Origin: Deltaproteobacteria bacterium
GTDB taxonomy: Bacteria; Myxococcota_A; UBA9042; PHBI01
Assembly (NCBI GenBank): GCA_016792665.1
Contig: JAEUKJ010000129.1
Coordinates: 1 to 43,649, forward strand
Reading direction: 5' to 3'
DNA length: 43,649 bases
The position numbers and the translations under genes are program-made. This document shows positions 1 to 43,649 of the stretch, piece by piece. Numbering within the stretch: the first letter of the stretch is position 1; every line of letters starts with the position of its first letter. Below the pieces are notes generated by a model. The model searched no databases and had not been told where the DNA came from. It saw only the letters and a list, made by a program, of their open reading frames with translations.

Positions 1-1526
1 ACGAGCCCCTTCTTCTGCACGATGAACATCGAGACGCGCGTGCCATCCTTCGACGTGTAGAAGACCTGCTGGACCTCGAAGCGGCTCGTGTCGACCGGGA
101 TCTCGACCTTGGCCCACACCGTGCTCTTGCCGGTCTTGATCGACGTCTTCCACGTCTCGGTGGGCTGCGTGAACGACGTGAAGCTGAAGTAGGCCGCGTC
201 GTCCTCGGGCTCGCCCGCGGTCGCAGTGATCGATCCGAGGCCTGGTAGTTCGACCGGGCGCACGAGCTTGCCGTCGAGGGTCCGCACCTCGAGGCGGCTC
301 GACGCGTTGACGAGGGTCTGGAGGAGGAGGTGCCCACCGGCCAGCTGCAGCCCGTCGATGGTCGCCTCGCTCTCGGGGACGATCTCCTTCCAGCTCGCGC
401 GCGCGGGCTTGGCCGGGTCGATCTTGAAGACGCGATAGCGCGGGGCACCATCGTTGGTGAGCGCGTAGAACTTGTCCTTCCAGGCGGTCACGTAGGTCAG
501 CGCGTCGACGCCCACGATGAGGCGCTGGAAGCCGCGGCGCTCGGCGTGCCACGCGATGCGCTCGGCGGTGCCGAGCTCGGCCGGAGCCGGGGTGGCGTCG
601 GCCTTGTACATGCGGCGCAGGTCGCGGAACCACACGTCGGTCTGGTTCCAGCCGTGCTGGACGTTGATGAACATCCAGTGCCCGTCGCGCGAGACGTCGA
701 CGTCGAGGAAGGTCTTGGCGCTGCCCGTGCTCGGGAAGATCGGGCGGTCGTCGGTCGGGCTGGTGCCGAGCTCGTGGTAGCGGACCTCGGCGTAGCCCGG
801 CCGCGAGTCGACCGTGACGTCGCCGCCGACCGGCGGGATCCAGACGTAGTAGAACCCCTTCGAGTCCGGGGTCCACGCGGGGCTCGCGTACTTGGCGCCG
901 TCGATCTCGTAGGGCTGCTTGGCCCCGGTCGCGACGTCCATGATCGACAGCGAGGCCTCGTCCGCGTTGTTGCGCTTCACGGCATAGGCCACGTAGCGCC
1001 CGTCGCGGCTCGGGTACCACCCGCCGAGCGCCACCGACCCGTCCTCGGACCAGGTGTTCGGGTCGAGGAGGACCTTCTCCTCGCCGGCCTCGCCTTCCTT
1101 CCAGTAGACCATCGCCTTCTCGCGCGACTTCAGGCGGCGGCTGTAGAAGTAGCGCGAGCCGCGGTGATACGGCGGCGAGACGCTGTCCACGTAGAAGAGC
1201 TCGGCGAAGCGCTGGCGCAACCAGGCGTGTCCCTTCACGGCGTCGAGAATCGGCCCCGAGAACGCGTCCTGAGCGGCCGCCCAGGCCTTGACCTCGGGCG
1301 CGTCGCCGGCCTCGAGCCAACGATAGGGGTCGGCCACCGCGGTCCCGAAGAGCGTGTCGACGATGGGCTCGGACCGGGTCGGGGGAGGCTCGAAGGCGGG
1401 GCGGGCTTTCACAGGCGGCGACTCCACGTGCACGATGGGGGGAGGCTCGGGCGCGGGCGCGGTGGCACAGGCGACGAGGGCTCCAGTCAGAAAGAAGGGG
1501 GTGAGACGATGCACGCGTGGCTTCAT
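1..1526 (-). CDS. Prolyl oligopeptidase family serine peptidase, lipoprotein (C-terminal part off the left edge)
   Basis: The minus strand reads open from an ATG at 1526 to the window edge, giving 508 codons. The N-terminus is a lipoprotein signal with a lipobox ending at Cys20 (GALVACAT), so the protein is probably tethered in the envelope facing the periplasm or outside. The segment DPYRWLEAGDAPEVKAW and the following residues match the start of S9A prolyl oligopeptidases, which cleave short peptides after proline. The visible part corresponds to the N-terminal lid and beta-propeller (for example PSRDGRYVAYA, PAWTPDSKGFYYV, VSRDGHWMFINV). The Ser-Asp-His catalytic domain should lie beyond base 1, so activity cannot be judged. 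S9A enzymes are usually about 700 residues, consistent with roughly 200 missing. No operon partner is visible upstream. Confidence 0.88.
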   Translation of the reverse strand, partial: MKPRVHRLTPFFLTGALVACATAPAPEPPPIVHVESPPVKARPAFEPPPTRSEPIVDTLFGTAVADPYRWLEAGDAPEVKAWAAAQDAFSGPILDAVKGHAWLRQRFAELFYVDSVSPPYHRGSRYFYSRRLKSREKAMVYWKEGEAGEEKVLLDPNTWSEDGSVALGGWYPSRDGRYVAYAVKRNNADEASLSIMDVATGAKQPYEIDGAKYASPAWTPDSKGFYYVWIPPVGGDVTVDSRPGYAEVRYHELGTSPTDDRPIFPSTGSAKTFLDVDVSRDGHWMFINVQHGWNQTDVWFRDLRRMYKADATPAPAELGTAERIAWHAERRGFQRLIVGVDALTYVTAWKDKFYALTNDGAPRYRVFKIDPAKPARASWKEIVPESEATIDGLQLAGGHLLLQTLVNASSRLEVRTLDGKLVRPVELPGLGSITATAGEPEDDAAYFSFTSFTQPTETWKTSIKTGKSTVWAKVEIPVDTSRFEVQQVFYTSKDGTRVSMFIVQKKGL

Positions 1527-2114
1527 GGAGGCGGGACGATAGGCGCCACACGGCCATGCGGCAAGCCGATCGCGTGAGGCCGGGCACACGCCGAGGATGA
1601 GGACGAGAGACGCGGACCTCGAGACGCGCTCTCGGGCCGCGATTCAGGCGGCCGGTACGATCGAGGATCGCCACGAGATCGACCGCGCGGTGAGTTGTAA
1701 CGTCCTTGTGCACGACATGGGGGCTTGAATCCGGCCGTGACGCGTGCGTCGGGGCGCTTGCGAGTGACGCTCCGCGACACCTTCGAAGGACGTCGGCGCG
1801 AACTTTGGTCGAGGTCGTCGGGTCCGTTCCCCTACCGCTCCATCCCCAGGCGTATCGTGGGGACCGGCCCACGACCTCGACCTCCCCTTCTCTCTGGCGC
1901 CCCGGTCGATGACGTATCGTCGACCCGGGCGAATGCACGGGGGTCGTCTCGGCCACGATGACACGCCTCACGACCGCATGAATGGCTGCTCGGCGCGCCG
2001 CGAACTGACTTTGTCCTTGACAGGGACAGGGCTCTCTCGCGAGGTTGGGCGAGTCCGACTCCTCGACCCTTTCTTTCCCGTTACGAGGACGCGGCACGAC
2101 CCGGAGGTAGCACC
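1527..2114. other. Gene-poor spacer upstream of the small ORF
   Basis: About 590 bases without a convincing gene. Open frames exist on both strands but their translations are Arg/Pro/Ser-rich shadow sequence with no family resemblance and no ribosome site. A TTGACA hexamer lies at 2017-2022, about 90 bases before the 36-codon ORF at 2115. No good -10 hexamer sits 16-18 bases downstream, so I do not call a promoter. No RNA gene was recognised. Confidence 0.5.
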
Positions 2115-2225
2115 ATGGATAACCAGACTCGAGCGACCAAGCGTCAGCCCACCGATGTCGGGATCCAGGTCACGGTCGTGTCGTTCGGGGTCATGCCCCC
2201 GCCGTCGATCTGGCTCCTCGGCTGA
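2115..2225 (+). CDS. Possible 36-residue small protein with a strong ribosome site
   Basis: An ATG at 2115 follows GGAGG at 2103-2107 with 7 bases between, one of the better ribosome sites in the window. The ORF encodes 36 residues: a polar, basic first half (MDNQTRATKRQPTD) and a hydrophobic second half (VTVVSFGVMPPPSIWLLG). Third codon positions in the second half are almost all G or C, as in real genes here. I do not recognise the sequence. It could be a small membrane peptide, a leader peptide, a peptide precursor with no maturation gene beside it, or a remnant of a longer gene. The MATE gene begins about 400 bases downstream on the same strand. Confidence 0.35.
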   Translation: MDNQTRATKRQPTDVGIQVTVVSFGVMPPPSIWLLG

Positions 2226-2633
2226 CTTCTCTGAAGCCCCTCCGTCCGGTCTCGCAAGTGCGACGAGGTGCCGGGCGAAGGGGGCAGAGCTCTGTCCCAG
2301 CCGAAACTCGCGAGCACCTCGGGCACGAGGGCTCGCGTCGTATCCGCACGAGGTCTGGCCACGCCAGGCTTCCAGCGGGAGCCCAGCGCGCGCGCTCAAT
2401 CGCGGTAGCCCAGGACGTTCAGCCTCTCGCCTCGCGCAGAGGCCAGGGCCCCTGAGTTCCGGCGCATGACGTGCGCCCCGTCCGTAGCCTGCAGCGTCAG
2501 GCCTCCGACGGGCGATCACGGAACTCCAACCCTCGGACCTCGGCGAGCCACCTGCTCGCGAGTCCTGCACGACCGCCCCAGCCGGGGCGCGCGTCGCTGT
2601 CCCTCAAGCCCCCGTCGAGGAGGGGGGCCCACC
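2226..2633. other. Spacer between the small ORF and the MATE gene
   Basis: About 400 bases with no supported gene. Open reading frame continues upstream of the MATE start in the same frame to 2466, but that part is Arg/Ser/Pro-rich and unlike MATE N-termini. A GGAGG at 2618-2622 followed by a G-run just before 2634 is the ribosome site of the MATE gene. No terminator or repeat was seen. Confidence 0.5.
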
Positions 2634-4076
2634 ATGTCGTCGCCAGCTACGAACCTGAATCCTTCTAAAGATCTCAACAACTTGACGCTGCCGAGCACCA
2701 TCGGCGTGCGCGACGTGATGGTCATCGCGTGGCCCATCATGGTCTCGATGCTGTCCTTCACGGTCATGAACTTCGTCAACGCGCTCTGGGTCGGCCCCCT
2801 CGGCAAGGAGGCCTTCGCGGCCGTGGGGCTCGGCGCAGTCTTGCTCTATGCGGTCCACGGCTTTGGTCTCGGCGCGCTCGCTGGCTTGAAAATCGCGGTC
2901 TCGCAGGCCCACGGCGAGGGCGACGACGAGAAGGCGCGGCGCCTGCTCTGGCAGGGGCTACGGCTCGCGACGTTGATGGGGTTGGCCGAGCTCGCCTTCA
3001 TCCCGCTCGGGCGCCCCTTGCTCGAAGCGCTCGGCGCCTCGCACGACGTGGCGCCGCTCGCGGCCGACTACTTCGCGGCGCGGGTGGTCGGCGCGGTGCC
3101 AGCGTTCCTCATGACCGCGTTGACGCAGTACCTCCAGGGTCGGAGCCGCACGCGCGCGCCGATGGTCGCGATGATCGTGGCCAACGTGCTCAACGTCGCG
3201 CTCGACCCGCTGCTCATCAACGGCAGCGGCGGCATCGACGGCGGGGTGGGTCTCATCCCCGCGATGGGTGTGGCCGGCGCGGGGATCGCGGCGTCCATCT
3301 CGTTCGCGGTGGGCGGCCTCTTCCTCCTCGGCGTGACCTGGCGCGAGCTGAAAGCGACCGCGCGCACCTTCGAGCGGGCGCTGTTCGCGCGCATCTGGAA
3401 CCTCGGCTTCCCGTTGGCGGGGCGGGCCACGCTGGAGATCGCGAGCTATCTCATCTTCCAGGGCGTGCTCGCGTCGGTGGGCGATGCGCACCTCGCGGCG
3501 CACGTGCTGGTGGTGCGGACGATCTCGATCTCGTTCTTGCCGGGCTATGCCGTGAGCGAGGCGGTGGCGGTGTTGGTCGGTCAGGCCGTCGGAGCGAGGC
3601 GCCTGGATCTGGTGGCGTCCATCCGGCGTTCGGGCCTGACCATCGCCGTGACCTTCATGTGCGCCTGGGGCGTGGTCTTCGTGCTGTGGCCCGAGCCGCT
3701 GGCCGCCATGCACTCGGCCACGCTCGAGGTGAAGCACATCGCGGTCGACCTGTTCATGGTGTCGGCGCTCTTCCAGGTGGCCGACGCCTTCGCGATGACC
3801 GCGCTCGGCATCCTGAACGGGGCCGGCGACACGCGCTTCGTGCTCTACGCGACCGTGTCGATCGCCTGGTTCGCAAAGCTGCCGCTCGGCTGGGCGCTGG
3901 CCACGCATGGCGGGCTGGGGGCGGTCGGCGCGTGGTGGGGCATCGTGGCCGAGGCCATCGTGCTCTGGGCGGTGGTCGCGTGGCGCGTGCGCAGCGGAGC
4001 GTGGCGTCGCGCGGCCGAGGCGGCCCAGGCCTCGCGCGCGTCCGAGGTCGTTCAGGCCGAAGCCGCCGCCGCGTAA
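2634..4076 (+). CDS. MATE family efflux transporter
   Basis: This 480-residue protein has about twelve hydrophobic segments in the MatE two-bundle arrangement. MATE proteins are inner-membrane cation-coupled antiporters that export drugs or metabolites. Family-like stretches include MVIAWPIMVSMLSFTVMNFV at residues 25-45, a first-bundle ALTQYLQGRSRTRAPM, a second-bundle PLAGRATLEIASYLIFQGVL, and GILNGAGDTRFVLYATVSIA near the C-terminus. The ATG at 2634 is chosen because a G-rich Shine-Dalgarno stretch precedes it and because residues upstream in the same frame look non-coding. The first 20 residues are hydrophilic. The substrate cannot be predicted. It ends 9 bases from the convergent ABC1 gene. 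Confidence 0.92.
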   Translation: MSSPATNLNPSKDLNNLTLPSTIGVRDVMVIAWPIMVSMLSFTVMNFVNALWVGPLGKEAFAAVGLGAVLLYAVHGFGLGALAGLKIAVSQAHGEGDDEKARRLLWQGLRLATLMGLAELAFIPLGRPLLEALGASHDVAPLAADYFAARVVGAVPAFLMTALTQYLQGRSRTRAPMVAMIVANVLNVALDPLLINGSGGIDGGVGLIPAMGVAGAGIAASISFAVGGLFLLGVTWRELKATARTFERALFARIWNLGFPLAGRATLEIASYLIFQGVLASVGDAHLAAHVLVVRTISISFLPGYAVSEAVAVLVGQAVGARRLDLVASIRRSGLTIAVTFMCAWGVVFVLWPEPLAAMHSATLEVKHIAVDLFMVSALFQVADAFAMTALGILNGAGDTRFVLYATVSIAWFAKLPLGWALATHGGLGAVGAWWGIVAEAIVLWAVVAWRVRSGAWRRAAEAAQASRASEVVQAEAAAA

Positions 4077-4085
4077 GCCATCGTC

Positions 4086-5486
4086 TCAGGACGCCGCGAC
4101 CTCGACCGGCACCGCCTCGACCACCGGGGCTGGCTCGGGGCGCGGCGTGCTGGCACGCGGCATCGGGTTCTCCGCCAGGAACTTCATCACGAACGGGAAC
4201 CCGACCTGGACCGTGTTCAGCGTCGGGGCGAGCTGCGCGCTCAGCCCGAAGAGGATGACCACGGCGCGCTCGACGTAGAACCAGCCGAGCGGGTAGTTGA
4301 TCGACTTCATCAGCGCCCGCATCTCGGCCCGCTTCAAGTCGGGGTCGAGGAGCTCCTGGGCTCGCTCGATGTCCATCTTCGAGAGATCGGCGAGGTCGAG
4401 GTTCAGGAGCTTCTCGAAGTAGCGCTTCACGGTGCGCTCGAGGAGGCCGCGATCACCGCCGTCCGCGACGAAGCCCATGGTCTCGATGCCGTCGAGCAGG
4501 AGGCTATCATTACGCGCCATGAAGCCGGCCAGCACCTTCAACATGCCCTGGACGAGGTTGTCGCGGACCTCGGAGGCACTCCCGAGGTCGAGCACCACGA
4601 GGCGCGGCTGGCCGCGGTCGCCGCGCTGCACGAAGAAGTTTCCGGGGTGCGGGTCGGCGTGGAAGAAGCGGTCGTAGAAGACCGACTTGTAGAAGCTCTG
4701 GATGAGCTTGGTCGCCACGGCATTGCGGTCCAGGCCGAGCTCGGCGAGCGCCGCGACGTTCGAGATCTTGACCCCGTCCATGAACGACATGGTGAGGACC
4801 TCTCGCGACGACAGCGCGCGGTCGACCTCGGGGAAGAGCACGTCGGGATCGGCCTCGAAGTTCTTCGCCATGCGTTCGATGCAGCGCGCCTCGTTCGAGA
4901 AGTCGGTCTCGCGCTCGAGCATGTCGCGGAGCTGCTCGAGGAAGCGGTCGAGCTGGCCGATCGGCACGAACCAGCGGTAGACCTTCATCGCCCAGCCAAT
5001 CACTTTGAGGTCGATGCGGATGATGGTCGCGACGTTCGGGTAGAGGACCTTGACGGCCACGCGCCGGCCATCGAGGGTCGTCGCCTCGTGCACCTGCCCG
5101 AGCGAGGCGGCGGCGACCGGGGTCTCGGAAAAGCGCGCGAAGAGCTCCTGGGGCGGCTTGCCGAGCGACTTCGTGATGGCCTTCTCGATGTCGCGATACG
5201 GGTGCGGGGGCACCGCATCCTGGAGCTGCTCGAGCTCTTTCGTGTAGGGCCGCGGCAGGAACGTCCCCATGATCGAGAGGACCTGCCCCATTTTGATGAA
5301 CACCCCGCGCAGCTTCACGCACCCGCGGTAGAGGCGCGTCGCATTGCGCGCGTGGACGCGATCCCAGCGACGCTCGACCCAGGCCGCGCGCCTGAACATC
5401 TTCCGCAGGAGGAGCTGGAAGAGATAGCTACCGAGGATGATACCGAACGCCCACGATGCGCGGACGAGTCGGATGAAGGCCCACAT
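4086..5486 (-). CDS. ABC1/AarF/UbiB family kinase-like protein
   Basis: The 466-residue product carries the ABC1 hallmarks in order: a KxGQ-type motif (FIKMGQVLSIMG), an Ala-rich loop replacing the usual glycine loop (PVAAASLGQVHEA), the ATP-binding lysine in RVAVKVLYP, the acidic DFSNEARCIERM segment, catalytic-loop FHADPHPGNFFV, and LVVLDLGSAS as the metal-binding DFG equivalent. Members act as atypical kinases or ATPases in ubiquinone or other isoprenoid lipid metabolism and are membrane-associated. A hydrophobic N-terminal segment (FGIILGSYLFQLLL) fits that. The ATG at 5486 is preferred because GGAGGGG lies 8 bases upstream. The frame stays open to 5915, and an ATG further up in this frame (starting MNHHAQRF) is an alternative. 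Sequence alone does not show whether it is the true UbiB. Confidence 0.88.
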   Translation of the reverse strand: MWAFIRLVRASWAFGIILGSYLFQLLLRKMFRRAAWVERRWDRVHARNATRLYRGCVKLRGVFIKMGQVLSIMGTFLPRPYTKELEQLQDAVPPHPYRDIEKAITKSLGKPPQELFARFSETPVAAASLGQVHEATTLDGRRVAVKVLYPNVATIIRIDLKVIGWAMKVYRWFVPIGQLDRFLEQLRDMLERETDFSNEARCIERMAKNFEADPDVLFPEVDRALSSREVLTMSFMDGVKISNVAALAELGLDRNAVATKLIQSFYKSVFYDRFFHADPHPGNFFVQRGDRGQPRLVVLDLGSASEVRDNLVQGMLKVLAGFMARNDSLLLDGIETMGFVADGGDRGLLERTVKRYFEKLLNLDLADLSKMDIERAQELLDPDLKRAEMRALMKSINYPLGWFYVERAVVILFGLSAQLAPTLNTVQVGFPFVMKFLAENPMPRASTPRPEPAPVVEAVPVEVAAS

Positions 5487-5787
5487 GAGCGTGCCCCTCC
5501 GGAGGGCTGGTTGGTTTCGCTGGCAGCCGGGCTCCGTCTGGCCTTCTGCGGACTGCGAGCGCGTGGCGCGAGCGAGGGACGATAGGTATCCATTCCGATG
5601 CGCGCCCGCAAGGGCTGGGCCTTCGAACCCGCTCATCGCCGGCTCGAGCGGTGCCTGCGCGAAGCGCTGGGCGTGGTGGTTCATGGTCTCGACCTCTTGC
5701 GCCGGTCCCGGCCGGCCTCTGGACCAGGTGCGGCGAGGTGTGTAGCTTCGGCGCCGCACAAGGCCTTGCACGAACCCAGGAGACCGC
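5487..5787. promoter_or_regulatory. Divergent intergenic region between the ABC1 gene and the aldehyde dehydrogenase
   Basis: This 301-base gap separates two divergent genes and must contain both promoters if each start is correct. I could not pick confident -35/-10 or sigma-54 elements. It is also open in frame with the ABC1 gene, so part could be an N-terminal extension of that protein. Confidence 0.4.
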
Positions 5788-7290
5788 ATGACCGCCGCCG
5801 TAAACCTCGACCCTTCGAATGGCACCCCAGGCACGTCGGGCGGTCCCTCGCGCAGCGCGCCGCTCGGCGCCCCGGACGCGTCGGTGCGGGCCGCCTTCGA
5901 CGCAATGAAGCGCACCTGGCAAGAGCGCCAGGGCCTGAGCTACGCCGAGCGCATGTCGCTGCTCGCGCGGCTCGGCGACGCGATCAAGGCCTGGGAGGAG
6001 CGGCTCGCGCTGGCGGTGAGCGCCGACTTCGGCAACCGCTCGCGGCACGAGACCGCGCTGGCCGAGATCTTCATCCCGATCGCGGCAGTGAAGTACATCC
6101 GCAAGCACCTCCGCGGCTGGATGCGGGCCGAGGGGCGCGAGACGAGCTGGCTCTTCATGCCGGCCAAGAACAAGGTCATCCACCAGCCGCTCGGCGTGGT
6201 CGGCATCATCTCGCCCTGGAACTATCCGCTGCAGCTCGCCCTCATCCCGATCGCCTACGCCGTCGCGGCCGGCAACCGCGTGCTGCTGAAGCCGTCGGAG
6301 CTCACGCCGAAGACCTCCGAGGTCATGACCGCGATGCTGGCCGAGGTCTTCCCGGCCGACGTCGTCAGCGTCGTCAACGGCGGGCCCGAGGTCGGGATCG
6401 CGTTCTCGCACCTGCCCTTCGACCACCTCTTCTTCACCGGCTCGACCGGCGTCGGGCGCCACGTCATGCGCGCCGCGGCCGACAACCTCGTGCCCGTCAC
6501 GCTGGAGCTCGGCGGCAAGTCGCCCGTGCTCGTGCACCCCGAGTTCCCGGTCGACAAGGCGGCCGAGCGCGTCGCCGTCGGCAAGCTCTTCAATGCCGGC
6601 CAGACCTGCATCGCCCCGGACTACGTGTTGGTCCGCGAGGACCAGGTCGACGCCTTCGTGCGCGCCTTCGAGCGCGAGTCGACCAAGCTCTACCCGCGGC
6701 TCGCCGACAACCCCGACTACACGTCCATCGTGTCCGACCGGCACTACGCGCGGCTGAACAAGCTCGTGGAAGAGGCCCGCACGCGCGGCGCCCGGGTGAT
6801 CGAGGTCAACCCGGCCGGCGAGACCCTGCCCGCGGCCGGGCGCAAGATCGCGCCGACGCTGGTGATCGGGGCGCCCGATGACGCAGCGATCCTGCAGGAA
6901 GAGATCTTCGGCCCGCTCCTGCCGGTCGTCACCTACTCACGCCTGGACGATGCCATCGCGTACATCAACGCGCGCCCGCGCCCGCTGGCCCTGTACTACT
7001 TCGATCGCGACGGGGACCGCATCCGCAAGGTGCTGTCCGAGACGACCTCGGGCGGGGCCTGCGTCAACGACACGCTCTTGCACGTCGGCCAGGACGACCT
7101 GCCCTTCGGCGGCGTCGGCCGGTCCGGCATGGGCAGCTACCACGGGCCCGAGGGCTTCTACACGTTCTCGCACAAGAAGGCGGTCTTCCAGCAGTCGCGG
7201 CTCAACACCGTCGGCCTCCTGTCGCCGCCCTTCGGCACGCGCATCGACAGAATGTTGGACTTCGTGATCGGCAAGGCCCGCCGCCGCTGA
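5788..7290 (+). CDS. Coniferyl-aldehyde-type NAD(P)+ dehydrogenase
   Basis: A 500-residue aldehyde dehydrogenase that oxidises an aldehyde to the acid with NAD(P)+. The Rossmann part has GVVGIISPWNYPLQL and KPSELTPKTS, and the FTGSTGVGR loop contacts the cofactor. The general base is Glu240 in LELGGKSP and the nucleophile is Cys274 in FNAGQTCIAPDY. EEIFGPLLPV and FGGVGRSGMGSYHG near the C-terminus are typical. The SADFGNRSRHET segment near residue 80 and the C-terminal PPFGTRIDRMLDF are features I associate with the coniferyl aldehyde dehydrogenase branch (EC 1.2.1.68), so aromatic or long-chain aldehydes are likely substrates. This is a subfamily inference. The ATG at 5788 follows AGGAG. Confidence 0.93.
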   Translation: MTAAVNLDPSNGTPGTSGGPSRSAPLGAPDASVRAAFDAMKRTWQERQGLSYAERMSLLARLGDAIKAWEERLALAVSADFGNRSRHETALAEIFIPIAAVKYIRKHLRGWMRAEGRETSWLFMPAKNKVIHQPLGVVGIISPWNYPLQLALIPIAYAVAAGNRVLLKPSELTPKTSEVMTAMLAEVFPADVVSVVNGGPEVGIAFSHLPFDHLFFTGSTGVGRHVMRAAADNLVPVTLELGGKSPVLVHPEFPVDKAAERVAVGKLFNAGQTCIAPDYVLVREDQVDAFVRAFERESTKLYPRLADNPDYTSIVSDRHYARLNKLVEEARTRGARVIEVNPAGETLPAAGRKIAPTLVIGAPDDAAILQEEIFGPLLPVVTYSRLDDAIAYINARPRPLALYYFDRDGDRIRKVLSETTSGGACVNDTLLHVGQDDLPFGGVGRSGMGSYHGPEGFYTFSHKKAVFQQSRLNTVGLLSPPFGTRIDRMLDFVIGKARRR

Positions 7291-7317
7291 GGGCTCCCCA
7301 GGCCTCACGGTTCAGGT

Positions 7318-8394
7318 CTACGCCGACTCCTGCTGCTTCAGGAGCTCGGCGTTGAAGTACTGGGTGCAGGCGTTGATGACCTCGCCGAGGCCGATGCCTT
7401 CGACCACCTTGTCGAGGTGGTAGAGGGTGAGCCCGATGCGGTGATCGGTCAGGCGGTTCTGCGGGAAGTTGTAGGTGCGGATGCGCTCGGAGCGATCGCC
7501 GGTGCCGACCTGCGAGCGGCGCTCCTCGGCCTCGGCCGAGTGGGCTTTGGCGCGCTCCACGTCGAGGAGGCGCGCGGCCAGGACCTTCATGGCGCGGCTC
7601 TTGTTCTTGGTCTGCGAGCGCTCGTCCTGGCAGGTCACGACCATGCCGGTCGGGAGATGCGTCAGGCGCACGGCCGAGTCGGTCGTGTTGACGCTCTGAC
7701 CGCCCTTGCCCGAGCTGCGGTAGACGTCGATGCGCAGGTCCTCGGGGCGGATGTTGACCTCGACCTCTTCGGCCTCGGGCATGACCGCGACCGTGCAGGT
7801 CGACGTGTGGATGCGCCCTTGGGCCTCGGTCGCAGGCACGCGCTGCACGCGGTGCACGCCGGCCTCGTACTTGAGCTTGGCGTAGACCTCGTCGCCGTTC
7901 ACCTGCGCGACCACTTCCTTGAAGCCGCCGACCTCGGACTCGGACGTCGAGAGCACCTCGATCTGCCAGCCCAGCGTCTGCGCGAAGCGGGTGTACATCC
8001 GGAAGAGGTCGCCCGCGAACAGGCTCGCCTCATCCCCGCCCGCGCCCGCGCGGATCTCGAGGATGATGTTGCGCTCGTCGTTCGGATCGCGCGGCAAGAG
8101 CAGGATGCGCAAGCGCTGCTCGAGGTCGGGGATCTGCGCGTCGAGCTCGGCCAGCTCGAGCTTGGCCATCTCGCGCATGTCCTCGTCGCGATCTTCCAGC
8201 AGGACGCGCGCGGCATCGCGCTCCTGGCGGGCCTTCTTCAGGTCACGCCAGGCGAGCACCGTCTCTTCGAGGCGGTCGTGCTCCTGAGCGATGGCCCGGT
8301 ACCGCGGCGCATCCGCCGCGATATCCGGATCTCCCATGAGGGAGCCGAGCTCATCGAAGCGGGCTTCGACTTCGTCGAGCTGCTTGTCGAGCAT
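7318..8394 (-). CDS. prfA: Peptide chain release factor 1
   Basis: The 358-residue product recognises UAA and UAG in the ribosomal A site and triggers peptide release. The tripeptide anticodon is PAT (187-189, in RVQRVPATEAQGR), which defines RF1 rather than RF2. The catalytic GGQ is at 231-233 in SSGKGGQSVNTTDS. The length is standard. It is the last gene of rho - L31 - prfA on the minus strand, 38 bases after the L31 stop. The methyltransferase gene prmC that often follows prfA is absent; the next gene downstream is the convergent aldehyde dehydrogenase. Confidence 0.98.
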   Translation of the reverse strand: MLDKQLDEVEARFDELGSLMGDPDIAADAPRYRAIAQEHDRLEETVLAWRDLKKARQERDAARVLLEDRDEDMREMAKLELAELDAQIPDLEQRLRILLLPRDPNDERNIILEIRAGAGGDEASLFAGDLFRMYTRFAQTLGWQIEVLSTSESEVGGFKEVVAQVNGDEVYAKLKYEAGVHRVQRVPATEAQGRIHTSTCTVAVMPEAEEVEVNIRPEDLRIDVYRSSGKGGQSVNTTDSAVRLTHLPTGMVVTCQDERSQTKNKSRAMKVLAARLLDVERAKAHSAEAEERRSQVGTGDRSERIRTYNFPQNRLTDHRIGLTLYHLDKVVEGIGLGEVINACTQYFNAELLKQQESA

Positions 8395-8432
8395 GAGCTC
8401 CTCTCATCTGAGTGCTGAAAAGGGACCAGCGA

Positions 8433-8669
8433 TCAACCGTACTTCTTCTTGAAGCGGTCGATGCGGCCTTCGGTGTCGACGAGCTTCTGCTTGCCCGTGA
8501 AGAACGGGTGCGTGTAGGCGGTGATGTCCATCGACACCACGTAGTGCTCGACCCCGTTGATCGTACGCTTCTCGTTCGACTTCACGGTCGAACGCGAGAT
8601 GATCTCGTCGCCGCTCGAGGCGTCGACGAAGACAACGGGATGGTAGTCGGGATGGATGCCGTCTTTCAT
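8433..8669 (-). CDS. rpmE2: Large subunit ribosomal protein L31, zinc-free type B
   Basis: A 78-residue L31 starting MKDGIHPDYHPVVF and ending in RIDRFKKKYG. L31 sits at the central protuberance and bridges the two ribosomal subunits. The protein has no cysteine, so it is the C-minus (type B) form that does not need zinc. The ATG at 8669 was chosen over an upstream in-frame ATG at 8711 because the family begins exactly with MKDGIHP or similar. It lies between rho and prfA, a common bacterial arrangement, so co-transcription is likely. Confidence 0.96.
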   Translation of the reverse strand: MKDGIHPDYHPVVFVDASSGDEIISRSTVKSNEKRTINGVEHYVVSMDITAYTHPFFTGKQKLVDTEGRIDRFKKKYG

Positions 8670-8794
8670 ATTGCTGCTCCGCGGGAGCGCGCGACCGCGC
8701 GTAGGTCGCACAAGGGAGCGGGGTCATAGACGACTCGCGATGCGAAGGCAAGCGCCAAGCTCGCGCGGTCGGGACACCCGCTAAACAGTTTTTT

Positions 8795-10042
8795 TCACTG
8801 GGCCATCGAGTCGAAGAAGTCCTGATTGGACTTGGCCCCGCCGACCTTGCGCACGAGGAACTCCATCGCGTCCACCGTGTTGAGCGGGTGGAGGAGCTCG
8901 CGCAGGATGTAGGTGCGGTGGAGGAGGCCCGGATCGAGGAGGAGCTCTTCCTTGCGCGTGCCCGACTTCTTGATGTCGAGGCACGGGAAGATGCGCCGCT
9001 CCATGAGCTTGCGATCGAGGTGCATCTCGCAGTTGCCGGTGCCCTTGAACTCTTCGAAGATCACCTCATCCATGCGCGACCCGGTGTCCACGAGCGAGGT
9101 CGCGATGATGGTCAGCGACCCGCCGTCCTCGATGCAGCGCGCCGCGCCGAAGAAGCGCTTGGGCTTGTGCAGCGCGTTGGCGTCGACGCCGCCCGAGAGC
9201 ACCTTGCCCGACGGGGGCACGACCGTGTTGTAGGCGCGTGCGAGGCGGGTGATCGAGTCCAACAAGATGACCACGTCGCGCTTGTGCTCGACCAGGCGCT
9301 TGGCCTTGTCGATGACCATCTCGGCGACCTGCACGTGGCGCGTGGCAGGCTCGTCGAAGGTCGAGCTGACGACCTCGCCGCGCACCGAGCGCTGCATGTC
9401 GGTGACCTCCTCGGGGCGCTCGTCGATGAGCAGCACGATGAGGTAGACCTCTTTGTGGTTGGTCATGATCGCGTTGGCGATGTCCTGGAGGAGCACCGTC
9501 TTGCCCGAGCGCGGCGGCGCCACGATCAGCGCCCGCTGCCCTTTGCCGAGCGGGCACATCATATCGATGATGCGCGTCGAGAGATTGTCGGTGCGGTGCT
9601 CGAGCAGCAGCCGGTTCTGCGGGTAGAGCGGCGTGAGGTTGTCGAAGAGGGTCTTGGTGCGCGCGACCTCGGGGTCCTCGAAGTTGATCTGCTCGACCTT
9701 GAGGAGGGCGAAGTACTTCTCGTTGTCGCGCGGTGGCCGGATCTGGCCCGAGACCGTGTCGCCGTTCTTCAGGTTGAAGCGGCGGATCTGCGACGGCGAC
9801 ACGTAGATGTCGTCCGAGCCCGGGAGGTAGTTGAACTCGGGGCTGCGCAGGAACCCGAAGCCGTCGGTCAGGACCTGGAGGACCCCCTCACCGTAGATGA
9901 CCCCGTCGGCCTCTGCCCGTGCCTGCAGGATGCCAAAGACCAGCTCGTGCTTCCGGAGACCGCGCGGATCTTCGACGCCCGCCTCTTCGGCCATGGCGAT
10001 GAGCTCGGTGATCGGCTTCTGCTTGAGTTCGTTGAGATGCAT
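8795..10042 (-). CDS. rho: Transcription termination factor Rho
   Basis: A 415-residue RNA-dependent ATPase and helicase that terminates transcription. Residues 1-45 form the Rho_N domain ([20 protein letters not shown]). The cold-shock-like RNA-binding domain follows ([20 protein letters not shown]). The RecA-like motor has Walker A PPRSGKT at 176-182, [18 protein letters not shown], and [18 protein letters not shown]. The length matches the E. coli protein and no insertion is seen. The ATG at 10042 is the family's standard N-terminus; the open frame upstream to 10189 looks non-coding. The 190-base spacer to glpK holds nothing I can name. Confidence 0.98.
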
Positions 10043-10231
10043 CGCGGCCTCGAGTGGATGAGGGAGGCGACCAGGGAGCGGTCGCCGGAGGGACGCGGAA
10101 GATAGCAACCTGCCTCGACGCGGGGAAGCGCGATGTCGTGCGAGCCCGTCACCGAGACCGCGAGGGCAGCGGTGTGCGGGCCGGCGCACAACGCGCGGCG
10201 ACGTTCGACGCCGTAACGAGTCGATGCGGCG

Positions 10232-11788
10232 TCAGCGCAGGCGCTGCACCGCGCGCGCCCAGGCGTCGCGATGGGTCGCCCGGACCTCGGGCGCGAGCTC
10301 GGGCTCGAAGCGACGCGCCTCACGCCAGCGCTGGGTGATGGCGTCGGGCGAGGCGAAGAAGCCGACCGCGAGGCCCGCCAGGAACGCGGCTCCGAACGCG
10401 GTCGTCTCGAGGAAGGAGGGGCGCGAGACCGAAGCCCCGAGGAAGTCGGCCTGGAGCTGCATCAGGAGATCGTTGCCGGCGGCACCGCCGTCGACCTTCA
10501 AGGCGGCCGGCGGACGATCGCTGTCGGCGGCCATCGCGAGGACGACATCGGCGACCTGGTGCGCGATGCCCTCGAGGGTCGCGCGCGCGATGTGGCCGCG
10601 GTTCGAGCCGCGCGTGAGCCCGAGGATGGCGCCGCGCGCGTCGGGGTCCCAGTGCGGCGCGCCAAGCCCTGCGAAGGCCGGCACGACGGTGACGCCCCCC
10701 GCGTCCGCGACCGATCGCGCGAGGTCTTCCACCTCGGCGGCATGCCCGATGATGCGCAGCTCGTCGCGCAACCACTGGACGGCCGCGCCGGCGATGAAGA
10801 CCGCGCCTTCCAGGGCATACTGAAGCGGGCGCGCCTCGGCCTTCGGCCCCAGGCGCCACGCGACCGTGGTCAGGAGGCCGTGCTTCGACGGAATCGGGGT
10901 GGCGCCCGTGTTCATCAGCACGAAGGCGCCCGTGCCGTAGGTCGACTTCGCCTCGCCGGGGCGGAAGCAGGCCTGCCCGAAGAGCGCCGCCTGCTGGTCG
11001 CCGGCGATGCCCGCGATGGGGATGCCATCGGGAAGGAAGTCGAGGCCGCGCGTCTCGCCGTAGACCTCGGAAGAGGTGCGGACCTCGGGGAGGACCTGGC
11101 GCGGCACGCGAAAGAGGGCGAGCAGCTCGTCGTCCCAGTCGCCCGTGTGCAGGTCGAAGAGCAGCGTACGCGAGGCGTTCGACGGGTCGGTGGCATGCGT
11201 GCGGCCGCCGGTGAGGCGCCAGAGAAGGTAGGCGTCGATGGTGCCGAAAGCGAGCTCGCCGGCCTCGGCGCGGGCGCGGGCGCCCTCGACGTGGTCGAGG
11301 ATCCAGGCGAGCTTCGTAGCCGAGAAGTAGGGGTCGAGGACGAGGCCGGTCTTTTCGCGCACGCGCGGCTCGTGCCCGGCTTCCTTTAAGAGGCGACAGG
11401 TCTCGGTGGTGCGGCGGCACTGCCAGACGATGGCGGGGTGGATGGGGCGAGAGGTGGCGCGCTCCCAGACGACGGTGGTCTCGCGTTGGTTGGTGATGCC
11501 GATGGCGCGGATTTGATGCGCGTCGACGCCGATCGAAGGCCTGGCGGAGCCAGGCCGCCCACCGCCGTCGGCCTGGCGCAGCGCGACCGAGACCGAGGCC
11601 TGGACCGAGGCCCAGATCTCCTCGGGCTGGTGCTCGACCCAGGCCGGGCGCGGATAGTGCTGCGGGAACTCCGTGGTGGCGCGGCCGCAGACGTTCAAGC
11701 CCTGGTCGACGAGGATGGCGGTCGAGCCGGTGGTCCCTTGATCGATGGCGAGGACGAGGCCGGGTTCGAGGCTGGCGCGTTCGGTCAT
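10232..11788 (-). CDS. glpK: Glycerol kinase
   Basis: A 518-residue FGGY-family kinase that phosphorylates glycerol to glycerol 3-phosphate in the cytoplasm. Family features are [17 protein letters not shown] at the N-terminus, [20 protein letters not shown] and VWQCRRT for substrate binding, [13 protein letters not shown], and [14 protein letters not shown]. The ADP-binding C-terminal half has [14 protein letters not shown]. Length is slightly above the usual 500 because of short insertions. The ATG at 11788 is preferred since [11 protein letters not shown] leads straight into the conserved strand; an upstream ATG at 11839 stays in frame. No facilitator or glycerol-3-phosphate dehydrogenase gene is adjacent. 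Confidence 0.95.
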
Positions 11789-11902
11789 GGCGGGCGTGTC
11801 TCCAGTGGGCGAAGGCCGGGCGATGACCCGGCTGGTCATGGCGGTCGGCGTCGCGCTGGCCTATGCTCCCCAAAGAAGCGCATCCGCGCAAGGGAGCCCG
11901 AG

Positions 11903-12214
11903 ATGAGCGAGTCGAAGCCCGAAGCGAAGCCGATGTCGATCCACGTCCACCTCGAGGAGAACCGGGTCGCGGGGGACTACGTCAACATGGCGCGCATCTT
12001 CCACAACCAGACCGAGTTCGTGATGGACGCGATGTTCCTGCCGCCGCAGTCGAACACGGCCAAGGTGATGTCGCGCCTCGTGATGAGCCCCATCCACGCC
12101 AAGCACCTGATGCGCGCTCTGAGCCAGAACATCTCGATGTACGAGCAGAAGTTCGGCGAGATCCAGCTCGCGCCTCCGGGCTCGCCGAGCGGCCCGGGCG
12201 GGATCCTGCACTGA
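11903..12214 (+). CDS. DUF3467 family protein
   Basis: A 103-residue protein matching the small DUF3467 family (NMARIFHNQTEFVMDAMF, PHAKHLMRAL-like IHAKHLMRALSQNI). The function is unknown and I do not assign one. The core is a compact alpha/beta domain with a short Gly/Pro-rich tail. Its ATG at 11903 follows AGGGAG at 11891-11896. It is divergent from glpK across about 115 bases, and a TGGGACA repeat cluster lies downstream. Confidence 0.85.
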   Translation: MSESKPEAKPMSIHVHLEENRVAGDYVNMARIFHNQTEFVMDAMFLPPQSNTAKVMSRLVMSPIHAKHLMRALSQNISMYEQKFGEIQLAPPGSPSGPGGILH

Positions 12215-12253
12215 GCGCTGCCGTCGTCCCCAGCACGCGACCTCCGACGCGGC

Positions 12254-12338
12254 GTGGGACAGTGTGGGACAGTCGAGACCCGCGACAACGCTGGGGATGC
12301 CGCGAAGGTGTCCCAGGCGTGGGACACTCGTGGGACAC
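12254..12338. repeat. Cluster of TGGGACA motifs with an 8-bp hairpin
   Basis: Four direct TGGGACA heptamers (starting near 12255, 12265, 12320 and 12331) and one inverted copy (TGTCCCA at 12309-12315) fall within 85 bases. The inverted copy and the third direct copy form a perfect stem GTGTCCCA (12308-12315) / TGGGACAC (12320-12327) with a 4-base loop. The spacer lies between the DUF3467 gene and the helix-hairpin-helix gene. It could be an operator, a structured 3' end, or a low-copy repeat expansion. Confidence 0.7.
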
Positions 12339-12421
12339 CCGAGAGCGACCTGACGCGCCTGAAGTCAGCCATCCATGCGGGTCGCGGCAGTGGCATGCGC
12401 TTCGCTTAGGAGGGGACCGTG

Positions 12422-12443
12422 CCCGCGAGTGCGGGTCTCTCTT
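12422..12443 (+). terminator. Short GC hairpin followed by a T/C tract
   Basis: CCCGC (12422-12426) and GCGGG (12431-12435) form a perfect 5-bp stem with a 4-base loop, followed by TCTCTCTT. It resembles a weak Rho-independent terminator. It lies only 26 bases before the next start codon, so it could instead be a 5' leader hairpin of that gene. Confidence 0.3.
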
Positions 12444-12461
12444 CAGCGATCAGGAGTCCTC

Positions 12462-12875
12462 ATGTCCCTCGTCCAGCGTTCGTATCTCAAGCTCGCGGCC
12501 TTCGCGGCTGCCCTCCTCCTCATGACCGGGCTGCAGCTCGGCGGTGCCGTGGTCCGCGCGGAGCCGCCGGCCGGCGTCGTCAACATCAACCAGGCCAGCC
12601 CCGAGCAGCTCATGCTGTTGCCGCGCATCGGTGAGAGCAAGGCCAAGCGCATCATGGACTACCGTCAGAAGACGCCCTTCAAGACCGTGAACGAGCTCGC
12701 GCGCGTGAAGGGGATCGGGCTGAAGTCGCTCCGCCTTCTGAAGCCGTTCGTGCGGATCGACGGCCCGACGACGCTGACGGCGGACGTCTCGGTCGAGGAC
12801 GCCGAGCAGGTCTCGAAGGCCGAGGCCGCGCCGGCCCCGAGCCCCAAGCCGGGCAAGTCGGCGGGCGGGCAATGA
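12462..12875 (+). CDS. Exported ComEA-like helix-hairpin-helix protein
   Basis: The 137-residue product has an N-terminal signal or anchor (LAAFAAALLLMTGLQLGG), then a double helix-hairpin-helix domain at about residues 42-105. It begins VNINQASPEQLMLLPRIGES and continues with VNELARVKGIGLKSLRLL, as in ComEA. It ends in an Ala/Pro/Lys-rich tail. HhH domains bind DNA backbone without sequence preference; ComEA proteins bind incoming DNA outside the inner membrane during transformation. Whether this one serves uptake is not shown, since no comEC or comF is adjacent. The ATG at 12462 follows CAGGAG at 12451-12456. Confidence 0.82.
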   Translation: MSLVQRSYLKLAAFAAALLLMTGLQLGGAVVRAEPPAGVVNINQASPEQLMLLPRIGESKAKRIMDYRQKTPFKTVNELARVKGIGLKSLRLLKPFVRIDGPTTLTADVSVEDAEQVSKAEAAPAPSPKPGKSAGGQ

Positions 12876-12927
12876 CCGCAGCGTGAGCACGCATGCGACC
12901 GGGCGGTGGGTGTGCTAGGGTCCGAGC

Positions 12928-13698
12928 GTGACCTGGCTTGCCCCCCGCTCCGGTCCGGCGTCGCCTTGGCGAACCGGGATGCTCGTCGCCTTGCTGGCGA
13001 TGATCGGTACGGCACGTGAGGCGCGCGCCGAGTGGCGGCGCACGACCGACATCGAGCTCAACACGGCGTTCACGCAAGAGGAAGGGAGCCTGTCGATCGG
13101 GATCCTGAGCCCGCTCACGGTCGGGGTCACCGACAGCTTCCAGGCCGCGATCCATCCGCTGCTCTTGCTGCTGGGTCAGACCTCGCTCGCGTTCCGCGTG
13201 CGCGTCACGCCGATCGCCGACGTGAGCGCAGCGCTCAACCTCGCCGGCACCTGGTCGTTCATCGACCGCGAGACGCGCGACGGCGTGCCGTCGGCCGACG
13301 CGGGCGACGCGGAGATCGGCTTCCCAGGGACGCTGCAGCTCACCGAGACCACGAGCTTCCGCCTGGGACAGAGCGCGCTCTTGTCGGCGGGCGCGGGCGT
13401 GGCGTCGGACTTCATCGGGGCCACCCCGACCCGAGGCCTGGTCGAGCTGCACGTCGCGGCGCACTGGCTACCGGCCAGCCGACACCTCGTGATGCTCCAG
13501 CTCCTGGGCTACGTCCCCTTCACCGAGGAGGCGCGGCTCATGCGCCCCTCGGCGCAGGTGATCTACGCATGGGCCGCGAGCTCGCGCGTGCAGTTGGTCA
13601 TGGGGCTGGGGGTCGGAGAGTGGACGTGGGAGACGGCGGACGGTGGGCGCTCGAAGGTGCGCATCTTTCCGATCGCCGATCTCTGGTTCCGGTTCTGA
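12928..13698 (+). CDS. Putative outer-membrane beta-barrel protein, unassigned
   Basis: A 256-residue protein from a GTG at 12928, with a signal-like segment (MLVALLAMIGTAREARA) ending near residue 34. If translation starts at the internal ATG at 12979, the product is a compact signal peptide followed by the same mature protein. The mature part has alternating hydrophobic strands with aromatic residues and ends in IADLWFRF, a C-terminal phenylalanine typical of outer-membrane barrels. Several segments suggest a small barrel (SIGILSPLTVGVTDSFQAAI, LSAGAGVASDFIG). I do not recognise a named family. It converges with the TIGR02300 gene, whose stop lies 9 bases away. Confidence 0.65.
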   Translation: MTWLAPRSGPASPWRTGMLVALLAMIGTAREARAEWRRTTDIELNTAFTQEEGSLSIGILSPLTVGVTDSFQAAIHPLLLLLGQTSLAFRVRVTPIADVSAALNLAGTWSFIDRETRDGVPSADAGDAEIGFPGTLQLTETTSFRLGQSALLSAGAGVASDFIGATPTRGLVELHVAAHWLPASRHLVMLQLLGYVPFTEEARLMRPSAQVIYAWAASSRVQLVMGLGVGEWTWETADGGRSKVRIFPIADLWFRF

Positions 13699-13707
13699 GC
13701 CCTCAGC

Positions 13708-14010
13708 TCACCACTCGCCCTCGTCCTCGTCGTTGCGCTCACGCGCCTCGCCGCGGTTGTCCCCCTCGTCCGTCTCGTCGTCGCCGTCGCCGCGGCGCCC
13801 CTTGCGCTCGGTCCGCGCCGTGCTCTCGGCCTCCTCGGGCTCCTCGGGCTCGAGGGGCGGCAGGACCGGGACGGCGTTGACATCGAAGAACGACCCGCAC
13901 TTCGGGCAGGCAGGTTCGGGCTTGCCGAAATCATAGAAGCGAGCGCCGCAGTCGCGACAGGTCCGCTTCGTTCCGAGAGCCATTGCTTTGGATGCTGCGA
14001 CGAGGGGCAT
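13708..14010 (-). CDS. TIGR02300 (FYDLN-acid) zinc-ribbon protein
   Basis: A 100-residue protein with a zinc ribbon, CRDCGARFYDFGKPEPACPKCG (Cys18, 21, 35, 38), followed by a strongly acidic tail rich in Glu and Asp. This is the arrangement of TIGR02300, an uncharacterised family. The ATG at 14010 is chosen because AGGAGGA sits at ideal distance upstream on the minus strand; the internal ATG at 13983 (MALGTKR) has no such site. Function is unknown; a regulatory or ribosome-associated role would be a guess. It is divergent from corA. Confidence 0.85.
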   Translation of the reverse strand: MPLVAASKAMALGTKRTCRDCGARFYDFGKPEPACPKCGSFFDVNAVPVLPPLEPEEPEEAESTARTERKGRRGDGDDETDEGDNRGEARERNDEDEGEW

Positions 14011-14095
14011 GGCCCTTCCTCCTGTGGATGGGAATCCCGCTTGGCCGGGTCGGGACGGCGCCCGTTTTGAAGGATTCGAACCGACAACGCAACGC

Positions 14096-14146
14096 CGAAT
14101 CGCACTCGCGGGCAGCCTCGCTCCGCGAGGCCTCGTGCGAATCGCA
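14096..14146. repeat. Nested-palindrome repeat element, copy A
   Basis: The core is a perfect hairpin GCCTCGC (14115-14121), loop TCC, GCGAGGC (14125-14131). Outside it lie imperfect inverted arms, CGAATCGCAC on the left and GTGCGAATCG on the right. On the minus strand the sequence closely matches units at 25941-26057 and 29143-29190. It sits in the divergent spacer between the TIGR02300 gene and corA. Size and structure resemble REP/BIME-type elements. Confidence 0.75.
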
Positions 14147-14201
14147 GCACGACGACGTTGGAGCGCTGGTCACGGGCGACAACTCGTCCGACAATCGCGT
14201 C

Positions 14202-15380
14202 ATGTCCCGACGCCCTCGCCGTTCTCGTAGAGGTAGCCATGGCGCTGGCCCTCGGCCAGCTGTCCACACCGTCGAGGTCGCCGAAGCCCCGGTCGAGACG
14301 CGTGCGACTGCCTATCGCCTGGGGCCCGGCAAGTGCGAGGTGGTGCCCATCCCGCTCGACGGGGTCAAGGACCTGCGCACCCCCGGCACGGTCCTCTGGA
14401 TCGACGCTCAGGGCACCGCGAACGCCGCCTTCTTCCACGCCCTCGGCAAGGTCTACGACCTCCATCCCCTCGCCGTCGAAGACGCCCTCCACCTCCACCA
14501 GCGCGCCAAGGTCGAGAGCTACCCAGGCCACAGCTTCCTCGTCGCGCGCATGGTCTACTTCGACGTCCACGTCTGCCACGAGCAGCTGTCGATCTTCATC
14601 GGCAAGGACTTCGTCATCACCGCGCAAGAGGACCCGTACAACGGCGACCCCTTCGACGAGTTCCGCCTGCAACTCCAGCGCGGCACCCGCCGGCCGGCCA
14701 TCACCACGCCCGACCTCCTGGCCCACGCCATCCTCGACACCATCGTCGACGGCTACTTCCCCGTGCTCGACGCGTTCGGCGCCGCGCTCGAGAACCTCGA
14801 GGACGAGGTCCTCGCGACGCGCAGCAACGCCATCCTCGGGCGCATCCAGGTCGCTCGCCGCGACGTCATCATGTTGCGGCGGGCCCTGTGGCCGCTGCGC
14901 GACGCGCTCTTCATGCTCGGGCGCGAGGGCTTCTCGTTCAGCACCGAGGCGCGCCTCTACCTTCGCGACACGACCGACCACCTCCTCCGCATCATCGACC
15001 TCGCTGAGGGCTACCGCGAGACCGTGAGCTCGCTCATGGACCTCTACCTCTCTTCGATGAGCAACCGCATGAACGAGACGATGCGCGTGCTCGCCGTCAT
15101 CTCGACCATCTTCATCCCGCTCACGTTCATCGCCGGCGTCTACGGCATGAACTTCGACACCAAGGCGTCCGACCTGAACATGCCCGAGCTCGGCTCGCCG
15201 GTCGGCTACCCCCTCGTGCTCGGCGCCATGGGTCTCATCGCCATCGCCCTGGTGGTCTTCTTCTACCGCCGCGGATGGTTCCAGGGGGTCGGGGCCGAGA
15301 CCTCGCGACCGCCCGAGTCACGCCCGGAACCGATCCCCCCGCCGACCGCGCAAGTCCGCTCGCCACCGCGTGACGAATGA
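14202..15380 (+). CDS. corA: CorA family divalent metal ion transporter
   Basis: A 392-residue CorA-type channel for Mg2+ or Co2+. A large cytoplasmic N-terminal domain (LWIDAQGTANAAFFHALGK, LAVEDALHLHQRAKVE) and long helix precede two C-terminal membrane segments. The signature YGMNF lies at the end of the first membrane helix (FIPLTFIAGVYGMNF), and the second helix is YPLVLGAMGLIAIALVVFFY. The C-terminal tail is Pro-rich and longer than usual. The ATG at 14202 is selected because the upstream in-frame residues run through the repeat element. No strong Shine-Dalgarno is visible. Confidence 0.92.
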   Translation: MSRRPRRSRRGSHGAGPRPAVHTVEVAEAPVETRATAYRLGPGKCEVVPIPLDGVKDLRTPGTVLWIDAQGTANAAFFHALGKVYDLHPLAVEDALHLHQRAKVESYPGHSFLVARMVYFDVHVCHEQLSIFIGKDFVITAQEDPYNGDPFDEFRLQLQRGTRRPAITTPDLLAHAILDTIVDGYFPVLDAFGAALENLEDEVLATRSNAILGRIQVARRDVIMLRRALWPLRDALFMLGREGFSFSTEARLYLRDTTDHLLRIIDLAEGYRETVSSLMDLYLSSMSNRMNETMRVLAVISTIFIPLTFIAGVYGMNFDTKASDLNMPELGSPVGYPLVLGAMGLIAIALVVFFYRRGWFQGVGAETSRPPESRPEPIPPPTAQVRSPPRDE

Positions 15381-15391
15381 CCATATATGGT
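15380..15391. promoter_or_regulatory. AT-rich perfect 12-bp palindrome ACCATATATGGT
   Basis: ACCATATATGGT is a perfect palindrome starting on the last base of the corA stop codon and 73 bases before the ParA-type gene. AT-rich sequence is rare here, so it stands out as a possible operator or -10 region of a promoter for the downstream genes. No regulator can be named. Confidence 0.4.
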
Positions 15392-15463
15392 GTAGGGCTT
15401 CCGAGCGAGGAGCGGCCGCGTTGGTGAGCGGGCCGTCTCGCCGCGGCCCAAGGAGAGTCCCCG

Positions 15464-16540
15464 ATGTCTTCGACCGAGCCCGTGAAGTGCACCGTGTGCG
15501 CGACCGAATTCGTCCCGAAGTTCAGCTTCCAGGTGCAGCGCACCGCGACGACGACGAACTACTTTTGCAGTCAGCCGTGCCACGAGCAGGCGCTCTTCGG
15601 TCAGCGTCAACAGACCTGCACCGTGTGCCAGACGCGCTTCGAGCCGAAGTACGCCTTCCAGCTCGCCTTCGTCGGCGGTGAGAAGCGCTACTTCTGCACG
15701 CCCGAGTGCCGCGAGAATCCGGTCAAGCAGGAGCTCCGCCAGCGCAAGGGCGCCCGCAAGATCGCGGTCATGAACCAGAAGGGCGGCACCGGCAAGACGA
15801 CCACGACGGTCTCGCTCGCGCACGGCCTCGCGATGGCCGGACACAAGACGCTCATCATCGACATGGACTCGCAGGGCAACGTCGGGGTCTGCCTGGGCGC
15901 TGACGGCTCGCGCAACCTCTACCACCTCTTCGTCGAGAACGGTGACCCCGGCTCGGCCATCCTCAACGTCCGCGAGAACCTCGACCTCCTCCCGTCGAAC
16001 AATCTCCTCGCCAAGGTCGAGGTCCACCTCGCCCACGTCCAGCACCCGCACAAGGTGCTGCGCAATCGTTTCAAGGATGTCGTCGATTACGACTACATCA
16101 TTCTCGACTGCGGCCCGAGCCTGTCACTCCTGAACCAGAACGCGCTGTACTTCGCCGACCAGGTCCTCATCCCGGTCGCGTGCGACTACCTGTCGCTGGT
16201 GGGTGTGAAGCAGATCCTCGAGACCCTCCGCGTCGTGCAAGAGCAACTCCGCCACCCGATCACCATCCTCGGGGTGCTGCCGACCTTCTATGACGTGCGC
16301 AACAAGATCTCTCACGAGGTCGTGCGCAATCTCGAGCGCTACTTCAAGGACAAGGTCCTTCCCCCGATCCGCATCAACACGCGCCTCAAGGAAGCCCCGG
16401 CCGACCACAAGTCGATCTTCGAGTTCGCCCCGAAGTCGCCCGCTGCCGAGGACTACCAGACCCTGGTCGACAAGATCGTCGAGCTCAGCCGCGCCGCACC
16501 GACCCAGGTGCCCCTGCCCGAAAACTTCGCCCCGGCCTGA
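15464..16540 (+). CDS. ParA-type ATPase with two N-terminal zinc-knuckle repeats
   Basis: A 358-residue fusion. Residues 9-39 and 52-82 are two tandem repeats, each with exact spacing CxxC-X22-CxxxC (Cys9/12/35/39 and 52/55/78/82), beginning CTVC in both; they should each bind a zinc ion. From residue 99 the protein is a MinD/ParA P-loop ATPase with the deviant Walker A KGGTGKT (signature Lys106, Lys111), DMDSQGN as Walker A', and DYIILDCGPSL as Walker B. ParA ATPases dimerise on ATP and position chromosomes, plasmids or protein assemblies. No parB-like gene or clear parS site is nearby, so a role other than partition of a local replicon is likely. The ATG at 15464 follows AAGGAG. trmL follows after 25 bases. 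Confidence 0.92.
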   Translation: MSSTEPVKCTVCATEFVPKFSFQVQRTATTTNYFCSQPCHEQALFGQRQQTCTVCQTRFEPKYAFQLAFVGGEKRYFCTPECRENPVKQELRQRKGARKIAVMNQKGGTGKTTTTVSLAHGLAMAGHKTLIIDMDSQGNVGVCLGADGSRNLYHLFVENGDPGSAILNVRENLDLLPSNNLLAKVEVHLAHVQHPHKVLRNRFKDVVDYDYIILDCGPSLSLLNQNALYFADQVLIPVACDYLSLVGVKQILETLRVVQEQLRHPITILGVLPTFYDVRNKISHEVVRNLERYFKDKVLPPIRINTRLKEAPADHKSIFEFAPKSPAAEDYQTLVDKIVELSRAAPTQVPLPENFAPA

Positions 16541-16565
16541 GGGTCGACCGCCAAGAGTCCTCCGC

Positions 16566-17024
16566 GTGCACATCGTCCTCGTCAACCCGCTGATCCCGCA
16601 GAACACGGGCAGCATCTCGCGGCTCTGCGCCGGCACGAACACCGACCTCCACCTCGTGGGGCGCCTCGGCTTCTCGCTGGACGACCGCCTCCTCAAGCGC
16701 GCCGGCCTCGACTACTGGCCGAACGTGCGCCTCTACCTGCACCGCGACTTCGACCACCTGCTCGGCCAGTTCACGCCCACCCGCATGGCCCTGTTCTCGA
16801 GCCACGCCCAGCGCCCCTACGCCGACCTGGTCGCGACCGACGACACCTGGCTCGTCTTCGGCCAGGAGACCACAGGCCTGCCCGCAGACCTCCAGGCGCG
16901 CTACCCCGACGACCTCTACAAGATCCCGATGACGGGTCACATCCGCAGCCTGAACCTCGCGACCTCGGTCGGCATCGTCCTCTACGACGGGCTCCGACAG
17001 CTCGGCTTTCCCGGCCTGCGCTGA
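16566..17024 (+). CDS. trmL: tRNA (cytidine/uridine-34 2'-O)-methyltransferase
   Basis: A 152-residue SPOUT-class methyltransferase that 2'-O-methylates the wobble base of tRNA-Leu isoacceptors using S-adenosylmethionine. Diagnostic segments are VLVNPLIPQNTGSISRLCAG at the N-terminus, LVFGQETTGLP in the middle, and IPMTGHIRSLNLATSVGIVL, which forms the knotted cofactor site. The length equals the family norm. The start is a GTG at 16566, since VHIVLVNPLIPQNTG aligns with the family N-terminus. It is probably co-transcribed with the ParA-type gene. Confidence 0.93.
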   Translation: MHIVLVNPLIPQNTGSISRLCAGTNTDLHLVGRLGFSLDDRLLKRAGLDYWPNVRLYLHRDFDHLLGQFTPTRMALFSSHAQRPYADLVATDDTWLVFGQETTGLPADLQARYPDDLYKIPMTGHIRSLNLATSVGIVLYDGLRQLGFPGLR

Positions 17025-17200
17025 CCACGACGCTCGCGCAGCTCCCTGCCCGACAGGGCTGGGACCGACCTCTCTGAGGCGCGCCACCACCACACTGGAG
17101 GCATCACCCTCGTTGGGCGGCTCCGCCATCATCGGGTCGCCTGCCACCGAGCCAGGTCCCGGTTCGCCTCCTCGGTTCGCTCGACCCCTTAAACGCCGAC

Positions 17201-17228
17201 GGCGGATGACCCGTGAGGAGCATCCGCC
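17201..17228. terminator. 8-bp hairpin between convergent trmL and the histone-like gene
   Basis: GGCGGATG (17201-17208) pairs perfectly with CATCCGCC (17221-17228) across a 12-base loop. It lies between the 3' ends of two convergent genes, so it could serve both as a bidirectional terminator, although no real T-run follows on either side. On the minus strand a second small inverted repeat (AGCCTT/AAGGCT) directly follows the histone-like stop codon. Confidence 0.4.
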
Positions 17229-17254
17229 GCCGAACGAAGCCTTGGAAGGCTAAA

Positions 17255-17623
17255 TCACTTCTTCTTCGGGGGAAGCGACGGGCGCGCCGGGGCGGGCACG
17301 GCCGGCTTCGGGGCCGACGCCGGGCCAGCGCCAGCGGGCTTCGCCGGGGCCGGGATCGGAGCCTTCGCCGCCGGGGCCGGAGCCGCCGCGGGCTTCGCCG
17401 CCGGGGCCGGAGCCGCCGCAGGCTTGGCCGCCGCGGGCTTCGCCGCCGCGGGCTTGGCCGCCGCGGGCTTCGCCGCCGGAGCCGGGGCCGCCTTCTTGGC
17501 CGGAGCCGCCTTCTTGGCCGGGGCCGCCTTCTTGGCCGGGGCCGCCTTCTTCGCCGGGGCCGCCTTCTTGGCCGCCGCCTTCTTCGCCGGGGCCTTCTTC
17601 GCCGCTTTCTTCGCATCAGCCAT
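17255..17623 (-). CDS. Lysine/alanine/proline-rich histone H1-like protein
   Basis: A 122-residue low-complexity protein from MADAKKAAKKAPAKK. Residues 3-50 repeat the AAPAKK hexapeptide, giving a strongly basic half; residues 50-110 are Ala/Pro/Lys repeats (PAAAKPAAAK); the end is PPKKK. This composition is typical of bacterial H1-like DNA-binding proteins, which compact DNA or act in developmental regulation. There is no globular domain, so partner and role cannot be read from sequence. The ATG at 17623 follows CGGAGAG. The DNA itself is an imperfect 18-bp tandem repeat and may vary in length between strains. Confidence 0.75.
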   Translation of the reverse strand: MADAKKAAKKAPAKKAAAKKAAPAKKAAPAKKAAPAKKAAPAKKAAPAPAAKPAAAKPAAAKPAAAKPAAAPAPAAKPAAAPAPAAKAPIPAPAKPAGAGPASAPKPAVPAPARPSLPPKKK

Positions 17624-17760
17624 GTTGTCTCTCCGAAAAGATGCCGCTCTGTGTTCCCCTCGTGCGGTCCCTGCTGCTCCGGTTATGCGAGGCGTGGCGA
17701 CATCCGAAACGCCCTCTCCGGGAGCCCAAGGCCCCATCAAACCACACGAAGTCATTGAAG

Positions 17761-18264
17761 TTAGTGATGATGCTCCGCGCCTTTTCCCAACCGCGAGGCG
17801 GCAGGGTCGTCAGCGTGATGGGGGTGATCATGGAGGTGCTCGCGCTTCGAGCCGGTCCGAAACGTCCCCTCCTGCACAGGGTCGGGGATGTCATCCGGTC
17901 GGTGCTCAAGCCAGACGATCCGTGAGTCGTCGCCAATCCGGAATCGCCAAATCCCGCCACCGACGAATTCGTCCGCGTGGAGTGAGTAGCGAATCTGGGC
18001 TTGCGACGTGGCTTCGTCCTCGACTACGACCGGACCCGCAAGCTCGAATTGGACCACTGCGGGGGTCAGACCGAACCATTCGGCCACCCTCACAACTCCC
18101 CGAATTTCTTCGACGAGATGGCCCGCGTTCGCACCGAAGCCGAAGCGCAGAACGGCAATGTCGTCCTGCACGGCGTCTTCGACGCGAGCGCTGGCCCCTC
18201 GCCCTTGGTGATTCAAGGCGTCGACCCAACGTCGAATTGCGGATTCATAGCGGCTCAACCGCAT
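17761..18264 (-). CDS. Unassigned protein with atypical codon use
   Basis: A 167-residue ORF from MRLSRYESAIRRWVDAL to a His-rich end. It has natural protein composition, including FELAGPVVVEDEATS and WRFRIGDDSRIVWLEHRPDD, but I do not recognise a family. Third positions are noticeably richer in A/T than in neighbours, which may mean recent acquisition. The frame is open upstream to 18456, so the start is uncertain; the ATG at 18264 lies at the end of a cluster of ATATCAC motifs. Near the C-terminus a second frame (from an ATG at 17831) also reads like real protein, so a frameshift or overlapping gene is possible. No partner gene is obvious. Confidence 0.5.
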   Translation of the reverse strand: MRLSRYESAIRRWVDALNHQGRGASARVEDAVQDDIAVLRFGFGANAGHLVEEIRGVVRVAEWFGLTPAVVQFELAGPVVVEDEATSQAQIRYSLHADEFVGGGIWRFRIGDDSRIVWLEHRPDDIPDPVQEGTFRTGSKREHLHDHPHHADDPAASRLGKGAEHHH

Positions 18265-18290
18265 ATCACTGGCAATATCACGCTCGTGAT
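18263..18290 (-). promoter_or_regulatory. Possible operator: ATCACG/CGTGAT palindrome plus a direct half-site
   Basis: A 14-bp palindrome (ATCACG at 18277-18282, CGTGAT at 18285-18290) and two direct ATATCAC copies at 18263-18269 and 18275-18281, 12 bases apart, sit on and just upstream of the putative start codon at 18264. A 9-base T/A tract at 18324-18332 lies about 60 bases upstream of the start. This layout suits a repressor site, but no regulator is known. Confidence 0.35.
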
Positions 18291-18954
18291 CGGGGCTCAA
18301 CCGCTCTCGATCACTTCTCGCACTTTTTTTTTGGCGATCGATCGCGGCGACGATCGCCGACGCGTTCGCGCGATCGATCGCGCGCCCCTCGCACCTCCTC
18401 TCGCCCCTCTCCCTCGGATCCACGCCACGTCTCAAGTCGGCTCTACAGGCCATCAAGAGAGGCCTCGCTCGCGAGCGAGGCGCGACCTTCGATCGCGTCG
18501 CTTCGTCCTCGGTTCGTCCTCGCGACCGAGAGACCTCTCTCAGTGCGAACGGGTCGACGCACCTCGCACGCCGACCCGACTCCCCCCGTCCGAGGGGGCG
18601 CGTCGATCACCAGCTTGTCACTCAGGGCAAGTGCCAGGATCCGACTTAGACCCGCATCCCAGGCGGTCGGGATTGAGATCCGTTCGCCCGCCCCGGGATT
18701 TTTCCGGGGACCGCCGCCGCGACCTCCGGGTCACCTCGCGAGGTCAGACCAGTCGGACGACCAGAGGGATCGACCAGACGCGAGCGACCCCCTCGAGCGA
18801 CCTCGACGCTCACCAGCGACCGCCTCGGCGAGGTCGGTCAGGCCGCTCTCCACCAGCGCCGCCCGCGCTTGTGAGCACGACCTCGACCGCCTCCCGAGCC
18901 CACCTGCCGCCCGCATCCGCCGGCTCCGCGCCCCGCCGCTGGGGCAGCCGACGC
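18291..18954. other. Spacer of about 660 bases, rich in perfect palindromes
   Basis: No convincing gene. It contains GGCGATCG (18333-18340) / CGATCGCC (18351-18358), a perfect 18-bp palindrome at 18367-18384 centred on GATCGATC, a perfect 20-bp palindrome at 18462-18481, and CCCCGG (18691-18696) / CCGGGG (18704-18709) around a T-rich loop. The last ~200 bases repeat GACCTCG and GCGACC words. The region lies downstream of the cytochrome gene and upstream of the unassigned minus-strand gene. Confidence 0.55.
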
Positions 18955-20628
18955 CTACTTCTTCTTGCCGTGTCCCGGCACCAGCAGGTGCTCGCGGTAG
19001 GTCCCGAACTGGAAGCGTGGCGAGTGGTGCTGGTTGTGGCAGCCCGCGCAGTCGTTCGCGGTCGGCTTGGCGATGATGTTGTCGAGGGTCGGGTCGGCGA
19101 CGTGCTTCGACCCTGGCCCGTGGCACGCCTCGCACTGCACCGCTTCGCGCCCCGCCGTCTTGCCGACGAGCGACCCGCCCGCCTGTCCGTACCCGGTCAC
19201 GTGGCAGGACACGCACTCGGCGTCGAAGGTCTTGTTCACCTTCTCGAGGGTGACCCACGCGTGGGCGTGCTCGTTCGCCTTCCAGAAGTCCCGGGTCTCG
19301 GCGTGGCACTCGAAGCAGCTCTCGGTGCCGGTGTAGACCGCCTGGCCCGGCTTCGCCTCGGGCAAGGTCCCCGCGTTGGCGACGTTGATGCGCGCGAGCT
19401 CGTCGTCGAAGGCCTTCAGCACGTCGGTCGCCGCCGGGTCCTGAGGCAGGTCCCACTCGATCGGGGTCTGGATGAAGCCAAACGTCGAGCGGTCGGCCGG
19501 CGGGATGGACCGCTTCTGTGCCAGGCGATCGCGATGGTCCTTCACAGCCGCGAGGTGGTGGTTCATCGACTGGATCTCGGGGTCGGTCGCAGGGCGCGTG
19601 CGCGTGAGCTCGCCGAGCGACTGCTCGAGGCGCGCGACTCGCTGGTCCACCTGGGCCAGCTCGGCCTCGGACACGACGGACGCGTCCGCGAAGTCCCGCC
19701 CGCCACCGACCATCCGGATCGTCAAGCGCCCGAGGTAGCGCCCCTCGTTGTGGAACTGCATGACGCGCGTGCCAGCGACCAGCTCGGCCTCGTCCGAGAC
19801 GACCGCATGGTCCCCCATCCCGCCCGCCACCGCGAAGTCGATCCCCTCGACCTTTCTCACGAGCCGCTTGGTCTCGCGCAACCCGAGCGCCGAGAGCAGG
19901 ACGACCACGTCCGACTCCTTCGACAGCGACGCCATCACCTCGCGCGCCGCCGCCTCGGGATCGCCGACCCGCTTCTTCGCATCCTCCGGAACAGGGACCT
20001 TCTCCTCGCCCTCCCCTGAAGGCAGGAGCTCCTCGCCGCCGGCCAGCGCGAAGATCCCGACCCGGAGCCCCCCGATCGTGTGGACCACGTACCGCGGCAC
20101 CTTGGCCCCGGCACCGAGCGTCAGGTTGGCCGCCGTGACCTGGAGCTTGGCGCGCGCCGCGAGGTCTCCGAGGTGCCCGGCGCTGGCCAGCTCGTCGGTG
20201 AGCGTCGCACCCGCGACCGCGATCCCGGTGCTCGCCACGAGGTCGGCCGTGACCTCCGCCTGTCGCTCGCGTTGCGCCTTCTTCTTGGCGTCGACGATCG
20301 CATCCTCGTAGAAGATCGGTCCCGCGTGGAGGAGCTCGGACCCCGGGTGGGCCTTCCTCCCCTCGGCCAGGAGCGGAATGAGCCGATCGAAGCCACCTTT
20401 TTGCAGCTCCACCGTGCACCCGCACGGCCGCAGCACCCCGCGGAGGTCGGCCATGAGAAACAGCGTCGCCTCCCCCGAGACCGGCCCTGCAGGCCGCGGC
20501 GCGGCATCGAGCAGGGCCTGCGCATCGGCGGGCGGTGTCACCACCGGAGCAGGCGCCGGCGACGAGCAGGCCGCGAACGCGAGGGGCACGATGAGGGCGA
20601 GTCGCTTCATGACGTTCATGGGTTTCAT
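18955..20628 (-). CDS. Lipoprotein with 5'-nucleotidase-like region and four-heme cytochrome c domain
   Basis: A 557-residue protein. The N-terminus is a lipoprotein signal with Cys21 (PLAFAACSS). Residues 55-310 resemble the metallophosphatase-like (UshA-type) part of proteins with a PCGC motif (GVLRPCGC at 64-71, then KGGFDRL), but the usual metal-binding Asp/His motifs are poorly kept, so activity is doubtful. Residues 320-375 look helical and coiled. The C-terminal part is a cytochrome c554-like domain with four CxxCH heme sites: CFECH (438), CVSCH (472), CEACH (499), CAGCH (527). It probably acts in periplasmic or outer-membrane electron transfer. Start codons at 20628, 20619 and 20610 are all possible; the last gives MKRLALIVPLAFAACSS. 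Confidence 0.85.
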   Translation of the reverse strand: MKPMNVMKRLALIVPLAFAACSSPAPAPVVTPPADAQALLDAAPRPAGPVSGEATLFLMADLRGVLRPCGCTVELQKGGFDRLIPLLAEGRKAHPGSELLHAGPIFYEDAIVDAKKKAQRERQAEVTADLVASTGIAVAGATLTDELASAGHLGDLAARAKLQVTAANLTLGAGAKVPRYVVHTIGGLRVGIFALAGGEELLPSGEGEEKVPVPEDAKKRVGDPEAAAREVMASLSKESDVVVLLSALGLRETKRLVRKVEGIDFAVAGGMGDHAVVSDEAELVAGTRVMQFHNEGRYLGRLTIRMVGGGRDFADASVVSEAELAQVDQRVARLEQSLGELTRTRPATDPEIQSMNHHLAAVKDHRDRLAQKRSIPPADRSTFGFIQTPIEWDLPQDPAATDVLKAFDDELARINVANAGTLPEAKPGQAVYTGTESCFECHAETRDFWKANEHAHAWVTLEKVNKTFDAECVSCHVTGYGQAGGSLVGKTAGREAVQCEACHGPGSKHVADPTLDNIIAKPTANDCAGCHNQHHSPRFQFGTYREHLLVPGHGKKK

Positions 20629-21673
20629 CGTTCGCGACGTTAGCCACCGTCGCTCGCGCGGGTCAACGCCGCTCGTGCTCGGCGCGTTCGCCTTCGCTTG
20701 CGCGTTTCACGTGGCGTGTGGTCGCTCACCCGCCGACGCCGACGCCAGCACCGACACGATCGCGGCCGAGACCGCGCTCGAGCCGCTCCGCCCACCGATC
20801 GCCGCCCCGATCGACGCCCGCCTCGGCGAGCTCCGCATCGAGGACGTGACCCCTCCCGAGGTGCGCGTCGCCGCGATCCCGCCGGCGCTCCGCGGCATCG
20901 TCGAGGCGGCCTTCTTCGCCGACTTCGAGCACGCCCCGGCGGGCCAGGGCTGCCGCGCTGTCGTCAACGTCGGCTATGCCCTGCTCGTCAACCGTCAGCC
21001 GGTCCTCACCGCCGACGCCGGCGAGGCGCGCGCCCTGTTCGAAGGCGAGCTCTACTGCCCGACCGGGGGGACCGGAGGCTCGGCGGCTATCGAGGCCTTC
21101 CGCCTGAAGCTCGAGCTGCGGCGCGACTTCGGAGGCCTCTCCGGAGGCACCGCGACGAGCCGCCTCGACGAGGTCCTGAGGTCGGTCGTCGCAGACGGCG
21201 CAAAGGGACTCTTCGGCCAGGTGAAGATGCGTCACGCCGACGACGCCGAGATCCTCGCTGTCCTCCACACCTCGGACCACCCCGGCCTCCTCTCCGAGGC
21301 CGCCTCCGAAGCGGGTGAGCGACGCCTTGTCGGCGCCACCGCCGACCTCGCGCGGCTCGCCGGCCACCCCAACGCACGCGTCGCCACGCGCGCCGGCGCA
21401 GCGCTCGGGCTCATCAAGGTCTCGACCCCCGAGGTCGTCCGAGCACTCGTGCACATGACCGAGGGGCCCGACGCCGAGAAGCACCTCGTCGCCATCCATG
21501 CGCTGGCCGATCTCGGCACCCCCGAAGCACGCCGCTACCTCGAGTCGCTCGCCGTGGGGCACCCGTCTCCGGCCATCCGCGACATCGCGCGCGAACGCCT
21601 CCGCGGCCTCGGGACCATCCTGCCCGAGGCGCCGGAGGCCCGCCCAGAGCCGGTCCCCGACCCCATTCCCTGA
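20618..21673 (+). CDS. HEAT-repeat lipoprotein
   Basis: About 351 residues with a signal ending in a lipobox (FACAFHVACG). The middle region (about residues 60-170) has GQGCRAVVNVGYALLVNRQP and is unassigned. The C-terminal 130 residues consist of HEAT-type helical repeats (LAGHPNARVATRAGAALGLI, HLVAIHALADLGTPEARRYL, HPSPAIRDIARERLRGL), which form a protein-binding solenoid. ATGs at 20609 and 20618 both overlap the start of the divergent cytochrome gene, so the start is uncertain; a GTG nearer the lipobox would give a very short signal. A scaffold role in the envelope is an inference. Confidence 0.72.
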   Translation: MGFIVRDVSHRRSRGSTPLVLGAFAFACAFHVACGRSPADADASTDTIAAETALEPLRPPIAAPIDARLGELRIEDVTPPEVRVAAIPPALRGIVEAAFFADFEHAPAGQGCRAVVNVGYALLVNRQPVLTADAGEARALFEGELYCPTGGTGGSAAIEAFRLKLELRRDFGGLSGGTATSRLDEVLRSVVADGAKGLFGQVKMRHADDAEILAVLHTSDHPGLLSEAASEAGERRLVGATADLARLAGHPNARVATRAGAALGLIKVSTPEVVRALVHMTEGPDAEKHLVAIHALADLGTPEARRYLESLAVGHPSPAIRDIARERLRGLGTILPEAPEARPEPVPDPIP

Positions 21674-21806
21674 GCGCTGCCGCCCGGCCAACGCGTCGTC
21701 ACGCGATCCCACGCACGGGAATCTTGTCGTCAGATCCAGTCCACCGGAAGATGCGCCCGCGCGCATCCGTAGCTCGCGTGCTTTCTCGCGCCAGGGACCC
21801 CCGACG

Positions 21807-23210
21807 ATGTACGAACTGCCCCCGCTCACGACTCGAATCCACCTCCTCGGGATCGGAGGCATCGGCGTCTCCGGCGTCGCCCACGCGCTGATCACGCGCG
21901 GCTATCGCGTCTCGGGCAGCGACGTCCGCGAGTCGCAGCTCACCCTCGGCCTGCGCGCGCGCGGCGCCACCGTGACCATCGGACACGCGGCCAAGAACCT
22001 CGACGACGTCGACCTCGTCGTCGTCTCGACCGCCATCCCGGCCTCGAACCCCGAGCTCATCGCGGCCCACGAGCGCGGCCTCGAGGTCCGCCACCGCTCC
22101 GAGCTCCTCGGCGCCCTGGTCGCCGCGCACCCCGTCGCCATCGGCGTCATCGGCACCCACGGCAAGGGCACGACCTCGGCGGCGATCACCTGGTTGCTCG
22201 AGACCGCCGGCAAGAACCCGAGCTTCATCATCGGCGGACTGCTCGACAACTTCGCCAAGACCAACGCGCGACTCACCGGTGGCGACATCCTCGTGGCCGA
22301 GGTCGACGAGTCCGACGGCTCGCTCAAGAACGTGCACCCGACGCTCGCCGTCATCAACAACCTCGAGGCCGATCATCTCAATTATTACGAGAGCTTGGCC
22401 CATATCCAAGACACCATCGTGCTGGCCCTCGCCAACAACCCGCGCCTCCAGAGGGTCTTCATCAACGCCGACGATCCCGGCGCGCGCGCGCTCATCCCGC
22501 GCCTGTCGGTGCCGGTGACGACCTTCGGTCGCGTGCTCGCCGAGCGCGGCGCCGATGTCGAGGCACGCGCCGCCGCGGCCGACTTCGTCTCGGGCCACTT
22601 CGTCCTCGCGCACCAGGGCAAGGTCCTCGGCGAAGTCGGCGTCTCCCTGCCCGGCCTCCACAACCTGGACAATGCCCTCGCGGCCTCTTCCGTGGCCCTC
22701 CACCTGGGCGTCGGCTCGGCCGACATCGCGCGCGCGCTCGGCACCTTCAAGGGCCTGGAGAATCGCTTCACCGTCGTCCACGCGGCGGGTCGCGTCATCG
22801 TGAAAGACTACATCTCGCACCCGACCGGCATCCGCCGCGTGCTCGAGGCGGCCAAGACCAGCGGCAAGAAGACGACCGCCGTCTTCAAGCCCTACCGCTT
22901 CACCATGGTGAGCTACCTCCAGGACGACTACGCCGAGGCCTTCCACGACGCCGACCACACGATCATCACGGACCTCTATCCGGCCGGCGAGGTCCCGATC
23001 CCCGGCATCGACACCGAGTTCCTCTGCAACAAGATCCGCGCACGCGGCCCGCGCGTGACGCACATCCCCGAGATGCACGACATCGTGCCCTACCTCCTCG
23101 GGCTCATCGCGAAGGACGAGCAGGTCGTCTTCTTCGGCGGCGACGACCTCTTCCGCCTCGCCGACCAGATCGCCGCCGAGCTCATCGCCCGCGACGAGGC
23201 CGCGCGATGA
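21807..23210 (+). CDS. murC: UDP-N-acetylmuramate--L-alanine ligase (MurC-type) with GTHGKG P-loop
   Basis: A 467-residue Mur ligase that by homology adds L-alanine to UDP-MurNAc in the cytoplasm. The N-terminal Rossmann domain (IHLLGIGGIGVSGVAHALIT, GYRVSGSD) and VVVSTAIPASNPEL are MurC-like, as are VAEVDESDGS, INNLEADHLNYY and TDLYPAGEVPIPGIDTEF. The P-loop is GTHGKGTTS (residues 116-124) where MurC normally has GTHGKTTTT, so the metal-coordinating Thr after Lys120 is Gly, as in FolC enzymes. The stop overlaps the murD start by 4 bases (ATGA), indicating translational coupling. The rest of the division and cell-wall cluster is absent here. Confidence 0.85.
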   Translation: MYELPPLTTRIHLLGIGGIGVSGVAHALITRGYRVSGSDVRESQLTLGLRARGATVTIGHAAKNLDDVDLVVVSTAIPASNPELIAAHERGLEVRHRSELLGALVAAHPVAIGVIGTHGKGTTSAAITWLLETAGKNPSFIIGGLLDNFAKTNARLTGGDILVAEVDESDGSLKNVHPTLAVINNLEADHLNYYESLAHIQDTIVLALANNPRLQRVFINADDPGARALIPRLSVPVTTFGRVLAERGADVEARAAAADFVSGHFVLAHQGKVLGEVGVSLPGLHNLDNALAASSVALHLGVGSADIARALGTFKGLENRFTVVHAAGRVIVKDYISHPTGIRRVLEAAKTSGKKTTAVFKPYRFTMVSYLQDDYAEAFHDADHTIITDLYPAGEVPIPGIDTEFLCNKIRARGPRVTHIPEMHDIVPYLLGLIAKDEQVVFFGGDDLFRLADQIAAELIARDEAAR

Positions 23211-24559
23211 CCACCCAGCCCATGCAGGTCAGCGGCCGCTCCTTCTCGGTGGTCGGCGCCGGCAAGTCCGGCCTCGCCGCTGCCAACCTCCTCGCCCGCC
23301 ACGGCGGCGACGTGCTGCTCGTCGAAGAGCGCGACATGCCGCGCCCCGAGCCCCTCGACGCGCGCGTCGCGTTCCGCTCGGGAAGCAATCAGATCCGTCC
23401 GGGCGACCTCGCCGTGCTCTCGCCAGGCATCGCCGAGGTCTCGCCCGTGCGTGCCGAGATTGCCTCACAAGCATCCGAAGTCATTGGAGAAGTCGAGCTC
23501 TTCTATCGACTCTGCCCGGCCCCGATCCTCGCCATCACCGGCACCGACGGCAAGAGCACCGTGACGACCATGGTCGGCGACATCATGCGCGCCGCAGGTC
23601 GTCCGACCTTCGTCGGCGGCAACCTCGGCAACCCCCTCTGCGACGATCTCGACACGCTCACGCCCGACCACGTCGTCGTCGCGGAGATCAGCTGCTTCCA
23701 GCTGACCACGTGCCGCGACTTCCGTCCGCGCGTCGCCATCGTGACCAACATCGCCGAGGACCACACCGACTACCACGGCTCCTTCGAGCGCTATCAGGCC
23801 GCCAAGCGCCTCGTCTGGCGCGCCATGACCGAGGACGACGTCCTCATCCTCAACGGCGACGATCCCTTCATCGCGACCTGGGAGCTCCCTTCCCGCCCGC
23901 GCCTCCGGACCTTCTCGCTGAGCTCACCCGACGCGGCCGCGCGCGCCCTCGGAGACGACGCACGCCTCGAGGTCCGAGCGCCCTCCGGCGAGCGCTCATA
24001 TATAATGATGCGCTCGGAGCTCCCCCTGCTCGGCCGCCACAACGTCCAGAACGCACTCGCCGCAGCGCAGATGGCGGTCGACTTCGGCGTCTCTCCCGAG
24101 GTCGTGCGCGAGGCGCTGATGGCCTATCGCCCCCTCGCCCACCGCCTCGCGACCATCGGCACGTTCGACGGCGTGACCTGGGTCGACGACTCGAAGGCGA
24201 CCTCTCCCAACGCCGCCACTGCCGGCCTCCTGGCGATGCAGACCCCGACCGTCCTCATCGCCGGAGGCTCCAGCAAAGACGCTGACTTCCGGCCCTTCGC
24301 CGAGGTCATGCGTCAGCGCACGCGCGCGGTCGTGTGCTTCGGCGCGACACGTCATCAGATCGCTGCCGCGCTCGGATCCGATCACCCGCATGCCGTGGTC
24401 GAGACCCTGGCCGAGGCGGTCGAAGCGGCCGCGGGCTTCGCGCGTCCCGGCGACACGGTGCTCTTGTCACCGGCCTGCGCGAGCTTCGATCAGTTCAAGG
24501 GCTACGCCCATCGCGGCGAGGTCTTCACGAGCCTCGTCCGCGCACGCAGCGCCCCCTGA
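23207..24559 (+). CDS. murD: UDP-N-acetylmuramoyl-L-alanine--D-glutamate ligase
   Basis: A 450-residue MurD that adds D-glutamate to UDP-MurNAc-L-alanine. Conserved parts are VVGAGKSGLAAANLLARHGG, LSPGIAEVSPV, the P-loop GTDGKSTVT, NIAEDHTDYHGSFERY, GRHNVQNALAAAQMA, WVDDSKATSPNAA, and the C-terminal LSPACASFDQFKGYAHRGEV. The length matches the family. It is translationally coupled to the upstream ligase through ATGA. The order murC-murD without mraY, murG or ftsW suggests either that the cluster is dispersed in this organism or that this is a second copy. Confidence 0.95.
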   Translation: MTTQPMQVSGRSFSVVGAGKSGLAAANLLARHGGDVLLVEERDMPRPEPLDARVAFRSGSNQIRPGDLAVLSPGIAEVSPVRAEIASQASEVIGEVELFYRLCPAPILAITGTDGKSTVTTMVGDIMRAAGRPTFVGGNLGNPLCDDLDTLTPDHVVVAEISCFQLTTCRDFRPRVAIVTNIAEDHTDYHGSFERYQAAKRLVWRAMTEDDVLILNGDDPFIATWELPSRPRLRTFSLSSPDAAARALGDDARLEVRAPSGERSYIMMRSELPLLGRHNVQNALAAAQMAVDFGVSPEVVREALMAYRPLAHRLATIGTFDGVTWVDDSKATSPNAATAGLLAMQTPTVLIAGGSSKDADFRPFAEVMRQRTRAVVCFGATRHQIAAALGSDHPHAVVETLAEAVEAAAGFARPGDTVLLSPACASFDQFKGYAHRGEVFTSLVRARSAP

Positions 24560-24569
24560 GCGACCTCTC

Positions 24570-24660
24570 GGCGCCGACACGCGCGCGCTCAGCGCCGGCC
24601 TGGCCCCGACACACGCACGCGCTCAGCGCCCCCTGGCGCCGACACACGCACGCGCTCTCA
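24570..24660. repeat. Three imperfect 32-33-bp tandem units
   Basis: Units beginning at about 24570, 24602 and 24635 share GGCnCCGACAC, a GCACGCGCTC-like block and CAGCGCC. The array fills the gap between murD and the convergent lipoprotein and runs into that gene's stop codon. It looks like a local expansion, not a dispersed element. Confidence 0.65.
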
Positions 24661-25017
24661 GCGCACGCAGCGATAGGTGAGTCGGGTCTCGTAGACGTCC
24701 TGCACACCGCTGACGGCGGTCGTCTGCGAGCCGCCCTGCGTGCTCACGCCGCGATTGTTCTTCTGCCGATTCTCGCCGTAGTCGGTGCGCTGCGAGGTGT
24801 ACGCCTCGGACCCGACCACGACCGTGTCGCGACGCACGATCTCGTAGCGCCCCTTGCCGCAGTGCGCGGCCATCTTCTCGTGCGCGTCGTCGAAGGCCGC
24901 GCCCTCGGCCCCGTGCAATGCCAAGACGCCGCCCTCGCCGTCCTGGGACCAGATCGTCGCATTGCCACAGCCCATCCACATCATGGCGCCCACGATCGCG
25001 CCCATCACCCGCTTCAT
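24658..25017 (-). CDS. Small putative lipoprotein of unknown function
   Basis: A 119-residue protein with a lipoprotein signal (MKRVMGAIVGAMMWMGCGNA, Cys18). The mature part starts with a Gly-rich strand (WSQDGEGGVLALHG), has DDAHEKMAAHCGKGRYEIV, and ends in VYETRLTYRCVR; the two remaining cysteines could form a disulfide. Middle residues are polar and Gln/Asn/Ser-rich. I do not recognise the family. The ATG at 25017 follows GAGGAGGG on the minus strand, a strong site. It is divergent from the LysE-type gene. Confidence 0.72.
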   Translation of the reverse strand: MKRVMGAIVGAMMWMGCGNATIWSQDGEGGVLALHGAEGAAFDDAHEKMAAHCGKGRYEIVRRDTVVVGSEAYTSQRTDYGENRQKNNRGVSTQGGSQTTAVSGVQDVYETRLTYRCVR

Positions 25018-25199
25018 CGCCCACCCTCCTCGCATGACATCGGTCCTGTGCATTGGCGCGCGAGCCTCGCATACGACCTCGGCACCATCAATAGCACGCG
25101 CACTCGGTGCCAACCGAGGCGGCACCCTGCGACCTCCTCCGCGCGCATCGCGCTCCGACCGCGTTGCGTGTCCCAGCGATTTGGTCGATCATCCCGCCG

Positions 25200-25934
25200 A
25201 TGCTGATTGCCGCCCTGGTCGGGCTTGTCGCCGCCTTCCTCGCCTCGATGCCTGTCGCGGGCCCCATCGCCGCGCTCGTCGTGCGCCACGCGCTCGAAGG
25301 CCGCCCCAAGACCGCGATGATGCTCGGGTTCGGCACGGGCCTGGCTGAGGGGGTCTACGCCTTCCTCGCCCTCTGGGGGTTCTCGGCCATCCTGGTCCAG
25401 TACCCGGTGGTCATCCCGATCTCGAAGATCGTCGCGGCCATCATCCTCATCGGGCTCGGCTTCTGGTTCACGCGCTTCACGCCGCACACCCCGGGGTTCG
25501 AGACGACTCCCTCCGCGCCCGCGCCGGCGGCCCCTGAAGCCAAGCACAAGCGGCCAACGCTGACCTCGCTGCAGGTCGACGCCGTCATGAAGCGCGCCGA
25601 GACGGCGGAGCGCCCCAAGCAAGCCTTCGGCATCGGCTTCACGGTGACCCTGCTCAACCCGACCTTGCTCGCGACCTGGGCGGCCGCCTCGACCACGATC
25701 ATGTCGATGAAGCTCTTCCAGGCCGAGGCCTCGAACTCCGTGGCCTTCGCGCTCGGCGTCGTGGTCGGCGGCACGGGGTGGTTCGTGCTCTTGTCGTGGC
25801 TCTTGTCGCGCTTCCGCCATCGCTTCAGCCCGCTCACCCTCCAGCGCATCATCCGCGCGATGGGCTGGGGTCTCATGGCGTTGGGCGTCTGGTTCGTCAT
25901 CGCCTTCGTGCTCTGGCTCACCAAGAGCCCCTGA
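25200..25934 (+). CDS. LysE family transporter
   Basis: A 244-residue membrane protein with six hydrophobic segments in the LysE/RhtB arrangement: two N-terminal helices around VAAFLASMPVAGPIAALVVR, a short helix pair, a hydrophilic loop of about 60 residues (PSAPAPAAPEAKHKRP) and a C-terminal half starting GFTVTLLNPTLLATWAAA, which carries the family's Asn-Pro motif. LysE-type proteins export amino acids or related metabolites through the inner membrane. The substrate is unknown. The ATG at 25200 is the first that leads straight into the first helix. Confidence 0.82.
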   Translation: MLIAALVGLVAAFLASMPVAGPIAALVVRHALEGRPKTAMMLGFGTGLAEGVYAFLALWGFSAILVQYPVVIPISKIVAAIILIGLGFWFTRFTPHTPGFETTPSAPAPAAPEAKHKRPTLTSLQVDAVMKRAETAERPKQAFGIGFTVTLLNPTLLATWAAASTTIMSMKLFQAEASNSVAFALGVVVGGTGWFVLLSWLLSRFRHRFSPLTLQRIIRAMGWGLMALGVWFVIAFVLWLTKSP

Positions 25935-25940
25935 GCCGGT

Positions 25941-26057
25941 GAGTGCTCGCACAAGGCCTCGCGGAGCGAGGCTGCCGGCGAGTGCTCGCACAAGGCCTCG
26001 CGAAGCGAGGCTGCCGGCGAGTGCTCGCACAAGGCCTCGCGAAGCGAGGCTGCCGGC
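25941..26057. repeat. Nested-palindrome repeat element, three tandem 39-bp units (copy B)
   Basis: Three consecutive 39-bp units at 25941-25979, 25980-26018 and 26019-26057 differ at one position (GGA or GAA in the hairpin loop). Each contains the hairpin GCCTCGC / GCGAGGC seen in copies A and C. Because 39 is a multiple of three, the array creates long spurious reading frames. It begins 6 bases after the LysE-type stop codon. A degenerate right end (GAATGCAAATTC) follows at 26058-26069. Confidence 0.85.
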
Positions 26058-26131
26058 GAATGCAAATTCTTCGAGGCGACGAGATCGCTCCCGCCGCTCA
26101 TGCGTACCGCCACCTTTCCTGGAGGTCTCGC

Positions 26132-26395
26132 ATGCGCTCGTTCGCCCTCGCCCTCGTCTCGACGCTCTCCCTCGCGGCCCTCGCCCCGGCCACCCTCGCA
26201 GCCAGCCCCGAGCCCACCGGCCCGCGCCAGCAGTTCGTGATCTTCGATCAGCTGACCTTCAACGGCGGCCTCCCCAAGCCGAGCATCGACCTCACGAACC
26301 CGCGCCGCGCCGCGTCCTTCGGGCGTCTTCTCGAGCTCAAGAAGGACCTCCTCGCGGGTCTCGGCGCGACCTTGAAGGATCGCTCCCTCAAGTGA
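26132..26395 (+). CDS. Small exported protein upstream of the porin gene
   Basis: An 87-residue protein with a clear Sec signal peptide (MRSFALALVSTLSLAALAP, predicted cleavage after ATLA near residue 22). The mature 65 residues are QQFVIFDQLTFNGGLPKP followed by a basic helix (FGRLLELKKDLLAGLGATLK). I do not recognise a family. GGAGGT at 26121-26126 gives a strong ribosome site. The next gene, an alginate-export-type porin, starts 23 bases downstream, so the two are very likely co-transcribed and may work together in the envelope. Confidence 0.75.
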   Translation: MRSFALALVSTLSLAALAPATLAASPEPTGPRQQFVIFDQLTFNGGLPKPSIDLTNPRRAASFGRLLELKKDLLAGLGATLKDRSLK

Positions 26396-26418
26396 GACCC
26401 TCCAATCGGAGGTCCCCC

Positions 26419-27633
26419 ATGCAACGTCACATCCTCACCGCCTTCGCCTCGCTGGCCCTCGTCGCCAGCGCGGCTTCCGTCCGCGCCCAGGAGCTCACCG
26501 CCACGCCGAGCGGTGAGGTCCTCGTCCGCTATCGACACTTCGAAGGGCACGACCTCGCCCCAGGCGGCGTCGACGACTTCGTGCGCCAGCGCGCGCGCGT
26601 GGGCCTGCGCTTCGCGTTCGGGACCGAGGTCCAGGCCTTCGTCCAGCTCCAGGACGTGCGCACCTGGGGCGAAGAGACCGACACGCTGAGCGACTTCTCC
26701 GGCGACGGCATCGACCTCCATCAGGGCTTCATCGAGGCCGAGCTCGCGCCCGACCTGCGACTGCGCCTGGGGCGCCAGGAAGTCAGCTACCTGAACCAGC
26801 GCCTCATCGGCAACGTCGGCTTCGCCGAGCAGGGACGCAGCTTCGACGCCGCACGCCTCATGGGGGTCTTCCTCGATCAGACCCTCGCCGTCGACGTCCT
26901 CTACGCACACGTCCGCGAGGACGCACCCGCCGAGACCCGCATCGCGGACAACCTCGGCGCCCTCGCCGTGCGCTACCAGATGAACGACTACTTCCAGCCG
27001 GCCATGCTGCTCGTGGTCGACACCCACGCCCCGACCCAGCGCGCGCGCGTGACCTCGGGGCTCGTCATCCAGTCCGAGATGCCCTTTGGCTTGAAGGCCT
27101 CGCTCGAAGGCTACTTCCAGGCCGGCACGGCCAACGTCGAAGGCACCGAGATCGGCCTGGCCGCGTGGATGTTTGCCGCGCGCCTCCGCTTCACCCTCGT
27201 GGACTCGGACTTCGCTCCCTTCCTCGAGGCCTTCGCCGAGACCCTCTCCGGCGACGACGACCCGACCGACACCGCCGCGAAGAGCTTCGACACCCTCTTT
27301 GCGACCAACCACAAGTTCTACGGCGAGGCCGACTTCTTCGTGAACATCCCGGTCGACACCGCCAACCGCGGCCTCCTCGACGCTGGCGCCGTGCTCGGCA
27401 CGAAGCTCGGTGAGGACGCGACCGCGCAGCTCGCCTTCCACGTCTTTCAGGCGATGGCCGCCCAGGGTGGCCCGTCGAGCTTTGGCCAGGAGCTCGACCT
27501 GACCTTCGGCTGGAAGCCGAACCCGCACCTCTCGCTCGACCTCAACTACTCGCTCTTCTTCCCGGGTGACGGGCTGCGCGCCGACGGCGAGCTCGAGCAC
27601 TTCGTCTATTCGACCGCGTCCGCCTCGTTCTGA
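26419..27633 (+). CDS. Alginate-export-type outer-membrane porin
   Basis: A 404-residue protein with a signal peptide (ILTAFASLALVASAASVRAQ) and a mature region of amphipathic beta strands. GEVLVRYRHFEGHDL, RQRARVGLRFAFGTEVQAFV, LRLRLGRQEVSYLNQRLIGN and DAARLMGVFLDQTLAVDVLY match the alginate_export barrel family. The protein ends YSTASASF with a terminal phenylalanine as expected for outer-membrane insertion. The natural substrate need not be alginate, since no alginate biosynthesis gene is present. CGGAGGTC precedes the ATG. It converges on the DUF2314-like gene. Confidence 0.82.
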   Translation: MQRHILTAFASLALVASAASVRAQELTATPSGEVLVRYRHFEGHDLAPGGVDDFVRQRARVGLRFAFGTEVQAFVQLQDVRTWGEETDTLSDFSGDGIDLHQGFIEAELAPDLRLRLGRQEVSYLNQRLIGNVGFAEQGRSFDAARLMGVFLDQTLAVDVLYAHVREDAPAETRIADNLGALAVRYQMNDYFQPAMLLVVDTHAPTQRARVTSGLVIQSEMPFGLKASLEGYFQAGTANVEGTEIGLAAWMFAARLRFTLVDSDFAPFLEAFAETLSGDDDPTDTAAKSFDTLFATNHKFYGEADFFVNIPVDTANRGLLDAGAVLGTKLGEDATAQLAFHVFQAMAAQGGPSSFGQELDLTFGWKPNPHLSLDLNYSLFFPGDGLRADGELEHFVYSTASASF

Positions 27634-27638
27634 GGCGT

Positions 27639-28004
27639 TCAGCCCCCTCGGGCGAGCATGACGTGATCGAGGCCGAAAGCGACCTTGTCGCCTGACGAGA
27701 CGCCGCGGATCCAGGTCGGCTGGTTGTCGAGGACGCCCTCCCAGCGCTCGCCTTCCTGGCCGGTGACCTCGACCCAGACCCCCTCGAAGCGCCCCTGCGC
27801 GTCGGGGCTCTTGCGCTCCATGACGAGCAGCGCATAGCCCCCGACCGAAGGTGCCCCAGGGTCGCGGTCCCATCGGATGGGGGCGACGTGCGGCCCGAGA
27901 TCGCCCAGCGCGCGCGCGGCCTCACGCGTGACGAAGGCCCAGGCGTCGCGCCCGTCGTGGCGGCGCGGCTTGCCGGTCTTGGCGTCGATGATGTCGTCTT
28001 CCAT
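27639..28004 (-). CDS. DUF2314-like protein
   Basis: A 121-residue cytoplasmic protein. The C-terminal half (GVWVEVTGQEGERWEGVLDN, then PTWIRGVSSGDKVAFGLDHV) has the pattern of DUF2314-type domains, where a short beta-barrel follows VxVT...G.L.N.P......GD.V.F. The N-terminal half (DAWAFVTREAARALGDLGPH) is unassigned. GAGGAG on the minus strand supports the ATG at 28004. It follows the CrtC/AttH-like gene after 47 bases in the same direction. Function is unknown; the DUF call is by pattern only. Confidence 0.65.
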   Translation of the reverse strand: MEDDIIDAKTGKPRRHDGRDAWAFVTREAARALGDLGPHVAPIRWDRDPGAPSVGGYALLVMERKSPDAQGRFEGVWVEVTGQEGERWEGVLDNQPTWIRGVSSGDKVAFGLDHVMLARGG

Positions 28005-28051
28005 GGACTCCTCGATGCGGTTGGCGGTGCGCCGATGGCTCTCGGCTGCGC

Positions 28052-29086
28052 TCAGATCGCGGTCGGGAGGCCACTCACGCCCGAGGCCTCGGCGCTCTCC
28101 GCCAGGATCTCGAAGGCGGCCCCACGCGGTGAGAGAAGCCGCTCGACCCCGCCTGCGCTCTTCAGCTCGAGATCGAGCGTCGCGATCTTGCTGTTGATGC
28201 AGAGCTTCTTTCCGCCCGGCGGGTTCTTGTACCAGAGCGTCACGAAGTCGGCCGCATCCGCGTGCATCGTCCCCTCGATCGAGAGGCCCGAGCCCTTCGC
28301 CTTGAAGCGCCACTCGACCCGATGGCGCGGCCCTCCCGCGCGCGGGCCGCGCAGGAAGCCATCGATCGAGGCCCGCCCGAAGACCGTGTGCAGCGCATTC
28401 AGGCGGTGCTCGACGCCGCGGTGTCGGAACACGATGGGGGTCATCGTCGGCAAAAGCACCGGCCCGATCTTCACGCGCGCGGACGCGAGCTCGATGAACG
28501 ACTCGGGGTGGTCCGCGAACCCTGCGACCTGCCCCCAGGCGTATCGGTCGGTGTGGCGCTCACCCCAGTTGTGGTTCGTGCTGCCCATCCAGCCGTCGAC
28601 CTCGAGCTCCTTGCCGCCCACCTCGAAGTGCCCGCCGAAGCGCACGTTGGGCGCCATGACGAGCGACTTCGCCTTCGGGAACGAGCCCGCATAGAGCCCC
28701 TCGGGCAAGAGCAGGAGCGGGTCCTGACCGCCCTCCATGCGCACGTCCCACGCGATGTCTCCCGGCCCCGTCGCGCGCCCGGAGGCACGCCGCGGCTCGA
28801 GCGTGGCGGCCCCGATCCGCACCCCCAGGCCGCTGGTCGGGAAGAGGGCGTCGGTCAACGGGAAGGCCTCGCGCGCGACGACGTGCTCACCGCGCTCACC
28901 GTCGAAGACGATGGCGAAGAGCTCGGCGACCGCGTCGCCCGGCGCCCCGGCCATGGCCGTCACCGTGTAGCGCACCCAGAAGGCCAGCGGCCGCGTCGGG
29001 TGGTTGCCGCGAAGGAACCAGCTCTCGTAGTGCCCCTTCGCCTCGCCGAGCCGGAAGCGCGCGCCCTGGGGATCGACCTTGGTCAT
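28052..29086 (-). CDS. CrtC/AttH-like lipocalin-fold protein
   Basis: A 344-residue protein starting MTKVDPQGARFRLGEAKGHY. GHYESWFLRGNHPTRPLAFW, VDGWMGSTNHNWGERHTDRY and WGQVAGFADHPESFIELASA resemble the double-lipocalin proteins related to hydroxyneurosporene synthase (CrtC) and AttH. Members hydrate or rearrange hydrophobic substrates or bind them; several are uncharacterised. No signal peptide is visible, so it appears cytoplasmic. Its neighbour is an acyl-CoA synthetase, so a lipid or isoprenoid substrate is a reasonable inference. No carotenoid gene is near, which argues against a plain CrtC role. Confidence 0.65.
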   Translation of the reverse strand: MTKVDPQGARFRLGEAKGHYESWFLRGNHPTRPLAFWVRYTVTAMAGAPGDAVAELFAIVFDGERGEHVVAREAFPLTDALFPTSGLGVRIGAATLEPRRASGRATGPGDIAWDVRMEGGQDPLLLLPEGLYAGSFPKAKSLVMAPNVRFGGHFEVGGKELEVDGWMGSTNHNWGERHTDRYAWGQVAGFADHPESFIELASARVKIGPVLLPTMTPIVFRHRGVEHRLNALHTVFGRASIDGFLRGPRAGGPRHRVEWRFKAKGSGLSIEGTMHADAADFVTLWYKNPPGGKKLCINSKIATLDLELKSAGGVERLLSPRGAAFEILAESAEASGVSGLPTAI

Positions 29087-29142
29087 ACCGCATGCCTACC
29101 GCGCCTCACGGCCACGATCAAATGGTGAGACTCCTCGGTCGC

Positions 29143-29190
29143 GAATTCGTGCAAGGCCCCGCGGAGCGAGGCTGCCGGCGAGTGCAATTC
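29143..29190. repeat. Nested-palindrome repeat element, copy C
   Basis: A single 48-bp copy between the acyl-CoA synthetase gene and the CrtC/AttH-like gene. Its ends, GAATTCGTGC and GTGCAATTC, are imperfect inverted repeats, and the core has GCGGAGCGAGGC as in copy B (one stem base differs, CCCCGC for CCTCGC). The mature mRNA of the two genes could carry this hairpin. Confidence 0.75.
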
Positions 29191-29197
29191 CTGAGGC

Positions 29198-30676
29198 TCA
29201 CCCGAAGCACGCGCGCAGCTCGGCCTTCTTGACCTTGCCCATCGCGTTGCGCGGCAGGGCTTCCACGAACGCCCAGCGACGCGGCCGCTTGGCGTCGACG
29301 AGGTGTCGCTCGAGGTGCGCGACGAGCTCTGCGTCCACCGCAGCCTGCCCCTCCCGCAAGACCACGACGGCCCCGACGACCTCGCCCCACTTCGCGTCGG
29401 GCACACCGAGCACGGCGCACTCGGCAAAGCGCCCCGAGGCCATCAGCACGTCCTCGATCTCGCCGGCGCCGATCTTGTAGCCGCCACTCTTGATGATGTC
29501 GGTCGAGGTCCGCCCGAGGATGCGCCACGAACCGGCGTCGATCACCGCCGTGTCGCCCGTCCGGAACCACGCGCCGCGGAGGTCGCCCTCCTTCGTGCTG
29601 GCGTCGTCGGGCGCTGCGCGGAAGGCCTCGCGCGTGGCGTCTGCCCGACCCCAATACCCATCCATGAGGCCGTCGCTCTGGACCTCGATCTCGCCCGGCC
29701 CTGTCCCCGCGTCGGCGCCGTATTCGTCGACGAGGCGCAGCGTGACGCCCGGCACGGGCTGCCCGACCGCGCCGGGACGTCGCTCACCGCGGTACGGATT
29801 CGAGAGCGTGAAGAGCGTCTCGGTCATGCCGTAGCGCTCGAGGATGCGGTGGCCGGTCGCGCGCTCGAAGCGCTCGAAGTCGCGCTGGGACAAGGCCGCC
29901 GAGCCCGCGGTGAAGAGGCGCGCACCCGCCAGGGAAGCGCACGCGGAGGCATCGGTCTCGAGCCGCTCGAGCAGGAGGTGATACATCGTCGGGACACCCA
30001 TGAAGACCGTGGCACCCTGGTCGAGTGCGCTCACGACCGCGTCGACGGTGAAGCGCGGGATGAGCTCGACCTCGGCGCCTGCGACGAGCGGCCCGAGCAG
30101 GGCCAGCCCGAGCCCGTGCACATGGAACAGCGGCAGCGCGGCGATGACGCGGTCCCGCGGCCCGATCTCCCAGAGGCGCATCATCGCCCCGAGGTTCGCG
30201 CCCAGCGCTCGGTGCGAGAGCATCACCCCCTTGGGGCGCCCGGTCGTGCCCGACGTATAGATGAGCATCGCCAGCGCATCGCGCGACGGCGGCTCGGGCC
30301 AGGTCGCGATGGACTCGTGCGCGGGGTCCTCCAGCGCATGAAGGTCCTCGTCGCGCAGGACCAGGCGCGCCCCCGAGTCACCGATCACATGGGCCAGCTC
30401 ATCGGCTCCGTAGCGGGTGTTCGCCGGCACATGCACCACGCCGAGCCGGAGATGCGCGAGCACCACCGCGACGTGCGCGGCCGAGCTCTCGGCGCAGACC
30501 ACGACGCGATCACCCGCCTGCACCCCCAGCCGCGCGAGTCGAGCCGCATGCCGCCGCATCAGCCGATCGAGCCCATCCCACGTCCACACGACGCCGAGGC
30601 TGCGCAGCGCCGGAGACGCCAGCGCAAGCGTCGAAATACTCTGCACGATCTCGGAGACTTGCGGTTCACGTGTCAT
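29198..30676 (-). CDS. AMP-forming acyl-CoA synthetase (malonyl-CoA synthetase-like)
   Basis: A 492-residue ANL-superfamily enzyme that activates a carboxylic acid as acyl-AMP and transfers it to CoA. The P-loop-like motif is LIYTSGTTGRPKGVMLSH, followed by ALPLFHVHGLGLALLGP, ERYGMTETLFTLSN, FRTGDTAV, GRTSTDIIKSGGYKIGAGEI, and the catalytic lysine in PRNAMGKVKKAELR. FMGVPTMYHLLL and DIIKSGGYKI are most like ACSF3/MatB malonyl- or methylmalonyl-CoA synthetases, but substrate is not certain. GGAGG lies 9 bases before the ATG at 30676, which fixes the start. It leads a probable transcription unit with the CrtC/AttH-like and DUF2314-like genes. Confidence 0.88.
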   Translation of the reverse strand: MTREPQVSEIVQSISTLALASPALRSLGVVWTWDGLDRLMRRHAARLARLGVQAGDRVVVCAESSAAHVAVVLAHLRLGVVHVPANTRYGADELAHVIGDSGARLVLRDEDLHALEDPAHESIATWPEPPSRDALAMLIYTSGTTGRPKGVMLSHRALGANLGAMMRLWEIGPRDRVIAALPLFHVHGLGLALLGPLVAGAEVELIPRFTVDAVVSALDQGATVFMGVPTMYHLLLERLETDASACASLAGARLFTAGSAALSQRDFERFERATGHRILERYGMTETLFTLSNPYRGERRPGAVGQPVPGVTLRLVDEYGADAGTGPGEIEVQSDGLMDGYWGRADATREAFRAAPDDASTKEGDLRGAWFRTGDTAVIDAGSWRILGRTSTDIIKSGGYKIGAGEIEDVLMASGRFAECAVLGVPDAKWGEVVGAVVVLREGQAAVDAELVAHLERHLVDAKRPRRWAFVEALPRNAMGKVKKAELRACFG

Positions 30677-30822
30677 GGCTCGAGGCCTCCTTCCCGCCCG
30701 CGATGACAGACGGTCACGCCGTTTTCGCCGGATCGGAGGCCGAGTTGTCAAGGTGTCACAGGCCGCGGCCGGCACCGGCCCGCGCGGCACCTGGGGCCCG
30801 CACTGTAGGCCATCGAGCGCGC

Positions 30823-30838
30823 TGGCACGCGCCTTGCG
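30823..30838 (+). promoter_or_regulatory. Sigma-54 (RpoN) promoter
   Basis: TGGCACG (30823-30829), CGCC, TTGCG (30834-30838) matches the -24/-12 consensus, with GG and GC exactly ten bases apart. Transcription would start about 30848-30850, in good position for the gene at 30863. Sigma-54 promoters need an enhancer-binding activator, but I see no activator gene nearby. Confidence 0.75.
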
Positions 30839-30862
30839 ATGCCCCTCCTCATGGAGGTCCCG

Positions 30863-31312
30863 ATGGTCCCTGCTCAGTCCCTCTACCGCCGCTTCAAGAA
30901 GGCCTTTCGCCCGATGCTCGCAACCGACCCGGCCCGCACCGACGTCGATTCGCTCATCGTGCTCCGCAGCCAGGTCTTCTCTCGACTCGGCCTGCCGACG
31001 ACGCGCCACAACGTCGAGCGGCTCATCCTCTGCGCAGCCGCCGGGCTCTCGTTCCGTGTCTTCGTCCGCGATCTCGACTATTTCTTTCCGCAGGGTCTGG
31101 TCGCGGACGAAGCCCTCTTCCTCATCGCCTTCGCCGAGCACTGCCGCACTCGCAAGGCCCAGACCAACCGCGCCCGCCGCTACGAGGCCGAGGCCCTCCT
31201 GGGCCTGCCTCATGACGGACACGCGTCACCGGCAATCGACGCGTGGCTCGCCGGCCTCCTCCCCTACTCCGCCCTGCACATGACCCTCAGGACCGAGGCC
31301 GCCGCAGCCTGA
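30863..31312 (+). CDS. Unassigned 149-residue protein downstream of a sigma-54 promoter
   Basis: A basic, mostly helical protein (SLYRRFKKAFRPMLATDPAR, NVERLILCAAAGLSFRVFV, RARRYEAEALLGLP). No family, signal peptide or membrane segment is recognised. GGAGGT at 30852-30857 sits just before the ATG at 30863. The sigma-54 start point near 30848 excludes the in-frame ATG at 30839. In myxobacteria sigma-54 often drives starvation, development or motility genes, so a conditional role is likely. The last codons are duplicated downstream (31330-31407). Confidence 0.68.
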   Translation: MVPAQSLYRRFKKAFRPMLATDPARTDVDSLIVLRSQVFSRLGLPTTRHNVERLILCAAAGLSFRVFVRDLDYFFPQGLVADEALFLIAFAEHCRTRKAQTNRARRYEAEALLGLPHDGHASPAIDAWLAGLLPYSALHMTLRTEAAAA

Positions 31313-31407
31313 CGCGTCGCATACACGTCGCGTGGCTCGCCGGCCTCCTCCCCTACTCCGCCCTGCACATGACCCTCAGGACCGAGGTCGCCGCAGCCTG
31401 ACGCGTC
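31241..31407. repeat. Direct duplication of the gene's 3' end (two 78-bp copies, 89-bp period)
   Basis: Bases 31241-31318 are repeated at 31330-31407 with one difference (C at 31299 against T at 31388). The copy includes the last 23 codons, the stop codon and a few bases after it. The second copy is not part of the coding sequence. The near identity points to a recent event. Confidence 0.85.
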
Positions 31408-31413
31408 AGCCCC

Positions 31414-32040
31414 TCACTCGGCCACGCGCGGCAGCTGCTTCGAGAACCAGCCGCCCGTCAGCGCATCGAGGTCCGCCGTCAGCGCATCCACGCGCAGCTG
31501 CGACTTCACGGCCTTCTCGACCGAGCTGGCCGGATCGAGCTCGAGGTCGACCTGGAGCTGGCGCCGCGCAAAGTAGAGCTTGTTGACCGTGGTCAGCAGG
31601 TCCTCGCGCTGATTGACGATGCGCTCGATCTGGCGCGACGTCGCGATCTGGTCGCGGTTGAAGACGATGCGCGTCAGGTCCCAGTCGGCCTGCAGCTCGA
31701 GGACCATCTGGTTGTCCTTCGACACCAGGTCCGAGAGCGAGCCGCTGCCCGCGCTGGTCGTGCGCACGTCGTTCTGGTCCGCGGTCGTCGACCGCAGACG
31801 ACCACGCAGGCTGCGCGGCAGCACATAGGCCCAGTGCGAGGTCGCGAGCCACCCATCGTACGCATCCGGGTTCACGCGCGCATAGCGCATCGCGGCCTGC
31901 TGGACGTCGACCACGGTCGGCTCGTTGCCGAACTTCTGCAGGACGCGACGGGCTTCGCTCTTCGGATCGGCATGCGCCGGCACCGCCATCGAACCCGCGA
32001 GCAGCACCACCGACCACACCATGACCAGTCTCTTGTTCAT
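31414..32040 (-). CDS. Exported protein, stand-alone copy of a shared unassigned domain
   Basis: A 208-residue protein with a Sec signal peptide (MNKRLVMVWSVVLLAGSMAV, cleaved after AHA near residue 24). The mature 184 residues are mainly helical, with ARVNPDAYDGWLATSHWAYV, LELQADWDLTRIVFNRDQ, YFARRQLQVDLEL and DALTGGWFSK. The whole mature protein aligns by eye with residues 398-577 of the upstream protein. The long helical pair with a conserved WDL and (A/Y)TGG motif resembles TolC-like or other coiled envelope domains, but I cannot assign it. The start lies 3 bases after the upstream stop codon, so the genes are co-translated. Confidence 0.75.
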   Translation of the reverse strand: MNKRLVMVWSVVLLAGSMAVPAHADPKSEARRVLQKFGNEPTVVDVQQAAMRYARVNPDAYDGWLATSHWAYVLPRSLRGRLRSTTADQNDVRTTSAGSGSLSDLVSKDNQMVLELQADWDLTRIVFNRDQIATSRQIERIVNQREDLLTTVNKLYFARRQLQVDLELDPASSVEKAVKSQLRVDALTADLDALTGGWFSKQLPRVAE

Positions 32041-32043
32041 CGC

Positions 32044-33918
32044 TTAATCCCCTGAAAGTCTCGGTAGATCGAAGAGTCTGCCGACGCTCCACATGGCAGC
32101 CGAGGGCCCGTTCGAAGCGGCAGGCGAAGGTCCCTCTCCGGGTGCTTCGCTCTGCGTGGGCGCAGCCTTGGGCGCGTTCTTCGTCGCGCCGTCGATCGGG
32201 AAGCGCCCGCCGGTGTAGACGTGCAGGTCGGCCTCGAGCCGCTGCAACGTCAGGAGGTCCTTCACGGTCTCACGCACGGTGCGCTCGCCCGACGCGGTCG
32301 CGAGCTCGATGCGCTTGCGCGCCCAGTTCTGATAGATCGGCAGCACCACGTCACGGACCTGATCCAGCTGCTTGCGCGCGCGGATGCGCGTCGTCTCGAG
32401 GTTCGTACGGGTCCCCTCGAGCGCCACCGTCAAGGCCGGCATGAGGTCCCAGACCGCGAGCACCAGGAAGTCGTCGTCGCGCGGCCGCACCTGCACCGCA
32501 TCGAGGATGCGCGTGTCGATGGTGGGGATGTACTGGTAGTCCTCGTTGCGCATCCGATTCCAGCGCCAGCGCAGCTGCACCGTCGGGAGCAACCACGACA
32601 AGCGCTCTTCGATGGCCCACGCATCGACCTCGTCCATGTTCACGCCACGCGACTTCGTCGCCCAGCTCCGCACCTCGTCCGCGCTCGGCCACCCCGCCAA
32701 GGCGACCTCGGCCAGCCTCTTGGCCGACGCCCCATAGCTGCCCGAGGCATCCGCGACGAGGCGCCACGCGCCCGACCGACCGACCGCCCACAGCTCGGCG
32801 ACGCCACCGAAGCCCGGTGCGACGTCGAGGAGCCGCCGATCGAAGAGCCCCTCGGTCACGCGCTGCCACCCTTCGTCCGCCTTCCAACGCCAGGCGCCCT
32901 TGGCACCCACCGCCCAGCGCGCGCCCTCGCGCCCCCGCGCCAACCGCGCAGCCCCCGGGACCTTGGTGCTCTCCTCGACGATCGGGACCTCGCCGGCCTT
33001 GGTGCTGATCCTCGCGACCAGCCCCGCGCCCGCCACGAGCAGCGACCCCTCGCCATCGGCGAGCACATCGTAGAGTCCGTTGTCCTCACGACCGCCGACC
33101 GCCAGCCGGTCATACCCATCGACGGACCTCGACGCGATGCGCAATCCGCGCGACGTCGCTGCCACGAGACGCCCGTCGGAGATCACCAGGCCGCGGACCT
33201 GGAGGTCCTCTTCCAGGCCGCGCGCCGCGCGCCCGATCCCGTCCGTCCCGATCTGATAGAGGCCGTTGTCGGTCGCGACCCAGACCCGCCCGTCCGGCGT
33301 GACCGCGACGTCGTTGGCCGCGATCTTCCGACCAAAACGGATCTCGCGCTCGGTCCCCATGCGCCGCGCCGCACGCGCCACCGAGAACAATCCGCGACTC
33401 GTGCAGGCATAGACCACATCGCCGTAGACCCGGATGCGGACGACGCCGAAGCGCTGCTCGGTGCCATCGTCCTCGCCGCCGATGTTCTCGCCGTCGTCTT
33501 CGCCCTCGCGACCGCGGTCATCGCCGGTGTCGACCGTGATCCCGTCCTCTTCTTCGTCGTCCTCACCCGGCTCGTTCAGGTTGGGCGCGCCGACCTCGCC
33601 CTCGTCCTCGTCATCGTCGATGGGCTGGCTGCCGGTCTCGCGCACCTGGCCCGACAGACGCGACATCTGCAGCACCAGATGGAAGCTCTGGCCTTCGTCC
33701 TCCGACACCCAGAGGCTCGTGGCGCTGCCGAGCCACACGACCTTGGGGTTGTCGGGGTCGGTCGCGACCGCGGTCATGCCCGAGCTCGTCGCCACCGGGC
33801 CCGCGGGCTCCCAGGTCTGGGCGCGTGCCACGGGGCTCGTGACACCGACCATGGCAGCGCTTGCCAAGACGATGATGGCAAGGAGGAAGCGGTGACGGGC
33901 GGAGATCGAGACCACCAT
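32044..33918 (-). CDS. Exported beta-propeller protein with the same C-terminal domain
   Basis: A 624-residue protein with a signal peptide ending near residue 33 (PVARAQT). Residues 36-90 and 165-395 look like beta-propeller blades of the two-component-regulator-propeller or BNR type (GRVWVATDNGLYQIG, LVAATSRGLRIAS, GVAELWAVGRSGAWRLV). Residues 99-155 are an Asp/Glu-rich linker inserted between blades. Residues 398-577 match the downstream protein, and the last 45 residues are a Pro/Ser-rich tail. It is likely periplasmic or surface-bound. The ATG at 33918 is chosen because an upstream in-frame ATG at 33957 lacks any ribosome site. It follows the DUF3037 gene by 66 bases. Confidence 0.75.
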   Translation of the reverse strand: MVVSISARHRFLLAIIVLASAAMVGVTSPVARAQTWEPAGPVATSSGMTAVATDPDNPKVVWLGSATSLWVSEDEGQSFHLVLQMSRLSGQVRETGSQPIDDDEDEGEVGAPNLNEPGEDDEEEDGITVDTGDDRGREGEDDGENIGGEDDGTEQRFGVVRIRVYGDVVYACTSRGLFSVARAARRMGTEREIRFGRKIAANDVAVTPDGRVWVATDNGLYQIGTDGIGRAARGLEEDLQVRGLVISDGRLVAATSRGLRIASRSVDGYDRLAVGGREDNGLYDVLADGEGSLLVAGAGLVARISTKAGEVPIVEESTKVPGAARLARGREGARWAVGAKGAWRWKADEGWQRVTEGLFDRRLLDVAPGFGGVAELWAVGRSGAWRLVADASGSYGASAKRLAEVALAGWPSADEVRSWATKSRGVNMDEVDAWAIEERLSWLLPTVQLRWRWNRMRNEDYQYIPTIDTRILDAVQVRPRDDDFLVLAVWDLMPALTVALEGTRTNLETTRIRARKQLDQVRDVVLPIYQNWARKRIELATASGERTVRETVKDLLTLQRLEADLHVYTGGRFPIDGATKNAPKAAPTQSEAPGEGPSPAASNGPSAAMWSVGRLFDLPRLSGD

Positions 33919-33984
33919 GAGCCGGCGGAATCTACCTTCGATGTGCCCCGCGCGCAACCGCGCCTCGACCGGACACGTGCGAGC

Positions 33985-34368
33985 CTATCGGACGAGGCGC
34001 TCGAAGAGGTGGTCGAGGCTCTTGGCTGGGTCCTGGCACAGCCCCGAATGCACCGCCGACACCTGGAGGATGGTGCTGCGCGGGGCCACGAGCCAGTGCC
34101 AACGCTCGCGCTGCGTGAGGCGCGCGACCGGCCCGGCGGCGGCCTCGCCACGCGCGACGCGCGCGAACGCGTCCAGGTGATCGCGCACCAGCTCGACGTC
34201 GAGCTCTGGCCAGAGCGCCTTCAGCCGCGCCTCGTCGACCGCGATCCGCACGGCGAGGTAGTCGCACTTCAGCGCATAGAGCACGACGCCGACGTTCATC
34301 AGCTCGCCGCGATCGATGCGCGGGACCACGCGCACCATCGCGTAGTCAAACGTGGTGCGCTCGGGCAC
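33985..34368 (-). CDS. DUF3037 family protein
   Basis: A 127-residue protein starting from a GTG at 34368 with GAGGAGG just upstream; the ATG at 34386 is in frame but lies above that ribosome site. TTFDYAMVRVVPRIDRGELM and NVGVVLYALKCDYLAVRIAV are the DUF3037 signature. The family often lies next to a HipA-like kinase gene, as here. Its activity is unknown. It overlaps the upstream kinase gene by 23 bases. Confidence 0.85.
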   Translation of the reverse strand: MPERTTFDYAMVRVVPRIDRGELMNVGVVLYALKCDYLAVRIAVDEARLKALWPELDVELVRDHLDAFARVARGEAAAGPVARLTQRERWHWLVAPRSTILQVSAVHSGLCQDPAKSLDHLFERLVR

Positions 34369-35179
34369 GGGCCGCCTCCTCGGCAAGGTGGGGCAGCGCC
34401 TCGACGCGCGCCGTGAGCCAGGCCGCGTACTGCTCGCGGCTCGGCAAGGTCATGTGCGCCCCATCGAGCCACGTGTCGGGGATCGCCGCGCACAGCGCCG
34501 CGATGACCTCGGGGGTCCAGGCCGCCTGGAGGTCGCCGACCGCTGCCGCCAGGCCACTGGCACGCGACAAGAGGACGTGCCCCCCGAGCCGCGAGAAGGC
34601 CGAGCGCGCACCTGCCAGCGGGGCCTCTTGGCGCCAACCATATTGAAAGTAGAGCGCCGCCCCGTGATCGATGAGCCAGAGCCCGCGCTTGCCGCGCTGT
34701 CCGCCGTCGTGCCACTCGAGCAGGTTCGGGTTCTTGGCGCTGCGATCCGGGTTCGTGATGAACGCATCGAAGAGCACGATGCGCGAGGCGAGCTCGCTCG
34801 AGGGGGCAAGACTCGCCGCGGGGTCGAACGTGATCGAGCCGGGCAGGAAGTCGAGCCCGAGGTTCAGCCCGACGCTCGCTAGCAAGAGGGCGTGGATCTC
34901 CGGATCCGGCTCGTTCCGCCCGAGCGCCGAATCGACCTCGACCAGCACGACCTCCGGCATCGGCAAGCCCGCGGCCCGCGCCAGCCCCGCCGCCAGCAGC
35001 TCGGCCACGAGCACCGGCGTCCCCTGCCCGGCCCCACGCAGCTTCACCACATAGAGCCCGTCGTCGTCGGCCTCGATGAGCCCAGGCAAGGACCCACCCT
35101 CACGCAGCGCCGTCACGTAGCGCGTCGCCACCACCGTGCGCGGCCCCGTGCCGGGTCGCTGCGCCGCCTCAGAACCCAT
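34346..35179 (-). CDS. HipA-like kinase (HipA_2 type)
   Basis: A 277-residue protein of the compact HipA-like kinase group. Key positions are Lys46 in GLYVVKLRGAG for ATP, the catalytic NPDRSAKNPNLL (Asp145, Asn150) and the metal-binding LIDHG (Asp171). HipA proteins phosphorylate partners such as tRNA synthetases, but targets of this small subgroup are not established. The usual HipB DNA-binding antitoxin is absent; instead DUF3037 follows with a 23-base overlap. The ATG at 35179 lies within the last codons of tonB (11-base overlap). Toxin-antitoxin function is possible but not shown. Confidence 0.8.
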   Translation of the reverse strand: MGSEAAQRPGTGPRTVVATRYVTALREGGSLPGLIEADDDGLYVVKLRGAGQGTPVLVAELLAAGLARAAGLPMPEVVLVEVDSALGRNEPDPEIHALLLASVGLNLGLDFLPGSITFDPAASLAPSSELASRIVLFDAFITNPDRSAKNPNLLEWHDGGQRGKRGLWLIDHGAALYFQYGWRQEAPLAGARSAFSRLGGHVLLSRASGLAAAVGDLQAAWTPEVIAALCAAIPDTWLDGAHMTLPSREQYAAWLTARVEALPHLAEEAARARAHHV

Positions 35180-36269
35180 CGGGCGTGAACTCGACGTCCC
35201 AAGGGACCCACGACTCGACCGCCACTCCGTCGAGCGTCGCTGGCTCGAAGACCGCGCGCATGCCGACCTCTTTCGCCTCGCGGTCGAAGGCCGGTCCGGC
35301 CCCGCGCACGACCTTGGCCTGCTTCACGCGACCGTCGGTCCCGACCAGCAACGACAAGCGCACGATCACCGCGCCCGCCCGCGGCGGCGCGTCGGCCGGC
35401 CACTCGCCGCGTGGCCTCACCTTCACGCGCGCGGCCACCCGCTTGACCTCGCGGATCTCCGCGATCCCGCCCCCCGTGCCGCCGACGACACCGTCGTCCC
35501 GACGCGGTACCGCGACATCTTCGACCGGCTTCTTCGTGATCGACGGGTCTCCCAACGAGTCGATCTCACCGCTCAAGATGGCCATGCCGCCGCCTTGGAC
35601 CGTGCCGAGGCCAGCCAGCGCCAGGGCGACCGGCTCGGGCGGCTTCTTCGGGCCCTCGGGCTTGGGCTTCTTCGGCGTCGCCCGATCGGGCGCGGGCTTC
35701 GGAGCCTCGACCACGACCGGCTCGGGCGGCTTCACCACCTCGGGCTCAGGCGGCTTCACCTCCGGCTCGGGCGGCTTCACCACCTCGACCTTCGGCAGCA
35801 CCAGGGCCACGTCCTCGGGCTTCACGAGCTTGGGCACGAGGCAGCTCGGCGTCTCGTCGTCGACCGCGACCGTGCGCGGCCCGACCTTCCACGCGACCCC
35901 CTCGCCCTTCTTCGCCGTCACGACGAAGGCCGAGTCCGGGTAGGCCCCGCTCGACCCGGGCGCGAAGTGCGTCGGCCTGCGCTCGGCCCCACCGGCGCTG
36001 GCCGGCAGGATGGCGTTGTCCTCGCCGAAGGGTACGTCGACCGCCTCGGCCTCGGTGTTCGTGAAGCCGAAGTGCACCGCCATGCCGCCCGTGCCGAGCG
36101 GCATCACGCACAAGATGCGCGGTCGCACCGGGTGGTAGCGGGCCTCGATCCCCCACGCCAGGAGCCCCAGCAGCACCGCACCAGAGGCCACCGCGATCGC
36201 GAAGCGCGCGCCGCCGCTCAACGTCGCAGAGCGAGCCTTCGATCCCCTTGCCGGTGCCTGCGCCACCAC
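35169..36269 (-). CDS. TonB-type energy-transducer with an extra periplasmic domain
   Basis: A 366-residue protein. Residues 22-41 are the single membrane anchor (RFAIAVASGAVLLGLLAWGI). Residues 43-150 form an extra segment (MAVHFGFTNTEAEAVDVPFG) not seen in classic TonB. Residues 158-213 are the Pro-rich rod (PPEPEVKPPEPEVVKPPEP). Residues about 275-366 are a TonB C-terminal-like domain ending VAVESWVPWDVEFTPDGF, which in TonB touches outer-membrane receptors. The start is a GTG at 36269, one base after the exbD stop. With ExbB and ExbD it should use the proton-motive force to act on an outer-membrane partner, none of which is encoded here. Confidence 0.8.
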   Translation of the reverse strand: MVAQAPARGSKARSATLSGGARFAIAVASGAVLLGLLAWGIEARYHPVRPRILCVMPLGTGGMAVHFGFTNTEAEAVDVPFGEDNAILPASAGGAERRPTHFAPGSSGAYPDSAFVVTAKKGEGVAWKVGPRTVAVDDETPSCLVPKLVKPEDVALVLPKVEVVKPPEPEVKPPEPEVVKPPEPVVVEAPKPAPDRATPKKPKPEGPKKPPEPVALALAGLGTVQGGGMAILSGEIDSLGDPSITKKPVEDVAVPRRDDGVVGGTGGGIAEIREVKRVAARVKVRPRGEWPADAPPRAGAVIVRLSLLVGTDGRVKQAKVVRGAGPAFDREAKEVGMRAVFEPATLDGVAVESWVPWDVEFTPDGF

Positions 36270-36270
36270 C

Positions 36271-36717
36271 TCACTCGATCTCCATCGGTTTGGTGTTCAT
36301 TCCGACGTTGCCGACCCCGAGCACGCGCAGCGTGTCGACGACGGTCAGCACCGCCCCATGGGTCAAGCGCTCGTCGGCCGCGACAAAGGCCTCGAGGGTC
36401 TTGCCGTCGCGCTGGAGCTCTTTCACGCGTGCCTTCACGGCGTCCAGCGTGGACCGCTCGCCATTGAGGAACAAGGTCCCGTCCCGGTTCATCGCGATCG
36501 AGAGCAGCGAGGTGTTCGTCTCTTCGGCCGACGCGGCCTTCGGGAGCTGGATCGGCACGTTCTTCGGCAGGACCTTCTCGACGTCCTTCTCGTCCTCGCG
36601 CACGAACTCGGTCGTCACCATGAAGATGATGAGGAGCACCAACGCGATGTCGACGAAGGGGACGATGTTGATCTCGTTGAACCCATCATCGTCATTCGAC
36701 TGCGCGCCACCGGCCAT
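36271..36717 (-). CDS. exbD: ExbD/TolR family biopolymer transport protein
   Basis: A 148-residue protein with one membrane helix near the N-terminus (INIVPFVDIALVLLIIFMV) containing the essential Asp of the family in PFVDIALVL. The periplasmic domain (LFLNGERSTLDAVKARVKEL, VLTVVDTLRVLGVGNVGM) has the ExbD/TolR fold. It shares the inner-membrane proton channel with ExbB and energises the TonB-type protein. It starts one base after the exbB stop codon and ends one base before the TonB GTG. Confidence 0.92.
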   Translation of the reverse strand: MAGGAQSNDDDGFNEINIVPFVDIALVLLIIFMVTTEFVREDEKDVEKVLPKNVPIQLPKAASAEETNTSLLSIAMNRDGTLFLNGERSTLDAVKARVKELQRDGKTLEAFVAADERLTHGAVLTVVDTLRVLGVGNVGMNTKPMEIE

Positions 36718-36718
36718 C

Positions 36719-37393
36719 TCAGCGTCCCCCGCCCGACGGCCCGCGCGACTTCAGGTGCGCCATCAACATGCGCGCCATGCTCTCGGTCTCCGACGCCATG
36801 ACCTTGATGCGGTTCTTGAAGACGTTGAAGGCCACGACCGACGGAATGGCGACCCCGAGGCCGACCGCGGTCGCGACCAGCGCCTCGCCGATCTGCGCCA
36901 TGACCTTGCCCTTCAGCTCGGCCCCCTCGAGCCCGCTGCCGAGCGCCGCGAACGCGGTCAGGATGCCGATGACCGTGCCGAAGAGCCCGATGAACGGGGC
37001 GGAGTTGCCGAGGGTCCCGAGGATGGGCAGCCACCGATCATAAGAAGTGCGCTCGCGCGTGATGGCCGCCTGCACGACCTCCTCGACCGACTCGACCCCG
37101 TCGTCCCACGCGTCCAGGGCCGCGTTCAGGACCCCACCCGTCATCCCGCCGAGCCCGCTCACACGCTCGCGCGCCTTGGCGGGCCCACCCTCGCGGACGG
37201 CCTGGATGACCTGCTTCGAGAGGGCGTTCGCGTCGACGCGGTGCTTCGAGAAGAAGAGCGCACGCTCGACCACCACGATGATCGCCACGAGCAAGAGCCC
37301 GAGCAGCAACCAGAGCACCCAGTCGGCCCCCAGCGATTCGAGGAACTGGGCGAGCTTGTCGGTCAACGAGCCGAGTAGAACCATCGTATCCAT
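36719..37393 (-). CDS. exbB: ExbB/TolQ/MotA family proton channel protein
   Basis: A 224-residue protein with three membrane helices: WVLWLLLGLLLVAIIVVVER at the N-terminus, LGNSAPFIGLFGTVIGILTA in the middle, and ALVATAVGLGVAIPSVVAFN. The GNSAPFIGLFGTVIGI segment is the ExbB/TolQ signature. It forms the inner-membrane proton channel with ExbD. The start is uncertain between ATGs at 37393 and 37384; GGGGAG lies upstream of both. It is the first gene of the run exbB-exbD-tonB-HipA-DUF3037 and is divergent from ruvC across about 100 bases, where its promoter should be. Confidence 0.92.
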   Translation of the reverse strand: MDTMVLLGSLTDKLAQFLESLGADWVLWLLLGLLLVAIIVVVERALFFSKHRVDANALSKQVIQAVREGGPAKARERVSGLGGMTGGVLNAALDAWDDGVESVEEVVQAAITRERTSYDRWLPILGTLGNSAPFIGLFGTVIGILTAFAALGSGLEGAELKGKVMAQIGEALVATAVGLGVAIPSVVAFNVFKNRIKVMASETESMARMLMAHLKSRGPSGGGR

Positions 37394-37494
37394 GTCTCCC
37401 CGCGGGGATGCTGGCGCCCGCGAAGTGCATAGGTATAGGCGCGAGCCGCGTTCGGGCTACTGATATCCCACGAAAAGTGTTAGCCACTCTCCGC

Positions 37495-38010
37495 ATGAAG
37501 GTCCTCGGTGTCGACCCGGGCACGCTCGCGACAGGTTGGTGCATCGTCGAAGCGATGCCCGGCGGTCCGCTCCGCCCCCACGCTCACGGCGTGATCCGCA
37601 CGCGCGCCGCCGACCCGCTCTGGGATCGCCTGGCCCTCATCCACGCGGAGATCCTCGCCGTGGCCCAGGCCCACCGACCCAGCGCGCTCGCCCTCGAGCA
37701 ATGCTTCGTGGGCAAGAACATCCAGTCGGCCTTGAAGCTCGGCCACACGCGCGGCGCCGTGATGGTCGCCGCCAAGACCGTCGGCGCCGACGTCTTCGAA
37801 TACGCCCCGAGCCAGGTGAAGAGCGCCGTCACCGGGTCGGGCCGCGCCGAGAAACACCAGGTGGCCGAGATGGTCCGTATCCTCTTGGGGCTGCCCAAGA
37901 CCGCCCCCGCCGACGCCTCCGACGCGATGGCCGTCGCCATCTGCCACATCAACGGCTCGACCCAGCGCATCCTCGCGCACGCGGTCGTCACCGCCGGAGC
38001 CCGACGATGA
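37495..38010 (+). CDS. ruvC: Crossover junction endodeoxyribonuclease RuvC
   Basis: A 171-residue nuclease that resolves Holliday junctions by paired nicks. Catalytic acids are visible in VLGVDPG (Asp6), LALEQCF and PADASDAMAVAICH (two Asp). The length matches the family. The ATG at 37495 is the standard N-terminus, although no clear Shine-Dalgarno precedes it. The stop overlaps the ruvA start (ATGA). The order ruvC-ruvA-ruvB places the resolvase with its branch-migration motor. Confidence 0.97.
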   Translation: MKVLGVDPGTLATGWCIVEAMPGGPLRPHAHGVIRTRAADPLWDRLALIHAEILAVAQAHRPSALALEQCFVGKNIQSALKLGHTRGAVMVAAKTVGADVFEYAPSQVKSAVTGSGRAEKHQVAEMVRILLGLPKTAPADASDAMAVAICHINGSTQRILAHAVVTAGARR

Positions 38011-38627
38011 TCGGCTGGCTCGGCGGCAACCTGAAGGCCCGCGACAGCGAAGGGCGCCTCGTCCTCGAGGTCGGCGGCGTCGGCTACCTCGTCTCGGTGC
38101 CACTCTCGGTCGCGGCCGACGTCGCCATCGGCGCGCCGCTCGAGCTCTGGATCCACACGCACGTGCGCGAGGACGACCTCGCCCTGTTCGGCTTCGAGGA
38201 CGAGGTCGAGCTCCAGACCTTTCGCGCGCTGACCGCCATCTCCGGCGTCGGGCCGAAGGTCGCTCTGGCGGTGCTCGGGCAGACCCCACCCGCCGAGCTC
38301 GCGAGCGCCGTCCTGGCTGGCGACATCGCGCGCCTCTCGCGCGCCAAAGGGGTCGGCAAGCGCCTCGCCGAGCGCCTCGCCGTCGAGCTCAAGGGCAAGC
38401 TCGACTTCGTGCCATCGACGCCGACCGTCGCCCCGACCCCGGCCAAGCCCGGCAAGAAGACCCCGTCGGAGCGCCTCTGGGATGACCTCCGCAGCGCGCT
38501 CGGCAACCTGCAGTACCGGCCGAAAGAGGTCGAGCTCGCCCTGGCGCAAGTGCGCAGCGAGCTCGGCGAGGCCCCGGGCGACTTCGACCAGGCCCTGCGC
38601 ATGGCGCTCGGTCTCCTGAGGAAGTGA
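38007..38627 (+). CDS. ruvA: Holliday junction branch migration protein RuvA
   Basis: A 206-residue protein that binds four-way junctions as a tetramer and loads RuvB. The N-terminal OB fold ([20 protein letters not shown]), [20 protein letters not shown], then the HhH pair ([36 protein letters not shown]), a Pro/Lys linker and the C-terminal RuvB-binding domain ([18 protein letters not shown]) are all present. It is coupled to ruvC by the 4-base ATGA and to ruvB by TGATG. Confidence 0.97.
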
Positions 38628-39688
38628 TGGCGAAGCCGACGCCCAAGCCCACGCCCAGGACCGAAGAGCGCGAGCTCACGGCCGTGACCCGCGACGACGA
38701 CGCGCGCTTCGACCGCGCCCTCCGGCCGCGCGCCTTCGACGACTACGTCGGGCAGAAGCAGCTCGTCGACAACCTGAAGGTCTTCGTCAAGGCGGCCAAG
38801 CTCCGCGGCGAGGCCGTCGACCACATGCTGTTCTCGGGCCCGCCCGGCCTCGGCAAGACGACGCTCGCGCACATCATCGCCAACGAGACCGACGCCAACC
38901 TGGTCATCACCTCGGGCCCCGCCATCGAGCGCAAGGGCGACCTCGCCGGCATCCTGACGAACCTCCAGCCGCGCGACGTGCTCTTCATCGACGAGATCCA
39001 CCGCCTCCAGGCCGCCGTCGAAGAGAACCTCTACCCCGCAATGGAGGACTTCCAGTTCGACCTCATCATCGGCGAGGGCACCTACGCCCGGAACATGAAG
39101 ATCCAGCTGCCGCCGTTCACCCTCATCGGGGCCACGACGCGCGCGGGTCTCCTCACCTCGCCGCTGCGCGACCGCTTCGGCATCGTCGCGCGCTTGGAGT
39201 ACTACGCCGTCACCGATCTGGTGACCATCCTCCACCGCTCGGCCGGCCTCCTCGACATCGCCCTCGAAGAGGGCGGCGCCCAGGAGATCGCACGCCGCAG
39301 CCGCGGCACCCCGCGCATCGCCAACCGCCTCCTCCGCCGCGTGCGCGACTTCGCCGCGGTCGAGGGCAAGTCGGCCATCGACCACGACATCGCGCGCTAT
39401 GCGCTGGGCCGCCTCGACGTCGACGCGCTCGGCCTCGACGCGATGGACCGCCGCTACCTGGAGACCCTCATCGACTTCTACCAGGGCGGCCCGGCCGGCA
39501 TCGAGACCATGGCCGTCGCGCTCTCGGAAGAAAAGGGCACCCTCGAGGACGTCTACGAACCCTACCTCATCCAGGAAGGCTTCCTCCAGCGCACCCCACG
39601 CGGGCGCGTGGCGACGCCGAAAGCCTACCAGCACCTCGGCAAGGCCATGCCGCGCGGCGGCGGCGGCTCGCAGGGCACCCTCGTCTGA
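38627..39688 (+). CDS. ruvB: Holliday junction DNA helicase RuvB
   Basis: A 353-residue AAA+ motor. [20 protein letters not shown], Walker [13 protein letters not shown], Walker [11 protein letters not shown], sensor [20 protein letters not shown] with the arginine finger, and the winged-helix C-terminus ([20 protein letters not shown]) match the family. The N-terminus has a Lys/Pro/Thr-rich extension. The ATG at 38627 overlaps the ruvA stop by one base; an in-frame GTG one codon earlier is less likely. pdxH follows after 17 bases. Confidence 0.97.
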
Positions 39689-39705
39689 TCGCCCCAGGAC
39701 TCCGC

Positions 39706-40350
39706 ATGGACACGCCCCTCGACCTGGACCCCACGACGACCGATCCCCTCGACGTCTTCGTGCGCTGGTACGAGGAAGCCAAGGCGCTCCCCGAGCGCGA
39801 AGCGATGACGCTCGCGACCCTCGATGCCACCGGCCAGCCCGAGCTGCGCACCGTCCTCCTCCGTGGCCTCGAGCTCGGCCCCGGCCGCGAAGGCCTCGTC
39901 TTCTACACGAACTACCAGAGCACCAAAGGCCGCCACCTGCTCTCGGACCCGCGCTGCGCCGCCCTCTTCTATTGGGGTGATCTCCTCGGCCACAGCCCCT
40001 TCCCAGGCCGTCAGGTGCGCGTCACTGGCACGGCCCAGCCGGTCCCCGCCGAGGTCTCGGACGCCTACTTCGCCTCGCGCCCACGCCTGTCCCAGCTCGG
40101 CGCCTGGGCCTCCCCGCAGAGCACACCCATCGCCTCACGCGACACCCTGGAGAGCGCCGTCCTCGCCGTCGCCGAGCGCTTCCCGGGCGCCACGCCGGTC
40201 CCGCGCCCGCCGCACTGGGGCGGCTTCCACCTCGTCATCGACACGATCGAGCTCTGGCAAGGACGCCTCGGTCGTCTCCACGATCGCTTCCGCTTCGCGC
40301 GCGACAGCGCCTCGCCGACCGGCTGGACGGCCTCGCGCCTGGCCCCTTGA
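39706..40350 (+). CDS. pdxH: Pyridoxamine/pyridoxine 5'-phosphate oxidase
   Basis: A 214-residue FMN enzyme that makes pyridoxal 5'-phosphate with oxygen. AMTLATLDATGQPELRTVLL, VFYTNYQSTKGRHLLSDPRC, ALFYW, SRPRLSQLGAWASPQSTPI and the C-terminal GRLGRLHDRFRFAR are family signatures. The loop GHSPFPGRQVRVTG is a few residues longer than usual. The order ruvB-pdxH with 17 bases between suggests the same transcript. Confidence 0.95.
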   Translation: MDTPLDLDPTTTDPLDVFVRWYEEAKALPEREAMTLATLDATGQPELRTVLLRGLELGPGREGLVFYTNYQSTKGRHLLSDPRCAALFYWGDLLGHSPFPGRQVRVTGTAQPVPAEVSDAYFASRPRLSQLGAWASPQSTPIASRDTLESAVLAVAERFPGATPVPRPPHWGGFHLVIDTIELWQGRLGRLHDRFRFARDSASPTGWTASRLAP

Positions 40351-40483
40351 GGCCGTGAGCCACCTCGCGCGTAAGGCCATTCCGCGCGCCTTTTACAAAG
40401 CCGCGACATCTCTCGAATCTCGGCCGGTAAATAGCCGAGCTCTGGCGGGCGTAAGGCACCTGTCTGCGGAAAGGAACCCGACC

Positions 40484-41569
40484 ATGCGCCTTGGCCCCTC
40501 GTCCTTGTCTGGCTCGTTCGCCTCGATCGTCGTCACCGTCGCCGCCCTCGCCTCGACCGCGTGCGACGGCAGCTTCACGACCCCCAACGGGACCCCGGTG
40601 CCGCCCAGCCGCGACACCACCCAGCCCGCCGACACCGACACGCGCGCGCCCGACACGACCGACACCTCGAGCCCGCGGCCGACCCCCGCGGACACCACCG
40701 ATACGACCCAGCCTCACCCCTCGGACACGCACACGCCCGACACGAGCCTGCCCGACACCAGCGACGCGACCGACACCCGCACCGATACCGGGCCGAACGC
40801 GTGCGATGCGGACACCTACCTCTGCGGTGGCAGCGCGTCCGACCCGACGATCACCTGGTGCGACCGCGGCGAGCTCCAGGCCACCTCGTGCGCGACGGTC
40901 TGTCGCGACGCCGGCTACACCTACACGACGGGCTGCGGCTACGACCCGACCTACGACGGCGACTCGTGCTACTGCGACAACGAGGCGCCCCCCGCGCCGA
41001 CCTGCTCGGTCTCGGCCTGCGCGGCGACCTGCGCGGCCCAGGGGCGCGAGGCCCTCGGCTGCGGCTCGGGCTCTTGCGTCTGCGGCGCCCTCCTCCCGTC
41101 GCAGTCCTGCGCGCCGACCGGCTGGGAGTGCCGCGGCGATGATCTCAGCTACTGCGATGGCGGTACGCGCGACACGTGGAGCTGCGATGACGTCTGCCGC
41201 GACTCGGGCTACGCCTTCGCCTCGGGCTGCGGCTACGACGCGAGCCTCGGCGGCGACACCTGCTTCTGCGAGGACGACGCGTGCACGGCCGGCGAAGACC
41301 TCTGCCTCGACGCCGACACGATCGAGACCTGCGGCAGCTCCGGCCCGGTGACCTGGTCTTGCGACGCGGTCTGCTACAACGCCGGCTACGACTTCTCGAC
41401 GGGCTGCGGCTATGACGGCAGCCGCCAGATCGACTCCTGCTTCTGCGCCGACGCCCCCTGCAACGGCTGGGAGTTCCAGTGCAACGACGGCCTCTGCCTG
41501 GACCAGGCCTACACCTGCGACGGCATCTTCGACTGCTCGGGCGGTGAGGACGAGCTCGGCTGCTTCTGA
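40484..41569 (+). CDS. Cysteine-rich lipoprotein with three repeats and an LDL-receptor class A domain
   Basis: A 361-residue protein. The signal ends in LASTACDG (lipobox, Cys27). Residues 28-105 are an Asp/Thr/Pro/Ser-rich spacer (DTTDTTQPHPSDTHTPDTS). Three related repeats at about 107-164, 209-262 and 267-321 end in (D/N)(A/S)GY....GCGYD......C(Y/F)C. Residues 174-200 are a short Cys-rich insert. Residues 326-360 look like an LDLa module (FQCNDGLCLDQAYTCDGIFD, then CSGGEDELGC with the Ca2+-binding acids). It should be anchored in the outer membrane and exposed, with many disulfides. Function is unknown. An inverted repeat (40419-40439) lies in its leader. Confidence 0.82.
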   Translation: MRLGPSSLSGSFASIVVTVAALASTACDGSFTTPNGTPVPPSRDTTQPADTDTRAPDTTDTSSPRPTPADTTDTTQPHPSDTHTPDTSLPDTSDATDTRTDTGPNACDADTYLCGGSASDPTITWCDRGELQATSCATVCRDAGYTYTTGCGYDPTYDGDSCYCDNEAPPAPTCSVSACAATCAAQGREALGCGSGSCVCGALLPSQSCAPTGWECRGDDLSYCDGGTRDTWSCDDVCRDSGYAFASGCGYDASLGGDTCFCEDDACTAGEDLCLDADTIETCGSSGPVTWSCDAVCYNAGYDFSTGCGYDGSRQIDSCFCADAPCNGWEFQCNDGLCLDQAYTCDGIFDCSGGEDELGCF

Positions 41570-41617
41570 TCACCGCCGAAGCCTCGCTTCGTCAGCCGAT
41601 CCGCACCCGCCTCAAAG

Positions 41618-41644
41618 GCCCGCGAGCCCACCTCGCGGGCTTTT
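41618..41644 (+). terminator. Rho-independent terminator
   Basis: GCCCGCGAG (41618-41626), a 5-base loop, CTCGCGGGC (41632-41640), then TTTT form a 9-bp GC stem with a U tail, about 50 bases after the cysteine-rich lipoprotein stop. It is the clearest intrinsic terminator in the window. Confidence 0.88.
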
Positions 41645-41768
41645 CGCGTTTCCTGGGGCCGCGTCGTCGCCCCGCGTGGCAGGGTCGATCGACCCTCTGT
41701 GGCGCCGCGTTTCCCATTGACGCCCCCCAGAGGCCCAAGCATGCTCCGCGGCCGCAAGGAGCATTACC

Positions 41769-42710
41769 ATGCGACATCTCATCATCGCCCTCGTCACGAC
41801 CCTCTCCGCCACCGCGTGCGGCGGCAAGAAACCCGAGCCCCAGCCCGTCTCGAACGAGCCTGCCAAGGCCGAGACCAAGCCGGCCGAGCCCGCCGCCAAG
41901 CCCGCCGAGGCCGACGCGAAGCCGGCCGAGCCCGCGCCCAAGGCGGCTGAAGCCGACGCTGCCAAGCCCGCCGAAGCCGACGCTGCCAAGCCCGCCGAGG
42001 CCGACGCCGCCAAGCCCGCCGAAGCCGACGCCGCCAAGCCCGCCGAAGCCGATGCCAAGCCCGCCGAGGCGAATGCCGACGCCAAGCCCGCGGCGCAGGC
42101 CGACGGCACTCCGACCGCGACCACCCCGACCTCCGAGGCCCTCATGGATCCCGCCAAGCTCAAAGAGACCGCGCCCGCGACCTACAAGGTCAACGTCAAG
42201 ACCACCAAGGGCGACTTCGTCATCCAGGTGAACCGCGACTGGGCCCCCAACGGCGCCGACCGCTTCTTCAACCTGGTCAAGAACGGCTACTACAAGGACA
42301 TCGCGTTCTTCCGCGTGATCTCCGGGTTCATGGCCCAGTTCGGCATCCACGGCGACCCGAAGCTCAACACCGTGTGGCGTGACGCCTCGATCGCGGACGA
42401 CCCGGCCGGCAAGCAGTCGAACACCCGCGGCCGCATCACCTTCGCGACCCGCGGCCCGAACACGCGCACCGTGCAGCTCTTCATCAACTTCGCCGACAAC
42501 AACCGCCTGGACCAGATGGGCTTCTCGCCGTTCGGCGAGATCGACGACGCCGGCATGAAGATCGTCGACTCGCTCTTCAGCGGCTACGGCGAAGGCGCCC
42601 CGCGCGGCCGCGGTCCCGATCAGGGCCGCCTCCAGGGCGAGGGCAACACCTACCTGAAGGCCGAGTTCGGTCAGCTCGACTACCTGATCTCCGCCGAGAT
42701 CGCTCCCTGA
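41769..42710 (+). CDS. Cyclophilin-type peptidyl-prolyl isomerase lipoprotein with AEADAAKP repeats
   Basis: A 313-residue protein. The lipobox is LSATACGG (Cys17). Residues 25-110 are an Ala/Lys/Pro/Glu-rich linker with four near-identical AEADAAKP octapeptides. Residues about 138-313 form a cyclophilin fold: KVNVKTTKGDFVIQVNRDWA, GADRFFNLVKNGYYKDIAFF, RVISGFMAQFGIHGDP, and GRITFATRGPNTRTVQLFIN. Cyclophilins isomerise X-Pro bonds and help folding of exported proteins. The catalytic Arg in FFRVISGFMAQF is present. GGAG precedes the ATG at 41769. The repeat linker may span the peptidoglycan layer. Confidence 0.92.
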   Translation: MRHLIIALVTTLSATACGGKKPEPQPVSNEPAKAETKPAEPAAKPAEADAKPAEPAPKAAEADAAKPAEADAAKPAEADAAKPAEADAAKPAEADAKPAEANADAKPAAQADGTPTATTPTSEALMDPAKLKETAPATYKVNVKTTKGDFVIQVNRDWAPNGADRFFNLVKNGYYKDIAFFRVISGFMAQFGIHGDPKLNTVWRDASIADDPAGKQSNTRGRITFATRGPNTRTVQLFINFADNNRLDQMGFSPFGEIDDAGMKIVDSLFSGYGEGAPRGRGPDQGRLQGEGNTYLKAEFGQLDYLISAEIAP

Positions 42711-42715
42711 GGTCC

Positions 42716-42752
42716 CGTCGCGCGCGGGGCCTCCATGATCCCGCGCGCGACG
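42716..42752. terminator. 13-bp perfect inverted repeat between the isomerase and kinase genes
   Basis: CGTCGCGCGCGGG (42716-42728) pairs with CCCGCGCGCGACG (42740-42752) across an 11-base loop, starting 5 bases after the isomerase stop. No T-run follows, so it may be a Rho-assisted end, an mRNA stabiliser, or an attenuating structure ahead of the kinase gene, which starts 11 bases later. Confidence 0.5.
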
Positions 42753-42762
42753 CCTCCGCCGC

Positions 42763-43649
42763 ATGACCGACCCCGCCCACGAAGACCTCTGCGGTCACTG
42801 CTGGGAGCCGACTTCCCAGCCCCTCCTCTGCGAGCACTGCGGGCAGTCCGTCGAACTCCGCGGCGAGCGAGGCACCTACCGACTCGAGGCGCGCCTGGGC
42901 GAAGGCGCCTCGGGCGTCACCTTTCGCGCGCGCCGCTCGGACGACGACCAGAAGGTCTGCGTCAAGGCGCTGAGCTTTCGCGGCCTCACGAGCTTCGAAG
43001 CCGAGCGCGTCTTCACGCGCGAGACGACGACGCTGCGCCAGCTGCGGCACCCGCAGATCCCGAACTACATCGATAGCTTCACCACGGGCCACGGGCGCAA
43101 CCTCGCCCTCGTCCTCGTGCAGGACCTGGTCGATGGCAGGGACCTCGCCGAAGCCGTCAAGGCCCGCCGCCCGTCGGTCGACGAGGTCCTCGACACGCTC
43201 GACGAGCTGCTCTCGATCCTCGAGTACCTCCACGGCCTTGCGCCGCCCGTCATCCATCGAGACATCAAGCCCAAGAACCTGATGCGCCGGGTCGACGGAC
43301 GCCTCGTCCTCATCGACTTCGGCGCCGTGAAAGACGCCGTCCACGCCTCCTTCGACCCGGGCATGAGCCTCGTCGGCACCGTCGGCTACATGGCCCCCGA
43401 GCAGCTCCGCGGCGAGGCCACGCCCGCGAGCGACCTCTACTCCGTGGGCATGCTCGCGGTCTTCTTGTTGTCCGGCCGCGAGCCCGCGACCCTCATCGAC
43501 GACGATCACGAGGTCCGTTGGGAGCGCGCGGTCTCGGCCTCCGCCCCGGTCCTCGCCTGGCTCCGCGCGATGACCCAGCGACGTCCCAGCGAGCGACCCG
43601 CCAGCGCCGCGGCGGCGAGACGTCAGCTCGAGGCCGCGCGCAACGAGCC
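42763..43649 (+). CDS. Ser/Thr protein kinase with N-terminal zinc ribbon (truncated by the right edge)
   Basis: 295 codons are visible. Residues 10-26 hold two CxxC pairs (CGHC at 10-13, CEHC at 23-26), a small zinc ribbon. The kinase domain follows: GEGASG glycine loop at 46-51, Lys68 in VCVKAL, HRDIKPKN catalytic loop, LIDFGAVKD, GTVGYMAPEQLRG, and SDLYSVGMLAVFLLSGREP. It is a Hanks-type kinase of the PknB-like bacterial group. No membrane segment is visible before the edge. The ATG at 42763 starts 11 bases after the 13-bp hairpin, with no obvious Shine-Dalgarno. The C-terminal part is missing. Confidence 0.9.
   Translation, partial: MTDPAHEDLCGHCWEPTSQPLLCEHCGQSVELRGERGTYRLEARLGEGASGVTFRARRSDDDQKVCVKALSFRGLTSFEAERVFTRETTTLRQLRHPQIPNYIDSFTTGHGRNLALVLVQDLVDGRDLAEAVKARRPSVDEVLDTLDELLSILEYLHGLAPPVIHRDIKPKNLMRRVDGRLVLIDFGAVKDAVHASFDPGMSLVGTVGYMAPEQLRGEATPASDLYSVGMLAVFLLSGREPATLIDDDHEVRWERAVSASAPVLAWLRAMTQRRPSERPASAAAARRQLEAARNE

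Follow-up and report, generated by a model that had tools for sequence, protein, structure and literature searches.

A single TolC-like repeat, alone or fused to a β-propeller, suggests a bacterial channel family with half-sized subunits

Tripartite efflux pumps and type I secretion both discharge through TolC-type channels. The protomer of the canonical outer membrane factors (OMFs) carries two tandem repeats, and in the trimer six repeats build a 12-strand membrane barrel with an α-helical tunnel below it. YadA-type trimeric barrels are a further case of one barrel shared by several chains. We know of no description of a one-repeat form of TolC; neither such a form nor the propeller fusion reported here was found in our literature search, which covered mainly openly accessible papers. 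The pseudosymmetry of the OMF protomer is attributed to gene duplication in PMC8277102 (section 6.2 and the legend to Figure 28).

Here we describe two adjacent genes in the window, the whole stretch of 43,649 nucleotides of a deltaproteobacterial contig (JAEUKJ010000129.1) that was analyzed. Their products and relatives suggest an overlooked channel family with half-sized subunits in several bacterial phyla. F is the upstream gene and S the downstream gene, both on the minus strand; an earlier note had placed them 3 bp apart, and this spacing is confirmed (Table 1). The N termini of both proteins resemble Sec signal peptides, which they probably are, judged by eye. Just downstream of S, on the opposite strand, lies a 157-aa plus-strand ORF (window positions 30839-31312), at the 3' end of which is a direct repeat of 82 nt (98% identical, spacing 89) at positions 31237-31407.

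Table 1. Positions in the window of the F and S genes and of their observed and predicted parts
Feature	Positions	Strand	Basis
S protein (P0001), 208 aa, exported lone repeat	31414..32040	-	ORF; signal peptide by eye
F protein (P0002), 624 aa, exported propeller plus repeat	32044..33918	-	ORF
Gap of 3 bases, F stop to S ATG	32041..32043	-	F and S in same frame
S probable Sec signal peptide, residues 1-24	31969..32040	-	Sequence read by eye
F probable Sec signal peptide, residues 1-33	33820..33918	-	Sequence read by eye
S OEP/TolC-like single repeat, residues 39-200	31441..31926	-	Profile match; AlphaFold2 pLDDT 85.7; hhalign with OEP
S predicted membrane-hairpin strand 1, residues 77-84	31789..31812	-	Model and alternation pattern
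S predicted membrane-hairpin strand 2, residues 112-119, then W120-D-L	31684..31707	-	Model and alternation pattern
S long helix, counterpart of OMF H3/H7, residues 129-168	31537..31656	-	Model; counterpart lengths from PMC8277102, section 6.2
S short helix, counterpart of OMF H4/H8, residues 174-195, precedes TGGWF end	31456..31521	-	Model
F β-propeller, residues 34-395	32734..33819	-	Structural match and PDB sequence relatives
F acidic insert inside propeller, residues 87-155	33454..33660	-	Sequence; pLDDT under 50
F OEP/TolC-like single repeat, residues 413-568	32215..32682	-	Profiles and joint model
F predicted hairpin strand 1, residues 446-464	32527..32583	-	Joint model
F predicted hairpin strand 2, residues 469-489	32452..32514	-	Joint model

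BLASTP aligned residues 41-207 of P0001, almost all of mature S, with residues 411-586 in the C-terminal part of P0002 at 25% identity (E value of 7e-4 for the single pair). When P0002 was searched against all six frames of the window's genome (7.25 Mb, 85.6% complete), P0001 was the sole match (E = 0.0018), and a search of that genome with S gave no further significant copy. Profile A3, built from the 81 domains of lone-repeat and single-fusion type and free of propeller-partner (F) rows, found the window's F domain in the whole genome at an E value of 5.1e-12; profile-profile comparison of A3 with the F-family profile A4 gave a probability of 99.9% and an E value of 3.9e-32 over 166 columns. 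The order of helices and strands is the same in the predicted S and F domains. The homology of the two domains is well beyond chance, which strongly supports the note's claim of a shared domain, and its description of one gene carrying the domain alone and the other fusing it to a propeller with an acidic insert holds as well.

A match to S alone was found in 38 of 89 genomes, the window's genome included, and a match to the 81-row profile in 97 of 141 genomes of the phylum. Iterated profiles were run over 120 related loci: the best 80 of 143 confirmed in one scan of named genome contigs, and 40 neighborhoods from the window's own wider group. Among the best 80 of 143, 34 contain two family genes, adjacent, F then S, on one strand; 40 encode the propeller-repeat fusion as one gene (one of them, L111, is cut by a contig end), and 6 encode a lone repeat, which at L117 is next to a separate propeller gene. 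Judged by the record titles of these 80 loci, the fused form occurs in Omnitrophota, Nitrospirota, a few “Deltaproteobacteria,” a single Elusimicrobia record, and a single Deferribacteres record (on two contigs); the pair occurs in Myxococcota and under the titles proteobacteria and unclassified. The 40 neighborhoods of the wider group comprise 15 pairs, 6 fusions, 1 lone repeat accompanied by a separate propeller, and 18 repeats without a recognized propeller; some of these 18 are cut by contig ends, and at least one (L059) has a long N-terminal part that was missed by the propeller profile. The pair is therefore common but not obligatory, since fusions and lone repeats are also found.

Each family protein of the 120 loci, like S and F themselves, contains one repeat, and two repeats occur only on two genes. 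Copy number was checked in 20 genomes. The 12 one-gene genomes hold one copy each, even in Omnitrophota assemblies of ∼1 Mb, except G093, which holds two; of the other 8, six have S and F, and G103 and G104 gave one match at the threshold used. The G103 locus (L129) does carry a diverged F, and G104 is a lone-repeat genome. The two fused-gene copies of G093, a Deferribacteres-titled MAG, lie on two contigs (L154 and L158) and are both nested among Nitrospirota sequences, possibly as a result of a mixed bin. The pair is also carried by two MAG records titled Klebsiella pneumoniae (L119 and L152); these titles are probably wrong, since the two group with unrelated records in the tree.

An unrooted tree of the 116 domains has a single branch (support 99/94; 98% of bootstrap trees) that separates all 35 F rows from the S, fusion, and lone-repeat domains. 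The long branches are those of the F domains, which have diverged much faster than S. The simplest reading of these sequences is one duplication, with F retaining the propeller and changing fast and S retaining the conserved repeat; other orders are possible, as the tree is unrooted. It is plausible that F and S form a heteromeric envelope complex, in which they would be two half-size repeats of a TolC-like channel; against this, lone repeats are also found with no partner. A variant, also compatible with a scaffold function (see below), is that F and S are separate homo-oligomers with different jobs, adjacent only because they arose by duplication. The faster divergence of F favors this variant, as does the fact that one-gene genomes get by with a single protein, but F and S keep strict order and adjacency in all 34 two-gene loci within the best 80 of 143, and we regard separate oligomers as unlikely.

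The AlphaFold2 model of the S domain, computed from A3 (81 rows), has a mean pLDDT of 85.7 and a pTM of 0.71. The predicted order is helix-helix-β-β-long helix-helix, with helices at model residues 19-30, 34-47, 105-144, and 150-171 and strands at 53-60, 81-85, and 88-95. Mature F and S were also folded jointly as one artificial chain (alignment A9; 28 rows, 10 of them joint). The resulting model (mean pLDDT of 77.3, pTM of 0.58) comprises a propeller and the domains of F and S. The F domain of this joint model has helices at residues 380-390, 395-410, 472-508, and 515-535 and strands at 413-431 and 436-456, and the elements of the S domain follow in the same order. Two further joint-fold alignments, A8 and A10, were dropped because partner rows had slid into the wrong slot; A7 was dropped too. 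The strands of the joint model are 19 to 21 residues long in F and 9 and 17 in S, while those of S are just 8 residues long in the A3-based model. The predicted models thus have the H-β-β-H(long)-H order of the OMF repeat fold.

Over the 81 rows, the two strands of the predicted hairpin show a strict hydrophobic/polar alternation, as in a membrane β-hairpin. In strand 1, model columns 54, 56, and 58 are hydrophobic in 98, 81, and 88% of rows and columns 53, 55, 57, and 59 in 1, 5, 9, and 5%; in strand 2, the values are 88, 86, 62, 100, and 100% for columns 90, 92, 94, 96, and 98 and 14, 5, 6, 4, and 0% for columns 89, 91, 93, 95, and 97. Aromatics lie near both strand ends (Y/L at column 58, W at columns 90 and 96). 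The alternation is that of an amphipathic transmembrane hairpin, and from it we infer that the hairpin may insert into a membrane.

The hypothesis of a relationship to the OEP repeat arose from the sequence pattern, ahead of the structure searches. An initial OEP profile of 18 repeats from the window's genome was thin, so the comparison was rerun with better alignments; these earlier comparisons had given E values of 0.034 and, with merged domains, 0.0023. Aligned by hhalign with 58 OEP repeats (the 18 from the window's genome and 40 from eleven one-gene genomes), the 116 domains gave a score of 35.6, a probability of 76%, and an E value of 2.2e-5 for a single comparison, against 13.6 for the best of 100 column shuffles and 17.3 for a reversed profile. 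The alignment keeps the register LP, strand, strand, WDL, helix, from before the strand-1 proline into the long helix. It starts at the end of H2 and stops within H3, which leaves about half of the domain unmatched. N-terminal and C-terminal OEP repeats were matched with similar affinity (E = 4.6e-5 and 2.9e-5, respectively). Pfam OEP was also the most frequent weak match in single searches of the members (13 of 81, best E value of 1.9e-4; other families, at most 2 of 81), and the TolC model was the most frequent in NCBIfam (3 of 81, best 0.0029). At the profile level this argues for homology to OEP repeats, with partial coverage and far lower controls. The curated family search returned no OEP match for P0001, P0002, or the cut-out domains; one of the 35 F domains matched OEP, at an E value of 0.07, and the scores shown for two relatives, 16.6 and 13.5 bits, are below the cut-off of 22. 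The first domain profile gave no convincing match in a sequence search of the PDB.

Nine OMF entries were among the 50 rows listed by a VIA structural search, aligned over 130 to 150 residues and one repeat each; they are titled OprN, CusC, VceC, TolC, and OprM, and 5azp, titled Pseudomonas membrane protein, was taken by us to be one as well. Repeats 1 and 2 of TolC aligned separately, and no non-OMF row among the 50 listed exceeded 116 residues. The OMFs are thus the sole near-complete structural matches to the model among the rows listed, with modest Z scores of 4.6 to 6.2, a range that may reflect a common arrangement of helical folds. Foldseek against the PDB gave nothing at E ≤ 0.001 for the S model, with no OMF in the top 50. 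The low VIA Z scores, the Foldseek result, and the failure of the window proteins to reach any curated cut-off would be expected if the resemblance were convergence, a helix-hairpin-helical-bundle fold of independent origin. Such an origin is very improbable, however: the profile match is in the correct register and scores well above its shuffled and reversed controls, N and C repeats are matched with similar affinity, and OEP/TolC models are the most frequent weak matches in two libraries.

Section 6.2 of PMC8277102 gives lengths of 13, 23, 67, and 36 residues for helices H1 to H4 of OprM, H2 and H4 together having the length of H3. Their counterparts in the S model measure 12, 14, 40, and 22 residues, so that each tunnel helix (H2/H3/H4, 14/40/22 versus 23/67/36) has ∼0.6 of the OprM length and H2 plus H4 (14 + 22) again roughly equals H3 (40). 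The domain shares with the OMFs (TolC, OprM, CusC, and VceC; Pfam PF02321, OEP, the outer membrane efflux proteins) the helix and strand order of one repeat, with H3 followed by H4, an invariant proline before strand 1, an amphipathic two-strand hairpin, and a hydrophobic end to strand 2; unlike them, the family has one repeat rather than two, lacks the equatorial domain that lies between repeats, has tunnel helices of ∼60% of the length, and often has an N-terminal propeller. We consider the domain very probably homologous to the OEP repeat. It was not classed as a member of PF02321, because the two tandem repeats of that family are lacking and the window proteins fall short of the curated score. 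The pair is real and unrecognized, and its most suitable label is that of a one-repeat variant akin to the OMF fold. The note's “unassigned” stands in that the domain is below every curated family cut-off, but the profile relation, the predicted topology, and the strand alternation all suggest the OEP/TolC repeat. In a tree with N- and C-terminal OEP repeats the domain forms one clade on a long branch, the placement of which is not fixed, so that a form older than the duplication and one secondarily halved are indistinguishable.

In a structural search the joint model matched propellers; its residues 1-362 aligned with WD40-type propellers at a Z score of up to 29.5 (best row), and PDB sequence relatives include the Ycf48 and xyloglucanase propellers. 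One-gene relatives reach the cut-offs for BNR, Sortilin-Vps10, and PSII_BNR. The propeller in the window is diverged, with just a weak Reg_prop match and scores below these cut-offs; its assignment to the Ycf48/sortilin-type BNR propellers is based on the fold of the model and on these relatives. It resembles Ycf48/HCF136 and sortilin/VPS10 in the propeller part and differs in being joined to a TolC-like repeat and in its acidic insert. Acidic low-complexity stretches occur at a similar place in the F proteins of L106 and L144. Some lone-repeat S proteins, apparently exported, carry an HHH_3 module N-terminal to the repeat (L100, L106, L108, L115, L119, L129, and L162; L115 is barely above and L162 below cut-off). 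This module, which we take to be of the ComEA type, is a lead, and a lead only, toward a role in DNA uptake.

Directly upstream of F in the window are HipA_2 kinase-like and DUF3037 genes (positions 33985-35179). The earlier note had the pair following a HipA operon, which is correct as local gene order but not as a conserved arrangement: HipA and DUF3037 occur in 0 of the 120 related loci (best 80 of 143 plus 40), and they were rejected as part of the system. Farther upstream, TonB_C, ExbD, and MotA_ExbB genes stand in a row on the same strand (positions 35169-37393). Clustering of neighbors in the best 80 of 143 loci and the window revealed no conserved transporter or adaptor gene and no conserved neighbor besides the pair itself; a guaA-like gene, judged by eye, was seen in 10 and a secreted cysteine-containing protein in 8. 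Some canonical OMFs are orphan genes too. Canonical OEP repeats are present in the window's genome (24 repeat matches), and canonical OMFs in 11 of the 12 one-gene genomes, the exception being a 0.9-Mb assembly that may be incomplete. The family is therefore not simply a replacement for them.

On balance, we favor the view that the S/F domain is a shortened single TolC/OEP repeat, six of which, on half-size subunits, would form one short channel. This view draws on the domain homology, the predicted fold and strand pattern, the OEP profile relation, the adjacency and order of the genes, and their low copy number. With one repeat per chain, six chains would be needed, as against three in canonical OMFs. 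One-gene genomes would make a homohexamer, of the propeller-repeat fusion with six propellers or of the lone repeat, and two-gene genomes a mixed ring, in its simplest form an alternation of three F with three S, carrying three propellers. The hairpins would lie in the outer membrane, and the tunnel would have ∼60% of the OprM length, because all three tunnel helices are shortened by about one factor. Attached ahead of the first helix, the propeller would ring the periplasmic waist, the site of the equatorial domain in canonical OMFs, and could contact cargo, the cell wall, or an inner-membrane partner. Lone repeats without a recognized propeller count against this model, as do the partial coverage of the profile match, the modest structural and family matches, the short S strands of the A3-based model, the canonical OMFs in the same genomes, and the lack of a conserved transporter or adaptor neighbor in the loci clustered. 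YadA-type trimeric barrels are alike in principle, each of several chains giving a few strands to one barrel; YadA contributes four strands per chain (PMC6340704) and the S/F domain would contribute a two-strand hairpin.

The domain could also be a true remote relative of the OEP repeat that no longer forms a channel. It would then be a scaffold, either periplasmic or anchored in the outer membrane, for display of the propeller (in other species, of a helix-hairpin-helix module), with a function in envelope assembly or ligand binding. The fusion to a Ycf48/sortilin-type propeller or, in some lone repeats, to HHH_3, the shortened helices, and the canonical OMFs in the same genomes would all suit a scaffold, whereas strict alternation and aromatic strand ends are required of a membrane barrel and would probably have been lost in a periplasmic scaffold. 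We consider a scaffold somewhat unlikely and retain the channel as the preferred reading, with membrane insertion, channel activity, stoichiometry, and the place and role of the propeller as its conditional parts.

The domain, outside every curated family, would gain an assignable fold, and a function would be suggested for a gene that remains single-copy even in ∼1-Mb Omnitrophota assemblies. If the channel reading is true, a six-repeat channel can be built of separate chains. It is a speculative and rather doubtful extension that half-size-TolC channels, of six chains or of three plus three, are widespread and may predate the duplication in TolC, with F and S a second doubling, on two genes. 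If the family is still one-repeat, the duplication origin of TolC protomers would be directly testable.
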